Part shown: positions 1-39,123 of the stretch, one piece after another
How the letters are laid out: each line of letters opens with the position of its first letter
How positions within the stretch are numbered: the stretch's first letter is position 1
Virus record (IMG/VR): IMGVR_UViG_3300025879_000044
Location: 1-39,123 of that record
DNA from: a virus
DNA length: 39,123 nucleotides
Reading direction: 5' to 3' (one strand)
Position numbers and translations under genes: made by a program
Notes under the pieces: model-generated
What the model was told of the DNA's origin: nothing
What the model saw: only the letters and a program-made list of their open reading frames with translations
Database searches by the model: none

Positions 1-184
1 GATATTTTTCTAAAAACTTCACATACAATTTCTTTAAAGCAGGACTCCTACTAGACATAGGCACTGCGCGGATAACAGCTTTGGATGTTTCAAATACAAG
101 AGCTTCCTGTTTCAAAACTGATGCTTCCTCTTTCAAGGAGGCATAGTCCCAGAACTCTTTTTGTAGATGAAAAATCGGTTCCAT
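1..184 (-). CDS. Unknown protein, N-terminal part (runs off left edge)
   Basis: An open frame starts with ATG at 184 and continues without a stop to the window edge, giving 61 residues beginning MEPIFHLQKEFWDYASLKEE. The start overlaps the thyX stop as TAATG, the coupling arrangement used throughout this window, which supports it as a real gene. The visible part is largely charged and helical, with no motif I recognise. Its function is unknown. It is probably co-transcribed with thyX. Confidence 0.6.
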   Translation of the reverse strand, partial: MEPIFHLQKEFWDYASLKEEASVLKQEALVFETSKAVIRAVPMSSRSPALKKLYVKFLEKY

Positions 185-876
185 TATTCTTCCAGTGCCG
201 CTACAATATCAGGGAAGTGTGTACCAATAATAGCCCAACACTTGTCGGCAATTATCATGTGTTCTTTCTGGGTACCATTACCTCGGCGCAAATCACAGTA
301 GTGAATCCATGAACGCAAACTACCTGCCATATAAAGCGTGGTTACAGTGTTGCCCTCAGGTAGTACCGCTCTTGCTTGTTCCTTAGCGATTCCTTGCTGT
401 AACGCCCACTTATATACTTCCTTAGACTTATTGATAACTTCCATTTGCTTCATGTTCCAGTTTTCATAAAGTCTTTCCTGTTGAGTCTTGTTACCACCTT
501 TGCCAACATCCTCAACCTCATCCAACTCAATGCTGTTTTGACGATTTTTAGGATCTTGCAGTCTCGCTTCTCTCAAAGAAAACGAGTCCGAAACTGCATA
601 CCGCTGGCTAAACTCCTGAAAGCTAAAACTGCGGTGACGCAAAATTTGTTTTGCAATGTCACGAGTAGTTTTAATCTCCATAGTCATATGTACCATTTCA
701 AAAGGAGACCAATGGTTCTCCTTAATCAGATACCGTAGTAACTTAGGAGCAGTCTCCATGTTATTTTGATTAGATGGATTGCTTACACGAGCAGTATAAG
801 CAATCAAATCAGAGGCGGCGTTGCAGTCAGTTTTTGCAGATGGCTTTGATAATGCAATAAGGTTCACTTCACTCAT
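184..876 (-). CDS. thyX: FAD-dependent thymidylate synthase ThyX
   Basis: This enzyme makes dTMP from dUMP using methylene-tetrahydrofolate, FAD and NADPH, supplying thymidine for phage DNA synthesis. The ThyX signature is clear: RHRSFSFQEFSQRY at residues 80-93 fits RHRxxSxxExSxRY. A conserved HWSPFE lies at 55-60, and RAVLPEGN followed by LRSWIHYCDLR forms the C-terminal dUMP-binding part. At 230 residues the length is normal for the family. Its stop overlaps the next gene as TAATG. ThyX is common in marine T4-like phages, where it replaces the ThyA-type enzyme of T4. Confidence 0.96.
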   Translation of the reverse strand: MSEVNLIALSKPSAKTDCNAASDLIAYTARVSNPSNQNNMETAPKLLRYLIKENHWSPFEMVHMTMEIKTTRDIAKQILRHRSFSFQEFSQRYAVSDSFSLREARLQDPKNRQNSIELDEVEDVGKGGNKTQQERLYENWNMKQMEVINKSKEVYKWALQQGIAKEQARAVLPEGNTVTTLYMAGSLRSWIHYCDLRRGNGTQKEHMIIADKCWAIIGTHFPDIVAALEE

Positions 877-891
877 TATATAATTTCCCTT

Positions 892-1158
892 TTACTTCTT
901 TTTTGTTGTTGCTCTTGGCTTGCGGCCGCGGCGTGGTTTTCCTTTGACGGCACCTGCAACATCTTTCGCCTGATCAACGACATCTTTGGCGGCAGATTTT
1001 ACATCATCCAGTTCTTCTTTAACACGGCGTACACGGCGCTTTGTTTCCTTCTTAACCGCTTCGACCTTCATCTCGACATCTTCCTTATCAACAACACCAT
1101 CTTTGTTGTAATCAAATGTGCTAGTAAACCATGTTACTACAGTCTTCCAAAATGACAT
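892..1158 (-). CDS. Small EF-hand protein with basic AT-hook-like tail
   Basis: This 88-residue protein starts MSFWKTVVTW. The ATG at 1158 overlaps the primase stop as TAATG, so I prefer it to an upstream in-frame ATG at 1182. Residues 16-27 (DYNKDGVVDKED) form a canonical EF-hand calcium loop, with Asp or Asn at positions 1, 3, 5, 9 and 12 and Gly at 6. A long charged amphipathic helix rich in VK, KD and AK follows. The tail, with RRGRKPR and a Lys run, resembles an AT-hook or nucleic-acid-binding tail. A role in DNA condensation or in the virion is inference only. Confidence 0.75.
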   Translation of the reverse strand: MSFWKTVVTWFTSTFDYNKDGVVDKEDVEMKVEAVKKETKRRVRRVKEELDDVKSAAKDVVDQAKDVAGAVKGKPRRGRKPRATTKKK

Positions 1159-2192
1159 TATATGTCTCCTATTTTTTTCCAAGTAGTGAATTTCATTTCT
1201 GCCCTAAGGCCTTTATATGTATGTTTCTTAATTACTTGCTTAATTTCATCGGCACTAATGCCCGATAAAACCATATCATTTATATCTTTACCCTCTATCT
1301 TATCAGGCCAAATACAAATGTTATACCCAAGTTTTATGTACTTATTCATCAATCTACAAACATCTCTGTTCTTAGGCTGATTGTCAAATACAATAGTTAC
1401 AAGCTCTTTATCTAACCCTAACTCCTCAATTTTATTAAAGGAGGTACCTGCACATGCAAGTGCGTTATCTAAGAACAAACTGTCCAGCGGGCCCTCTACA
1501 ACTGTCACAGGGCGTGTCTTGTCAACACTATCGAGCCCGTACACTGTAGGTGCATCCTCTTTCACCTTGAGCAATACATAACGCAGAGCCTCATCTCGCA
1601 TACCCCTCAATGATAAGGCAGTTAACTGACCCGCTTCATTTACAAACGGGATAGCAAGTCTAGGCTCTGTTGTTTTTATTGTCTCTTTATACTTATAATT
1701 AAGTTGAACTATATCTTGGATATTTTGCACATAATATAACCTTTTATGTGAATCTTTAGGCAATCCTCGAGTATTTACATATTCTACTGCCTCATGGTCA
1801 GCAGGCAACTCATATAGACTATCCATCAGATTAGCCCATATAGGTTTGTAAAAAGGTTCGGGTGCTTTTACAATTTCCTTCACTGCCTTTTCAGTACCAT
1901 GCTTTTTGCGATGTCCGCCCTCAGCATATCTTTCTAAGACATATTCCTTGTATAGTATACCATCAAGGGATTTCAACATTGTACCAAAATGTGCGCCATG
2001 ACCACAGTTATGGCATTTGTACATTAGGTCATTGTCTTTTCGGAAAAAGTAACCGCGCATCTTACGCTTGTTCTTTTGAGAGTCGCCACAGATAGGGCAA
2101 CGAACATTCCACAAATAGTCATTCTTCTTCTCGAAGCGTTCGAATCTGTGAGAGATTTGTGTTAGGAATTTTACATCAATATATAAGCTCAT
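1158..2192 (-). CDS. 61: DNA primase, T4 gp61 type
   Basis: This enzyme makes the RNA primers for lagging-strand synthesis together with the gp41 helicase encoded at 20878-22269. The N-terminal zinc ribbon has CPIC at residues 32-35 and CHNC at 60-63. A TOPRIM domain follows, with VVEGPLDSLF near residue 230 carrying the catalytic Glu and IVFDN further on. At 344 residues it matches gp61 in length. The start at 2192 gives an N-terminus that lines up with gp61, with only a few residues before YID. A sigma70 promoter at 2200-2228 places its -10 box 7 bases from this ATG, so the mRNA may be leaderless. Confidence 0.95.
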   Translation of the reverse strand: MSLYIDVKFLTQISHRFERFEKKNDYLWNVRCPICGDSQKNKRKMRGYFFRKDNDLMYKCHNCGHGAHFGTMLKSLDGILYKEYVLERYAEGGHRKKHGTEKAVKEIVKAPEPFYKPIWANLMDSLYELPADHEAVEYVNTRGLPKDSHKRLYYVQNIQDIVQLNYKYKETIKTTEPRLAIPFVNEAGQLTALSLRGMRDEALRYVLLKVKEDAPTVYGLDSVDKTRPVTVVEGPLDSLFLDNALACAGTSFNKIEELGLDKELVTIVFDNQPKNRDVCRLMNKYIKLGYNICIWPDKIEGKDINDMVLSGISADEIKQVIKKHTYKGLRAEMKFTTWKKIGDI

Positions 2193-2199
2193 AGTATGT

Positions 2200-2228
2200 A
2201 TAATACATAACTATTGCTTGATTGTCAA
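2200..2228 (-). promoter_or_regulatory. Sigma70-type promoter for primase
   Basis: On the minus strand TTGACA (2228-2223) is followed after exactly 17 bases by TATTAT (2205-2200). The -35 box overlaps the TGA stop of the upstream gene. Only 7 bases (ACATACT) separate the -10 box from the primase ATG, so the expected +1 falls on or next to the start codon. Confidence 0.75.
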
Positions 2229-2713
2229 GAAAAGAATTTACCTAAAAGGTCCATATTACCTGCAAGGAAACCAATTACAGCGGCTCCACCCATGATGAAC
2301 CACTGCTTTTTTTCTAACTGGCTTATTCTGTTTTCCATTTGGGCTTTAGTATCAACTAAGTGTTCTTCTCTACGGTCAAGTTTTTCTTCCAGTTTAGAAA
2401 TAGACGCATGTACGGATGCAAATGCATCAGCCATCTCTTTAGTCATTTCCCGATTACCCGTTGTAATACGGGAATGAAGTTCTTTGATGTTATCATCCAT
2501 CTCAATTCTCCGTTTTTCAACAAGGTGAAAGACATCTTCCGTATCTTCAGATATCTGGTTAATCTTTTGCTCATGTACTGCGAGCATTTTATTAATGCAG
2601 TTAGAGATGTCGGTGATTTTTTCAATCGTGACATCTAACTTTGAGAACAATTCGCCCATTCTAGCGACATCGTGCTCTATGACTGAAACTTTAGCTTCTA
2701 GTGATTGTGGCAT
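2225..2713 (-). CDS. Coiled-coil protein with C-terminal membrane anchor
   Basis: This protein has about 162 residues and begins MPQSLEAKVSVIEHDVARMG. I chose the ATG at 2713 because a frame open to 2818 would run far into the upstream gene with a low-complexity Arg/Lys stretch. Most of the sequence is a heptad-like coiled coil (VARMGELFSKLDVTIEKI, then LEEKLDRREEHLVDTKAQM). It ends in a hydrophobic helix, FIMGGAAVIGFLAGNM, which is a likely membrane segment. It overlaps the end of the upstream gene by 23 bases. No function is assigned; it may be a structural or membrane-associated accessory protein. Confidence 0.75.
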   Translation of the reverse strand: MPQSLEAKVSVIEHDVARMGELFSKLDVTIEKITDISNCINKMLAVHEQKINQISEDTEDVFHLVEKRRIEMDDNIKELHSRITTGNREMTKEMADAFASVHASISKLEEKLDRREEHLVDTKAQMENRISQLEKKQWFIMGGAAVIGFLAGNMDLLGKFFS

Positions 2714-3224
2714 TTTTCTTCTTCTTTTTTCTTCTAGCCATTGGCATGAATATCGGGTCTCTGCCCGGTTCTTTTTGGTCTGCTGGACCTGTACCAATGC
2801 CGGCAATACCACCACCACCTGCGCTCATCATCTCTTTAATGTTGTAATTTTTAAATGACAACAAACCGCTCTCTAGTAGTTCGGCTTGTTTTTGTACTTC
2901 TGCATCTTCCATGAAGACTTCTAACAGTGCCTCCACATTATCTTCATCCGTCTCTTTATACTCTCTAAGTATAGCAAGAGCCGCCGCAAATGTCAATAGT
3001 CTCTTTGCATTGCGGTCAGGTGATTTTAATAATGCTTTTTGGACTTTGAAAACAAATCTCTGTAGTAATGAATACGAATCTAATTCTTGAGAAGTAATAG
3101 GGTCTTTAATTTTCTCACCGTCTTTATCAATAATGCCGAGGCGGAAGGCGTCACTCTTATCTATTGGTGTGGACAATAGACGGAGGATTCTATAACCTAC
3201 TACTGCATCTGTAAACCGTGACAT
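2691..3224 (-). CDS. Conserved T4-like phage protein of unknown function
   Basis: This 177-residue protein begins MSRFTDAVVGYRILRLLSTP and contains DAFRLGIIDKDGEKIKDP. I associate this pattern with a protein conserved in marine T4-like phages that has no assigned role. The middle is helical. A Gly-rich linker (SAGGGGIAGIGTGPA) leads to a basic tail with six Lys in a row near the end. The start overlaps the stop of the upstream gene as TAATG. The basic, flexible C-terminus suggests a nucleic-acid or virion contact, but that is inference. Confidence 0.8.
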   Translation of the reverse strand: MSRFTDAVVGYRILRLLSTPIDKSDAFRLGIIDKDGEKIKDPITSQELDSYSLLQRFVFKVQKALLKSPDRNAKRLLTFAAALAILREYKETDEDNVEALLEVFMEDAEVQKQAELLESGLLSFKNYNIKEMMSAGGGGIAGIGTGPADQKEPGRDPIFMPMARRKKKKKNATITRS

Positions 3225-3592
3225 TAAAGTTTCCTTAGTTCGTCTAATACCTTACCATCTAAAGGTAAATGGGGTTCAGTACTTCCAATTTGTTCTAACG
3301 GCATCCTAGACATATAGACCAGGAAAGACTTTAGTATTGCCCAATATTTTTCTTCAATCTTGAAAAATAACATAGGGGTCGCCGCTTTATCAAATACATT
3401 ATACAATACCATTATATGGTTGAGTATAAGTCTTTCATTTAGTACACCCGAATTTTCATACCTGCGAAAAAGTCGTTTAATGTACTTAAATCTTTTTAAA
3501 TCCTCTTCTAACTCAGACATACCTTCACAACCTGGGTTAGAATAATTTTTAATAGCGAAGATCAAAAAGTTTTCATCATTCAAATCAATCAT
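3224..3592 (-). CDS. Conserved small phage protein (DUF7207-like)
   Basis: This 122-residue protein begins MIDLNDENFLIFAIKNYSNP and contains DLKRFKYIKRLFRRY and LNERLILNHIMVLYNVF. The layout matches a helical protein that I recall as widespread in T4-like phages and of unknown function; the DUF7207 label is from memory and should be checked. It is coupled to the downstream gene by a TAATG overlap. Confidence 0.82.
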   Translation of the reverse strand: MIDLNDENFLIFAIKNYSNPGCEGMSELEEDLKRFKYIKRLFRRYENSGVLNERLILNHIMVLYNVFDKAATPMLFFKIEEKYWAILKSFLVYMSRMPLEQIGSTEPHLPLDGKVLDELRKL

Positions 3593-3605
3593 GTAATTGT
3601 TTTCT

Positions 3606-4049
3606 TTATGCTACGGTAGCAGTACCACCTATTAAATACCATTTGCTATTAGTATATATAAGTGTCGCGGTATCCCCTACAGCACTGAAAGTTACAGTGT
3701 CATGTGCGAGATCCGAATCATCAAGAATTAATGTTCTAGCTGTAGTGTTAGATACCATTACAATGATTTTAATTTGACCCTCAGTGCCAGCGCCAATAGT
3801 TAAAGTACCATTAGCGGCAGGATTGCTGAGGTATGTAATGTTGGTTGTTAATGAAACTTCACCTGCGCTAGACATTGTGTCTGTATCGGTGATAGAAATT
3901 TTATCACTGAATGATACAGGCGTAGGAATAGTAGCAAACAAATTTGCAACTGTAATCTGCTTACTGGCACCACCAGACACAAGATATACTTTATCTGTGC
4001 TGGCAGTACTAGTAGCGGCAGTCAGTTCACTTAGCTTTTGGTCAGCCAT
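3606..4049 (-). CDS. Probable virion protein, beta-rich
   Basis: This 147-residue protein begins MADQKLSELTAATSTASTDK, an opening common in phage fibre or decoration proteins. The rest is rich in Ser, Thr, Gly and Val with alternating hydrophobic residues (ARTLILDDSDLAHDTVTFSA, then ATLIYTNSKWYLIGG). The WYLIGG ending resembles the tail-fibre or capsid-decoration beta-sandwich endings seen in marine phages. It follows an Ig-like virion protein by 17 bases and probably shares its late transcript. The virion role is inferred from composition and context. Confidence 0.75.
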   Translation of the reverse strand: MADQKLSELTAATSTASTDKVYLVSGGASKQITVANLFATIPTPVSFSDKISITDTDTMSSAGEVSLTTNITYLSNPAANGTLTIGAGTEGQIKIIVMVSNTTARTLILDDSDLAHDTVTFSAVGDTATLIYTNSKWYLIGGTATVA

Positions 4050-4066
4050 TGTAACCGACTCCTATA

Positions 4067-4609
4067 TTAAGCAGTTTCAGTCAATGTAGCGGCGTCTGAA
4101 GTCAATGTAGCGGCTCCAGTATCAGCGGCAGAGACAAGTACACGATACTGATATGTATCTAGACCAGTGTTGTCGCTGATTGCTAGTGTATCAGTAGTGA
4201 AGTCGCTGTATACTGCACTGTCAATAACGCCGTCTACAGTTACCCAGGTAGAGCCACTATCAAGTGAGCGTTCCCATACATAGCTGATTGTTGCTGTTGG
4301 GGTTGCTGTAGCTACAACTGAGAAGTCTACCGCTGAACCCGATGCATCAGAGCGGCTTGCAGGCTGTGTGCCAATCGCAAGTACTGTATCAGGCAATACT
4401 GAATCGTCTGCGTTATCTTCAACTGGTGGTGTTTTCATTGCTACTAGGACTTCGTGCTTAACACGAGAACCTACAGTAGTACGCTTTACCCAACCTACTT
4501 GTGCAATACCTTCTGTTACTGCGATTTCGTTACGGTCTACACCGTAGATGTCGCCAGCAGAAATAGTAGTATCTGCACTTGGCTTTGTAGTTCTTGACCA
4601 TCCGGACAT
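4067..4609 (-). CDS. Ig-like domain virion protein
   Basis: This 180-residue protein begins MSGWSRTTKPSADTTISAGD. The C-terminal half is Ig-like: PTATISYVWERSLDSGSTW, VTVDGVIDSAVYSDFTTDTL, then DTYQYRVLVSAADTGAATLT, which is the W...Y-x-Y-R-V pattern of phage Ig-like folds. The N-terminal 60 residues look like a separate capsid-attachment or fibre segment. A late promoter box (TATAAATA) lies 35 bases upstream of the ATG. A decoration or surface-adhesion role is inferred. Confidence 0.8.
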   Translation of the reverse strand: MSGWSRTTKPSADTTISAGDIYGVDRNEIAVTEGIAQVGWVKRTTVGSRVKHEVLVAMKTPPVEDNADDSVLPDTVLAIGTQPASRSDASGSAVDFSVVATATPTATISYVWERSLDSGSTWVTVDGVIDSAVYSDFTTDTLAISDNTGLDTYQYRVLVSAADTGAATLTSDAATLTETA

Positions 4610-4643
4610 TTTGTTCTCTCCTAAATTGAGTGTTTTAAATAAG

Positions 4644-4651
4644 TATTTATA
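4644..4651 (-). promoter_or_regulatory. T4-type late promoter (TATAAATA)
   Basis: The minus strand reads TATAAATA, the box recognised in T4 by the gp55 late sigma factor. It lies 34 bases upstream of the ATG at 4609, in the short gap after the 4655-6049 gene. Confidence 0.75.
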
Positions 4652-4654
4652 TGA

Positions 4655-6049
4655 TTAAGAAACATGTTTCATAAAGGCGTCATGTGAATCGTGGGCACCA
4701 TGCATATCTACCTTTTGTGCAGGTTTACCTGACATATACTTGGAAAGGTATTTGTGGGCATGTGCTTTACTTACCACTTTTTCCGTGCCGTCTTTAAACT
4801 TAACTGGTTTGCCTACGGTGATGGCCTTTTTCATTTGAGTAACAATGTGCCCGCCATGTTTTTCAATGTTGTCGGGCTTACTTGCTCTGTATTTTCCTGT
4901 ACCACCTAAGTCACCAGCTTTTTTAACTGGCGCCATACCCTTAGAGTCTTTTCTCATATCGCGGCGGGCGGCTGCTCTGGCTCTATCTGCGGCTGACGGT
5001 GCTTCATCAATCTGCTCGATTTCTTCTTTCACGCCGCCCATCATGTTCTTATAGACAGCACTTTTAGCGCGCTTGGGTGTTATTGAAGTTCTTTGCTTCT
5101 TTTCGCCCTTCTTCGCGTCTGCTGAAATTTGTGCGGCAGTGGGAGTTACATAGTTTTCATTCTTAGCCTTGTGTGCGGCATCGACCGTATTGAAAAACTT
5201 TTTCTTCTCATCATCAGACATGTTGGCTAAAGATTTGCCTGTCTTTTTAAGCATTGCCTGGAACTTGTCTTTATATTCCATTTCAAACAATGCGTCCAAT
5301 TCTGCGTCAGTCCATTCTTCAGCATAGACAAACCCTTTTTTGACCGCTGACTTAGCCCGCTCAGGAGTTACTTTACGAACCTTCTGAGTCTTAGGATTAG
5401 CAATCATTGTATTTTTTCTTTTAGCGAGACGCTCTTTTTCTTGGCGGTCTGTGTCCAAAGACTTAAAGTAACCTTCTGTGTGATATCCTTTATCGTCACA
5501 ATGTTTACAGCCTTTACCGTCACACTTGTCACACTTAATTTTTTCTTCTTCTTTCATATCTTCTTTCTCCGCGCCAAGTTTAGCGGCAATTGCCATCTCA
5601 CGCTTTTTCTTATCAGACTTACCTTTGAATTGTGGAGCATCAGACTTTTTAAAATCCTTAATTACATCTCCCATATCAGCTTTAGCCAAATCCATTTTCT
5701 CATCCAATGCATCCTGCCCATTTTCAGTAACAGGATTTTCATCGGCAATCTGAGGATCTTGTTCTTCAGTCTGATAACGGTTTTTCTGTGTGTGCATTTT
5801 AGCTTTTTGGAATACAGTATCATCACCTGTTACAATGTACAGTAATGAATCAACAACCTTAGCAACCGCATCGCGCTCTTGAGGGCTAAGTGTTTTCCCG
5901 GCTTGTAGTTTATCTAAGCCTCTGTGAAGCATTGGTAATGCCGCTGGCGACATCATACCTTGACGAACGAGCATATCTAGTTTACGGCGGTCTGCACCCT
6001 CACCTAGAAGAACGGCTCGCATCGTCTGCATTTCGTTTTTATATGACAT
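4655..6049 (-). CDS. Unknown 464-residue late protein with DnaJ-type zinc motif
   Basis: The N-terminal 90 residues (MSYKNEMQTMRAVLLGEGAD, then MSPAALPMLHRGLDKLQAG) look like a small helical domain. Near residues 173-190 is CDKCDGKGCKHCDDKGYH, two adjacent CxxCxGxG-like units as in the DnaJ zinc centre. Two related segments, TPERAKSAVKKGF (about 228) and TPKRAKSAVYKNM (about 327), form an internal repeat. The rest is very Lys-rich and low in complexity. A late promoter at 6079 points to a virion or assembly role. LLGEG near residue 15 would fit an LxE prohead-protease site. I do not recognise the family. Confidence 0.8.
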   Translation of the reverse strand: MSYKNEMQTMRAVLLGEGADRRKLDMLVRQGMMSPAALPMLHRGLDKLQAGKTLSPQERDAVAKVVDSLLYIVTGDDTVFQKAKMHTQKNRYQTEEQDPQIADENPVTENGQDALDEKMDLAKADMGDVIKDFKKSDAPQFKGKSDKKKREMAIAAKLGAEKEDMKEEEKIKCDKCDGKGCKHCDDKGYHTEGYFKSLDTDRQEKERLAKRKNTMIANPKTQKVRKVTPERAKSAVKKGFVYAEEWTDAELDALFEMEYKDKFQAMLKKTGKSLANMSDDEKKKFFNTVDAAHKAKNENYVTPTAAQISADAKKGEKKQRTSITPKRAKSAVYKNMMGGVKEEIEQIDEAPSAADRARAAARRDMRKDSKGMAPVKKAGDLGGTGKYRASKPDNIEKHGGHIVTQMKKAITVGKPVKFKDGTEKVVSKAHAHKYLSKYMSGKPAQKVDMHGAHDSHDAFMKHVS

Positions 6050-6078
6050 TTGATAGCCCCTTATGGTAATGTTTCTAA

Positions 6079-6086
6079 TATTTATA
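6079..6086 (-). promoter_or_regulatory. T4-type late promoter (TATAAATA)
   Basis: A perfect TATAAATA on the minus strand, 29 bases upstream of the ATG at 6049, in the gap between two genes. Confidence 0.75.
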
Positions 6087-6089
6087 AGA

Positions 6090-6638
6090 TTAAGAAATTA
6101 CTAAATGTATTCTGTTGGTATGCCCAGCATTATACACAAAGTGGTCCTGTGTAGTGTCTATTTTATAAAAATGGCTACCACAGGGTAAATGATATGTGTC
6201 CATATTTTCATGCAAAGGGGTATCTTTAACATTAAAAAACAGGCTTTGTGGGTTTGTATCAAGTACAAAGTGAAATCTTACACCCGGATCTTTATGTACA
6301 CTTAATCCTCTACCAGGTGCCTGACAAAGATACCTTGCTCTAGTCAGTTTAAACCCTGTTATATAACAAAGCTCTTCAATAGCATCGCGAGTATATTTAG
6401 GTGCAGAATCATTCCAAAAAGAAAACATTTCTTTGGCTAGTCTTTCTGTGTTTTTAGGATCTGCATCCTCTGAATTGAAGGATGGTATTAGGTGTTCACC
6501 GCGGAGGTTTACTTGTTTGGCTTGCAGAATAGCAGATTGATCCCATCCATTAGGGAGAGCAAGAGAGAGGACTGTATTATAATCCTCTCTCATTTTTTCG
6601 TAGTCTAGGTGTAAAGATTCAATTTTTTCAATAAACAT
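6090..6638 (-). CDS. 2OG-Fe(II) oxygenase, Asp/Asn beta-hydroxylase-like
   Basis: This 182-residue protein has the cupin-fold iron motif H115-K-D117 in SVHKDPGVRFHFVLDTN, with R121 in the position common to aspartyl/asparaginyl hydroxylase-like proteins. The distal H173 and R176 are in YNAGHTNRIHLVIS, supplying the third iron ligand and the 2-oxoglutarate contact. Such proteins hydroxylate amino-acid side chains or small molecules; the substrate here is unknown. It is one of five 2OG-type proteins in this window. Confidence 0.8.
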   Translation of the reverse strand: MFIEKIESLHLDYEKMREDYNTVLSLALPNGWDQSAILQAKQVNLRGEHLIPSFNSEDADPKNTERLAKEMFSFWNDSAPKYTRDAIEELCYITGFKLTRARYLCQAPGRGLSVHKDPGVRFHFVLDTNPQSLFFNVKDTPLHENMDTYHLPCGSHFYKIDTTQDHFVYNAGHTNRIHLVIS

Positions 6639-6653
6639 AATATAGTGTGGGTG

Positions 6654-7427
6654 CTATAATTTCCAGTAATCTGAGGATTTAGGTGTGCTTTCAGTAACTC
6701 TATTACGAGTTCTGAAGGACTCAGGCACACAATTAGGTACCATCTTCTTACCCTTCTTTTTCATGCCCTTTTGCTTATAACCGCTCCAACAATCCTCGTC
6801 AACTTTTTCGTGCTTCTTCTCTACTTTATTCTGCGCTTCTTTAGATAGCTCTTTGTAGTGATATAAGTTTTGACTATCAGCGGTATGCTTTTCACCTGTC
6901 ATTACCTGACCATTATGTGCATGTTGTGGACCTGTCCATTCCTCGCCGTCTTTGGTGTAATGACCTTCAGACTTCCAAGAATGCTCTTTACCTTCAGATA
7001 CAGTTTTCCAACTACCACCCGCCTTCTTATACATTTTAGAAGCCCAGCCATTAGCATATGCTGAAGGATAAACATCAAATTTTGACTTTGCTTGTGCTTT
7101 ATACTTTGCCCATAACGCAGGTTTAGTAGGAACATTCTTCTCTACAATAGTATCTTCAGTGGCAACCATAACTGGTTTGCCGCCCTTACCCTTGCGATCC
7201 GCAACAGGATCTTCTCTACGCTTTCTCCTGGCAGCCTTAGCTCTGTCATCCTTATCCATGCTGTGTGCCTTTGACCGTGGCATACACTTGGGTTTGCCTT
7301 CACCTGGCTCTCTAGCACAATCACCTTTTATTTTGCCTTTTGTGTCTACTCTGACCCAATCGCCTTCTTTGCCTTTGCCGAACCATTTGCGTAGGTCTTC
7401 ATCTATATATTCTTTGAAGTTTTCCAT
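6654..7427 (-). CDS. Lys-rich phage protein with DUF5872-like segments and capsid-targeting-like N-terminus
   Basis: I place the start at ATG 7427, giving MENFKEYIDEDLRKWFGKGK (257 residues), one base after the upstream stop; a frame open to 7493 would overlap the upstream gene. The opening FKEYIDED resembles the T4 internal-protein targeting peptide, with a possible IDE cleavage site. WVRVDTKGKIKGDCAREPGE continuing into KCMPRSKAHSM resembles DUF5872. A second motif, KSKFDVYPSAYANGWASKMY, is one I have seen in several phages and giant viruses without a known role. The end is a Cys- and Lys-rich tail. Confidence 0.72.
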   Translation of the reverse strand: MENFKEYIDEDLRKWFGKGKEGDWVRVDTKGKIKGDCAREPGEGKPKCMPRSKAHSMDKDDRAKAARRKRREDPVADRKGKGGKPVMVATEDTIVEKNVPTKPALWAKYKAQAKSKFDVYPSAYANGWASKMYKKAGGSWKTVSEGKEHSWKSEGHYTKDGEEWTGPQHAHNGQVMTGEKHTADSQNLYHYKELSKEAQNKVEKKHEKVDEDCWSGYKQKGMKKKGKKMVPNCVPESFRTRNRVTESTPKSSDYWKL

Positions 7428-7428
7428 A

Positions 7429-7716
7429 CTAGCAATTCCATCTTCTGCGGGCAGCCTTACCACGCTCACCTGTCCAACCTTTAGATCTGGCACAAAAGGA
7501 TTTTCTTCTTTTAGCCGCTTTACTATCAGGCTTTAGTTTACTAGGAGGCGTAGTTACTGCGGTTTGCAGTTTACTTCCTGGATTTTGTCTACGATACTTT
7601 TCGACACCCTTTTTAGTAAGACCGGCACCTTTATCAGTAGGGCGTTTATGACCACCACCTTGGGTCATACCTTCCATGCCCTTATCTTCTTCTAAATATT
7701 CTTTAAAGGAAATCAT
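7429..7716 (-). CDS. Small basic phage protein (DUF6321-like) with capsid-targeting-like N-terminus
   Basis: This 95-residue protein starts MISFKEYLEEDKGMEGMTQG. FKEYLEE matches the form of T4 capsid-targeting peptides, with LEE as a possible prohead-protease site. The remainder, GAGLTKKGVEKYRRQNPGS and then SKLKPDSKAAKRRKSFCAR with a final RRRWNC, is a conserved basic module seen in many phages and large DNA viruses (DUF6321 from memory), perhaps a nucleic-acid binder. It overlaps the start region of the next gene as ATGA. Confidence 0.75.
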   Translation of the reverse strand: MISFKEYLEEDKGMEGMTQGGGHKRPTDKGAGLTKKGVEKYRRQNPGSKLQTAVTTPPSKLKPDSKAAKRRKSFCARSKGWTGERGKAARRRWNC

Positions 7717-9572
7717 TTCTTACCTGCCTTTTTAATCTTAAACTTTTTAGCCTTATATTTAGAAGCAGTACCGCCTTTTTTAACAACAAACTTCTTAGCT
7801 TTCATTGATGAGGCGCTCTTACGATTTTTAAGTCTACCTATCTCTGCTTTACGAACTTGTGGAATCATTCGTTGTGCAAGTTTACTCACAATAGGTGCGA
7901 ATCGTTTTAGCATAGTCTCTAGGCGATTCTTTTCTGCAGGAGGCATGGATGAAACATCTCTACCACGAGCAAGTCTTTTCTTAAACATGTTACGGGCGCC
8001 GCGGGCGGCTCGCATTTTAATTCTATCAGGTGAGGATGCCATTCTACTTCTACGCATTCTAGCAACCTTAAGTTTTTGTCTGTTTCGCCTTGCATTAAAG
8101 CGGCGTTTCATACGACCCTGAATACTAAGAGCTTCTGTAATTTCTACATCGTCAAGGATATCGTAATCGCCATCATCATCGGTATCCATATCCTCAAGCT
8201 CATCTTCTTCATACATGCCTAGGTCAATGAAGTCATCAAAGGACATAGCATCTATGTCTCGTTCCATTTCAAGTACATCCTGATCCGTGAAACCTACTAC
8301 CTCGATGCGATGTAGGTATTCCATAAAGTCTTTGTCTATACCTTCTTGTACTTTGCTCTGGAATGTACCACATGTTTTGCAAGGCAATTCACCGCATTTA
8401 CACCCACATTTAGGGCAGGCTGTTTTACCTTCTCCGGGTGTCAAATTTTTGTAATATTCGGTACCTTCAGGTGTACCCCATTCATGTTTCTGAGCCTGAT
8501 ATTCTTCTGGCAACATCTTGGCTAATATTCTAGCGTTCATTTTTTCGCCGTCACGGACAGTCCTTAGAATTTCAGCCGCATAGTAAAGTAGATTGTGCCG
8601 CATTGAGCCACGGCCCGCTTCTTTCTTTTTGCGGTCATAAACTTTCCTTAAGATTTTAGCGGCGTGTTCATAATCTCGTTTATAAACAGTTTTAGCTTTA
8701 AGTTTATCTCTAATTGTAATACCCATTTCTTCTACGGTGACCTCCATATCTGGTGTCACCTGTTCCAGATTTGCCTCTGGACCAACTTTATAAGATTTGA
8801 ATACTTTTTGCTTTTCGCGGCTCTTAATGTATTTTTTCTGCTCAACGGACTTTACTGGTTTGAGCTTAGACACTTTTTGCAAGTTTAAATCTTCTTTTCT
8901 TACACTTCTCTGCGCCTTAATCCATCTAGTAGCAATGTAACTATGTGGTGGCTGGCGTGTCCAGTTAGATATTTTACGATATGCGGATAACATTACAGCA
9001 CTGCTATTTGCTTTGTCGCTGTTGTCAACAATTAGCATGTTATTGCCAAATAAATTTTGGAATTTACCGATATTATTTTGTACTTCTTTCCACATTCTAG
9101 AAACAACCGGCTCTGGCAAAGTACGAGCTCGTCCCCTATTGCGGGCTTGGGCTGTTTCCTCATCCGTATTAACAAATACTAGCATTGTGTCATATCCCAA
9201 TGCTTCTAATGAGGCTTTTTGTTTTGCAATTTTAGCGTAGTCTTTACCTGTGCCATCAATAACTAAACCTAAACGGCCTTTGATTGCTATATCCATTTTC
9301 CTTGCAGTTAAAGCCTTTGCTCTAGCCCTAATATCCTGTCCCTTGTCAGAAAAGATATTCTCTGGTGTAGGTCCCATACCTGCTTTAGCAAGAGACCTTT
9401 CAAATGCATCGTCGGAATTAATTAACTTTAATCCCTGTGCAGTCAATGCAGTATTACCTACGACAAAGGACTTGCCTGAACCAGGACCACCAGCTAGAAA
9501 GACAGCTTTAAAGATGCTGGGGTCATTGACACCTTCTTCTAACGGGATAAAGTCTTTAAATGTTTTTTCCAT
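7713..9572 (-). CDS. Zeta-toxin/polynucleotide-kinase-like P-loop protein fused to zinc ribbon and basic head-protein domain
   Basis: This 619-residue protein has several parts. Residues 1-14 (MEKTFKDFIPLEEG) look like a capsid-targeting peptide with LEE|G. Residues 22-200 are a P-loop kinase with Walker A GGPGSGKS (28-35), LVIDGTGKDY, and a lid RNRGRARTLP, as in zeta-toxin or Pnk-like kinases. A four-Cys ribbon (CPKC, CKC, CKTC) is near 385-402, and an EF-hand-like acidic loop (DTDDDGDYDILD) near 465. After ITE480|A481 comes a strongly basic domain (QGRMKRRFNARRNRQKLKVA) resembling a stand-alone internal head protein of other T4-like phages. The substrate is unknown. It is coupled by TAATG to the gene before it and by ATGA to the gene after it. 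Confidence 0.85.
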   Translation of the reverse strand: MEKTFKDFIPLEEGVNDPSIFKAVFLAGGPGSGKSFVVGNTALTAQGLKLINSDDAFERSLAKAGMGPTPENIFSDKGQDIRARAKALTARKMDIAIKGRLGLVIDGTGKDYAKIAKQKASLEALGYDTMLVFVNTDEETAQARNRGRARTLPEPVVSRMWKEVQNNIGKFQNLFGNNMLIVDNSDKANSSAVMLSAYRKISNWTRQPPHSYIATRWIKAQRSVRKEDLNLQKVSKLKPVKSVEQKKYIKSREKQKVFKSYKVGPEANLEQVTPDMEVTVEEMGITIRDKLKAKTVYKRDYEHAAKILRKVYDRKKKEAGRGSMRHNLLYYAAEILRTVRDGEKMNARILAKMLPEEYQAQKHEWGTPEGTEYYKNLTPGEGKTACPKCGCKCGELPCKTCGTFQSKVQEGIDKDFMEYLHRIEVVGFTDQDVLEMERDIDAMSFDDFIDLGMYEEDELEDMDTDDDGDYDILDDVEITEALSIQGRMKRRFNARRNRQKLKVARMRRSRMASSPDRIKMRAARGARNMFKKRLARGRDVSSMPPAEKNRLETMLKRFAPIVSKLAQRMIPQVRKAEIGRLKNRKSASSMKAKKFVVKKGGTASKYKAKKFKIKKAGKK

Positions 9573-9787
9573 TATTTTTTACTTAATAGTCCGTCTATAA
9601 TTGCGTCAACCAAGCCCCTATTTTTATGGGACACCAATGTTCTATATACACCTCTTATATTTATAAGAGTATTTCGTTCATCAAAGGTCAATGGAGTCTT
9701 CCTGTTCACTAAAGGCATTAATTTATTGCAAATTCCTCGCATATCTCTATAACGCCTTGCTCTCATAACTATACTACGCAATTCCAT
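9572..9787 (-). CDS. Small helical protein, unknown
   Basis: This 71-residue basic helical protein begins MELRSIVMRARRYRDMRGIC. It overlaps its upstream neighbour (M15 peptidase) and its downstream neighbour (kinase fusion) by TAATG at both ends, so it is part of a coupled operon. It contains a late-promoter-like box at 9658-9665. No family was recognised. Confidence 0.72.
   Translation of the reverse strand: MELRSIVMRARRYRDMRGICNKLMPLVNRKTPLTFDERNTLINIRGVYRTLVSHKNRGLVDAIIDGLLSKK
9658..9665 (-). promoter_or_regulatory. Possible internal late promoter (TATAAATA)
   Basis: A perfect TATAAATA lies on the minus strand inside the 71-residue gene, 85 bases upstream of the kinase-fusion ATG. Because it lies within coding sequence and far from the start, it may be chance. 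Confidence 0.4.
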
Positions 9788-10251
9788 TACGCAATAATGC
9801 CTGTTTTATATACAGTCTTACCATTCTCTTTCATTGCAGTAAGAATAGACTTGCGTTGTTCCCCATCGGGATTATATGATACATGCACCCAGCCACTATC
9901 AGGAATGCCAGGAGTGTAAAATTCTAAGATGACTTGGTCAAAGTCTAAGTTATCGACAATCCACTGTGCGATATCTGCATTAGCAACACCGGGAACTTCC
10001 AAATCAACCGCTTGCCCTTTGCAATGTTGTGATTTTGCAGAACCACCAACAGCTTCATTTAACTTAGGACCTCTATATCCACTGTTCAATACAGTAGGAC
10101 CAAAGTGTTCCCTAATAGGTTGTACTACTTTTTCAAACAATACCTTCGCGGCTTCGAGATGTTCTCCCTCAGGCGTATTATCAATATCCATACGCAATGC
10201 AGTTTGTGATTTGGTGAATTCTTGTAGTGTAAAGTTCTTGCTAAGTTGCAT
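9787..10251 (-). CDS. M15-family peptidase, candidate endolysin
   Basis: This 154-residue protein fits the peptidase M15 (VanY/D-Ala-D-Ala carboxypeptidase-like) zinc fold. SQHCKGQAVDLE gives H76 and D83, and WVHVSY gives H123 as the third ligand. LNSGYRGPKLNEAVGG also matches the family's conserved arm. These enzymes cut peptide bonds in the peptidoglycan stem or cross-bridge. In marine phages they are common lysis enzymes or virion-associated hydrolases. No signal peptide is seen, so export would need a holin (candidate at 17612-17932) or virion delivery. Confidence 0.85.
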   Translation of the reverse strand: MQLSKNFTLQEFTKSQTALRMDIDNTPEGEHLEAAKVLFEKVVQPIREHFGPTVLNSGYRGPKLNEAVGGSAKSQHCKGQAVDLEVPGVANADIAQWIVDNLDFDQVILEFYTPGIPDSGWVHVSYNPDGEQRKSILTAMKENGKTVYKTGIIA

Positions 10252-10252
10252 T

Positions 10253-10843
10253 TTATCCTCTAATAAATTGTGAGAAGGAATGGAAGATGCCTTCTTTCAG
10301 TTGCATGCCGTCACGGACATCGTCAAATAGTTTTTGTGCGCCGCGGTATCCTGTAGGTAGTCCTCTCTTAAATGACTTGAAGTCATTATTCTTTGCGAAC
10401 AACCGCATTTTACTGGCACTAATACCAGTAACACCGTCTGCATCAGGATCTCGCTCGCCGGCGGATACTACTTTTGCAGATTTAAATGTGAAGTCCTTGC
10501 CATTATACTTGTCAAGTAACTTCTGAAACTCAGATACTCTATCCGAACCAGCAATAAAAATAACATTATCATACTTACCTGTAAGTAAACCAAGTTGCTT
10601 GATAAAGTTAGGGTTTGTGGTATCGGACAATTTAAAATTTGTGTTGGGAAACATTGCCTTTAGATGCATTAGTTTTTTCTTAGGCTCTAAAGGATTTTTG
10701 TTTTTGTCATAACTGTGGCTGGCGACAATCAGATGATCCGCACCATTAGTCTGCGCCATACGCTTAACTTTAGTTACAAGTTTACCGTGTCCATTAGTCG
10801 GCGGGTTCATGCGACCAAATGCAAATACAATTGTTTTACTCAT
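10253..10843 (-). CDS. Nucleotidyltransferase (HxGH superfamily, NMN-adenylyltransferase-like)
   Basis: This 196-residue protein begins MSKTIVFAFGRMNPPTNGHG. T16-N-G-H19 is the (T/H)xGH motif of nucleotidyltransferases that attach AMP or CMP, and ISASKMR near residue 150 is the ISxxxxR partner motif. Such enzymes make NAD, CoA, FAD or CDP-activated compounds; the sequence alone does not tell which. Its start overlaps the stop of the ligase-like gene by four bases (ATGA), so the two are translationally coupled. The last residues (IFHSFSQFIRG) look like a short peptide tag of unknown role. Confidence 0.82.
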   Translation of the reverse strand: MSKTIVFAFGRMNPPTNGHGKLVTKVKRMAQTNGADHLIVASHSYDKNKNPLEPKKKLMHLKAMFPNTNFKLSDTTNPNFIKQLGLLTGKYDNVIFIAGSDRVSEFQKLLDKYNGKDFTFKSAKVVSAGERDPDADGVTGISASKMRLFAKNNDFKSFKRGLPTGYRGAQKLFDDVRDGMQLKEGIFHSFSQFIRG

Positions 10844-12093
10844 TTATCCCATGCCTTAATGGCAGTAAAGTTATTATAACTAAACTCCATTCTATCTACA
10901 AGTTTTACGGCGCCGCCGCTAATTCTATCAATAGCAACATACCCTTCAGGTGCTGTTACTTTAAATCCGTTTGCAGTCTTAATAAAAGTGCCTGTTAATT
11001 GTTTTACTGTATCTAGCTTCTTAACAATTAACATCTTAGCATCGACAATTAGACCCTGGAACTTAGTAATATCTTCCAGTAGTTGTTGGTGCCGCTTTAC
11101 TTCTTTAAGTGTTTCCTGCATTTTTATTTCTAAAGCAGACTTTGCCTTTTCACTTTTTAACTTTTCAATCTCAATTTTAAACTTACTTTCTACCCAGTTA
11201 TAATAACCGGAAGCGTGAGCCTTAGGATTTGTTACTTTTTGTCCTTCACGAACTTTGCTATTATTATAAGTTTTGAGACTTGCGCCTACCATCTTTCCAG
11301 TAAAGGAATCCTGTAATGCGTTAAAAGTATTTAAGTGGGCAGACCCAATCTTTCTAAACTGTGTACCAGCCTGTGAAAGCAGTGAGGTTACTGCCGCGGT
11401 TTCTGCTTGTGTAAATGTCGCTGAACCAGATGTATCTTTGTATGTAGCATCATCCATCCATATTGACGAACCTTGTCTCAATGAACTGATGTTTGCACCA
11501 AAAGACGCCTTCATATCTGTCAGCGAGTTCCCAGAATACGATGTATGCCAAACAACACCTATCTTTGCTTGTTTAAACTTAGTGTCCAGAGGCGAGCCTA
11601 CAGGGACTGCATAGACTATAGTATTAGGTTGGAAAGTTGTGTGTTTCTGTCCATCTATCGTTTCTGTTTTCAAGTCAGCCTTTGTAAACATAAGGTCGCC
11701 TTGAAGAACACCTTTAATACCAAGTTTGCTAAACTCGGCTAATGCAATACTAAACTTAGGCTTTAGTGAAGCGGGTAGTTTAGGGTCTGCATTAATTTCA
11801 GCCTGTGTCTTATACAACAAAGGCTCTTTATTAAATACGGATTTCTTTGCAACAAAGAATCTACCATCTGCAGGATCAATACCTGCGAATATTGCGGGTG
11901 CGCCATCCCATTTAACGGTCATGTTGACTGAAGAACGAGAACTGCCTGCGAGCATATCTCGCAAGGATTGAAGGAAGTTAATAGCGGCTCTAGCACCTAC
12001 AACACCAAAGTTGAGAATATCATCCTCAATGTGTTCCAAGTGTAGGTTCTTACCCTGCTTATCTTCTGTTAAATATGTCGATAATCTTTTCAT
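10840..12093 (-). CDS. Ligase/nucleotidyltransferase-like phage protein (DUF6267-like), late, with capsid-targeting-like start
   Basis: This 417-residue protein begins MKRLSTYLTEDKQGKNLHLE. YLTE fits an (L/I)xE prohead-protease site after a Tyr-rich targeting peptide. It shows ligase-type motifs in order: TVKWDGAPAI with K61 (KxDG, motif I), GVLQGDLMF at 129-136 (motif III-like), and near the C-terminus EGYVAI at 383 (motif IV-like) and AVKLVDR at 396 (motif V-like). This suggests covalent nucleotidylation as in DNA or RNA ligases. I recall the family in marine T4-like phages as uncharacterised. A late box sits only 5 bases before the ATG. Confidence 0.8.
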   Translation of the reverse strand: MKRLSTYLTEDKQGKNLHLEHIEDDILNFGVVGARAAINFLQSLRDMLAGSSRSSVNMTVKWDGAPAIFAGIDPADGRFFVAKKSVFNKEPLLYKTQAEINADPKLPASLKPKFSIALAEFSKLGIKGVLQGDLMFTKADLKTETIDGQKHTTFQPNTIVYAVPVGSPLDTKFKQAKIGVVWHTSYSGNSLTDMKASFGANISSLRQGSSIWMDDATYKDTSGSATFTQAETAAVTSLLSQAGTQFRKIGSAHLNTFNALQDSFTGKMVGASLKTYNNSKVREGQKVTNPKAHASGYYNWVESKFKIEIEKLKSEKAKSALEIKMQETLKEVKRHQQLLEDITKFQGLIVDAKMLIVKKLDTVKQLTGTFIKTANGFKVTAPEGYVAIDRISGGAVKLVDRMEFSYNNFTAIKAWDK

Positions 12094-12098
12094 ACGAC

Positions 12099-12106
12099 TA
12101 TTTATA
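12099..12106 (-). promoter_or_regulatory. T4-type late promoter (TATAAATA), leaderless spacing
   Basis: The minus strand reads TATAAATA-GTCGT-ATG, a perfect late box with only 5 bases before the start codon of the ligase-like gene and no Shine-Dalgarno sequence in front. Confidence 0.7.
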
Positions 12107-12109
12107 AGA

Positions 12110-12250
12110 TTAGTGAACTTGTTTTACTTCATTAGCCTGCTTAATAAGCGCATCATATACACCCTGCCAATATGCTTTAAACTCTGGATTTTTTGCATTA
12201 TTCATAGCAGTAATCACATTTGAAAGTCTATAGTGTAATAGATTATCCAT
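12110..12250 (-). CDS. Very small protein, unknown
   Basis: This 46-residue frame begins MDNLLHYRLSNVITAMNNAK, with the ATG at 12250 overlapping the end of the upstream gene by 8 bases. A longer frame to 12304 would lie inside that gene. It contains AYWQGVYDALIKQANE and appears helical. No function is assigned. Its stop is directly followed by the late promoter for the next gene. Confidence 0.6.
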   Translation of the reverse strand: MDNLLHYRLSNVITAMNNAKNPEFKAYWQGVYDALIKQANEVKQVH

Positions 12251-12557
12251 TAGTTTTTTTCCTCTTTTTAGGTGCAGGCTTATCATGCTTTTTAATATTC
12301 TCAAGTTCCAGTGTAAGATGCTTTACTTTAATATAGAGCTCCATCTGCTCTTTAGCCATTTCTTCAATGGTAGCAGTTTGAGATGCAATCTCTTCACGCA
12401 ATTCTACGATGGTTTTGTTGAGAAGTGTACTTTCAGCATGAGCATTGCCTGTAAGAAACACATAGTCCATTTGTACTTTTTGATGCATCTGCATCCACTG
12501 TTTCTTTTGCTCAATCAATGATAATTGTGTTAGTACATCTTTATCAAACTTTTCCAA
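12243..12557 (-). CDS. Coiled-coil protein with basic tail, TTG start
   Basis: This protein has about 104 residues and starts at TTG 12557 (translated MEKFDKDVLTQLSLIEQ). I chose it because a strong GGAGG lies 9 bases upstream and no ATG is suitably placed; the ATG at 12596 lies deeper inside the upstream gene. The body is a coiled coil (LNKTIVELREEIASQTATIE, then LYIKVKHLTLELENIKK), ending in a Lys-rich tail (PAPKKRKKTNG). It may be a chaperone or scaffold-like accessory; no family was recognised. Confidence 0.65.
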   Translation of the reverse strand: MEKFDKDVLTQLSLIEQKKQWMQMHQKVQMDYVFLTGNAHAESTLLNKTIVELREEIASQTATIEEMAKEQMELYIKVKHLTLELENIKKHDKPAPKKRKKTNG

Positions 12558-13425
12558 TGTTATTAGCCTCCACAATAAAGTTAGGATTATCTGCATTGCT
12601 GATAGGGAAGGTTAATCTATGCAATAATCTTTTCTCAAACACCGCATCACTTCTGAGTTGTCGTTTGTGCAGTGTCAATAATTGGTCACTTAATACAATA
12701 TCACCCACTTCCCACTCATGGTGATAAATGTATTTTTCTTGGAAGAGGTGTTCTTGAAGTTTTGAAAATAAATCCTCATCTGCTTCACACACTTTCAAAT
12801 CATTATTTATGTAGAAATACATACCTTCAGTACCCGCTACATTTTTTTGTAGAATGTACATGTAGTAGGATTCCTGATTTTTCCGCATAAACTCTAACTG
12901 GTTTTTGTTTTCAATATCAGCCCAGTTTTCCATATTATAATAGTAGGAACAATATTTGTTTTCTATTCGGCTACGCAATTCACTTGGCATTTCTTTTAGA
13001 GCAAGAGCAGTATTTACCCATGATGTAACAGTACCCTCAACACCCCGAATACCTTGAAGGGCAACCCCATCTGCTCTATTAGGACCATTTAAATTGGAGT
13101 GCCAGTCAAGTTTGCCTACAGGAAAAATACCAGTGTATTCATCATCTTTCTTTTCGCCTGTAACTCGTTGTACGGGGAAGTTTGATTGCTCCCAAGGATT
13201 GGGATATGTTTCGGGGCTACCAACAACATTGCCGTTGGCGTCCCATGTTAATTGTTTCCAGTTAGCAATATGGGACATACTGTAAACAAGTCTAGAGAAC
13301 TTTGCAGGATCTATATTTTGCCGTTTAATAACGACAATTAGTTCTCGTTTTAGTTCTTCAAAAATAGATTGACAAATTTCAGGTGATAATTCGTCAATAT
13401 TAACATCAATGATTTTATGCGTCAT
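12544..13425 (-). CDS. TauD/TfdA-like 2OG-oxygenase-family protein with HxN in place of HxD
   Basis: This 293-residue protein follows the TauD pattern: KLDWHSNLNG, then a GGxT-like EGTVTSWVNTALALKEMP, and at the C-terminus GDIVLSDQLLTLHKRQ with distal His253, followed by an Arg-rich strand RLLHRLTF. The canonical iron motif HxD is read here as H109-S-N111 (codon AAT). The Asp ligand is therefore replaced by Asn, so the protein may be a variant oxygenase, an enzyme with altered chemistry, or inactive. The substrate is unknown. Confidence 0.78.
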   Translation of the reverse strand: MTHKIIDVNIDELSPEICQSIFEELKRELIVVIKRQNIDPAKFSRLVYSMSHIANWKQLTWDANGNVVGSPETYPNPWEQSNFPVQRVTGEKKDDEYTGIFPVGKLDWHSNLNGPNRADGVALQGIRGVEGTVTSWVNTALALKEMPSELRSRIENKYCSYYYNMENWADIENKNQLEFMRKNQESYYMYILQKNVAGTEGMYFYINNDLKVCEADEDLFSKLQEHLFQEKYIYHHEWEVGDIVLSDQLLTLHKRQLRSDAVFEKRLLHRLTFPISNADNPNFIVEANNIGKV

Positions 13426-13441
13426 TTAATAATAATTCTTA

Positions 13442-13645
13442 TCATACTTGCCACTCTGTTTCATTCTCAATTGCGTCTTGAGCCACTTGTAGATAGTCTC
13501 TATCTTCTTCAGAAAGAACAGGCCAAAACTTAGAGATTTGATAAACAGACTCTAATACCTTTTCAGGATAATGTAGATGACGATTGCTTTCCATTGCGTT
13601 CTGCAAGTCATCCATGCGTAGGGTTATCTTTTCTCTAAGTTTCAT
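13442..13645 (-). CDS. Small conserved phage protein, unknown
   Basis: This 67-residue protein begins MKLREKITLRMDDLQNAMES. It is helical and contains SKFWPVLSEEDRDYLQVAQD, a pattern I associate with short proteins beside oxygenase genes in marine T4-like phages. It lies 16 bases upstream of the TauD-like gene and is probably co-transcribed with it. Its function is unknown. Confidence 0.72.
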   Translation of the reverse strand: MKLREKITLRMDDLQNAMESNRHLHYPEKVLESVYQISKFWPVLSEEDRDYLQVAQDAIENETEWQV

Positions 13646-13652
13646 AGGTCGC

Positions 13653-13850
13653 CTATTTGCCTTTCAGTTTATTAATTCGTTCCTGAATACGCTCATCTTC
13701 CCAAGCGAGGAAGTTGTGCATCTTTCTTAAAATAGCCAATTGAATGTTACGCAGAGTATTGCCTCGAGGTAAAGCCCACCCAGCCATAAACGCAATAATT
13801 ACCGCATAACCATGCACAATTGTTTCTACTAATACTTGAATAGGATCCAT
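13653..13850 (-). CDS. Small single-pass membrane protein
   Basis: This 65-residue protein begins MDPIQVLVETIVHGYAVIIA. One hydrophobic helix at about residues 12-27 (GYAVIIAFMAGWALP) is followed by a basic amphipathic segment (RNIQLAILRKMHNFLAWEDE). The layout is an N-out/C-in type small membrane protein. It could be a lysis-inhibition or superinfection factor, but nothing specific supports that. Confidence 0.68.
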   Translation of the reverse strand: MDPIQVLVETIVHGYAVIIAFMAGWALPRGNTLRNIQLAILRKMHNFLAWEDERIQERINKLKGK

Positions 13851-13884
13851 AATGTAACTCCTTTTACATCCTAAAATAATAAAT

Positions 13885-13906
13885 GGCAGATTAACCGTGA
13901 CCTGCC
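13885..13906 (-). terminator. Probable intrinsic terminator
   Basis: On the minus strand GGCAGG...TCTGCC forms a 6-bp stem (one G-U) with a 10-base loop, followed by ATTTATTATTTT. It lies between the FmdB-like gene and the small membrane protein gene. Confidence 0.5.
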
Positions 13907-13934
13907 GCGGGCGTATTAAGGCGCCACCCTATTC

Positions 13935-14255
13935 TTATTCCGTACTGGAAATATCACCCAATCGCTTTTTAACTTTCTTAACTGTGTCTCGAACAGCAAC
14001 AGATTTAGCATCTTTTCTACCGTAATCGTCAGCAAGTGCAGAGGTAGGATTTTGATCTGCAATACGACCCAGCAATTCCTTAAAGCCTCCATCAACCTTT
14101 GTACGGTCACCTGTTGCACTAACAAGCCCGGGTGCTTTAGTGATAATACTTTCGTAGTTAGGATTTGCGGCTAAGTACTCCTGTAATGAAGTCCAGGACA
14201 TCATTTCCTCCCACACCTCATCTGTATCATTATTGCGTATACTGTAAATAGGCAT
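13935..14255 (-). CDS. FmdB-like small phage protein
   Basis: This 106-residue protein begins MPIYSIRNNDTDEVWEEMMS. The MPxYxxRxxxTxxxWEE opening followed by SLQEYLAANPNYESIITKAP matches the T4-like phage version of the FmdB-type domain, without its zinc cysteines. The C-terminus is charged (VKKVKKRLGDISSTE). A late box lies 23 bases upstream, so it is expressed late and may be a minor structural or assembly protein. Confidence 0.75.
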   Translation of the reverse strand: MPIYSIRNNDTDEVWEEMMSWTSLQEYLAANPNYESIITKAPGLVSATGDRTKVDGGFKELLGRIADQNPTSALADDYGRKDAKSVAVRDTVKKVKKRLGDISSTE

Positions 14256-14278
14256 TACGCCCTCCTGTTAATTCATTA

Positions 14279-14286
14279 TATTTATA
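14279..14286 (-). promoter_or_regulatory. T4-type late promoter (TATAAATA)
   Basis: A perfect minus-strand TATAAATA overlapping the stop region of the dehydrogenase gene and 23 bases upstream of the ATG at 14255. Confidence 0.7.
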
Positions 14287-15022
14287 TAGGGCGGCGTTGG
14301 GCATTTGCAAGTAGAGCAGTCTTCATAATATTAAATTCTGCATCAGATAAATTAGACATGTGTGTCATATCCTTGGGCAAACATTTACCGCCGAATCCCA
14401 AGTCTCCATCTGGACCTGGAACTTGCCAATGTGAAGATGCTAATACCTCATCGTCAGTGAGCATACCCATAAGAGTGGGGTAACTCATTTCTTCTGCAAG
14501 ACATATCTGATATAATTCATTAGCAAGGGCAACGGTCATGGCAAGTGCTGTGTTACGAGCCATCTTAAACATCATTGCCTCTTTACCTGAGACAACCTGT
14601 AAAAACTTCATTGTAGATGAAATTAGTTTTAAAAGTTTGACTCTGTGTTCTCTAGGAACTTGGGATGCACCGAGAATGATAGGAATATTTACATCATCAA
14701 CATCTTCTTTCCAATTATTCTCTCGTAAAAACTCAGGCATGAATATAGCCCGAGGAAATAACTCTACTTGGTCAGGTCCAATTGTACTGCGAATAACAGG
14801 AATGACATGCTCAGGTAATGCATCATATACCTCAGATAAAATTGTAAGGTCCAATGAACCATCTTTTAGGGGTGTAGGTACACATAAAAATGCAAGCTCT
14901 ACATCTGACCAGTCAGCAATAACCATGTCCTGTGCGGGGTCATGTATTACAAATTCACTGTCTCTAAAAAGATATTCTGTAGCTTTACCTACAAAACCAT
15001 AACCTACAATTGCATTACTCAT
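14282..15022 (-). CDS. Short UDP-glucose/GDP-mannose 6-dehydrogenase-like protein
   Basis: This 246-residue protein has an N-terminal Rossmann motif GYGFVG (7-12) and the C-terminal nucleotide-sugar dehydrogenase signature GFGGKCLPKD with catalytic C214. FMPEFLRENNWKEDV matches the conserved substrate-loop region. Full-length members have about 400-450 residues; this version lacks the UDP-binding C-terminal domain and has a trimmed Rossmann domain. It may oxidise a nucleotide sugar to a uronic acid for glycan or nucleotide modification, but the short form makes the substrate uncertain. Confidence 0.85.
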   Translation of the reverse strand: MSNAIVGYGFVGKATEYLFRDSEFVIHDPAQDMVIADWSDVELAFLCVPTPLKDGSLDLTILSEVYDALPEHVIPVIRSTIGPDQVELFPRAIFMPEFLRENNWKEDVDDVNIPIILGASQVPREHRVKLLKLISSTMKFLQVVSGKEAMMFKMARNTALAMTVALANELYQICLAEEMSYPTLMGMLTDDEVLASSHWQVPGPDGDLGFGGKCLPKDMTHMSNLSDAEFNIMKTALLANAQRRPI

Positions 15023-15040
15023 AACAAACCTTTTGTTAAT

Positions 15041-15117
15041 TGGTCGGGGCTATAAGATTCGAACTTATGACCCCCTGGTCCCAAACCAGGTGCGCTACCA
15101 GACTGCGCCAAGCCCCG
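15041..15117 (-). tRNA. tRNA-Pro (anticodon UGG)
   Basis: The cloverleaf is complete: acceptor CGGGGCT/AGCCCCG, D stem GCGC/GCGC, anticodon stem CCTGG/CCAGG around loop TTTGGGA, and T arm ATAAG-TTCGAAT-CTTAT. Discriminator A and the CCA end are encoded. It reads CCA/CCN proline codons. Confidence 0.95.
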
Positions 15118-15279
15118 TCAAACTTTAACTGCTTTTATATTATTCATTCCGATACCTGAGTAACGACTTGCGCCGCCATACTTCATGTAATACTGATTAC
15201 GAGCATCATTTTCAGTCAATGCTCTAACACATCCTTTACTGATGCCGTTTACAAAAATTTCCCAGATACAAAAATACAT
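15118..15279 (-). CDS. Mini-protein between two tRNA genes
   Basis: This 53-residue protein begins MYFCIWEIFVNGISKGCVRA and ends SRYSGIGMNNIKAVKV. I chose the ATG at 15279; a longer frame to 15312 would run into the tRNA-Trp gene. GGAG lies close upstream. The stop is directly adjacent to the first base of tRNA-Pro. The WEIFVNGxSKG opening and ARNQYYMKYGGASRYSG suggest a compact alpha/beta fold. The pattern seems conserved in marine T4-like phages, but its role is unknown. Confidence 0.72.
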   Translation of the reverse strand: MYFCIWEIFVNGISKGCVRALTENDARNQYYMKYGGASRYSGIGMNNIKAVKV

Positions 15280-15298
15280 AATATATCTCCTTAATAAT

Positions 15299-15372
15299 TG
15301 GCAAGGGAGCAAGGAATTGAACCTCGTCTTACTGGGTTGGAGCCAGCCGTGCTACCGTAACACTTCTCCCCT
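15299..15372 (-). tRNA. tRNA-Trp (anticodon CCA)
   Basis: Acceptor AGGGGAG pairs with CTCCCTT (one G-U). The D arm is GTGT-TACGGTA-GCAC, the anticodon stem GCTGG/CCAGT around loop CTCCAAC gives anticodon CCA, and the T arm is CGAGG-TTCAATT-CCTTG. Discriminator G and CCA are encoded. Its first two bases overlap the stop codon of the upstream mini-gene. Confidence 0.9.
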
Positions 15373-15547
15373 ATAGCACAATCTCTTTACTTACAATAGT
15401 GCTACGGATAATATCCTCATGCTTACCATCATCCTGCTTTATGACAATGCGGTCACTCTTAGGATTCATTGGAAGTTCAACCCCTGTAACTTCAAGCAGA
15501 ACATCGGGCTTCTTCCAATGACGATAAACTATTCGATACTTTTCCAT
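15371..15547 (-). CDS. Mini-protein between two tRNA genes
   Basis: This 58-residue frame is intact from ATG 15547 to TAG 15373-15371: MEKYRIVYRHWKKPDVLLEV, then TGVELPMNPKSDRIVIKQDD, ending IVSKEIVL. AGAGG lies 6 bases upstream of the ATG. The segment DRIVIKQDDGKHEDIIRS resembles the end of another mini-gene at 15726-15893 (AAIVILKSDGTVRDIV), so the two may be distant paralogues. The stop overlaps the first bases of tRNA-Trp. Its function is unknown. Confidence 0.7.
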   Translation of the reverse strand: MEKYRIVYRHWKKPDVLLEVTGVELPMNPKSDRIVIKQDDGKHEDIIRSTIVSKEIVL

Positions 15548-15562
15548 AACACCTCTCTCATA

Positions 15563-15638
15563 TGGAGCTCCAGGACGGATTCGAACCGCCGACCTGAGGT
15601 TTACAAAACCCCTGCTCTGCCAACTGAGCTACTGGAGC
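15563..15638 (-). tRNA. tRNA-Thr (anticodon UGU)
   Basis: Acceptor GCTCCAG/CTGGAGC is fully paired, the D arm is GCTC...GAGC, the anticodon loop TTTGTAA lies on stem GGGGT/ACCTC, and the T arm is GGCGG-TTCGAAT-CCGTC. Discriminator T and CCA are encoded. Confidence 0.95.
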
Positions 15639-15642
15639 ATAT

Positions 15643-15719
15643 TGGCGATCCCTCCAGGATTCGAACCTGGGACCCACAGCTTAGAAGGCTGTTGCTCTAT
15701 CCAGCTGAGCTAAGGGACC
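15643..15719 (-). tRNA. tRNA-Arg (anticodon UCU)
   Basis: Acceptor GGTCCCT pairs with AGGGATC (one G-U), the D arm is GCTC...GAGC, the anticodon loop CTTCTAA lies on stem ACAGC/GCTGT, and the T arm is CCAGG-TTCGAAT-CCTGG. Discriminator G and CCA are encoded. It reads AGA, a codon frequent in AT-rich phage genes. Confidence 0.95.
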
Positions 15720-15725
15720 TCAAAC

Positions 15726-15893
15726 TTATACGATGTCTCGTACAGTGCCGTCACTCTTTAGAATGACGATAGCCGCATCTTGGGGGACATTGTATTTATT
15801 TTTATAATACACAATGTCGGTTTCAGAAATGATAGCCGCATCAAAGTTTGGCTTCAGCTTCCAGACAGCAAAGTTTTCAGACTCGTTACTCAT
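15726..15893 (-). CDS. Mini-protein upstream of the tRNA run
   Basis: This 55-residue protein begins MSNESENFAVWKLKPNFDAA and ends AAIVILKSDGTVRDIV. Its ATG at 15893 overlaps the upstream stop as TAATG, so it is translated with the preceding gene. The stop lies 7 bases before the mature 5' end of tRNA-Arg. Its end resembles the middle of the 58-residue protein at 15371-15547. No family was recognised. Confidence 0.72.
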   Translation of the reverse strand: MSNESENFAVWKLKPNFDAAIISETDIVYYKNKYNVPQDAAIVILKSDGTVRDIV

Positions 15894-16201
15894 TAGTCAA
15901 CTTTCTCACTATTTAGTTGGACGGGGGTGTTAGGCACTGAAACACTTTTGCGTTTCGGTACATTACGGAATACGACCTTAGTTAAAGCATCGCGATTTTC
16001 AGCAGATTGAAATTCCTCTTTCTCAAGAAGAAAAGTAGCCGCTTCAGCTTTTGTCATAGCCTGGGGCAATTCAATCATATTGTGATTTGTGTTGTCTTTC
16101 AACTTCTTAATACGCCCTACAAGGTCATTACCAAAACGAGCCTTAACAAGGCCTGAAGGTAAAGTTGAAACGCCAGCAACGGTGAATGTTTGATTTGTCA
16201 T
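15893..16201 (-). CDS. Small conserved phage protein, unknown
   Basis: This 102-residue protein begins MTNQTFTVAGVSTLPSGLVK. GAGGA lies 8 bases before ATG 16201, which is why I reject the in-frame ATG at 16216 that contains that ribosome-binding site. KARFGNDLVGRIKKLKD and ELPQAMTKAEAATFLLEKEE suggest a compact fold with a helix-turn-like second half. I recall similar short proteins in marine T4-like phages without a role. A sigma70 promoter lies upstream at 16235-16263, so it leads the mini-gene/tRNA operon. Confidence 0.78.
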   Translation of the reverse strand: MTNQTFTVAGVSTLPSGLVKARFGNDLVGRIKKLKDNTNHNMIELPQAMTKAEAATFLLEKEEFQSAENRDALTKVVFRNVPKRKSVSVPNTPVQLNSEKVD

Positions 16202-16234
16202 AATGATATTCCTCACTAATTAATTTATAATACA

Positions 16235-16263
16235 ATAATACTACCAATTTAAACGGTTGTCAA
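16235..16263 (-). promoter_or_regulatory. Sigma70-type promoter for the mini-gene/tRNA operon
   Basis: TTGACA (16263-16258), 17 bases, then TATTAT (16240-16235) on the minus strand, 33 bases before the ATG at 16201. The -35 box is part of a small inverted repeat (GTCAAC cttttt GTTGAC on the plus strand, 16259-16276). Confidence 0.72.
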
Positions 16264-16290
16264 CCTTTTTGTTGACTTTTGGTCCTATAA

Positions 16291-16614
16291 CTATTGAGGA
16301 CCGGTCCAACGAACCCAGGAGTAATCTCCATCGAGAACATTACCTCGGGGTTTGTTTCGAGCAGGCGCCGCCCAACCAGCGGGTTTAAGAATGTCACCTT
16401 GACGGAACTTCTTATCGTTCTCGGTCTTAACAACAAAACCCCAAACACTGCCTCCAGTGATGACCTTAATGTACTTGCTACCTTCAACAATCTTAATTTG
16501 GTCAACAAACTCTTGGACACGCTCTGCCTTACGGTCGTCATCACCATAGGGTGAACGGGCATTCCAAAACTGGTAGTCTTTAACGATTGTTTCTACTAAT
16601 GCTTCTAGATTCAT
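16291..16614 (-). CDS. Small conserved phage protein, unknown
   Basis: This 107-residue protein begins MNLEALVETIVKDYQFWNAR. The first half is helical (KAERVQEFVDQIKIVEGSKY), the second beta-rich (VITGGSVWGFVVKTENDKKF) with a basic loop RNKPRGNVLDGDYSW. It stands directly behind one of the three extended early promoters, so it is likely an early host-takeover or DNA-metabolism accessory protein. The family was not recognised. An inverted repeat (GGTCCT/AGGACC) spans its stop codon. Confidence 0.75.
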   Translation of the reverse strand: MNLEALVETIVKDYQFWNARSPYGDDDRKAERVQEFVDQIKIVEGSKYIKVITGGSVWGFVVKTENDKKFRQGDILKPAGWAAPARNKPRGNVLDGDYSWVRWTGPQ

Positions 16615-16647
16615 AATTTTTCTCCTAACTCTTCACTTTATATACTT

Positions 16648-16676
16648 ATTATGGACTCTTTTGGGTCCAATGTCAA
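16648..16676 (-). promoter_or_regulatory. Sigma70-type early promoter with extended AAAAGAGTC box
   Basis: TTGACA (16676-16671), 17 bases ending AAAAGAGTC, then CATAAT (16653-16648). The same AAAAGAGTCCATAAT block recurs at 36544 and 38864. Confidence 0.8.
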
Positions 16677-16847
16677 CCTTTTTTTGCAATCTTTTTGAAA
16701 TCTTTTTCCTAACAAAATCAATAGGTTAGGAAAGCCCTAGATTGCCCTGTAAGGGAGGGTATATAAGGTGTATGTTAGGACACACTTAGTGTATGTAGGG
16801 TGCTGTATAGGGTAAATATAGGGGTAATTTAGGGTAATTTGAGGGGT
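16677..16847. other. Non-coding, repeat-rich intergenic region
   Basis: No reading frame is credible here. It holds a perfect 9-bp inverted repeat (TTTCCTAAC / GTTAGGAAA, 16705-16713 and 16725-16733), two GTGTATGT repeats, and imperfect plus-strand GGGTAA repeats near 16810-16845. The plus strand is G-rich and the minus strand C-rich in the right half. It separates the virion/lysis genes from an early-promoter gene and could hold a transcription terminator or replication signal; neither is proven. Confidence 0.5.
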
Positions 16848-17612
16848 TTAGTAGCCCTCAGACCACTCATTGAAAGCGTTCTCTTTGACTACAAGCAAGT
16901 TGAAGTTTGCGCCCAATGTTGCGGAACCCGTGCTTGCTGTAAGTCTCAAATCAATGTCAGTCTTTTCTGGGATAGTCAACGGTATTTGAAATTCATAATC
17001 GTATTGACCGCCATATACTGCACCAGAGTGCTGAATACGGAAAACACCATTTGGCTCACGGAATAAAAGTCTGCTTGCGATTGCGGCGTTGGCACTACCT
17101 GAGAAGTCATACTTCATAAGATATGCTGTATACCCTGCAGGAACAGTGTACACTGCCATGAGTGTTTGCTCTTGATCCTCTAACACTTTAGCGACTACTG
17201 TGCCCGAACCGGAACCATAGTGGGCTGTTATGTCACCAGTAAAAGGTGTACTGCCATTGTTATACATTCTAAACAAACGAACATATGTATTTGCAGATGA
17301 TACTGCGGTAGTGGCATCAGTAGGATCTAATGTTACAGTCTCGCTTTGCACATTAAAGTCAGCATCAAGTCCTTGGATGAAGATTGTTTTGGATTCGTCT
17401 CCAGTCTCTGCATCTGATTTAAGAAACACATTGTCAGCACCTCCTACATCCCATGTTGACCATGGATATAGATTAGATCCGTCCCAGACAGTTTCTTCAA
17501 CACCATTTGCCGGTGCTGTGTTTCGTCCAAACTTGTGTACATGGAAAGCATTGCGGAGTTTACCTCTCGCCGCATTTAGTTTCCAATCATCGCCGAATAA
17601 AAATGTGGACAT
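16848..17612 (-). CDS. Virion structural protein, beta-rich
   Basis: This 254-residue protein begins MSTFLFGDDWKLNAARGKLR. It is rich in Gly, Ser and Thr with repeated beta patterns, including DNVFLKSDAETGDESKTIFI and TIPEKTDIDLRLTASTGSAT. The type is familiar from uncultured marine myophages as an abundant tail or capsid-associated protein. The start overlaps the EF-hand membrane gene stop as TAATG, and it is probably transcribed from the late promoter at 17965. The exact virion position is unknown. Confidence 0.8.
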   Translation of the reverse strand: MSTFLFGDDWKLNAARGKLRNAFHVHKFGRNTAPANGVEETVWDGSNLYPWSTWDVGGADNVFLKSDAETGDESKTIFIQGLDADFNVQSETVTLDPTDATTAVSSANTYVRLFRMYNNGSTPFTGDITAHYGSGSGTVVAKVLEDQEQTLMAVYTVPAGYTAYLMKYDFSGSANAAIASRLLFREPNGVFRIQHSGAVYGGQYDYEFQIPLTIPEKTDIDLRLTASTGSATLGANFNLLVVKENAFNEWSEGY

Positions 17613-17932
17613 TATTTTTTACCTAAGGCTTGTGAGCCGTAAAATGCGGCGACAATTGCGGCGACCGAAACAAAATAAGTGGCTGCCATGTCACCTAGGA
17701 TTGTAGCCGCTCCATCGAAACCGGAACCATATGCAATAACTACTGCGAAAGGATACAACAACATGCCGGCAAGAGCAAACCATGCCATATTTCGTTGTGC
17801 ATCCTGTTTCTTATCTTCATTCTCTATCATAATCATTCGCTCGTGTTTAGCGAGCTCTTCGTCTGTTACGACACCATCACCATCCAAATCAGCACTTGCA
17901 TATGTGCTGCCTTCTTCAAGTGTTTTAGACAT
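17612..17932 (-). CDS. EF-hand protein with two membrane helices (holin candidate)
   Basis: This 106-residue protein has EF-hand loop DLDGDGVVTDEE at residues 15-26 with all ligand positions filled, then a charged helix. Two hydrophobic helices follow, at about 48-68 (MAWFALAGMLLYPFAVVIAY) and 82-102 (ATYFVSVAAIVAAFYGSQAL), ending KK. Its place just downstream of the spanin genes, its small size and its two membrane segments make a holin or holin regulator plausible. Calcium control would be unusual. A virion membrane role is the alternative. Confidence 0.75.
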   Translation of the reverse strand: MSKTLEEGSTYASADLDGDGVVTDEELAKHERMIMIENEDKKQDAQRNMAWFALAGMLLYPFAVVIAYGSGFDGAATILGDMAATYFVSVAAIVAAFYGSQALGKK

Positions 17933-17964
17933 CTATCTCTCCATTAATGGATACTCATTAAATG

Positions 17965-17972
17965 TATTTATA
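17965..17972 (-). promoter_or_regulatory. T4-type late promoter (TATAAATA)
   Basis: A perfect minus-strand TATAAATA, 32 bases upstream of the ATG at 17932, near the end of the upstream small gene. Confidence 0.72.
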
Positions 17973-18201
17973 ATAATTTGAGAATTAAACTAGCGGCTTT
18001 TGCTAAATTTGCCTTTAAAACCATATCATCAGACATTTCAGAAATGTTATTCATACGAACACAATCCTCTAGAATTTCTTTGTATTCACTTTCTGTAATA
18101 TGTCCTGCTTCTCGATGTTCAGTAACATCAATAATGATTTGGGCTTGTTTTTCTACTTCTTCATCGCCGCAATTGAGTAGTGCCTTAATATCATCTAACA
18201 T
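17968..18201 (-). CDS. Small acidic helical protein, unknown
   Basis: This 77-residue protein begins MLDDIKALLNCGDEEVEKQA and continues HITESEYKEILEDCVRMNNI. It is coupled to the lipoprotein gene before it by TAATG. It appears wholly helical, with no membrane segment. Its place inside the lysis group suggests a lysis accessory, but no motif supports a specific role. Confidence 0.7.
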   Translation of the reverse strand: MLDDIKALLNCGDEEVEKQAQIIIDVTEHREAGHITESEYKEILEDCVRMNNISEMSDDMVLKANLAKAASLILKLL

Positions 18202-18572
18202 TAGAATCTCCTCATAACTGCATCAGCTATGTCTTTGCTCTGTGTGGTAAGAACTTTCTTTTTCAAGTCACAAAATACTGGAGACAAGTTGTTCCCCTTA
18301 GCATATAGCCCGTTAGTAGTATCCTGCATTTCTAACACCATAGCCTGTAAGTCCTTAGACCCTTTGGATTCAGAATACAATTGCAGAAAGTCTACGCTTC
18401 GTTTAATTGTGCTTAACTGTGTTCCTGGATTTTTACAATCTAATCTGGATACTTCCAGACGAACTTCAACTGCCAGGATTGATTCGTTTGAATCTTGAAA
18501 ACTAATTGAGGGGACTCCACTGCACCCCGCTACAAACATAGAACATACTGCTAACACCGCAAGCATACGCAT
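18201..18572 (-). CDS. Outer-membrane-type lipoprotein, unknown
   Basis: This 123-residue protein begins MRMLAVLAVCSMFVAGCSGV. The lipobox VAGC makes Cys17 the lipidation site after a short signal peptide. The mature part is helical with two more Cys (SRLDCKNPGT and SPVFCDLKKK) that could form a disulfide. It is coupled by TAATG to the spanin lipoprotein gene before it. It may take part in envelope disruption or exclusion; its function is otherwise unknown. Confidence 0.75.
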   Translation of the reverse strand: MRMLAVLAVCSMFVAGCSGVPSISFQDSNESILAVEVRLEVSRLDCKNPGTQLSTIKRSVDFLQLYSESKGSKDLQAMVLEMQDTTNGLYAKGNNLSPVFCDLKKKVLTTQSKDIADAVMRRF

Positions 18573-18967
18573 TACTCTACTACCTCTTCTTTAGGTTTAC
18601 TGGTGATGGCATTCTCATAGTACACTATGATAGCCTTTTGCTGTTCCAAATATCTTCTAATCTCTGCTACATTCACAGACATAGTTTCATACGAGCGAAC
18701 ACTCATTGCATAAAACACCCACGGGTCGCCGTTCTCTTTTTTAAATGTTTCTATAAACTCGTCAAAATTTTCAGTAGTTACAACATAGAATTTAGTCTGT
18801 CCTAAAGTGACAGGCTTAGGTGCGGTCTGTAGTGGGATTTTTTTATCGACGATTTGATTTTGAATCACTATCTCCTTTTCAGGAGTTCGTAATAAAGAAC
18901 AGCCGCTAATTAGCAGGGCTGAGCTTAGTAATAGACTCAATTTCGTCAAATACTTTAGCTGTAGCAT
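18572..18967 (-). CDS. Candidate outer spanin (Rz1-like lipoprotein)
   Basis: This 131-residue protein begins MLQLKYLTKLSLLLSSALLI with lipobox ISGC and Cys23 as the lipidation site, followed by SLLRTPEKEIVIQNQIVDKK and a Pro-containing stretch. The 5' end overlaps the 3' end of the inner-spanin candidate by 62 bases in another frame, the classic Rz/Rz1 layout. The mature part is longer than in lambda Rz1. Together the two would bridge and fuse inner and outer membranes at the end of lysis. Confidence 0.72.
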   Translation of the reverse strand: MLQLKYLTKLSLLLSSALLISGCSLLRTPEKEIVIQNQIVDKKIPLQTAPKPVTLGQTKFYVVTTENFDEFIETFKKENGDPWVFYAMSVRSYETMSVNVAEIRRYLEQQKAIIVYYENAITSKPKEEVVE

Positions 18968-19295
18968 TATTAATTCTCTTTTCGATTAAACCAGGTTTTT
19001 TCAGACTCAGTAAAGCAAGGTCATGCTTCTGCAATTTTCCCAGTAAATCATCCTTATATGATTCCGCTTTCTGCAAGTCCTGTTGCAGGGTAGCATTTTG
19101 CTCTGCCATCTGTTCGGCAAATTGCTGTACCTCAGTAAGAGCATCGGCATTTGCTTTGGCAGACTCGGCTAGTTTTGCATTGTTCTCACGGAGAGTTTCC
19201 ATGCGTGTCTGCATATCCTTATACTCATACCAAGCACCAAATAGGACTGCACCTACAACACCGAAAATAATTAGTAGTGAATATATTTTAGTCAT
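18906..19295 (-). CDS. Candidate inner spanin (Rz-like)
   Basis: This 129-residue protein begins MTKIYSLLIIFGVVGAVLFG, with one N-terminal membrane helix (5-22). A long coiled coil follows (MQTRMETLRENNAKLAESAK, then FAEQMAEQNATLQQDLQKAE), as in i-spanins. The downstream lipoprotein gene starts inside it. A late box TATAAATA lies just 5 bases before the ATG, so the mRNA may be leaderless. The role is inferred from topology and overlap, not from sequence similarity. Confidence 0.75.
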   Translation of the reverse strand: MTKIYSLLIIFGVVGAVLFGAWYEYKDMQTRMETLRENNAKLAESAKANADALTEVQQFAEQMAEQNATLQQDLQKAESYKDDLLGKLQKHDLALLSLKKPGLIEKRINNATAKVFDEIESITKLSPAN

Positions 19296-19300
19296 ACAAG

Positions 19301-19308
19301 TATTTATA
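19301..19308 (-). promoter_or_regulatory. T4-type late promoter (TATAAATA), leaderless spacing
   Basis: The minus strand reads TATAAATA-CTTGT-ATG before the inner-spanin gene, the same 5-base spacing as at 12099. Confidence 0.72.
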
Positions 19309-20878
19309 AAGATTCCAAAAGCGGTTCGATATATGTTTCTCTTAACTTTTCTATATATGCTTCCGTGTCGCCCAGGGTTGGCAGGCTTGCCATAAGATTA
19401 TCATATTCCTCTGTAGGCAAATTACGAATCTTCTCAAAGTCCTCTAGTTCCTTAAAAGGTCTGGCTGTATCAAATATACCAGGTTTCAAAGGATATAATG
19501 GTTTCTTTTGTTCGACCCAAGGATTTAATCTATTACATATGCCCTGTGCAATTTCAAAGGATGTAATATCGGAGCCATCAATTTTTTCCCATCTCACTGC
19601 CTTCAGACCATCCGGGTTGTTTGCATCAGGAAAGGAGTATCCATATTGCTGATATGTTCTATCAAACTCAGAAGTATAATTGAGTACATACTTATTCTGT
19701 AGTTCTTTAGGTAGGATATACAACGGTATAAACAATGTGTTATCTACCGGACATTCCTCACTTGCTAACCATTCGGCATGATGTACTACTGATTCAATAT
19801 TCTCATGGGGCAATCCTACAATGTAACCTTGTTGTACAAACACATCACCCTTCCATACACTTTTTGCCTGGTACAGCATATCCTTAATTCGCTCTGGGTC
19901 TAGTCCTTTACCTACTACTTTCCCTGCTCTCTGGTTGTAAGTCTCAATACCAAACCAAGTATGCACTAAGCCCATTTGATGTAATAATTCTATCTGCTCA
20001 GGTTGTGTGACAAGTAAGTCCGCTCGCAAGTAACACCAAAAATAAATTTTAAAAGGCAGCGAATCAACTACATCTGCAAAAAACCTAACCTTTTCGATTG
20101 TATCATTGAAGGTATCATCCTGTATTGAATATTTTGTTATGCCAAAGTGTTCGTAATTATAAATCAGTTCGTCTCTAAAGGCTTCCTTTGTTTTAATATA
20201 TCCTGCAATATTTTTCATCCCAATTAAAGGAAAAGAACAAAACTTACATTTAAATCTACACCCTCTAGAACACTCCATAGGTACGACTTCATGTGGAGTT
20301 AAAAATGTATTAGGTGTAAAACTAGCTCTGCTTTTTGCAAAATCGAAACAGGTATGTTCTGCATGTGCCTTAGTATCGTGACTAATTATTCTAGAATAGT
20401 CTAGTGGGCTTTTTATTAAATCTATGAATTGGGTTTCACCATAGCCACATATAATATGGTCAACATGGGAACCCAATAGTGTATCTAATGAGGGAGCTTT
20501 ACTACCACCTGCAATAATTTTTACTTGATTGTTATTCTGTTTTATTCTTTCCAACATCCAAGTGAATTTACCATTTACAAGGTAATCACCAATATAAACA
20601 TCATTACTTGTTTCTGTGTTCCAAGTTTTCTCAATTATTTGTTCGGTGCCCGTACCCGAAGATGTCCAGGTCATGGAAAAGGCAATTGCTTTGGTGTTTT
20701 GTGTCACCACCTTATCAATTGCCTTCCCGAATTCATAAATGTTCCAGTACTCAATGAAGTCTAAAACAATCGCACTGTAGCCGTGTCGTCTTAATTCCTC
20801 CGCAAGAAGGTGTGGACCCAATCCACGGATTTTGTGGTTGGGCATTGGACCGCTGTTAATAAAGACGACATCATACAC
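19304..20878 (-). CDS. Radical SAM protein with N-terminal B12-binding-like domain
   Basis: This 524-residue protein has an N-terminal region of about 170 residues (VVFINSGPMPNHKIRGLGPH) resembling a cobalamin-binding Rossmann domain. It ends in SHVDHIICGYGETQFIDLI, typical of B12-binding radical SAM enzymes. The radical SAM motif CRFKCKFC (CxxxCxxC) is near residues 206-213, preceded by MECSRG. GIETYNQRAGKVVGKGL and GLPHENIESV match the TIM-barrel core. The start is GTG at 20878, overlapping the helicase stop as TAGTG. The substrate is unknown; methylation or sulfur insertion chemistry is possible. Confidence 0.87.
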   Translation of the reverse strand: MYDVVFINSGPMPNHKIRGLGPHLLAEELRRHGYSAIVLDFIEYWNIYEFGKAIDKVVTQNTKAIAFSMTWTSSGTGTEQIIEKTWNTETSNDVYIGDYLVNGKFTWMLERIKQNNNQVKIIAGGSKAPSLDTLLGSHVDHIICGYGETQFIDLIKSPLDYSRIISHDTKAHAEHTCFDFAKSRASFTPNTFLTPHEVVPMECSRGCRFKCKFCSFPLIGMKNIAGYIKTKEAFRDELIYNYEHFGITKYSIQDDTFNDTIEKVRFFADVVDSLPFKIYFWCYLRADLLVTQPEQIELLHQMGLVHTWFGIETYNQRAGKVVGKGLDPERIKDMLYQAKSVWKGDVFVQQGYIVGLPHENIESVVHHAEWLASEECPVDNTLFIPLYILPKELQNKYVLNYTSEFDRTYQQYGYSFPDANNPDGLKAVRWEKIDGSDITSFEIAQGICNRLNPWVEQKKPLYPLKPGIFDTARPFKELEDFEKIRNLPTEEYDNLMASLPTLGDTEAYIEKLRETYIEPLLESL

Positions 20879-22269
20879 TAGAACTTAATGCTTCCATAAT
20901 CATTTGAAATACGAGTACTCATCTGTCCCCTATCAAATACAGGCACATTGTCATCCTGCCCAGAGTCTGTAATGTTCTTTTGTGCCTCACTATCCAAATC
21001 ATACAGGCGCATCTTACTTCTATCGACACCCACCATAAATCGTTTGTTTCTAGTAGGATCTGAATACCTGTTCTTCAATTGCTTCACCATCAATTGACCC
21101 TGTTGCTCAAGTTCTTCAGTAGAGATAAGAGCAAACATCAAGTCAGCAGTCGCAGGCAAACCAAACGATTCAGATGTATCTGTAAGTTCTACATCACTAT
21201 TAGAGTAGCCGCTTCTTGTTGTTTGTGTTGCAGTAACAATAGGCAAGTCAAACTCTACAGCCAGGCCCCGCAATTCCTCAGCAATACTTTTAATAATAGT
21301 ATACGAATTTGCATTGGCACTAGGTTTAAATCTAGAACTAGCACAAATATTCAGATAGTCAATAAAGATAATATCAGGAACAAAGTTTCTTTTAATTTTT
21401 AATTCACCTAGCAAAGACTTAAAGTGTCCTGAATGTGCAGATGCAGTAGGGTATTCTTTAATAACCAACCTACCTTGAATCTTGTTACGAATCTTATCAA
21501 TTCGTTCACTAAACATTTTCTTAGATAGGTCGCCCAGTTCCTGAATAGCAACATTCATCATGTTAGCATCTATTCTTTCAGCAATGCGTTCCTCTGCCAT
21601 TTCAAGTGTAATGTACAACACATTTTTAGCCTGTGAAATAGCACCGGCTGCCATGTGACACATGAACAAGGACTTACCCACACCTGTACCTGCAAGTGCA
21701 ACATTGAGAGTCTTGTTTGCTAACCCACCCTCAGTGATAAGATTAAAGTATTCAAGGTCAAAAGGAATTTTTTCTTCCAAGCGATGATAAAACTCATACC
21801 GTTCATCTGCGTTCTCAATGTAGTCGTGTCCAACATTATTATCGAACCCCACGCTAAGAGCTTGTGAGAGCAGGCTAGGCAGTGAATCTTTACTGTAATC
21901 CCCACCTTGACCTTCAATAATCTGAATAGAATCCATAATAGCATTAACTAATGCTCTATCCTTACAGAACTTTTCAGTCTCATCAATAAGCCAGGAGGAG
22001 TCTGTTTTATCATCTGCATTAAGTGCATTAATAATTGTCTCACACTTAACATACATGTCCTCAGAGATACTGCGGTCTTCTTGTAAGCTAATCAGCAAGG
22101 CACTTTTTGTAGGAGGACTATTGTATTTGTCTACGAACTGTTTAATAACACCGAATACCTTTCTATCCTCAAGGTCGGAAAAATACTCGTCTTTTATAAA
22201 TGGAATAGTCTTGCGAACATATTCCTCATCATTAATTAGATTCGATAATATTTGTGTCTCGATTCTCAC
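20878..22269 (-). CDS. 41: Replicative DNA helicase, T4 gp41 (DnaB-like)
   Basis: This enzyme unwinds the replication fork 5'-3' and works with the gp61 primase. It has 463 residues. The N-terminal DnaB-like helical part is followed by Walker A GTGVGKS (about 194-200), TLEMAEERIAERID, Walker B DIIFIDYLNI and TQTTRSGYSN, all features of the DnaB/RecA-fold helicase. The start is GTG at 22269; an in-frame TGA directly precedes it, so no longer start is possible. The zinc mini-gene overlaps its first 38 bases in another frame. Confidence 0.95.
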   Translation of the reverse strand: MRIETQILSNLINDEEYVRKTIPFIKDEYFSDLEDRKVFGVIKQFVDKYNSPPTKSALLISLQEDRSISEDMYVKCETIINALNADDKTDSSWLIDETEKFCKDRALVNAIMDSIQIIEGQGGDYSKDSLPSLLSQALSVGFDNNVGHDYIENADERYEFYHRLEEKIPFDLEYFNLITEGGLANKTLNVALAGTGVGKSLFMCHMAAGAISQAKNVLYITLEMAEERIAERIDANMMNVAIQELGDLSKKMFSERIDKIRNKIQGRLVIKEYPTASAHSGHFKSLLGELKIKRNFVPDIIFIDYLNICASSRFKPSANANSYTIIKSIAEELRGLAVEFDLPIVTATQTTRSGYSNSDVELTDTSESFGLPATADLMFALISTEELEQQGQLMVKQLKNRYSDPTRNKRFMVGVDRSKMRLYDLDSEAQKNITDSGQDDNVPVFDRGQMSTRISNDYGSIKF

Positions 22270-22396
22270 TCATCCACTCCCGCTTCACATCCTCAATACA
22301 AGGCTCACATAGGTAAACCTCTTCATCACCGCTATTAAAACATATTGCGGCATCATCGTCAAGTATTTCTACATCGCAACGGTCACATTTATTCAT
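22232..22396 (-). CDS. Zinc-knuckle mini-protein overlapping helicase start
   Basis: This 54-residue frame runs from ATG 22396 to TAA 22234-22232: MNKCDRCDVEILDDDAAICF, later YLCEPCIEDVKREW. The two CxxC pairs, C4/C7 and C30/C33, form a likely zinc ribbon. It begins 2 bases after the oxygenase stop and ends 38 bases inside the helicase gene in another reading frame. Such ribbons often mediate protein or nucleic-acid contact. The role is unknown; a helicase partner is inference from position. Confidence 0.7.
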   Translation of the reverse strand: MNKCDRCDVEILDDDAAICFNSGDEEVYLCEPCIEDVKREWMSENRDTNIIESN

Positions 22397-22398
22397 AA

Positions 22399-23049
22399 TT
22401 AAGCCTCATAAGATTTATTGACATTTTCAGGTGGGGTACAATCACTTTCATAATAAAACAGCACCAAATTTGTCCTATCTGTTTCTAACATTTCACTGAA
22501 CCCATGTTTGTATAGATGAGGGTCTTCCCAAAATATTAACCGATTTGGTTTAACATCTACAGTAAATATACATTCATCTCCGTCCCAAAATTGCAAGTCG
22601 CCGCCAGTGTCCATATAAAGACATGCATTTATTACATGGCTACATTTTATTTTATCGTTCCAATTAAAATCCTTGTGGACAGTAAGTGTTTTCCCGGCGG
22701 GGATTCTACAAACACCTCCACCATGCAAGTATGGGTCTGGTAATAATCCACTGTATTTAGATTTACTTTCAATCCAGGTAAGAAACTTGCCGGCATTTAA
22801 ATAATTAATTATGCTTTCGGTGTAAGGAGTTTTGTCCAACTTCCTATATTCATATCGAGTAACATAAGGTAAAGGTGTCTTAACATCTACATCCTCCCAT
22901 ATAGTACGAGTATTAATTTCTTGTAAACATGTCTCGAAAATATTAGTTGGTAGAAAGTCATCAACAACCCAAACACTACACGGTTCAGAATAATGTGTAA
23001 CATTTAGGTCATCGAGATTATTGAAGAGATTTGCAATCTCAGTCAACAT
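22399..23049 (-). CDS. 2OG-Fe(II) oxygenase, prolyl-4-hydroxylase-like
   Basis: This 216-residue protein begins MLTEIANLFNNLDDLNVTHY. I chose ATG 23049 because GAGG lies 9 bases upstream; ATG 23055 is possible, and a frame to 23112 lies within uvsX. The iron motif H125-K-D127 is in LTVHKDFNW, the distal H182 in LYKHGFSEM and the 2-oxoglutarate Arg192 in DRTNLVLFYY. DTGGDLQFWD matches the prolyl-hydroxylase-like core. It overlaps the uvsX end by 11 bases. The substrate is unknown; related phage proteins may hydroxylate proteins or act on nucleic acid. Confidence 0.85.
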   Translation of the reverse strand: MLTEIANLFNNLDDLNVTHYSEPCSVWVVDDFLPTNIFETCLQEINTRTIWEDVDVKTPLPYVTRYEYRKLDKTPYTESIINYLNAGKFLTWIESKSKYSGLLPDPYLHGGGVCRIPAGKTLTVHKDFNWNDKIKCSHVINACLYMDTGGDLQFWDGDECIFTVDVKPNRLIFWEDPHLYKHGFSEMLETDRTNLVLFYYESDCTPPENVNKSYEA

Positions 23050-24103
23050 CGCCATAAGCCTCTGCGATATCTTCGGCGGAAACTTCTTCCTGAATAATAT
23101 CACCACTAGCAATTAGATATCGTTTCTGAATCCAAGATGAAAATGTTTCATCTGCTAAGATAGGCAACCAGAAGTCCTTAGTGTATGTTTCCTTTGTGCG
23201 GTACTTTTTGCTGTCCTCACCATCTTTAGCGAGTTGATACCAACCATTGGATGGCTTAGTTACATGCCCAGACTCAAGTGCCATAGCCAACAAGCCTGAC
23301 CATTTACTAATACCACCTTCAAAGGATACTTCAACAGGAATTTTAGACTTCTCACGAACATATCGGGACTTCTCAACATTAATAATAAAGTTGTATCCTG
23401 TAATGTCTGTGCCTGTTTTTTCTTGTTGGCGTCCGATAATGAAAATGTTATCTGCGGAGTAGTAAATGCCTGTACCGCCTGAAACAACATCTTTCGGAAA
23501 CAATCCAATTTCCTTGTAGGTATGGTTAACCACTACAGCAGGAATATCCTTAATTGTAAGGTGAGGTGTAATCATACGGAACAGGGATTTCATTTGTTTT
23601 GCACGAGTCATATCAGCAACAGACTTACCTTCAAGTGCATCATCTACTTCTTTCTTACTTGCTAAGTTGCCCACTGAATCGACAATGACCATAACATGGT
23701 CGCCTCTTTCAATGCCGTTAAGTTGAGACATCACATCATGTTTCAATTGTTCAATATCAGTAATAGGAGTATGGACAACCCTATCTGTATCAATGCCGAA
23801 ACTAGTAAAGTAACCTTGAGGTGCACCAAACTCTGAATCGTAAAATAGAATAACTGCATCATCATACTTGTCCAAATAAGATTTAGCAAGTAACATAGCA
23901 AATGCAGTCTTAAAGTGTTTACTAGGTCCTGCAAATACCGTTAGTCCCGGAGTAAGTCCCCCATCTAATCTACCGCTAAGTGCTACATTCAATGCAGGCA
24001 CCGAAGTCTGAATCAAATCCTTTGTTCCAAAGAATTTAGATGTTGTAAGAACAGACGACTCTTTAATAGTCGAGTTCTTTCTAAGTTTATCAAGTAAGCT
24101 CAT
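23039..24103 (-). CDS. uvsX: UvsX recombinase (RecA-like)
   Basis: This protein catalyses strand exchange and starts recombination-dependent replication in T4-like phages. It has 354 residues with Walker A GPSKHFKT at 59-66, the Ser/Lys/Phe-containing version typical of UvsX rather than RecA. Walker B-like VMVIVDSVGN lies near 140, and VVNHTYKEIG with VSGGTGIYY corresponds to loop 2. No SSB-type gene is seen beside it. It is part of the oxygenase-helicase operon. Confidence 0.94.
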   Translation of the reverse strand: MSLLDKLRKNSTIKESSVLTTSKFFGTKDLIQTSVPALNVALSGRLDGGLTPGLTVFAGPSKHFKTAFAMLLAKSYLDKYDDAVILFYDSEFGAPQGYFTSFGIDTDRVVHTPITDIEQLKHDVMSQLNGIERGDHVMVIVDSVGNLASKKEVDDALEGKSVADMTRAKQMKSLFRMITPHLTIKDIPAVVVNHTYKEIGLFPKDVVSGGTGIYYSADNIFIIGRQQEKTGTDITGYNFIINVEKSRYVREKSKIPVEVSFEGGISKWSGLLAMALESGHVTKPSNGWYQLAKDGEDSKKYRTKETYTKDFWLPILADETFSSWIQKRYLIASGDIIQEEVSAEDIAEAYGDVD

Positions 24104-24127
24104 TATATTCTCCGTAGTTTGCTAATA

Positions 24128-24817
24128 TCAATTGTTAAGGCCAAATGCGTTTACAACACTTTGCCCATAATACAAATAGTAATCGTAATCTTTCTTTTTG
24201 GACATATCAGTCCAATAGTCTATAAGTAGAACAACTCTTTCCTCGTCGGTGTTATTTTCTATCCAATGATAATATTTAGCATCATCAAATATAAAAGAGG
24301 ATTTCTTTTCATAATGAAAAAGCTCTACTTCACAGTTATCATCCAAACTGTCCGTTCCTGCGATATAACAGTTCTTTGAATCTGAGGGGGCAATAAAACA
24401 CCATTGTGACCTTTGAATAAAATCCTTTTTTTCACCCCAATGTCCATTAATGCGGCCGTGAGGTTTAAGAGAACCAAACTGTGCATAGAATACATTTCCA
24501 AAACCGTTTAAAATTTCATATGTTTTAGGGAAATACTTTTCTACAGGTTCATAAAGTTTTGTATTATATCCAAGCCAATTAGAAGTCCAACCATCTGCAT
24601 ATGGTTGAGAGGCTCTTTGTGTTTTAACAGGAACATTTGGAAATATATCACCCATGTTGCTACGGGACGCCTCAGCGGCACTAAGATGTTCTGGATGGTT
24701 ATCCATATATTCACGGAATGCTACTATGTTTTCCGTATATTCCTTTGTAATTTCTTCGATGTTATCATTTAACTTGGATACATCATACCCGTCGATTGGC
24801 TTAAATACTTTATCCAT
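24128..24817 (-). CDS. Aspartyl/asparaginyl beta-hydroxylase-like 2OG oxygenase
   Basis: This 229-residue protein begins MDKVFKPIDGYDVSKLNDNI; ATG 24817 is preferred over TTG 24823. The signature FGSLKPHGRINGHWG contains H120, and the C-terminal FIFDDAKYYHWIENNTDEER contains H184 and R194, in the order and spacing of aspartyl beta-hydroxylases. The position two residues after H120 is Arg, not Asp, consistent with the two-His iron site of that family. It overlaps the preceding oxygenase gene by 8 bases. The substrate is unknown. Confidence 0.84.
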   Translation of the reverse strand: MDKVFKPIDGYDVSKLNDNIEEITKEYTENIVAFREYMDNHPEHLSAAEASRSNMGDIFPNVPVKTQRASQPYADGWTSNWLGYNTKLYEPVEKYFPKTYEILNGFGNVFYAQFGSLKPHGRINGHWGEKKDFIQRSQWCFIAPSDSKNCYIAGTDSLDDNCEVELFHYEKKSSFIFDDAKYYHWIENNTDEERVVLLIDYWTDMSKKKDYDYYLYYGQSVVNAFGLNN

Positions 24818-25280
24818 TAACAACCTCTTTCACATAAGGTATTCTTTTTAAAAGATCCTCATATGATTCATCAAAAATACTAATTTTCAATAGTATTCTG
24901 TCCTCATCATTTGTTTTAACACCATGTAGTACTGTTGTATTTAGTAGTGCTTGTTCATATGTGTAATCTACATCGCCTATAGTAACAGGTGCAGGGTTCT
25001 CTGTCAAGATAAAATTTAGCGAACAGGTCGTATTGTTATCCACATGCATCGGCAACACTGAATTGGCTTCCTGCCAGTAAAACCTAGGACTACCATTAAC
25101 ACCAAAGTCTTCCATAATCTTTTCAATATAAGGTGCAGTGTGTTTCAGTATTAACCAAGTATCTAATGATTTCTCATACCTAGGATCCGTATAAGGCTTT
25201 GCATCCTGCTTAACCATTTCTGCAATGACAAGAAGTAAATCCTTATTAAGAGGATAGTTAAGATGAGTAATAGGTTCCAT
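24810..25280 (-). CDS. Small 2OG oxygenase-like protein
   Basis: This 156-residue protein has H79-V-D81 in LPMHVDNNTTCSLNFILTE, distal H119 in TTVLHGVKTNDEDRILLKIS and Arg128. It thus has the complete facial triad plus 2-oxoglutarate Arg of a compact double-stranded beta-helix oxygenase. It is shorter than its neighbours but has all active-site positions. It is coupled to MazG by TAATG. The substrate is unknown. Confidence 0.78.
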   Translation of the reverse strand: MEPITHLNYPLNKDLLLVIAEMVKQDAKPYTDPRYEKSLDTWLILKHTAPYIEKIMEDFGVNGSPRFYWQEANSVLPMHVDNNTTCSLNFILTENPAPVTIGDVDYTYEQALLNTTVLHGVKTNDEDRILLKISIFDESYEDLLKRIPYVKEVVNG

Positions 25281-25660
25281 TATGAACTAAGTACCTTAGC
25301 AATGTCAGGACGGAAGTAACCGTCGGGTTTCAGTACCTTACCTGTATCAGGATCTTTAATGACTTTACCCTCAATACATTTGCTCATGTTAGACGCACGA
25401 ACCTCATTCCAAACTCTATCAAAAGGAATATCTAAAGTGGTAGCCATTCCCATAATAACCCATACCATATCGGCAAGACCATCGGCAATTTCAACCTTAT
25501 CACCTGCCTTGTAGGCTTCGAGAGTTTCATTATACTCCTCGGTAATTAGATCCATATAAAGTTTGGCTTGTGCCTCAATGTCTTGCGGCATTGTGCCATA
25601 TAGAGGCATTTGTCCTGCCGCCAGCATAAATTGGTCTACATCGTATTGATAGTCGCTCAT
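25280..25660 (-). CDS. mazG: MazG-like nucleotide pyrophosphohydrolase
   Basis: This 126-residue protein has the all-alpha NTP-pyrophosphatase motif: EEYNE (about 41-45) and EIADGLADMVW (about 57-67), giving ExxE...ExxD metal ligands. Such proteins hydrolyse (d)NTPs or related nucleotides to monophosphates; in marine phages they are thought to adjust nucleotide pools or alarmone levels. The start overlaps the DNA polymerase stop as ATGA, coupling the two. Confidence 0.85.
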   Translation of the reverse strand: MSDYQYDVDQFMLAAGQMPLYGTMPQDIEAQAKLYMDLITEEYNETLEAYKAGDKVEIADGLADMVWVIMGMATTLDIPFDRVWNEVRASNMSKCIEGKVIKDPDTGKVLKPDGYFRPDIAKVLSS

Positions 25661-28146
25661 GAAAATAAATCCTCTAGTGTTGCAACGGGTCTAGTATTCC
25701 AACCTAAGCCTTCTGCAATTGTTTTTAATGGGTCTACAAATGATTTCTCAAATATAGTTTCGTAGTCTACATAACGATGAACATCAAATTCAGTAGGAAG
25801 TTTGCTAATAAACCCTACACAGTTCTCGCCAATGTGATTAGGTTCTTTGAGATAAAGAAACTTAATTTTATCACCATCATTGATGACCTCGTATTTATTG
25901 CCTGCCTTATGCTTTTTCAATAAATGATTATACATTAGGGCGCCTCGGACATGCATAGGTGTACCCTTCTCATAAATGTGAGAAGAAGATGTGTACTTAC
26001 CTAAGTTATTACATCCTCGAGGAAATGCAATTGCCTCAGGAGTAAGTTTCCTAAATGCTTCCCAGTTCTCAGCAACAAAACCTTGCAATGTTTGTTCATC
26101 TGTTTCAAGGCAAAGTTTGACCGCTTGCCGCAAGCTCTCCCTAACAGGAGCAGGAGTAGATGACCTTACAATCTCAAGTCCCATAACTTTAAGTTTAGGC
26201 TCTGCGTACCGCACTCCTTCATTGTCGGAAACATTAAGTGCATACCGCTTCTTAGCAACCCAGATACCTCGTTCAGCAATTGCTTCTCGCTTAAAGAATA
26301 TCTTTTGTTCAAAGGCATTTGTGTAGTTAGCAATGTCTACCATTGCTTTGTTAATTGCAGGCTCTATCTTATCATTACCAATCTTATCCAAGTTGTCAAC
26401 GATTTTATCTTTAGACATACCCTTAAAGAACTTTTGTACAAGTGCATCCATAGTAATGTAACAAGAGTCTGTGTCTGAATAAAATGAATACATCTCACCC
26501 TCAGTACCACATACCTTATTCAAATAATCATCAAGAGCCTTTGCAGTTTGCCTAATTAGAAACTGCCCTGTCATTGTAATGCCTTCAGCAATACGGGTAT
26601 CATAATATCTAAAGTACTCGTTACCCATAGCACCGAACAAAGAGTTCAACTGAATCTTTCTTGCCATCTGAAAGTTATTGTATTTTGCAATATCATTCAA
26701 CAAGTCTTTGTTTTTTGTTTTTTCGTATTCGTTCTGTGTGGCAATCATCAGCTTCTTGTACTTTTGACGGTCATCAAAAAACTTAGATACGATCTCAGGA
26801 AACAATCCTTGCTTGTCTCTACGGAATGTTTGTCCATTAGACGCTACAGCATATTCAGTGTTTATCTCTGCCTTACGCTCCAGTAGAGAGTCTACAGTGC
26901 AGTCCACCATACCAGGTACTAGTGTTTCAGGACTCATGTTGTATTGCATAATAATAGAGGGATACAGGGAAGTTGCATCAAAGGACATAACCCAGTCATA
27001 CTTACCTGGCTTAGGTTCCTGTACATACGCACCTTCAATGCGGCGACCCTCAGAGTTTTTACGAGCAGGAATCATAATGTTTTTATTCAGCAGGTGATTG
27101 TACAGTAGGCAGTCCCAAGTACGCACCGAAGAATAAATGTCATTGAAATTACACTTAGCATCATATGCCATTGTAGCAATCAGCTCGATAAGTTTCATCT
27201 TATCCTCGAGCTCATCAACAAGTTTAGTATCAATGATGTTGTAATCAATAAAGCGATTCCAATCATTCTCATAAAACTCTCGGAAAGTATCATAGCCACT
27301 TTCCAACTTGTTCTTACCTAGCTCTACCTCAGCAATGTAATCTAGTTTGTAGGATTCCTGTGCAGTGTAAGTAAACTTCTTGTATAAGTCTAGATAGTCT
27401 AATTGTGCAACACCTTTAATATCATATGCAGTAATTTCCTTGTTATGCATTTTAATACCACGACGGCGGGTCATGTTAAAAGGGCTAAGAGAATTCTTTG
27501 CATCGTTACCAAACAGTTTATCCATACGGGCAACGATATAAGGAATGTCAAAAAGACTACTGTTCCAACCAGTAATAACATCTGGATATTCATTGCACCA
27601 CCATGTACCAAATTTTGTTAGAAGTTCGTGTTCATCTACACAGGGCTCGTATGTTACATTGAGATGTTTTGTAGCATCACCGGGTGTCCATTCACCCTCG
27701 CCCCATGTAAATATTTCTTTTGTGTTATTATTCATAACAGTAATAAGAAGTACTTTTTCGAGCGGGTTATCTACATTAGGAAACCCTTGTTCAGCAGTAG
27801 TCTCAATATCTATTGACCAGATTGAAAGTTGTGACAAATCAAAGTCAATGTCATTGGGATATTGCGTAGAAAGGAATTGATAAGTTAGGTCAGTTTGTCC
27901 ATAGATAGGATAGTTCTCAATGTCACTATACTTGTCCTGGAATTCTTTACAGTCGGCATTGTTGCCAAACTCAATAGGTTTTAGGTTTTCACCATATAAA
28001 CCTTTGTACTGCGAGGAGCCCTCTGCTCTTACATAAAGAGTAGGCTTAAACTCATGTCGCTCGTTAAATCTTTTGCCGTCACGCACTCCGCGTAACAACA
28101 CCTTGTTGCCATATTGCCAGGCATAGCTATAAAAGTTTCTATTCAT
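25657..28146 (-). CDS. 43: DNA polymerase, family B, T4 gp43
   Basis: This is the replicative polymerase with proofreading exonuclease, 829 residues from ATG 28146 (MNRNFYSYAWQYGNKVLLRG). I reject the frame start at 28197 because it runs through the promoter and adds residues that do not fit gp43. The Exo I motif SIDIET has D113 and E115. Polymerase motif A is FDATSLYPSI (about 385), motif B KIQLNSLFGAMGNEYF, and motif C YSDTDSCY with catalytic Asp (about 556). The -10 box is 7 bases before the ATG, so the mRNA may be leaderless. Confidence 0.97.
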   Translation of the reverse strand: MNRNFYSYAWQYGNKVLLRGVRDGKRFNERHEFKPTLYVRAEGSSQYKGLYGENLKPIEFGNNADCKEFQDKYSDIENYPIYGQTDLTYQFLSTQYPNDIDFDLSQLSIWSIDIETTAEQGFPNVDNPLEKVLLITVMNNNTKEIFTWGEGEWTPGDATKHLNVTYEPCVDEHELLTKFGTWWCNEYPDVITGWNSSLFDIPYIVARMDKLFGNDAKNSLSPFNMTRRRGIKMHNKEITAYDIKGVAQLDYLDLYKKFTYTAQESYKLDYIAEVELGKNKLESGYDTFREFYENDWNRFIDYNIIDTKLVDELEDKMKLIELIATMAYDAKCNFNDIYSSVRTWDCLLYNHLLNKNIMIPARKNSEGRRIEGAYVQEPKPGKYDWVMSFDATSLYPSIIMQYNMSPETLVPGMVDCTVDSLLERKAEINTEYAVASNGQTFRRDKQGLFPEIVSKFFDDRQKYKKLMIATQNEYEKTKNKDLLNDIAKYNNFQMARKIQLNSLFGAMGNEYFRYYDTRIAEGITMTGQFLIRQTAKALDDYLNKVCGTEGEMYSFYSDTDSCYITMDALVQKFFKGMSKDKIVDNLDKIGNDKIEPAINKAMVDIANYTNAFEQKIFFKREAIAERGIWVAKKRYALNVSDNEGVRYAEPKLKVMGLEIVRSSTPAPVRESLRQAVKLCLETDEQTLQGFVAENWEAFRKLTPEAIAFPRGCNNLGKYTSSSHIYEKGTPMHVRGALMYNHLLKKHKAGNKYEVINDGDKIKFLYLKEPNHIGENCVGFISKLPTEFDVHRYVDYETIFEKSFVDPLKTIAEGLGWNTRPVATLEDLFS

Positions 28147-28163
28147 ACTGTACACTATACAGT
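28147..28163. repeat. Inverted repeat over polymerase -10 region (operator candidate)
   Basis: Plus strand ACTGTA-CACTA-TACAGT: perfect 6-bp arms covering the -10 box and ending at the base before the polymerase ATG. TAGTGTACA on the minus strand is shared with the palindrome at 28755-28768. Confidence 0.55.
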
Positions 28164-28182
28164 AAACTTCCGCCGATGTCAA
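28154..28182 (-). promoter_or_regulatory. Sigma70-type promoter for DNA polymerase
   Basis: TTGACA (28182-28177), 17 bases, then TATAGT (28159-28154) on the minus strand. The ATG follows 7 bases after the -10 box. Confidence 0.78.
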
Positions 28183-28194
28183 GCGGAAGTTTAC
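28162..28194. repeat. Perfect 12-bp inverted repeat around polymerase -35 box
   Basis: Arms GTAAACTTCCGC (28162-28173) and GCGGAAGTTTAC (28183-28194) are perfectly complementary, with a 9-base loop that contains the TTGACA box. It could be an operator or a hairpin ending the upstream transcript; there is no T-run, so I favour a protein-binding site. Confidence 0.65.
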
Positions 28195-28205
28195 CAATAT
28201 AGCAA

Positions 28206-28520
28206 TTAAATTTGAATTTTGGACTCAGGAACAATGACCTTAGAACCATAATGCTGATTGTATTCATTCAACAAGGTCTTAGCCGGAGAGAAAATTGAAA
28301 TAATGTGATTAGGAAAAATTGGGATAAGATTGCCTTCAGCATAAGGAGCATATGGTGCCAGCCCAATACCAAACTTACCTTCTTCTTTTTGGTCAGGGAT
28401 AAGCATAACTACTGCCGGCTTTTCAATTTGTACAAGCTGGCGACCTTCGAGGTCTGTCTCAGTTACCTTACCAATAAGTTCCTCACCTGAAGTGAGCTTT
28501 ACAATTTGGACATCGCTCAT
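28206..28520 (-). CDS. Sm-like small phage protein
   Basis: This 104-residue protein begins MSDVQIVKLTSGEELIGKVT. The VKLTSGEELIGKVTETD opening and a final IFPNHIISIFSP strand resemble the Sm/LSm small beta-barrel pattern found in many T4-like marine phages beside the polymerase gene. An RNA- or DNA-binding role is possible. Its start overlaps the upstream mini-gene stop as ATGA. Its role in replication is inferred only from position. Confidence 0.78.
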   Translation of the reverse strand: MSDVQIVKLTSGEELIGKVTETDLEGRQLVQIEKPAVVMLIPDQKEEGKFGIGLAPYAPYAEGNLIPIFPNHIISIFSPAKTLLNEYNQHYGSKVIVPESKIQI

Positions 28521-28693
28521 AGTGAATTCTTCTTTTCTTGAATTTCTTTACGGCGTTCTTTTGTAAGTTTACCTAAATCACCGAGTGCCTTGCGGGCACG
28601 AGTTGCGGCAACCTTTTTACCACCAACCTCAAATGCTTCGTGTTGTACTAGGTATTCCTCATAAGCGGCAATAATCTGTTCATGTGTGGTCAT
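28517..28693 (-). CDS. Small basic helical protein
   Basis: This 58-residue frame from ATG 28693 begins MTTHEQIIAAYEEYLVQHEA, contains FEVGGKKVAATRARKALGDL and ends with RRKEIQEKKNSL. AGGA lies upstream, and the stop overlaps the next start as ATGA. The RARKALGxLxKL pattern is one I recall from short proteins in T4-like cyanophages. The basic second helix may bind nucleic acid. Its function is unknown. Confidence 0.74.
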   Translation of the reverse strand: MTTHEQIIAAYEEYLVQHEAFEVGGKKVAATRARKALGDLGKLTKERRKEIQEKKNSL

Positions 28694-28722
28694 AATAATA
28701 TCCTATAATAATTTAAGAGTTT

Positions 28723-28754
28723 GGGGGAGCGCGGAAAGGAAACGCGGCTCCCCC
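28723..28754 (-). terminator. GC-rich hairpin, probable transcription terminator after hsp20
   Basis: On the minus strand GGGGGAGC pairs perfectly with GCTCCCCC; a bulged inner GCG/CGC can extend it, with a loop around TTTCCTTT. It lies directly downstream of the Hsp20 gene. The downstream tail is AAACTCTTAAATT, so the T-run is weak. Confidence 0.6.
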
Positions 28755-28768
28755 GTAGTGTACACTAC
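28755..28768. repeat. Perfect 14-bp palindrome
   Basis: GTAGTGTACACTAC is its own reverse complement. It lies between the Hsp20 stop and the terminator hairpin and shares TAGTGTACA with the polymerase operator candidate. It may be a protein-binding site or part of the hairpin base. Confidence 0.5.
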
Positions 28769-28775
28769 ATACTAT

Positions 28776-29234
28776 TTAGTCCTGTAGGAAAGTTTTTGTA
28801 GAGATTTTTATCTCTTTTGGTTTTTTCGCCTCAGGGACAATATGCTCTAATGTGATACGCAACATACCGTGTGTAAACTCTGCACCTACGACTTCGATGT
28901 CATCGTTCAATGCAAATGTTTTTGTAAAGTTACGAGCACCAATTCCATGATGGATATAATCTCGTTTATCTTCTTTTTGCTGTACGCCTTGGATTACCAA
29001 TTTGTTGCCTTCTGGGATTTGATGAATAGTTAATTCTTCTTCGTCAAAGCCAGCGGCGGCAAATTCAATAACATAAAGATCGTTGTCTTTAATAATATTG
29101 TAAGGCGGATAATTGTTTGACAGGTCAGCAACCGTATGTAGATTACTGAAGATGCGGTCAAAGCCAATTGTGAAAGGCGAGATTTGATCCTTGATATCCT
29201 CTAAATTAGAGGCATTAAATTTACGAACTACCAT
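28776..29234 (-). CDS. hsp20: Small heat-shock protein Hsp20
   Basis: This 152-residue protein has an N-terminal FDRIFSNLHTVADLSNNYPP and an alpha-crystallin domain at about 38-135. The domain includes YVIEFAAAGFDEEELTIHQI, the DYIHHGIGARNFTKTFALND core and the GMLRITLEHIVP strand; a short tail follows. It holds unfolding proteins in a refoldable state and is widespread in marine T4-like phages. AAGGAG lies 8 bases before the ATG. The 5' leader carries a 7-bp hairpin (29251-29291 region) and weak -10-like boxes; whether this controls expression is unknown. Confidence 0.94.
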   Translation of the reverse strand: MVVRKFNASNLEDIKDQISPFTIGFDRIFSNLHTVADLSNNYPPYNIIKDNDLYVIEFAAAGFDEEELTIHQIPEGNKLVIQGVQQKEDKRDYIHHGIGARNFTKTFALNDDIEVVGAEFTHGMLRITLEHIVPEAKKPKEIKISTKTFLQD

Positions 29235-29330
29235 TGTGTTCTCCTTAATTAAGCGAGTTAAATTTTAAGTGACCCTTACGGCGTCACCTACTATATATAA
29301 GTATTATCTCTAAAATTACAAGAGCAATAC

Positions 29331-29747
29331 TTAATTCTTTTTACCAATATTGTATTTTGTTATCAGTTCCCACTCGCCCTTTTCCTTGAAAGCAATAATC
29401 TTAATATGGCTTAGCGGCGCGAGTTCTTCATGGATTTCAGGATGCATTACATCCAATAAACCCCAGTCAGATAACAGTTTGGCAATTGTGTTTCTGCGTT
29501 GCAGATCGTTTTCATCAAAGTCAGCCGCTTTACCATCCAGAGCAAAAAGCTCTTTAAAGTGTGTGATAAAGTATCGACCTTGTTTATGTAAAATGTGGCA
29601 GGACTGATATAGGATTTTTTCTTTTCGAGAAGCAATACCTATTCTAGATAGAGTCTCTCTAATCTTTAAAAAGTCATCTGCATTTTTTAGTTTGATTTCC
29701 AGAGGCGCATAACCAGGGTAATCAATATCAAAGAAATCTTCACTCAT
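29331..29747 (-). CDS. regA: RegA translational repressor
   Basis: This protein binds the start regions of early phage mRNAs and blocks translation. The 138-residue sequence matches T4 RegA in order: LEIKLKNADDFLKIRETLSR, IGIASRKEKILYQSCHIL, HKQGRYFITHFKELFALDGK, RRNTIAKLLSDWGLL and WELITKYNIG. It has about 15 extra N-terminal residues compared with T4. It lies immediately downstream of the clamp-loader gene 62, as in T4. A TATAAT box is 15 bases before the ATG, and a late box lies at 29797. Confidence 0.93.
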   Translation of the reverse strand: MSEDFFDIDYPGYAPLEIKLKNADDFLKIRETLSRIGIASRKEKILYQSCHILHKQGRYFITHFKELFALDGKAADFDENDLQRRNTIAKLLSDWGLLDVMHPEIHEELAPLSHIKIIAFKEKGEWELITKYNIGKKN

Positions 29748-29796
29748 TATTAATACCTATTATTATAGTGAGAAGTTAAAATATGTTTCCGCTGGT

Positions 29797-29804
29797 TATT
29801 TATA
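29797..29804 (-). promoter_or_regulatory. T4-type late box upstream of regA
   Basis: A perfect minus-strand TATAAATA, 49 bases before the regA ATG. A separate TATAAT at 29767-29762 could serve an early or middle promoter. Late transcription of regA is not expected from T4, so the box may be chance or a late boost. Confidence 0.45.
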
Positions 29805-29810
29805 CTTTAC

Positions 29811-30305
29811 TTAATTTTTACCTCCCTTATTCAAGCGAGCTCGTATTTCCCCTAGATCTTTATCTGACAGAAGTCTTAGTGCCTCCTGTGCCTTTGTATT
29901 ACCATATCCAAAGTACTCCTTTACAATTTCAATATTCTCTTCCTTCTCAGGTTTTAACCATTTGTTGTAACGCTTCTTACTGCGGACAACATTGAGTAAA
30001 AAGTCATATTGCATCTTGTGTGCAAGGTGTGGGCGAGAGTTCATCTCGTTCGCGGCAATAACAGTATCAGGTCCATAGCTCATAGCCTTATTGACAATAA
30101 AGGGATTATATTGCTTCTCACTCCAGTCATCTATAATTAGATTATCCTTAGAATGATTAATACTGTTAGCAAAGTCAAAGGGACTTATAGCCTTTTTCTT
30201 CTCCACATAACTTTCAGCATTAAACTGTTCTACGGGCGGACCTAAATCTTCGAGGAAACTAGGTTTCATCTCGGAGGATGTCTTCTTCACTTGTTTCTTC
30301 ACCAT
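29811..30305 (-). CDS. 62: Clamp loader small subunit, T4 gp62
   Basis: This protein works with gp44 to load the gp45 clamp. It has about 164 residues from ATG 30305 (MVKKQVKKTSSEMKPSFLED); ATG 30269 is also possible, and both lie inside the end of the upstream gene. SPFDFANSINHSKDNLIIDD, then NPFIVNKAMSYGPDTVIAAN and EMNSRPHLAHKMQYDFLLNV followed by KRYNKWLKPEK and VKEYFGYGN match the marine T4-like gp62 pattern. It is separated from gp44 by four genes, unlike in T4. Confidence 0.88.
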   Translation of the reverse strand: MVKKQVKKTSSEMKPSFLEDLGPPVEQFNAESYVEKKKAISPFDFANSINHSKDNLIIDDWSEKQYNPFIVNKAMSYGPDTVIAANEMNSRPHLAHKMQYDFLLNVVRSKKRYNKWLKPEKEENIEIVKEYFGYGNTKAQEALRLLSDKDLGEIRARLNKGGKN

Positions 30306-31017
30306 ATTGTATCTCAATCACATGACAAGGTTTACTGTAAGGATTGTATAATTGATGCCACTCATTTGCTCTGACAACATGTACATCATCCTCTCTTAAA
30401 TTATGCATGGTAAAATTTGTTCTTTCACCCATGCTAGTCTTTAGTGTGCATTTACCCTGACTGATAAACCACACTTCACTTCTTAGAAAATGTTTCTGAT
30501 AGCTAATACCTTTACCAGGTTCAATAACAAGTTCCTTAACCTTTACTCTACTATCTTTAAATAGTTCTGTAAAGTGTCCCCAAACTCTTTCGGTAGTCTG
30601 ATACTGTTTCAGTAATTCACTGCTACTTTGTGTCTTGTCACCCCCTACACCAAAGACAAATTTCAACTTAGGATAATCAAACCGATGAAACTCAGGTACG
30701 GTCTTTTGTGTGCGGTCACCTCCATTAGCAAAGATGAGGTTATCATTTGGGTAATCATTCATCATAGAGGCTATGAAGTTTGTGGCAGTATCATCACTGT
30801 CATTCATAGTATACACTGCATCTACCATCTCTAAGGAAGATATGATGCTAGTTCGTTCCTGCTCTGACATAAAGGCCTTACCTTTTTTCCTAATAAGCCA
30901 GGCATCAGAGTTAATACCTACTGCCAACCTATCTCCAAGTTTTTTAGCTTCTCGGAAATAATCTATATGTCCAGAGTGTAAAGGATCAAACCCACCTGAT
31001 ACAAGAACAATGTCCAT
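30259..31017 (-). CDS. Nucleotidyltransferase-cupin fusion
   Basis: This 252-residue protein has two domains. Residues 1-135 are a cytidylyltransferase-like domain (GGFDPLHSGHIDYF, H14-S-G-H17) of the HldE/TagD type. Residues about 155-245 are a cupin like the C-terminus of type II mannose-6-phosphate isomerase: VKELVIEPGKGISYQKHFLR, then SEVWFISQGKC and HQLYNPYSKPCHVIEIQYGE. It could activate and isomerise a sugar phosphate. It sits between clamp-loader genes and overlaps gp62, which hides a metabolic gene in the replication operon. No exact equivalent is known to me. Confidence 0.82.
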   Translation of the reverse strand: MDIVLVSGGFDPLHSGHIDYFREAKKLGDRLAVGINSDAWLIRKKGKAFMSEQERTSIISSLEMVDAVYTMNDSDDTATNFIASMMNDYPNDNLIFANGGDRTQKTVPEFHRFDYPKLKFVFGVGGDKTQSSSELLKQYQTTERVWGHFTELFKDSRVKVKELVIEPGKGISYQKHFLRSEVWFISQGKCTLKTSMGERTNFTMHNLREDDVHVVRANEWHQLYNPYSKPCHVIEIQYGEETSEEDILRDET

Positions 31018-31175
31018 TAAATCTCCTCAGCAATTCCTAATACTTCTGCCGAGAACAAAAAGAGAGCGGCTCCCTCATAATTACCTACATACAAGTAGCC
31101 ACATGCGGCGAACCGCAATACACTTTTGACAATGCTAATATAAAAATGTCTTTTACCTGGGTCTTTATTAATCAT
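31017..31175 (-). CDS. Mini membrane-associated protein
   Basis: This 52-residue frame begins MINKDPGKRHFYISIVKSVL and ends GAALFLFSAEVLGIAEEI. Two weakly hydrophobic helices with a basic N-terminus suggest membrane association. It is coupled by TAATG to the fusion gene. I recall MINKxPGKxHFYIS-type mini-proteins in marine T4-like phages, with no assigned role. Confidence 0.75.
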   Translation of the reverse strand: MINKDPGKRHFYISIVKSVLRFAACGYLYVGNYEGAALFLFSAEVLGIAEEI

Positions 31176-31187
31176 ATTATATCCTAA

Positions 31188-32276
31188 CTATTTAACAAAT
31201 AAACTATCAATTAATCTATCGCCGCCTTCTTGCTTACCACATTGCACCCAACATTGATTAATTGTTTTATACTTCCAACTATCACTATACATGTTTAGAG
31301 CACCATTGTCAAGCACTTCCTGCAGGCTATAAGTATACAAATTGTTACGATTTCCGATAGCCTTTTGTACACCTCTAACTTCTGTGGCTTCTTCCATATA
31401 TGCAGGTCCATACATCTTGTTCCCTACAAAACAACAAGGCTGTACATTACCTAAGTGGTCAATATAAATTTCACACATAGGTTTCTCGTGGTTGGGGGGA
31501 TGATGATTCCTAAACGCATTACACTCTATACACCCTTGGCGTGTTTTCAATCTAGGTCTTGGGGCAACATACCCCAAGTGAGGAGGCACATAGGGTTCCT
31601 TATCACCTTCTGACCAGTGGTTGATAACATATTCTAGATTATAGTCCTTGTCATATACAGGCATTCCTGTACCATCAACACCGAAAGGATTTTTAAGTCT
31701 AAAATGTACTCCTAGACTTTTTGCTAACTTTTCAGCTTCCTCTACTTGATGGCTATTGTATGAGAATCTTAGAAAGTCCCATGCCGCAAGACCACCTGCC
31801 GCAACATATGCCTTAATGTTGCTAATAACTTTATCCCACTTTACCTGCCTTCGATATAAATGGTTTGTATCCTCTAACCCATCTATGGAAAAAATAACTG
31901 CTCTGTTTACATCAGGCAATTTATTTTCTGCAAGTACCCTACCCAAGTCCGAAAAAAATTGAGTACCTCGCAACCCACCATTAGTATTAATCTGTATAGA
32001 GCCCGGGCTATGTTGGCAGATATATTCTACTATCTCTACTAAGTCTTTGCAGGTGATAGGATCCCCGTGGGTGCCACATATAATCCAGTTTTCAATCTTG
32101 GCTAATGCATCAGGACTGAACCAAGACTTAAACTCACCAATGCTAATATCCCGTTGTTGTAAATTAGGATCCACATTAGGAGAGTTTCTAAGATGTCGAG
32201 GACATCCTGGACAGGCGGCATTGCACCGACTGCTAAGTTCTAAATGTACGGCATTTAACTTTTCGTATGACCACAC
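31188..32276 (-). CDS. Radical SAM/SPASM-like protein
   Basis: This 362-residue protein has CNAACPGC (CxxxCxxC) near residues 18-25 for the radical SAM cluster, IENWIICGTHGDPITCKDLV, and a C-terminal set of Cys residues (CIEC, MCEIYIDHLGNVQPCCF) typical of a SPASM or twitch auxiliary cluster. These enzymes modify peptides or small molecules by radical chemistry. The start is GTG at 32276, overlapping the gp44 stop as TAGTG. It lies inside the replication operon; its substrate is unknown. Confidence 0.87.
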   Translation of the reverse strand: MWSYEKLNAVHLELSSRCNAACPGCPRHLRNSPNVDPNLQQRDISIGEFKSWFSPDALAKIENWIICGTHGDPITCKDLVEIVEYICQHSPGSIQINTNGGLRGTQFFSDLGRVLAENKLPDVNRAVIFSIDGLEDTNHLYRRQVKWDKVISNIKAYVAAGGLAAWDFLRFSYNSHQVEEAEKLAKSLGVHFRLKNPFGVDGTGMPVYDKDYNLEYVINHWSEGDKEPYVPPHLGYVAPRPRLKTRQGCIECNAFRNHHPPNHEKPMCEIYIDHLGNVQPCCFVGNKMYGPAYMEEATEVRGVQKAIGNRNNLYTYSLQEVLDNGALNMYSDSWKYKTINQCWVQCGKQEGGDRLIDSLFVK

Positions 32277-33211
32277 TATTTAAACTCCACATTAGCCATG
32301 ATCTCAGTGAGGCATGCAGTCAAATTAATTTCTTGGTCAGCGACAAAGGCTGCCTTATACTGATAATCCGCAATTAACAATACCAACTGCGGCACCTGCT
32401 TCACCTTATCCAGCATTGTGTCATACACTTTACGATACACCGCCTGAGGGTCACTGTCTACATTATTAGCGACCCACTGACGCATCTTCTTCCAGTCCTT
32501 GTCTCTAAGAGCGTCTACAAGAGCCTTAGTGTTAATCTCAGCTAAGTTACTAAGTATACCCTCATCAATTACACCCCCTACACTGTATCGCTGTAACTCG
32601 TTAAGCACACGGCGATAATCAGGAAAGTGCTTCATCAACAATTCAGCAAGGACTTTATCATTGTATTGTACATTCTCAGCTTGTAAAATCTCAATCATGC
32701 GTTTATGAAATTTACCAGCCATCCTTTGCTTCTGACCATTCTCTAGTTTAAACTCAATGACTGTAGTTCGACTATGCAGAGGAGCAATGATACGATTCTT
32801 AAAGTTACATGTAAAAATGAACCTACAGTTTTTTGAGAACTCCTCAATAAAAGCTCTCAATGCAGGTTGCGTAGAGTTAGGGTTTAGATAGTCTGCCTCA
32901 TCAAGTATAACCACCTTAGGCTTACCTTCAAAACTGACAGTGCTTGCAAAGCTCTTAATCTTTGTTCGCAACACATCAATGCCTGACTCCTCAGATCCGT
33001 TAATGACAATGTAATCACATTCTAACTCATTGCATAAGGCACGGGCGACCGTAGTCTTACCCGTGCCAGCAGTGCCGCATAACAGCATGTTAGGAATTTC
33101 ACCTGCTTCAACAAACTGACGGAAAACCGTAAGTGTCTCATCAGGTAGGATACATTCATTAAGAGTTTTAGGGCGATACTTTTCTACCCACAAGAACTCT
33201 TTGTTTTCCAT
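32276..33211 (-). CDS. 44: Clamp loader large subunit, T4 gp44 (AAA+)
   Basis: This is the ATPase subunit that opens and loads the gp45 clamp. It has 311 residues with EKYRPKTLNECILPDE (box II), Walker A GTAGTGKT (46-53), Walker B VVILDEADYL and HSRTTVIEF (the sensor/arginine-finger region, where SRC is SRT). RVLNELQRYS lies in the lid domain. The adjoining genes are peroxiredoxin upstream and radical SAM downstream. Confidence 0.95.
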   Translation of the reverse strand: MENKEFLWVEKYRPKTLNECILPDETLTVFRQFVEAGEIPNMLLCGTAGTGKTTVARALCNELECDYIVINGSEESGIDVLRTKIKSFASTVSFEGKPKVVILDEADYLNPNSTQPALRAFIEEFSKNCRFIFTCNFKNRIIAPLHSRTTVIEFKLENGQKQRMAGKFHKRMIEILQAENVQYNDKVLAELLMKHFPDYRRVLNELQRYSVGGVIDEGILSNLAEINTKALVDALRDKDWKKMRQWVANNVDSDPQAVYRKVYDTMLDKVKQVPQLVLLIADYQYKAAFVADQEINLTACLTEIMANVEFK

Positions 33212-33248
33212 AATTCACCTCAATCATAATATATTTAATAGTGAGAGT

Positions 33249-33866
33249 TTAACTCATTTTTGCTTTAGAGTCAACCCCATCTTGCAAGTTTAGGGTAAGT
33301 TGTCTGCCTCGAGGTTGCCCACTTTCATCAAACAGTTTGCCCTGTAGGTATGCAAGGATGTTTTGCGGTGAGGAAATACCATAAGGATCATCATCGGCAT
33401 TAGCCATCATACCAGGTTCAATAAAAGATTTCTCAATCTCCATATTGTTTACAACCAAAGCATAACGCCAAGACCTAACACCAAACCCCAAGTTGTCTTT
33501 AAGAACATCCATACCCATATAGGTAGTAAAGATTGCAGACCCATCTGGGATAACCTTTACATTTTGTAGTCCTTGATCTTGTGCCCACTTATTCATAACA
33601 AAAGAATCATTTACTGACATACAATAAATTTCATCAATGCCCTCTGCCTGAAACTCTGTAAAAAGTTTTTCAAAGTCAGGTAGTTGAAAAGTAGAACAGG
33701 TTGGTGTAAATGCGCCCGGCAGTGAAAACAGAATGCACCGTTTACCGCCGAACAAATCTTGTGTAGTCACATCATCCCAACGATAAGGATTGTCGCCGCC
33801 GATGCTCTCATCACGAACACGGGTTTTGAAAATTACATTGGGAATTTTAAAAGGGAATCCTGGCAT
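33249..33866 (-). CDS. Peroxiredoxin (Prx5/AhpC-TSA type)
   Basis: This 205-residue protein has the peroxidatic site PGAFTPTCS with Cys57 in a Prx5-like context (KRCILFSLPGAFTPTC), RSWRYALVVNN and VEPG-like IEPGMMANADDDPYGIS. It reduces peroxides or alkyl hydroperoxides using thiol reductants. C44 and another Cys near 82 may resolve the disulfide. It lies between clamp (gp45) and clamp-loader (gp44) genes. Phage peroxiredoxins probably protect DNA synthesis from oxidative stress in surface waters. Confidence 0.9.
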   Translation of the reverse strand: MPGFPFKIPNVIFKTRVRDESIGGDNPYRWDDVTTQDLFGGKRCILFSLPGAFTPTCSTFQLPDFEKLFTEFQAEGIDEIYCMSVNDSFVMNKWAQDQGLQNVKVIPDGSAIFTTYMGMDVLKDNLGFGVRSWRYALVVNNMEIEKSFIEPGMMANADDDPYGISSPQNILAYLQGKLFDESGQPRGRQLTLNLQDGVDSKAKMS

Positions 33867-33876
33867 CGCATACTCC

Positions 33877-34539
33877 TTAAATTACAGAGCTAGGTTCTAG
33901 TGCAAGCCAATACTGAAGGTCAGTGGCTTTGTTTTTAAGATGCATAAACTTCTTCTGGCTCAAAGTAATTTCATACTCGCCTGGAATGACTTTAAAGTTT
34001 TCAATTGCCAAGCGGCAGTCAAAGTCTGTAGCATCTGTTTCACCGATAACATGTCGGAAACTATTGCTACGGGGAGTTGCAGGGTCACCAACTGATAGTG
34101 TCACTGTACCGTCTTTAGCAACAACACTAAGCATAGGCGCCGCCGTGATAGCCGCCGCCTTCATAATCATTGCAACCTCTGAAGATGAAAGATTGAAAGT
34201 AAAATGATTGTCTACTTCAATTGTCTTATCGGGCGCGGCGACAATAATGCTAGGATCTGCATAGTAATATTCAAACTTACTACGGTCTTTACTAATAGTA
34301 ATGCTCTCATCACCAAACTCTACATCTGTATCTTCCATCAGAGTGAGTAGGGCAAGCAAACTATTTAGATCGTAAATTGCAAACTCTTTATCAAAGGTTT
34401 CTTTAACAGTAGTTCGAGAAAAAATATTCTTGCCCGTAGAAATAGTTGCTAGTGTGCTACCTTCTCGGACAAGAATATTTGTATTAATGCTGGCATAATT
34501 TTTAAGTACATCCAGCGTATCTTTTGAGATTTTCATCAT
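33877..34539 (-). CDS. 45: Sliding clamp, T4 gp45
   Basis: This is the trimeric processivity clamp of the T4-type polymerase, also the coactivator of late transcription in T4. It has 220 residues: MKISKDTLDVLKNYASINTN, YDLNSLLALLTLMEDTDVEF, and the end KFMHLKNKATDLQYWLALEP match the marine gp45 pattern. There are two adjacent ATGs (34539 and 34536); GGAG is 8 bases from the second, which may be the real start. A sigma70 promoter lies at 34573-34601. Confidence 0.94.
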   Translation of the reverse strand: MMKISKDTLDVLKNYASINTNILVREGSTLATISTGKNIFSRTTVKETFDKEFAIYDLNSLLALLTLMEDTDVEFGDESITISKDRSKFEYYYADPSIIVAAPDKTIEVDNHFTFNLSSSEVAMIMKAAAITAAPMLSVVAKDGTVTLSVGDPATPRSNSFRHVIGETDATDFDCRLAIENFKVIPGEYEITLSQKKFMHLKNKATDLQYWLALEPSSVI

Positions 34540-34572
34540 ATAAACTCCACAGTTTCATTAGTTAATAATCAT

Positions 34573-34601
34573 AATATAATATAAAAGACTAGGAAAGTCA
34601 A
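34573..34601 (-). promoter_or_regulatory. Sigma70-type promoter for the clamp operon
   Basis: TTGACT (34601-34596), 17 bases, then TATATT (34578-34573) on the minus strand, 33 bases before the gp45 ATG. Confidence 0.72.
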
Positions 34602-34618
34602 CCTACGAGGTGACCAAA

Positions 34619-34942
34619 CTAGCTAGGATAATCTTCCGCATTACCTGCCCAATAGGTTACAGGGTTATCTGAATCATCGTTTCGGGCGTTTAGTTTTGCG
34701 TCCAGTTCGGTGTCTAGTGTATCCGCCCACCATGCATCTCTATCTGCGGTTGTAGGAAATTCAAGAGTAAGTTCTTTGCTTAGTCCGTCCTCACTTATAA
34801 TAAAAGACATCTCGCAATTGTGATCACCATTTTGTGCCGCCTGTACTGTCGCTAATGCGTAGGCTTCCGTATCCGAAGATTGTTCAGCAGGCCATTGGTC
34901 ACTAATACTCTCTCGGGTAACAACAATTTTTATATCTGGCAT
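34619..34942 (-). CDS. Small acidic late protein, unknown
   Basis: This 107-residue protein begins MPDIKIVVTRESISDQWPAE. It is acidic, with SKELTLEFPTTADRDAWWAD, an arrangement resembling small phage proteins with a beta-hairpin and helix. It stands alone, with a hairpin terminator and late box upstream and an early promoter downstream, so it forms a single-gene late unit. Its function is unknown. Confidence 0.72.
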   Translation of the reverse strand: MPDIKIVVTRESISDQWPAEQSSDTEAYALATVQAAQNGDHNCEMSFIISEDGLSKELTLEFPTTADRDAWWADTLDTELDAKLNARNDDSDNPVTYWAGNAEDYPS

Positions 34943-34975
34943 TATTTTATTCCTTACAACATTTAAATAGTTAAT

Positions 34976-34983
34976 TATTTATA
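34976..34983 (-). promoter_or_regulatory. T4-type late promoter (TATAAATA)
   Basis: A perfect minus-strand TATAAATA, 33 bases upstream of the ATG at 34942 and directly downstream of a terminator hairpin. Confidence 0.78.
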
Positions 34984-34989
34984 AAAGAT

Positions 34990-35041
34990 GGGACGGCGGT
35001 GTCATAGTGAGGAGAGAGAGTTAGAGTCACACCGCCGCCCC
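34990..35041 (-). terminator. Strong hairpin terminator
   Basis: Minus-strand arms GGGGCGGCGGTGT (35041-35029) and ACACCGCCGTCCC (35002-34990) form a 13-bp stem with one G-U, a 26-base loop, and a downstream ATCTTTTATAAATA. It closes the CobT/CobS/DUF3310 transcript and separates it from the late gene. Confidence 0.75.
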
Positions 35042-35048
35042 AAACCGT

Positions 35049-35336
35049 TTACTTGCCGTGAACTCTATCGTGTTCATACAAAGCAAGAAATCCATAGTGA
35101 ATAGTCTTCACAATATCCTTACGCCATTCATCTGGGGTATCACCCTTTTTGCCGTAGCGGTCATTATACTTGTCGATATTGCCATGAAAGAATCCTTGAC
35201 CATGACCCCTATCTATAATGATCTCAGCGGACTGAAGTCCGCCTTGACCATAGTGACCTTTGTAAGTAGAATCAATATACTTTTTAAATTCCTCAATCAA
35301 CTCATCTTCACGGAACTTGTAAACTTTTTTACTCAT
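35049..35336 (-). CDS. DUF3310-like small protein
   Basis: This 95-residue protein contains HYGQGGLQSAEIIIDRGHGQ, then GFFHGNIDKYNDRYGKKG and DIVKTIHYGFLALYEHD, matching the DUF3310 pattern (HYxxGGxxxxEII...GFxxGNxxKYxxRxxxK...DxxKxxHY). Its role is unknown; it is sometimes annotated as a nucleotide-kinase-like phage protein without experimental support. It is coupled to the CobS-like gene by TAATG. Confidence 0.82.
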   Translation of the reverse strand: MSKKVYKFREDELIEEFKKYIDSTYKGHYGQGGLQSAEIIIDRGHGQGFFHGNIDKYNDRYGKKGDTPDEWRKDIVKTIHYGFLALYEHDRVHGK

Positions 35337-36496
35337 TAGAATGATACTCCTTCTACTTCTTCTGGGCTCTCAACATCAGCCACTTCATCCTCAGTGCCTA
35401 GTACACCTGAATCAACCTTAGTGTATAGCTCTGTAAACGCAGACTTAGTATCTGCATCAAAGCGGTTAACACAAAGCTCAATAGCTTTCATGCGGTCATT
35501 GAACATTGCATATGCATTGACAATGTGTTCTAATCGACGGGTACTGATGAGCTCTTCAATAGCACCCTCATAGAATGTCTTACGGATAATATCAGCCCAG
35601 GTGACTAGCTTCTCCGCAAAGTCCTCATCCAGCTTGCCTGCCTTCTGCATCTTGCCGAGAATAATCTTTTTCTCCTGCGCCTGAGATGGGTACTCCTGCT
35701 CAACTGTGATTGCAAACCGTTCTAGGAATGCCTCATCTAGAATTTGAGCACTCATGAACTTGCCATCATCTGAACCGCGGCCTTTTGTATTAGCCGTTGC
35801 AATGACATTGAATCCAGGAGCAGGAGTAACCATCTCGCCTGTCTTTTTATTAAAGTAAGCCTTACCCTCGAGGATGGCTTGTAGGCACATCAACTTGTTT
35901 GAACCGCGGTCCAACTCATCAAGGATAAGAACTGCGCCTCGCTTCATTGCGGTAAGTACTGGACCCTCACGGTAAACAACATTACCATCGACCAGTGTAT
36001 TACCACCAATGAGGTCATCCTCGTCCGTCTCAATTGAGATGTTTACTCGGATAGCCTCACGCTTCAACTTAGCGCAAGTCTGTTCTACCATCGTAGTCTT
36101 GCCGTTACCTGACAAGCCTGAGATGAAAGTAGGATAAAACATTCGGGACTTGAGAATCTGGGTCAAGTCCTTACTGAAACCAAACGGCACATAAGTAGCA
36201 TCAGCCACGGGGACAAGGTTGTCCACCTCGACCGCTAGTTTAGCCTGTGTCACTACCTTAGCCTCCTGAGGTTCGATTGTCATAACAGGAGTCTGGGGTT
36301 TAGCCTGCATAGGAACCACCACACCCTGCATGTTCAATGCATATTGGTTACGGGCAACCTTGTTCTCACGGAAGAACCAGTGAGGGAATTTAAGCCCTGC
36401 GTTCTTAGCCGCTTCAATAACCTCAATGCGAGTGAAGACACCCGTACCGTTGTCAATGTTACCCAGTGTATTTAAAAGTGTTTGACGATCTGACAT
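35336..36496 (-). CDS. cobS: CobS/MoxR-like AAA+ ATPase
   Basis: This 386-residue protein begins MSDRQTLLNTLGNIDNGTGV from ATG 36496, with GAGGAG 7 bases upstream; the GTG at 36511 would lie before that site. An N-terminal 100-residue region precedes the AAA+ core: Walker A GLSGNGKT (127-134), Walker B AVLILDELDRG and FNVIATANTKGRG (sensor 1). Members act with VWA partners to remodel or insert metal into proteins; phage CobS is linked by name to cobalt insertion into cobalamin, but here it pairs with a VWA/metallopeptidase gene. Confidence 0.9.
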   Translation of the reverse strand: MSDRQTLLNTLGNIDNGTGVFTRIEVIEAAKNAGLKFPHWFFRENKVARNQYALNMQGVVVPMQAKPQTPVMTIEPQEAKVVTQAKLAVEVDNLVPVADATYVPFGFSKDLTQILKSRMFYPTFISGLSGNGKTTMVEQTCAKLKREAIRVNISIETDEDDLIGGNTLVDGNVVYREGPVLTAMKRGAVLILDELDRGSNKLMCLQAILEGKAYFNKKTGEMVTPAPGFNVIATANTKGRGSDDGKFMSAQILDEAFLERFAITVEQEYPSQAQEKKIILGKMQKAGKLDEDFAEKLVTWADIIRKTFYEGAIEELISTRRLEHIVNAYAMFNDRMKAIELCVNRFDADTKSAFTELYTKVDSGVLGTEDEVADVESPEEVEGVSF

Positions 36497-36543
36497 AATA
36501 TAACTCCTCACAAGTAAATGTCTAACTTTCTAACTATACATGT

Positions 36544-36572
36544 ATTATGGACTCTTTTTACTCGGAAGTCAA
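36544..36572 (-). promoter_or_regulatory. Sigma70-type early promoter with extended AAAAGAGTC box
   Basis: TTGACT (36572-36567), 17 bases ending AAAAGAGTC, then CATAAT (36549-36544), upstream of the CobS-like gene. Confidence 0.8.
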
Positions 36573-36621
36573 GCACTTTATGACCAAAATACAAACTCTT
36601 TTCCTCAAATGAATCAAGGAC

Positions 36622-38838
36622 TTAGGCTACCTTATCAATAAACCTATTCAGGAATACTCGGCTGGTAGTCTTATTTTTCTGAAACTTCTTGAATCCTCGA
36701 AGTACATCACTCTTGGAATCTGACTTAACGGTCAAGCCCTCATCGTCAACCTTGAGGTTGTTACCATTCTTAATGGCATACATCACATCAAACTCTTTGA
36801 AGTTCTCAAGCTCAAAGAATTTATTGGCAGTCCATTCTTTTTTGTACTTCTCCTCAAACTTGGAGTATTCATAGTCCGGTGCTGTAATGAACATGTCCAT
36901 TAGGTCACGGCGTTTGAAACTACCAATGTGCAGGTTAATCAAATTACAATCTACTGTATTTTTAAGGTGTTTCAGTACCGCACGATACCACACATCACCC
37001 CCATACCGCGCCCAAAACAAGTCTCGGAATTTGTATTCCGTTGTAACTGCACCTTCAGTAATTGCAATAGAGCCAACCTTGCGTAAGGATTGTCCATCAG
37101 GGACTTCTAGTTCACCTGTTGCATCACCATCTGTGAGGAAAATTACATTCATCACCTCAACATTGTGTTTATTGCGGAACTCCTTAATAAGGTCACGGGC
37201 TACAAGAGTAGTCTCGGCAAGCGGTGTGCCTCCCAATCCTAGTTGGTCAGGCAAATGGTAACGCCCAATATATCGTTCATTTATACTTTCTGGTCCGCGG
37301 TGCCAACTTCTAGGAGCCATAGCCTTCGCCAATGTTAGCATTTTGCGGAATACTTTTTTATATGTTGCGGCGTCCAATGAGGAAGACATCAAGTGATTAA
37401 TCTGAAGATCCTCTTTTACCATTGCAAGTTTACCTGGCTCAAATCCATTATTTGCAATGGCAAGAGACTCGCGATATGACTCGCCAGGTTTGCATATACC
37501 TTTAGAGCTAGTGGTGAATGAATAAACATCAAAAGGAATATTCACTTTTTTACAAAAACTAATCTGAATCAATGTCTGCTCAATAGTAGATTCTAAGTCC
37601 TGGTTCATTGAACCTGAAAAATCAATGAACATCATCATACCGTGGTTTTTGCCTTTAGGAACTACAGTGTTTGACAAGAACACATCCTCGGTCAACCGTG
37701 TCGCCCAGAGCTTATCTACATTTAGCTTACCTGTCTTGTTTTGACGAGCCTTGGCAAACTCACTAGCCTTACGCTTCATCTCAAACTGCTGGACAAGTGT
37801 ATTAATGTAAGAAGCATTCTTGAGATTAAACTCGCTCCACGCTTCATCTGCAATTTCAGTCCAAGGAATATCTTCTTCTGAGTGGTATGTAGGCTTAAAC
37901 ACCCCCTCAAACTCTGTGTCCCATACATCTTTAATGGGCATCACGCACCGCTTGATATTCATTTTAGGAAACTTTGCATACAGGATATCGTCGGCGCCCT
38001 TATCTAAAAGGCGGTCCTCGCTTTCACGGAAATTTTGATCTGTAAATGACTGGGGTGTTTTGCTCTCACCTTGTTCTTGGGGAGCAGACTCGTCTTCCAC
38101 TTCTTCTTTCTCATCTGTGTTTGACCGAGGAGCAGTGCCTGAGGAATCATTAGCTTCTTCCTGTTCTTCTTCATCCTCGTCCTCATCGTCATCACCTGCA
38201 CCAGAGGACATATCATTATCTTCCTCGTCCTCATCGTCATACTCATCTGAGTATTGAAGGTCATCTAACATGTCCTGCATCTCAGGTTCTTCTTTCGAGT
38301 ATTCAAACAGATCGTTGGCAATCGCCATAACATCTTCCCATGTTTCGGCAAGGTCAATACGATTAATATAGGACTGTTCCTCGGCAGTGAAATTAATACC
38401 CGCCATACTACCTATCTTATAATGTAGGTTAATGCGGTCAATTAGAGGGAGGGCATCAATATCTCGACCTTTAATGCCGAAGAAGTCATTGGCGTATAAG
38501 TTCTGATAACCTTTGTAAAAGTTACGAACTAGGCCTGGGAACTTGTCCTTAATCTTACGCTCAATACGAGCGTCCTCAATGACATTGAGAAACGACTTGA
38601 AGCCTTGACCCTTTTCGGATACCTCATCGTGCCAACCTTCTAGGGGGGTGTACAATGCATGACCTACCTCGTGACCGATAAGCATATCGTAAAGGTCATT
38701 GTCCATTGTCTTCCAAATGGGTAGGATGATCTTGCGAGATTTGAGGTCAAAAGCCGCGGTTGAGACCTTACGGTGCTCAACCGATATATTTTCTGCGGCT
38801 AGTAACTTTGCTAATGTGCTTTTCTGTGCAATTTCCAT
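36622..38838 (-). CDS. cobT: CobT-like protein: HExxH metallopeptidase-like domain plus VWA domain
   Basis: This 738-residue protein has an N-terminal HEVGH at 56-60 with a possible third ligand E88 in NVIEDARIERK, as in HExxH...E zinc peptidase-like proteins. Residues about 190-260 are extremely acidic (DEYDDEDEEDNDMSSG), as in CobT. The C-terminal VWA domain has the MIDAS motif DFSGSM near 402, a later Thr, and FLTDGDATGE. AAA+/VWA pairs work as a chaperone or metal-insertion unit. The two genes are adjacent, but each has its own early promoter. Confidence 0.88.
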   Translation of the reverse strand: MEIAQKSTLAKLLAAENISVEHRKVSTAAFDLKSRKIILPIWKTMDNDLYDMLIGHEVGHALYTPLEGWHDEVSEKGQGFKSFLNVIEDARIERKIKDKFPGLVRNFYKGYQNLYANDFFGIKGRDIDALPLIDRINLHYKIGSMAGINFTAEEQSYINRIDLAETWEDVMAIANDLFEYSKEEPEMQDMLDDLQYSDEYDDEDEEDNDMSSGAGDDDEDEDEEEQEEANDSSGTAPRSNTDEKEEVEDESAPQEQGESKTPQSFTDQNFRESEDRLLDKGADDILYAKFPKMNIKRCVMPIKDVWDTEFEGVFKPTYHSEEDIPWTEIADEAWSEFNLKNASYINTLVQQFEMKRKASEFAKARQNKTGKLNVDKLWATRLTEDVFLSNTVVPKGKNHGMMMFIDFSGSMNQDLESTIEQTLIQISFCKKVNIPFDVYSFTTSSKGICKPGESYRESLAIANNGFEPGKLAMVKEDLQINHLMSSSLDAATYKKVFRKMLTLAKAMAPRSWHRGPESINERYIGRYHLPDQLGLGGTPLAETTLVARDLIKEFRNKHNVEVMNVIFLTDGDATGELEVPDGQSLRKVGSIAITEGAVTTEYKFRDLFWARYGGDVWYRAVLKHLKNTVDCNLINLHIGSFKRRDLMDMFITAPDYEYSKFEEKYKKEWTANKFFELENFKEFDVMYAIKNGNNLKVDDEGLTVKSDSKSDVLRGFKKFQKNKTTSRVFLNRFIDKVA

Positions 38839-38863
38839 AATACTTACTCCTCACTATACCTAT

Positions 38864-38892
38864 ATTATGGACTCTTTTCACACGGATGTCAA
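38864..38892 (-). promoter_or_regulatory. Sigma70-type early promoter with extended AAAAGAGTC box
   Basis: TTGACA (38892-38887), 17 bases ending AAAAGAGTC, then CATAAT (38869-38864), 25 bases before the CobT-like ATG, which has GAGGAG upstream. Confidence 0.85.
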
Positions 38893-38895
38893 GCA

Positions 38896-39123
38896 CTATT
38901 TTCGTTTTTTTGCACCTTTTTTAGGTGTTGTAGGTCCTTGTTCTTCAACAAGTTTTTTATTCTTTAGCCGTTCCAGTACATCATCGGCTTCCATCCAGTA
39001 GTCTTTTCCGTCCAAAAGTGACGCCATTTCGTCATCTGTAAGGAATCCCCCATACACGGATTTGACTAGTTTCTCACCCCATGAAGCCTCAAGTTTGACC
39101 TGCGCCTGCATTTCACTACTCTT
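38896..39123 (-). CDS. Small protein, possibly truncated by the window edge
   Basis: The frame is open from the right edge to a stop at 38896. An ATG at 39111 would give 71 residues (MQAQVKLEASWGEKLVKSVY), but the frame continues upstream without a stop, so the true start may lie outside. It contains FLTDDEMASLLDGKDYWMEA and ends in a Lys-rich tail (KKGAKKRK). No family was recognised. The early promoter for the CobT-like gene begins right after its stop. Confidence 0.6.
   Translation of the reverse strand, partial: KSSEMQAQVKLEASWGEKLVKSVYGGFLTDDEMASLLDGKDYWMEADDVLERLKNKKLVEEQGPTTPKKGAKKRK

Follow-up and report, generated by a model that had tools for sequence, protein, structure and literature searches.

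Background

The gene cobS is commonly counted as an auxiliary metabolic gene through which cyanophages act on vitamin B12. It is part of the core genome of cyanophages (Sullivan 2010, PMC3037559), and in IMG/VR virus record IMGVR_UViG_3300025879_000044, a T4-like virus, a cobS-like gene has upstream of it a gene for a VWA protein with an HExxH motif, which raises the question of whether such a pair is a cobaltochelatase or another kind of machine. A sequence-only reading of this DNA had taken the two proteins for a CobS/CobT-like couple with an added, gluzincin-like HExxH domain, perhaps directed at host proteins early in infection. We followed up that reading in the whole stretch of 39,123 nucleotides (positions 1 to 39,123 of the record), here called the window, and among relatives of the pair in viruses, plasmids and cells.

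Results

Gene pair and layout

The following features define the locus:

32276..33211, minus strand: gp44-like clamp loader, given for context (phrog_168, E 1e-124)
33877..34539, minus strand: gp45-like sliding clamp, given for context (phrog_223, E 1e-62)
35049..35336, minus strand: DUF3310 protein, overlapping the end of the AAA gene (Pfam DUF3310)
35336..36496, minus strand: CobS-like / MoxR-type AAA+ ATPase, ATG start (GTG call at 36511; AAA_5, CbbQ_C, phrog_249)
36530..36577, minus strand: 48-nt promoter block 5' of the AAA gene, with TTGACT-N17-CATAAT and 88% identity to the copy at 38850..38897
36622..38838, minus strand: VWA protein with an N-terminal zincin-like domain, 738 aa (PHROG 459 'peptidase', phrog_459 E 3.6e-186)
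38850..38897, minus strand: 48-nt promoter block 5' of the VWA gene, TTGACA-N17-CATAAT (11/12 consensus matches)
38896..39111, minus strand: C-terminal part of a ClpP-like protease whose gene leaves the window (phrog_1827)

The AAA gene probably starts at the ATG at 36496 and not at the GTG at 36511, because the latter overlaps the ribosome-binding site. Its product matched Pfam AAA_5 with E 1.1e-16 and exceeded the CbbQ_C cut-off. The ClpP-like protease gene is complete in locus L002 (CLP_protease, E 4.6e-12), and the DUF3310 gene is a common neighbour, being located downstream in 52/126 loci. The promoter core TTGAC[A/T]-N17-CATAAT occurs in only these two copies in 39 kb, with 0 expected, in agreement with the idea that both genes are preceded by promoters of the same class. 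A literature search on the timing of cyanophage cobS expression returned nothing. A CobN gene was searched for in the 39-kb fragment and not found, and none of the window proteins scanned belonged to a further cobalamin gene, as the sequence-only reading had noted for the window.

Metal-site motifs and their conservation

Domains and motifs of the two proteins are located as follows:

38269..38838, minus strand: N-terminal minigluzincin-like domain, residues 1-190 (AlphaFold2 model, zincin matches, CobT homology via relatives)
38659..38673, minus strand: HEVGH, residues 56-60, with H56 and H60 as predicted zinc ligands and E57 as predicted catalytic residue
38563..38586, minus strand: NVIEDARI, residues 85-92 (third ligand probably E88)
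38062..38262, minus strand: acidic linker, residues 193-259, probably disordered (pLDDT <50)
36625..37656, minus strand: VWA domain, residues ~395-738 (structural matches)
37609..37623, minus strand: MIDAS motif DxSxS, residues 406-410, plus T538 and D570 (conservation)
36095..36118, minus strand: Walker A GLSGNGKT of the AAA protein (G, G and GK invariant, n = 77 sequences)
35915..35929, minus strand: Walker B LILDE of the AAA protein (DE invariant, n = 77 sequences)

Both HEVGH and the downstream NVIEDARIE (residues 85-93), proposed earlier as a gluzincin-like pattern, are present in the VWA protein, and the pattern holds across its relatives. Viral homologues were retrieved with peptides from other parts of the VWA protein, and in all 64 that cover the region H56, E57, H60, N85, E88, D89, R91, and I92 are identical; the same eight residues are invariant in 70/70 N-domains sharing 17-67% identity with that of the window. 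Variation at H56, E57 or H60 among homologues, which would have spoken against the site, was thus looked for and not seen. Cellular relatives fetched via other motifs (n = 34) carry HExxH in 31 cases and HExxxH in 3, while 202 HExxH loci picked by the motif itself were excluded from the conservation evidence. As judged from these alignments, the HExxH and its downstream motif are not due to chance. Pseudomonas phage nickie keeps the pair with SEISK in place of HExxH and the ICP2 protein is without the third glutamate, so that the putative site can be dispensed with.

Fold of the N-domain, the VWA domain, and the AAA+ motor

In Foldseek and VIA-align searches, the full-length model gave matches to its VWA half only, and the N-domain was therefore folded and searched separately. 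AlphaFold2 predicted it with confidence (pLDDT 92.9, pTM 0.89), with HExxH within a helix at residues 47-63 and E88 on the next one, at 78-99, the arrangement of a HExxH helix and a glutamate on the following helix by which zincins are recognised. Its structural matches were mostly metallopeptidases (BepA, Z 7.8; ZMPSTE24, 7.3; jannalysin, 7.2), with selecase, ArdC, and SPRTN also among them, and nearly all of the top ones were zincins, yet the best Z was 7.8 (<8) and the Foldseek E 0.042. HExxH folds may be catalytically silent. Solved CobT N-domain chains (21vu_H) were absent from the structural matches, which is uninformative as they may postdate the structure library.

The VWA domain best matched the VWA domain of NorD (9qh6_G, Z 16.2), followed by the MIDAS domain of Rea1/MDN1 (midasin; Z 14.8), and its MIDAS residues D406, S408, S410, T538, and D570 are invariant in 37/37 sequences. 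The AAA protein is similar to midasin (E 6.6e-40), solved CobS (E 3e-24), and NorQ (E 4.8e-12). With Walker A and B intact and a MIDAS in the neighbouring VWA protein, the pair has the features of a MoxR-type AAA+ ATPase with its VWA cofactor.

Relation to CobS and CobT

The AAA protein resembles CobS (E 1e-23) and scores 84 bits against the NCBIfam CobS equivalog TIGR01650, with a cut-off of 558.55. The VWA protein reaches 17.6 bits against the CobT equivalog TIGR01651 (cut-off 759.05) and 12.2 bits against the Pfam CobT N-domain PF06213 (gathering threshold 26.1); it lies under the cut-offs of the Pfam CobT models, and its link to CobT runs through intermediates. Compared directly, the profiles of T4-like N-domains and CobT align weakly (hhalign E 0.028). 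Stepwise, the T4-like proteins connect to bacterial relatives with E 3e-26 and these to CobT with 9e-5. Phages that infect E. coli, Salmonella, Rhizobium, and Roseobacter encode relatives with an intact HExxH that exceed the thresholds of both Pfam CobT models, and PF06213 is passed by the HExxH-bearing proteins of SSU5 (129.6 bits, E 2e-37), PhiR41_1 (94.7 bits), and CRP-810 (57.5 bits).

In genuine CobT (n = 22), [SA]xxx[RKQ] stands in place of HExxH in 22/22 sequences and the E88 position is retained, a register taken from profile alignments and a joint MAFFT alignment in which a conserved G flanks the motif. The possibility that 'HDxxxH' of CobT is HExxH shifted by one residue was rejected, as the ungapped register sets HExxH opposite [SA]xxx[RKQ]. 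Contrary to what had been claimed, the HExxH domain is not an addition; by homology it corresponds to the N-terminal domain of CobT, here with an intact predicted metal site, and in CobT the motif appears to have been lost. The AAA clade stands apart from CobS in the tree (support 97/96 vs 100/100). CobN is absent in 64/150 genomes with certified CobT, and therefore the existence of CobT does not require CobN; Caulobacter also has a certified CobT and no CobN.

Gene neighbourhood and distribution

The AAA gene is the next recognised gene after the VWA gene in 123/126 loci. The T4-like order is gp47-gp46-(PDF)-VWA-AAA-gp45-gp44, in PhiR41_1, SSU5, and nickie the pair adjoins DNA polymerase III, and on IncC plasmids a related AAA/VWA set is found with ssb-bet-exo. 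Staphylococcus and Lactobacillus phages were left out, as they have the AAA protein and are missing the adjacent HExxH-VWA protein. The T4-like pair is present in a phage of SAR11 HTCC1062, SAR11 being described in the literature as a B12 auxotroph, and Escherichia phage PhiR41_1, which infects E. coli K-12, has the pair as well. E. coli K-12 MG1655 is not known to have CobN. Some hosts of phages that carry relatives are believed to be without a cobalamin pathway.

Discussion

Proposed function

Given what is directly observed, i.e., both proteins with both sets of motifs, their conservation, the adjacency of the genes and the matched promoters, we read the pair, with a probability of about 0.72, as a MoxR/CobS-type AAA+ ring ATPase and a VWA cofactor with an N-terminal minigluzincin-type metallopeptidase domain, and not as a cobaltochelatase. 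A client protein would be docked by the VWA MIDAS, the AAA ring would pull on it or let it go at the expense of ATP, and the H56/E57/H60/E88 site may clip it. The likeliest clients would be components of the machinery for DNA replication and recombination, because unrelated elements set the pair beside such genes; the neighbourhood from gp47/46 to gp45/44 points in this direction rather than to host targets, and as evidence for the identity of a client it is weak. From the sequence-only reading, the conserved gluzincin-like site, the AAA+/VWA pair, and a role other than cobalt chelation are thus retained, while the notion that HExxH is foreign to CobT is given up.

Alternative explanations

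A viral cobaltochelatase, with the pair acting as CobS and CobT, borrowing CobN from the host and lifting cobalamin output during infection, was proposed by Liu et al. 2021 (PMC8651126). The similarity of the AAA protein to CobS, solved structure included, is in its favour, as are cyanobacteria that have CobN and no CobS/CobT (CobN was present in both Synechococcus genomes tested). We nevertheless consider it very improbable: both proteins score far under the equivalog cut-offs, the AAA clade is separate from CobS, real CobT is without the intact zincin site, the pair occurs in phages of an auxotroph and of E. coli K-12 and a related set on IncC plasmids, and CobT itself is often found where CobN is not. 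A chaperone of virion assembly that also processes structural proteins, the role that Iyer et al. 2021 (PMC7824862) suggested for a MoxR-vWA-metallopeptidase pair in group 2.2 jumbo phages, would account for the shared domain architecture and has a parallel in an archaeal virus that uses a MoxR-vWA pair for tail assembly (cited in the same study), but the T4-like pair sits among replication and recombination genes rather than structural ones, and conjugative IncC plasmids, with the related set beside ssb, bet, and exo, make no virion, which renders this role quite unlikely.

Two further readings keep closer to the metal site, and we regard both as doubtful. According to the earlier proposal, the pair would unfold and cut particular host proteins early in infection; the conserved protease site, the matched sigma-70-like promoters of both genes and the ClpP-like protease gene directly upstream are consistent with such a takeover, but the promoter class is no proof of early timing, and the strict position between gp46 and gp45 fits a core function better than a host-specific attack. 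Alternatively, the site might be structural or that of a pseudo-enzyme, with an N-domain that, like that of CobT, just binds clients or the AAA ring, a view to which phage nickie and the absence of HExxH from all genuine CobT examined lend support. Here the invariance of the general-base residue E57 in 70/70 highly divergent sequences counts against it, because structural zinc needs no general base.

Comparison with known systems

NorQ/NorD and midasin, both AAA+/VWA-MIDAS remodelling machines, share AAA similarity and the VWA fold with the phage pair and differ from it in their clients; we know of no zincin site in their VWA subunits. The AAA-DUF3150-VWA cluster of IncC plasmids and related bacterial elements has HEAAH and NVLEDCRIE together with a VWA domain and a CobS-like AAA protein (E 3.2e-51), and is distinguished by the additional DUF3150 protein and its place with ssb, bet, and exo. 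In other phages, parts of the reading that we prefer, an AAA+/VWA machine with a metallopeptidase domain, have already been described (Iyer 2021; Liu 2021). The group 2.2 jumbo phage pair, compared by description only, likewise combines an AAA+ protein with a VWA cofactor that has a metallopeptidase domain fused to its N-terminus, but belongs to another phage group, was assigned to virion assembly, and was not connected to CobT (Iyer et al. 2021, PMC7824862). The viral CobST cluster of Liu et al. 2021 (PMC8651126) is the same pair, including the cyanophage 'peptidase' renamed CobT, but was interpreted as cobaltochelatase; HCTV-16 (Druskaviridae), discussed there, has HExxH intact. Should the partner prove to be an active metallopeptidase and the pair function in hosts that have no CobN, the ecological B12 reading, which concerns a very abundant virus group, would be wrong.

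CobS/CobT (TIGR01650, TIGR01651; PF06213, PF11775) are likewise a pair of AAA+ and VWA genes, and CobT has the same order of N-domain, acidic linker, and MIDAS VWA and keeps the E88 position, whereas its HExxH is replaced in 22/22 sequences, the equivalog scores of the window proteins are far lower, and the AAA clade is separate. Within the AAA-VWA family, the cobalamin-synthesis proteins CobS and CobT have the look of a branch in which the metal site was lost, if the direction is as we infer. Tentatively, and at somewhat less than even odds, 'cobS' and 'peptidase' in the core of T4-like marine phages would not be vitamin genes and would belong to a machine, widespread in viruses and conjugative plasmids, that acts on DNA replication or recombination proteins, with CobS/CobT as its protease-less, metal-insertion branch. 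The CobT of cobaltochelatase would gain a testable ancestry, that of a dead zincin domain that has kept one glutamate.

Gene pair and its genomic context

The replication and recombination genes of the window (39,123 bp), coding for the gp45 clamp, gp44 clamp loader, DNA polymerase, a DnaB-like helicase, UvsX recombinase and primase, identify a T4-like phage as its source. The pair studied here comprises:

36622-38838, minus strand: VWA protein of 738 aa, upstream gene, near the right end (phrog_459 'peptidase', E 3.6e-186)
35336-36511, minus strand: CobS-like AAA+ ATPase, downstream gene (phrog_249 'porphyrin biosynthesis', E 9.7e-109)

The ATPase more likely starts at the ATG at 36496, as the GTG at 36511 overlaps the ribosome-binding site. 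The MIDAS residues of the VWA protein (D406, S408, S410, T538, D570) did not vary among 37 sequences, nor did Walker A and B of the AAA protein among 77. Relatives of the VWA protein occur in 463 phage records, cyanophages nearly throughout. Each gene is preceded by a 48-nt block (88% identity between copies) containing TTGAC[A/T]-N17-CATAAT, a core with no other copy in the window (0 expected), in agreement with the sequence-only reading, which had assigned both promoters to one class. Two relatives (L082, L003) have promoters unlike those of the window, but within each relative the two promoters are again similar, which suggests that the two genes are expressed in coordination.

In viral contigs, the AAA gene was the first recognised one downstream of the VWA gene in 123/126 loci, with gp46 upstream in 97/117 and gp45 downstream in 93/126. 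A nearly identical contig that extends the window (L002) carries gp47, gp46, peptide deformylase, a ClpP-like protease and then the pair; the latter two upstream genes (window 38896-39111; L002 3466-4940) directly precede it, and among 117 testable viral loci deformylase was upstream in 72 and ClpP in 16. DNA polymerase III alpha adjoins the pair in PhiR41_1, SSU5 and nickie, with DNA ligase nearby in SSU5 and nickie. On IncC plasmids, a related AAA-DUF3150-VWA set flanks ssb, bet and exo, and relatives of its VWA protein were found in 1178 plasmid records (972 conjugative). The conjugative IncC E. coli plasmid pPG010208 (L254, 4407-12400) encodes AAA, a hypothetical protein, ssb, bet, exo, DUF3150 and an HExxH-VWA protein.

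Elsewhere, the window contains a gene for a radical SAM protein adjoining the clamp loader gene (31188-32276), an HldE/RfaE-like nucleotidyltransferase domain fused in one reading frame to a mannose-6-phosphate isomerase-type cupin (30259-31017), a peroxiredoxin-like gene between gp45 and gp44 (33249-33866; downstream in just 14/126 viral relatives) and four tRNA genes (Pro, Trp, Thr, Arg; 15041-15719).

Conservation and fold of the N-domain

The HExxH motif and downstream glutamate noticed earlier proved real. H56, E57, H60, N85, E88, D89, R91 and I92 were unchanged in all 64 viral homologues spanning the region, a set not selected by the motif, since the peptides used to retrieve the loci came from other stretches of the VWA protein. 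These eight residues were also the sole invariant positions in an alignment of 70 viral and cellular N-domains (17-67% identity to the window protein). Among 34 cellular relatives fetched by the NxxEDxRIE or KNHGMM motifs, 31 carry HExxH and three HExxxH. A chance origin of the motif is excluded.

Modelled alone, the N-domain (residues 1-190) gave a confident prediction (pLDDT 92.9, pTM 0.89), in which helix 47-63 bears HExxH and helix 78-99 bears E88, a predicted gluzincin arrangement of the kind proposed from the sequence. Its matches among solved structures were mostly zincin metallopeptidases (BepA, Z 7.8; ZMPSTE24, 7.3; jannalysin, 7.2; also selecase, BlaR1, ArdC, SPRTN and Wss1); as none of them is strong taken singly (best Foldseek E 0.042), the zincin assignment rests on their uniform type and the invariant motif. 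For the VWA half the best match was NorD (Z 16.2), followed by the MIDAS domain of midasin (14.8).

Relation to CobT

The sequence-only reading regarded the HExxH domain as an addition to CobT; it is instead the CobT N-domain. Phage proteins that retain the site score above the cut-offs of PF06213 and PF11775, the two CobT models of Pfam (SSU5, 129.6 and 374.4 bits; PhiR41_1, 94.7 and 274.6; CRP-810, 57.5 and 136.1). In an ungapped register of the joint alignment, 22 genuine CobT have [SA]xxx[RKQ] opposite HExxH of the viral and plasmid proteins, and every one of these CobT retains the E88-position glutamate. In Pseudomonas phage nickie (L258, 3483-5567) SEISK replaces HExxH and the pair is retained, by sequence a loss separate from that in CobT. 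T4-like VWA proteins are too divergent to reach the Pfam CobT models; their N-domains are tied to CobT via cellular relatives (hhalign E 3e-26 to these, and 9e-5 from these to CobT). An unrooted AAA tree contained three clades (CobS, T4-like AAA and bacterial-element AAA), with the erased site, among these, confined to the CobS clade; on this distribution the intact site would be the ancestral state.

Function of the pair

The pair is very probably not a cobaltochelatase, in line with what the sequence-only reading proposed: it falls far short of the equivalog cut-offs of NCBIfam (17.6 bits against 759 for CobT, 84 against 558.6 for CobS). Relatives in Vibrio cholerae phage ICP2 and in a phage that infects E. 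coli K-12, and the related set on IncC plasmids, also speak against cobalt chelation; neither E. coli nor V. cholerae is known to carry CobN. Pelagibacter phage HTVC008M also has the T4-like pair; its host is HTCC1062, and SAR11 bacteria have been described as B12 auxotrophs (PMC9296465) and as lacking MetH (PMC12478193). CobN is present in two Synechococcus genomes, so the hijack proposed by Liu et al. 2021 (PMC8651126), who took the cyanophage 'peptidase' as a misannotated CobT, may hold for cyanophages alone. Nor does a certified CobT by itself establish a cobaltochelatase: among 289 sampled genomes of Alphaproteobacteria (Pseudovibrio's class), CobT exceeded its curated cut-off in 157 and CobN its own in 96, and of 150 CobT genomes listed individually (drafts frequent) 64 had no CobN match at all; Caulobacter vibrioides is a named example of CobT without CobN. 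Draft incompleteness cannot plausibly explain this 43%, and in many cells CobST may therefore do something else.

The most likely function, at a probability of about 0.72, would be that of a remodelling machine built from AAA+ and VWA proteins and bearing a predicted metallopeptidase domain, partly in line with the remodelling and proteolytic complex first proposed. Its clients may be replication or recombination proteins, because the pair repeatedly adjoins such genes. Virion assembly and host takeover would involve the same machine with other clients, and confidence in them therefore overlaps with that figure.

In group 2.2 jumbo phages, Iyer et al. 2021 (PMC7824862) reported a MoxR-vWA pair that includes an N-terminal metallopeptidase, and suggested that it serves virion assembly. 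Iyer et al. and Liu et al. are each partly right, since the protein is related to CobT and retains the peptidase site; our literature search found no paper uniting the two readings. The pair itself joins a published kind, and the interest lies in reinterpreting viral 'cobST' and the N-domain of CobT.
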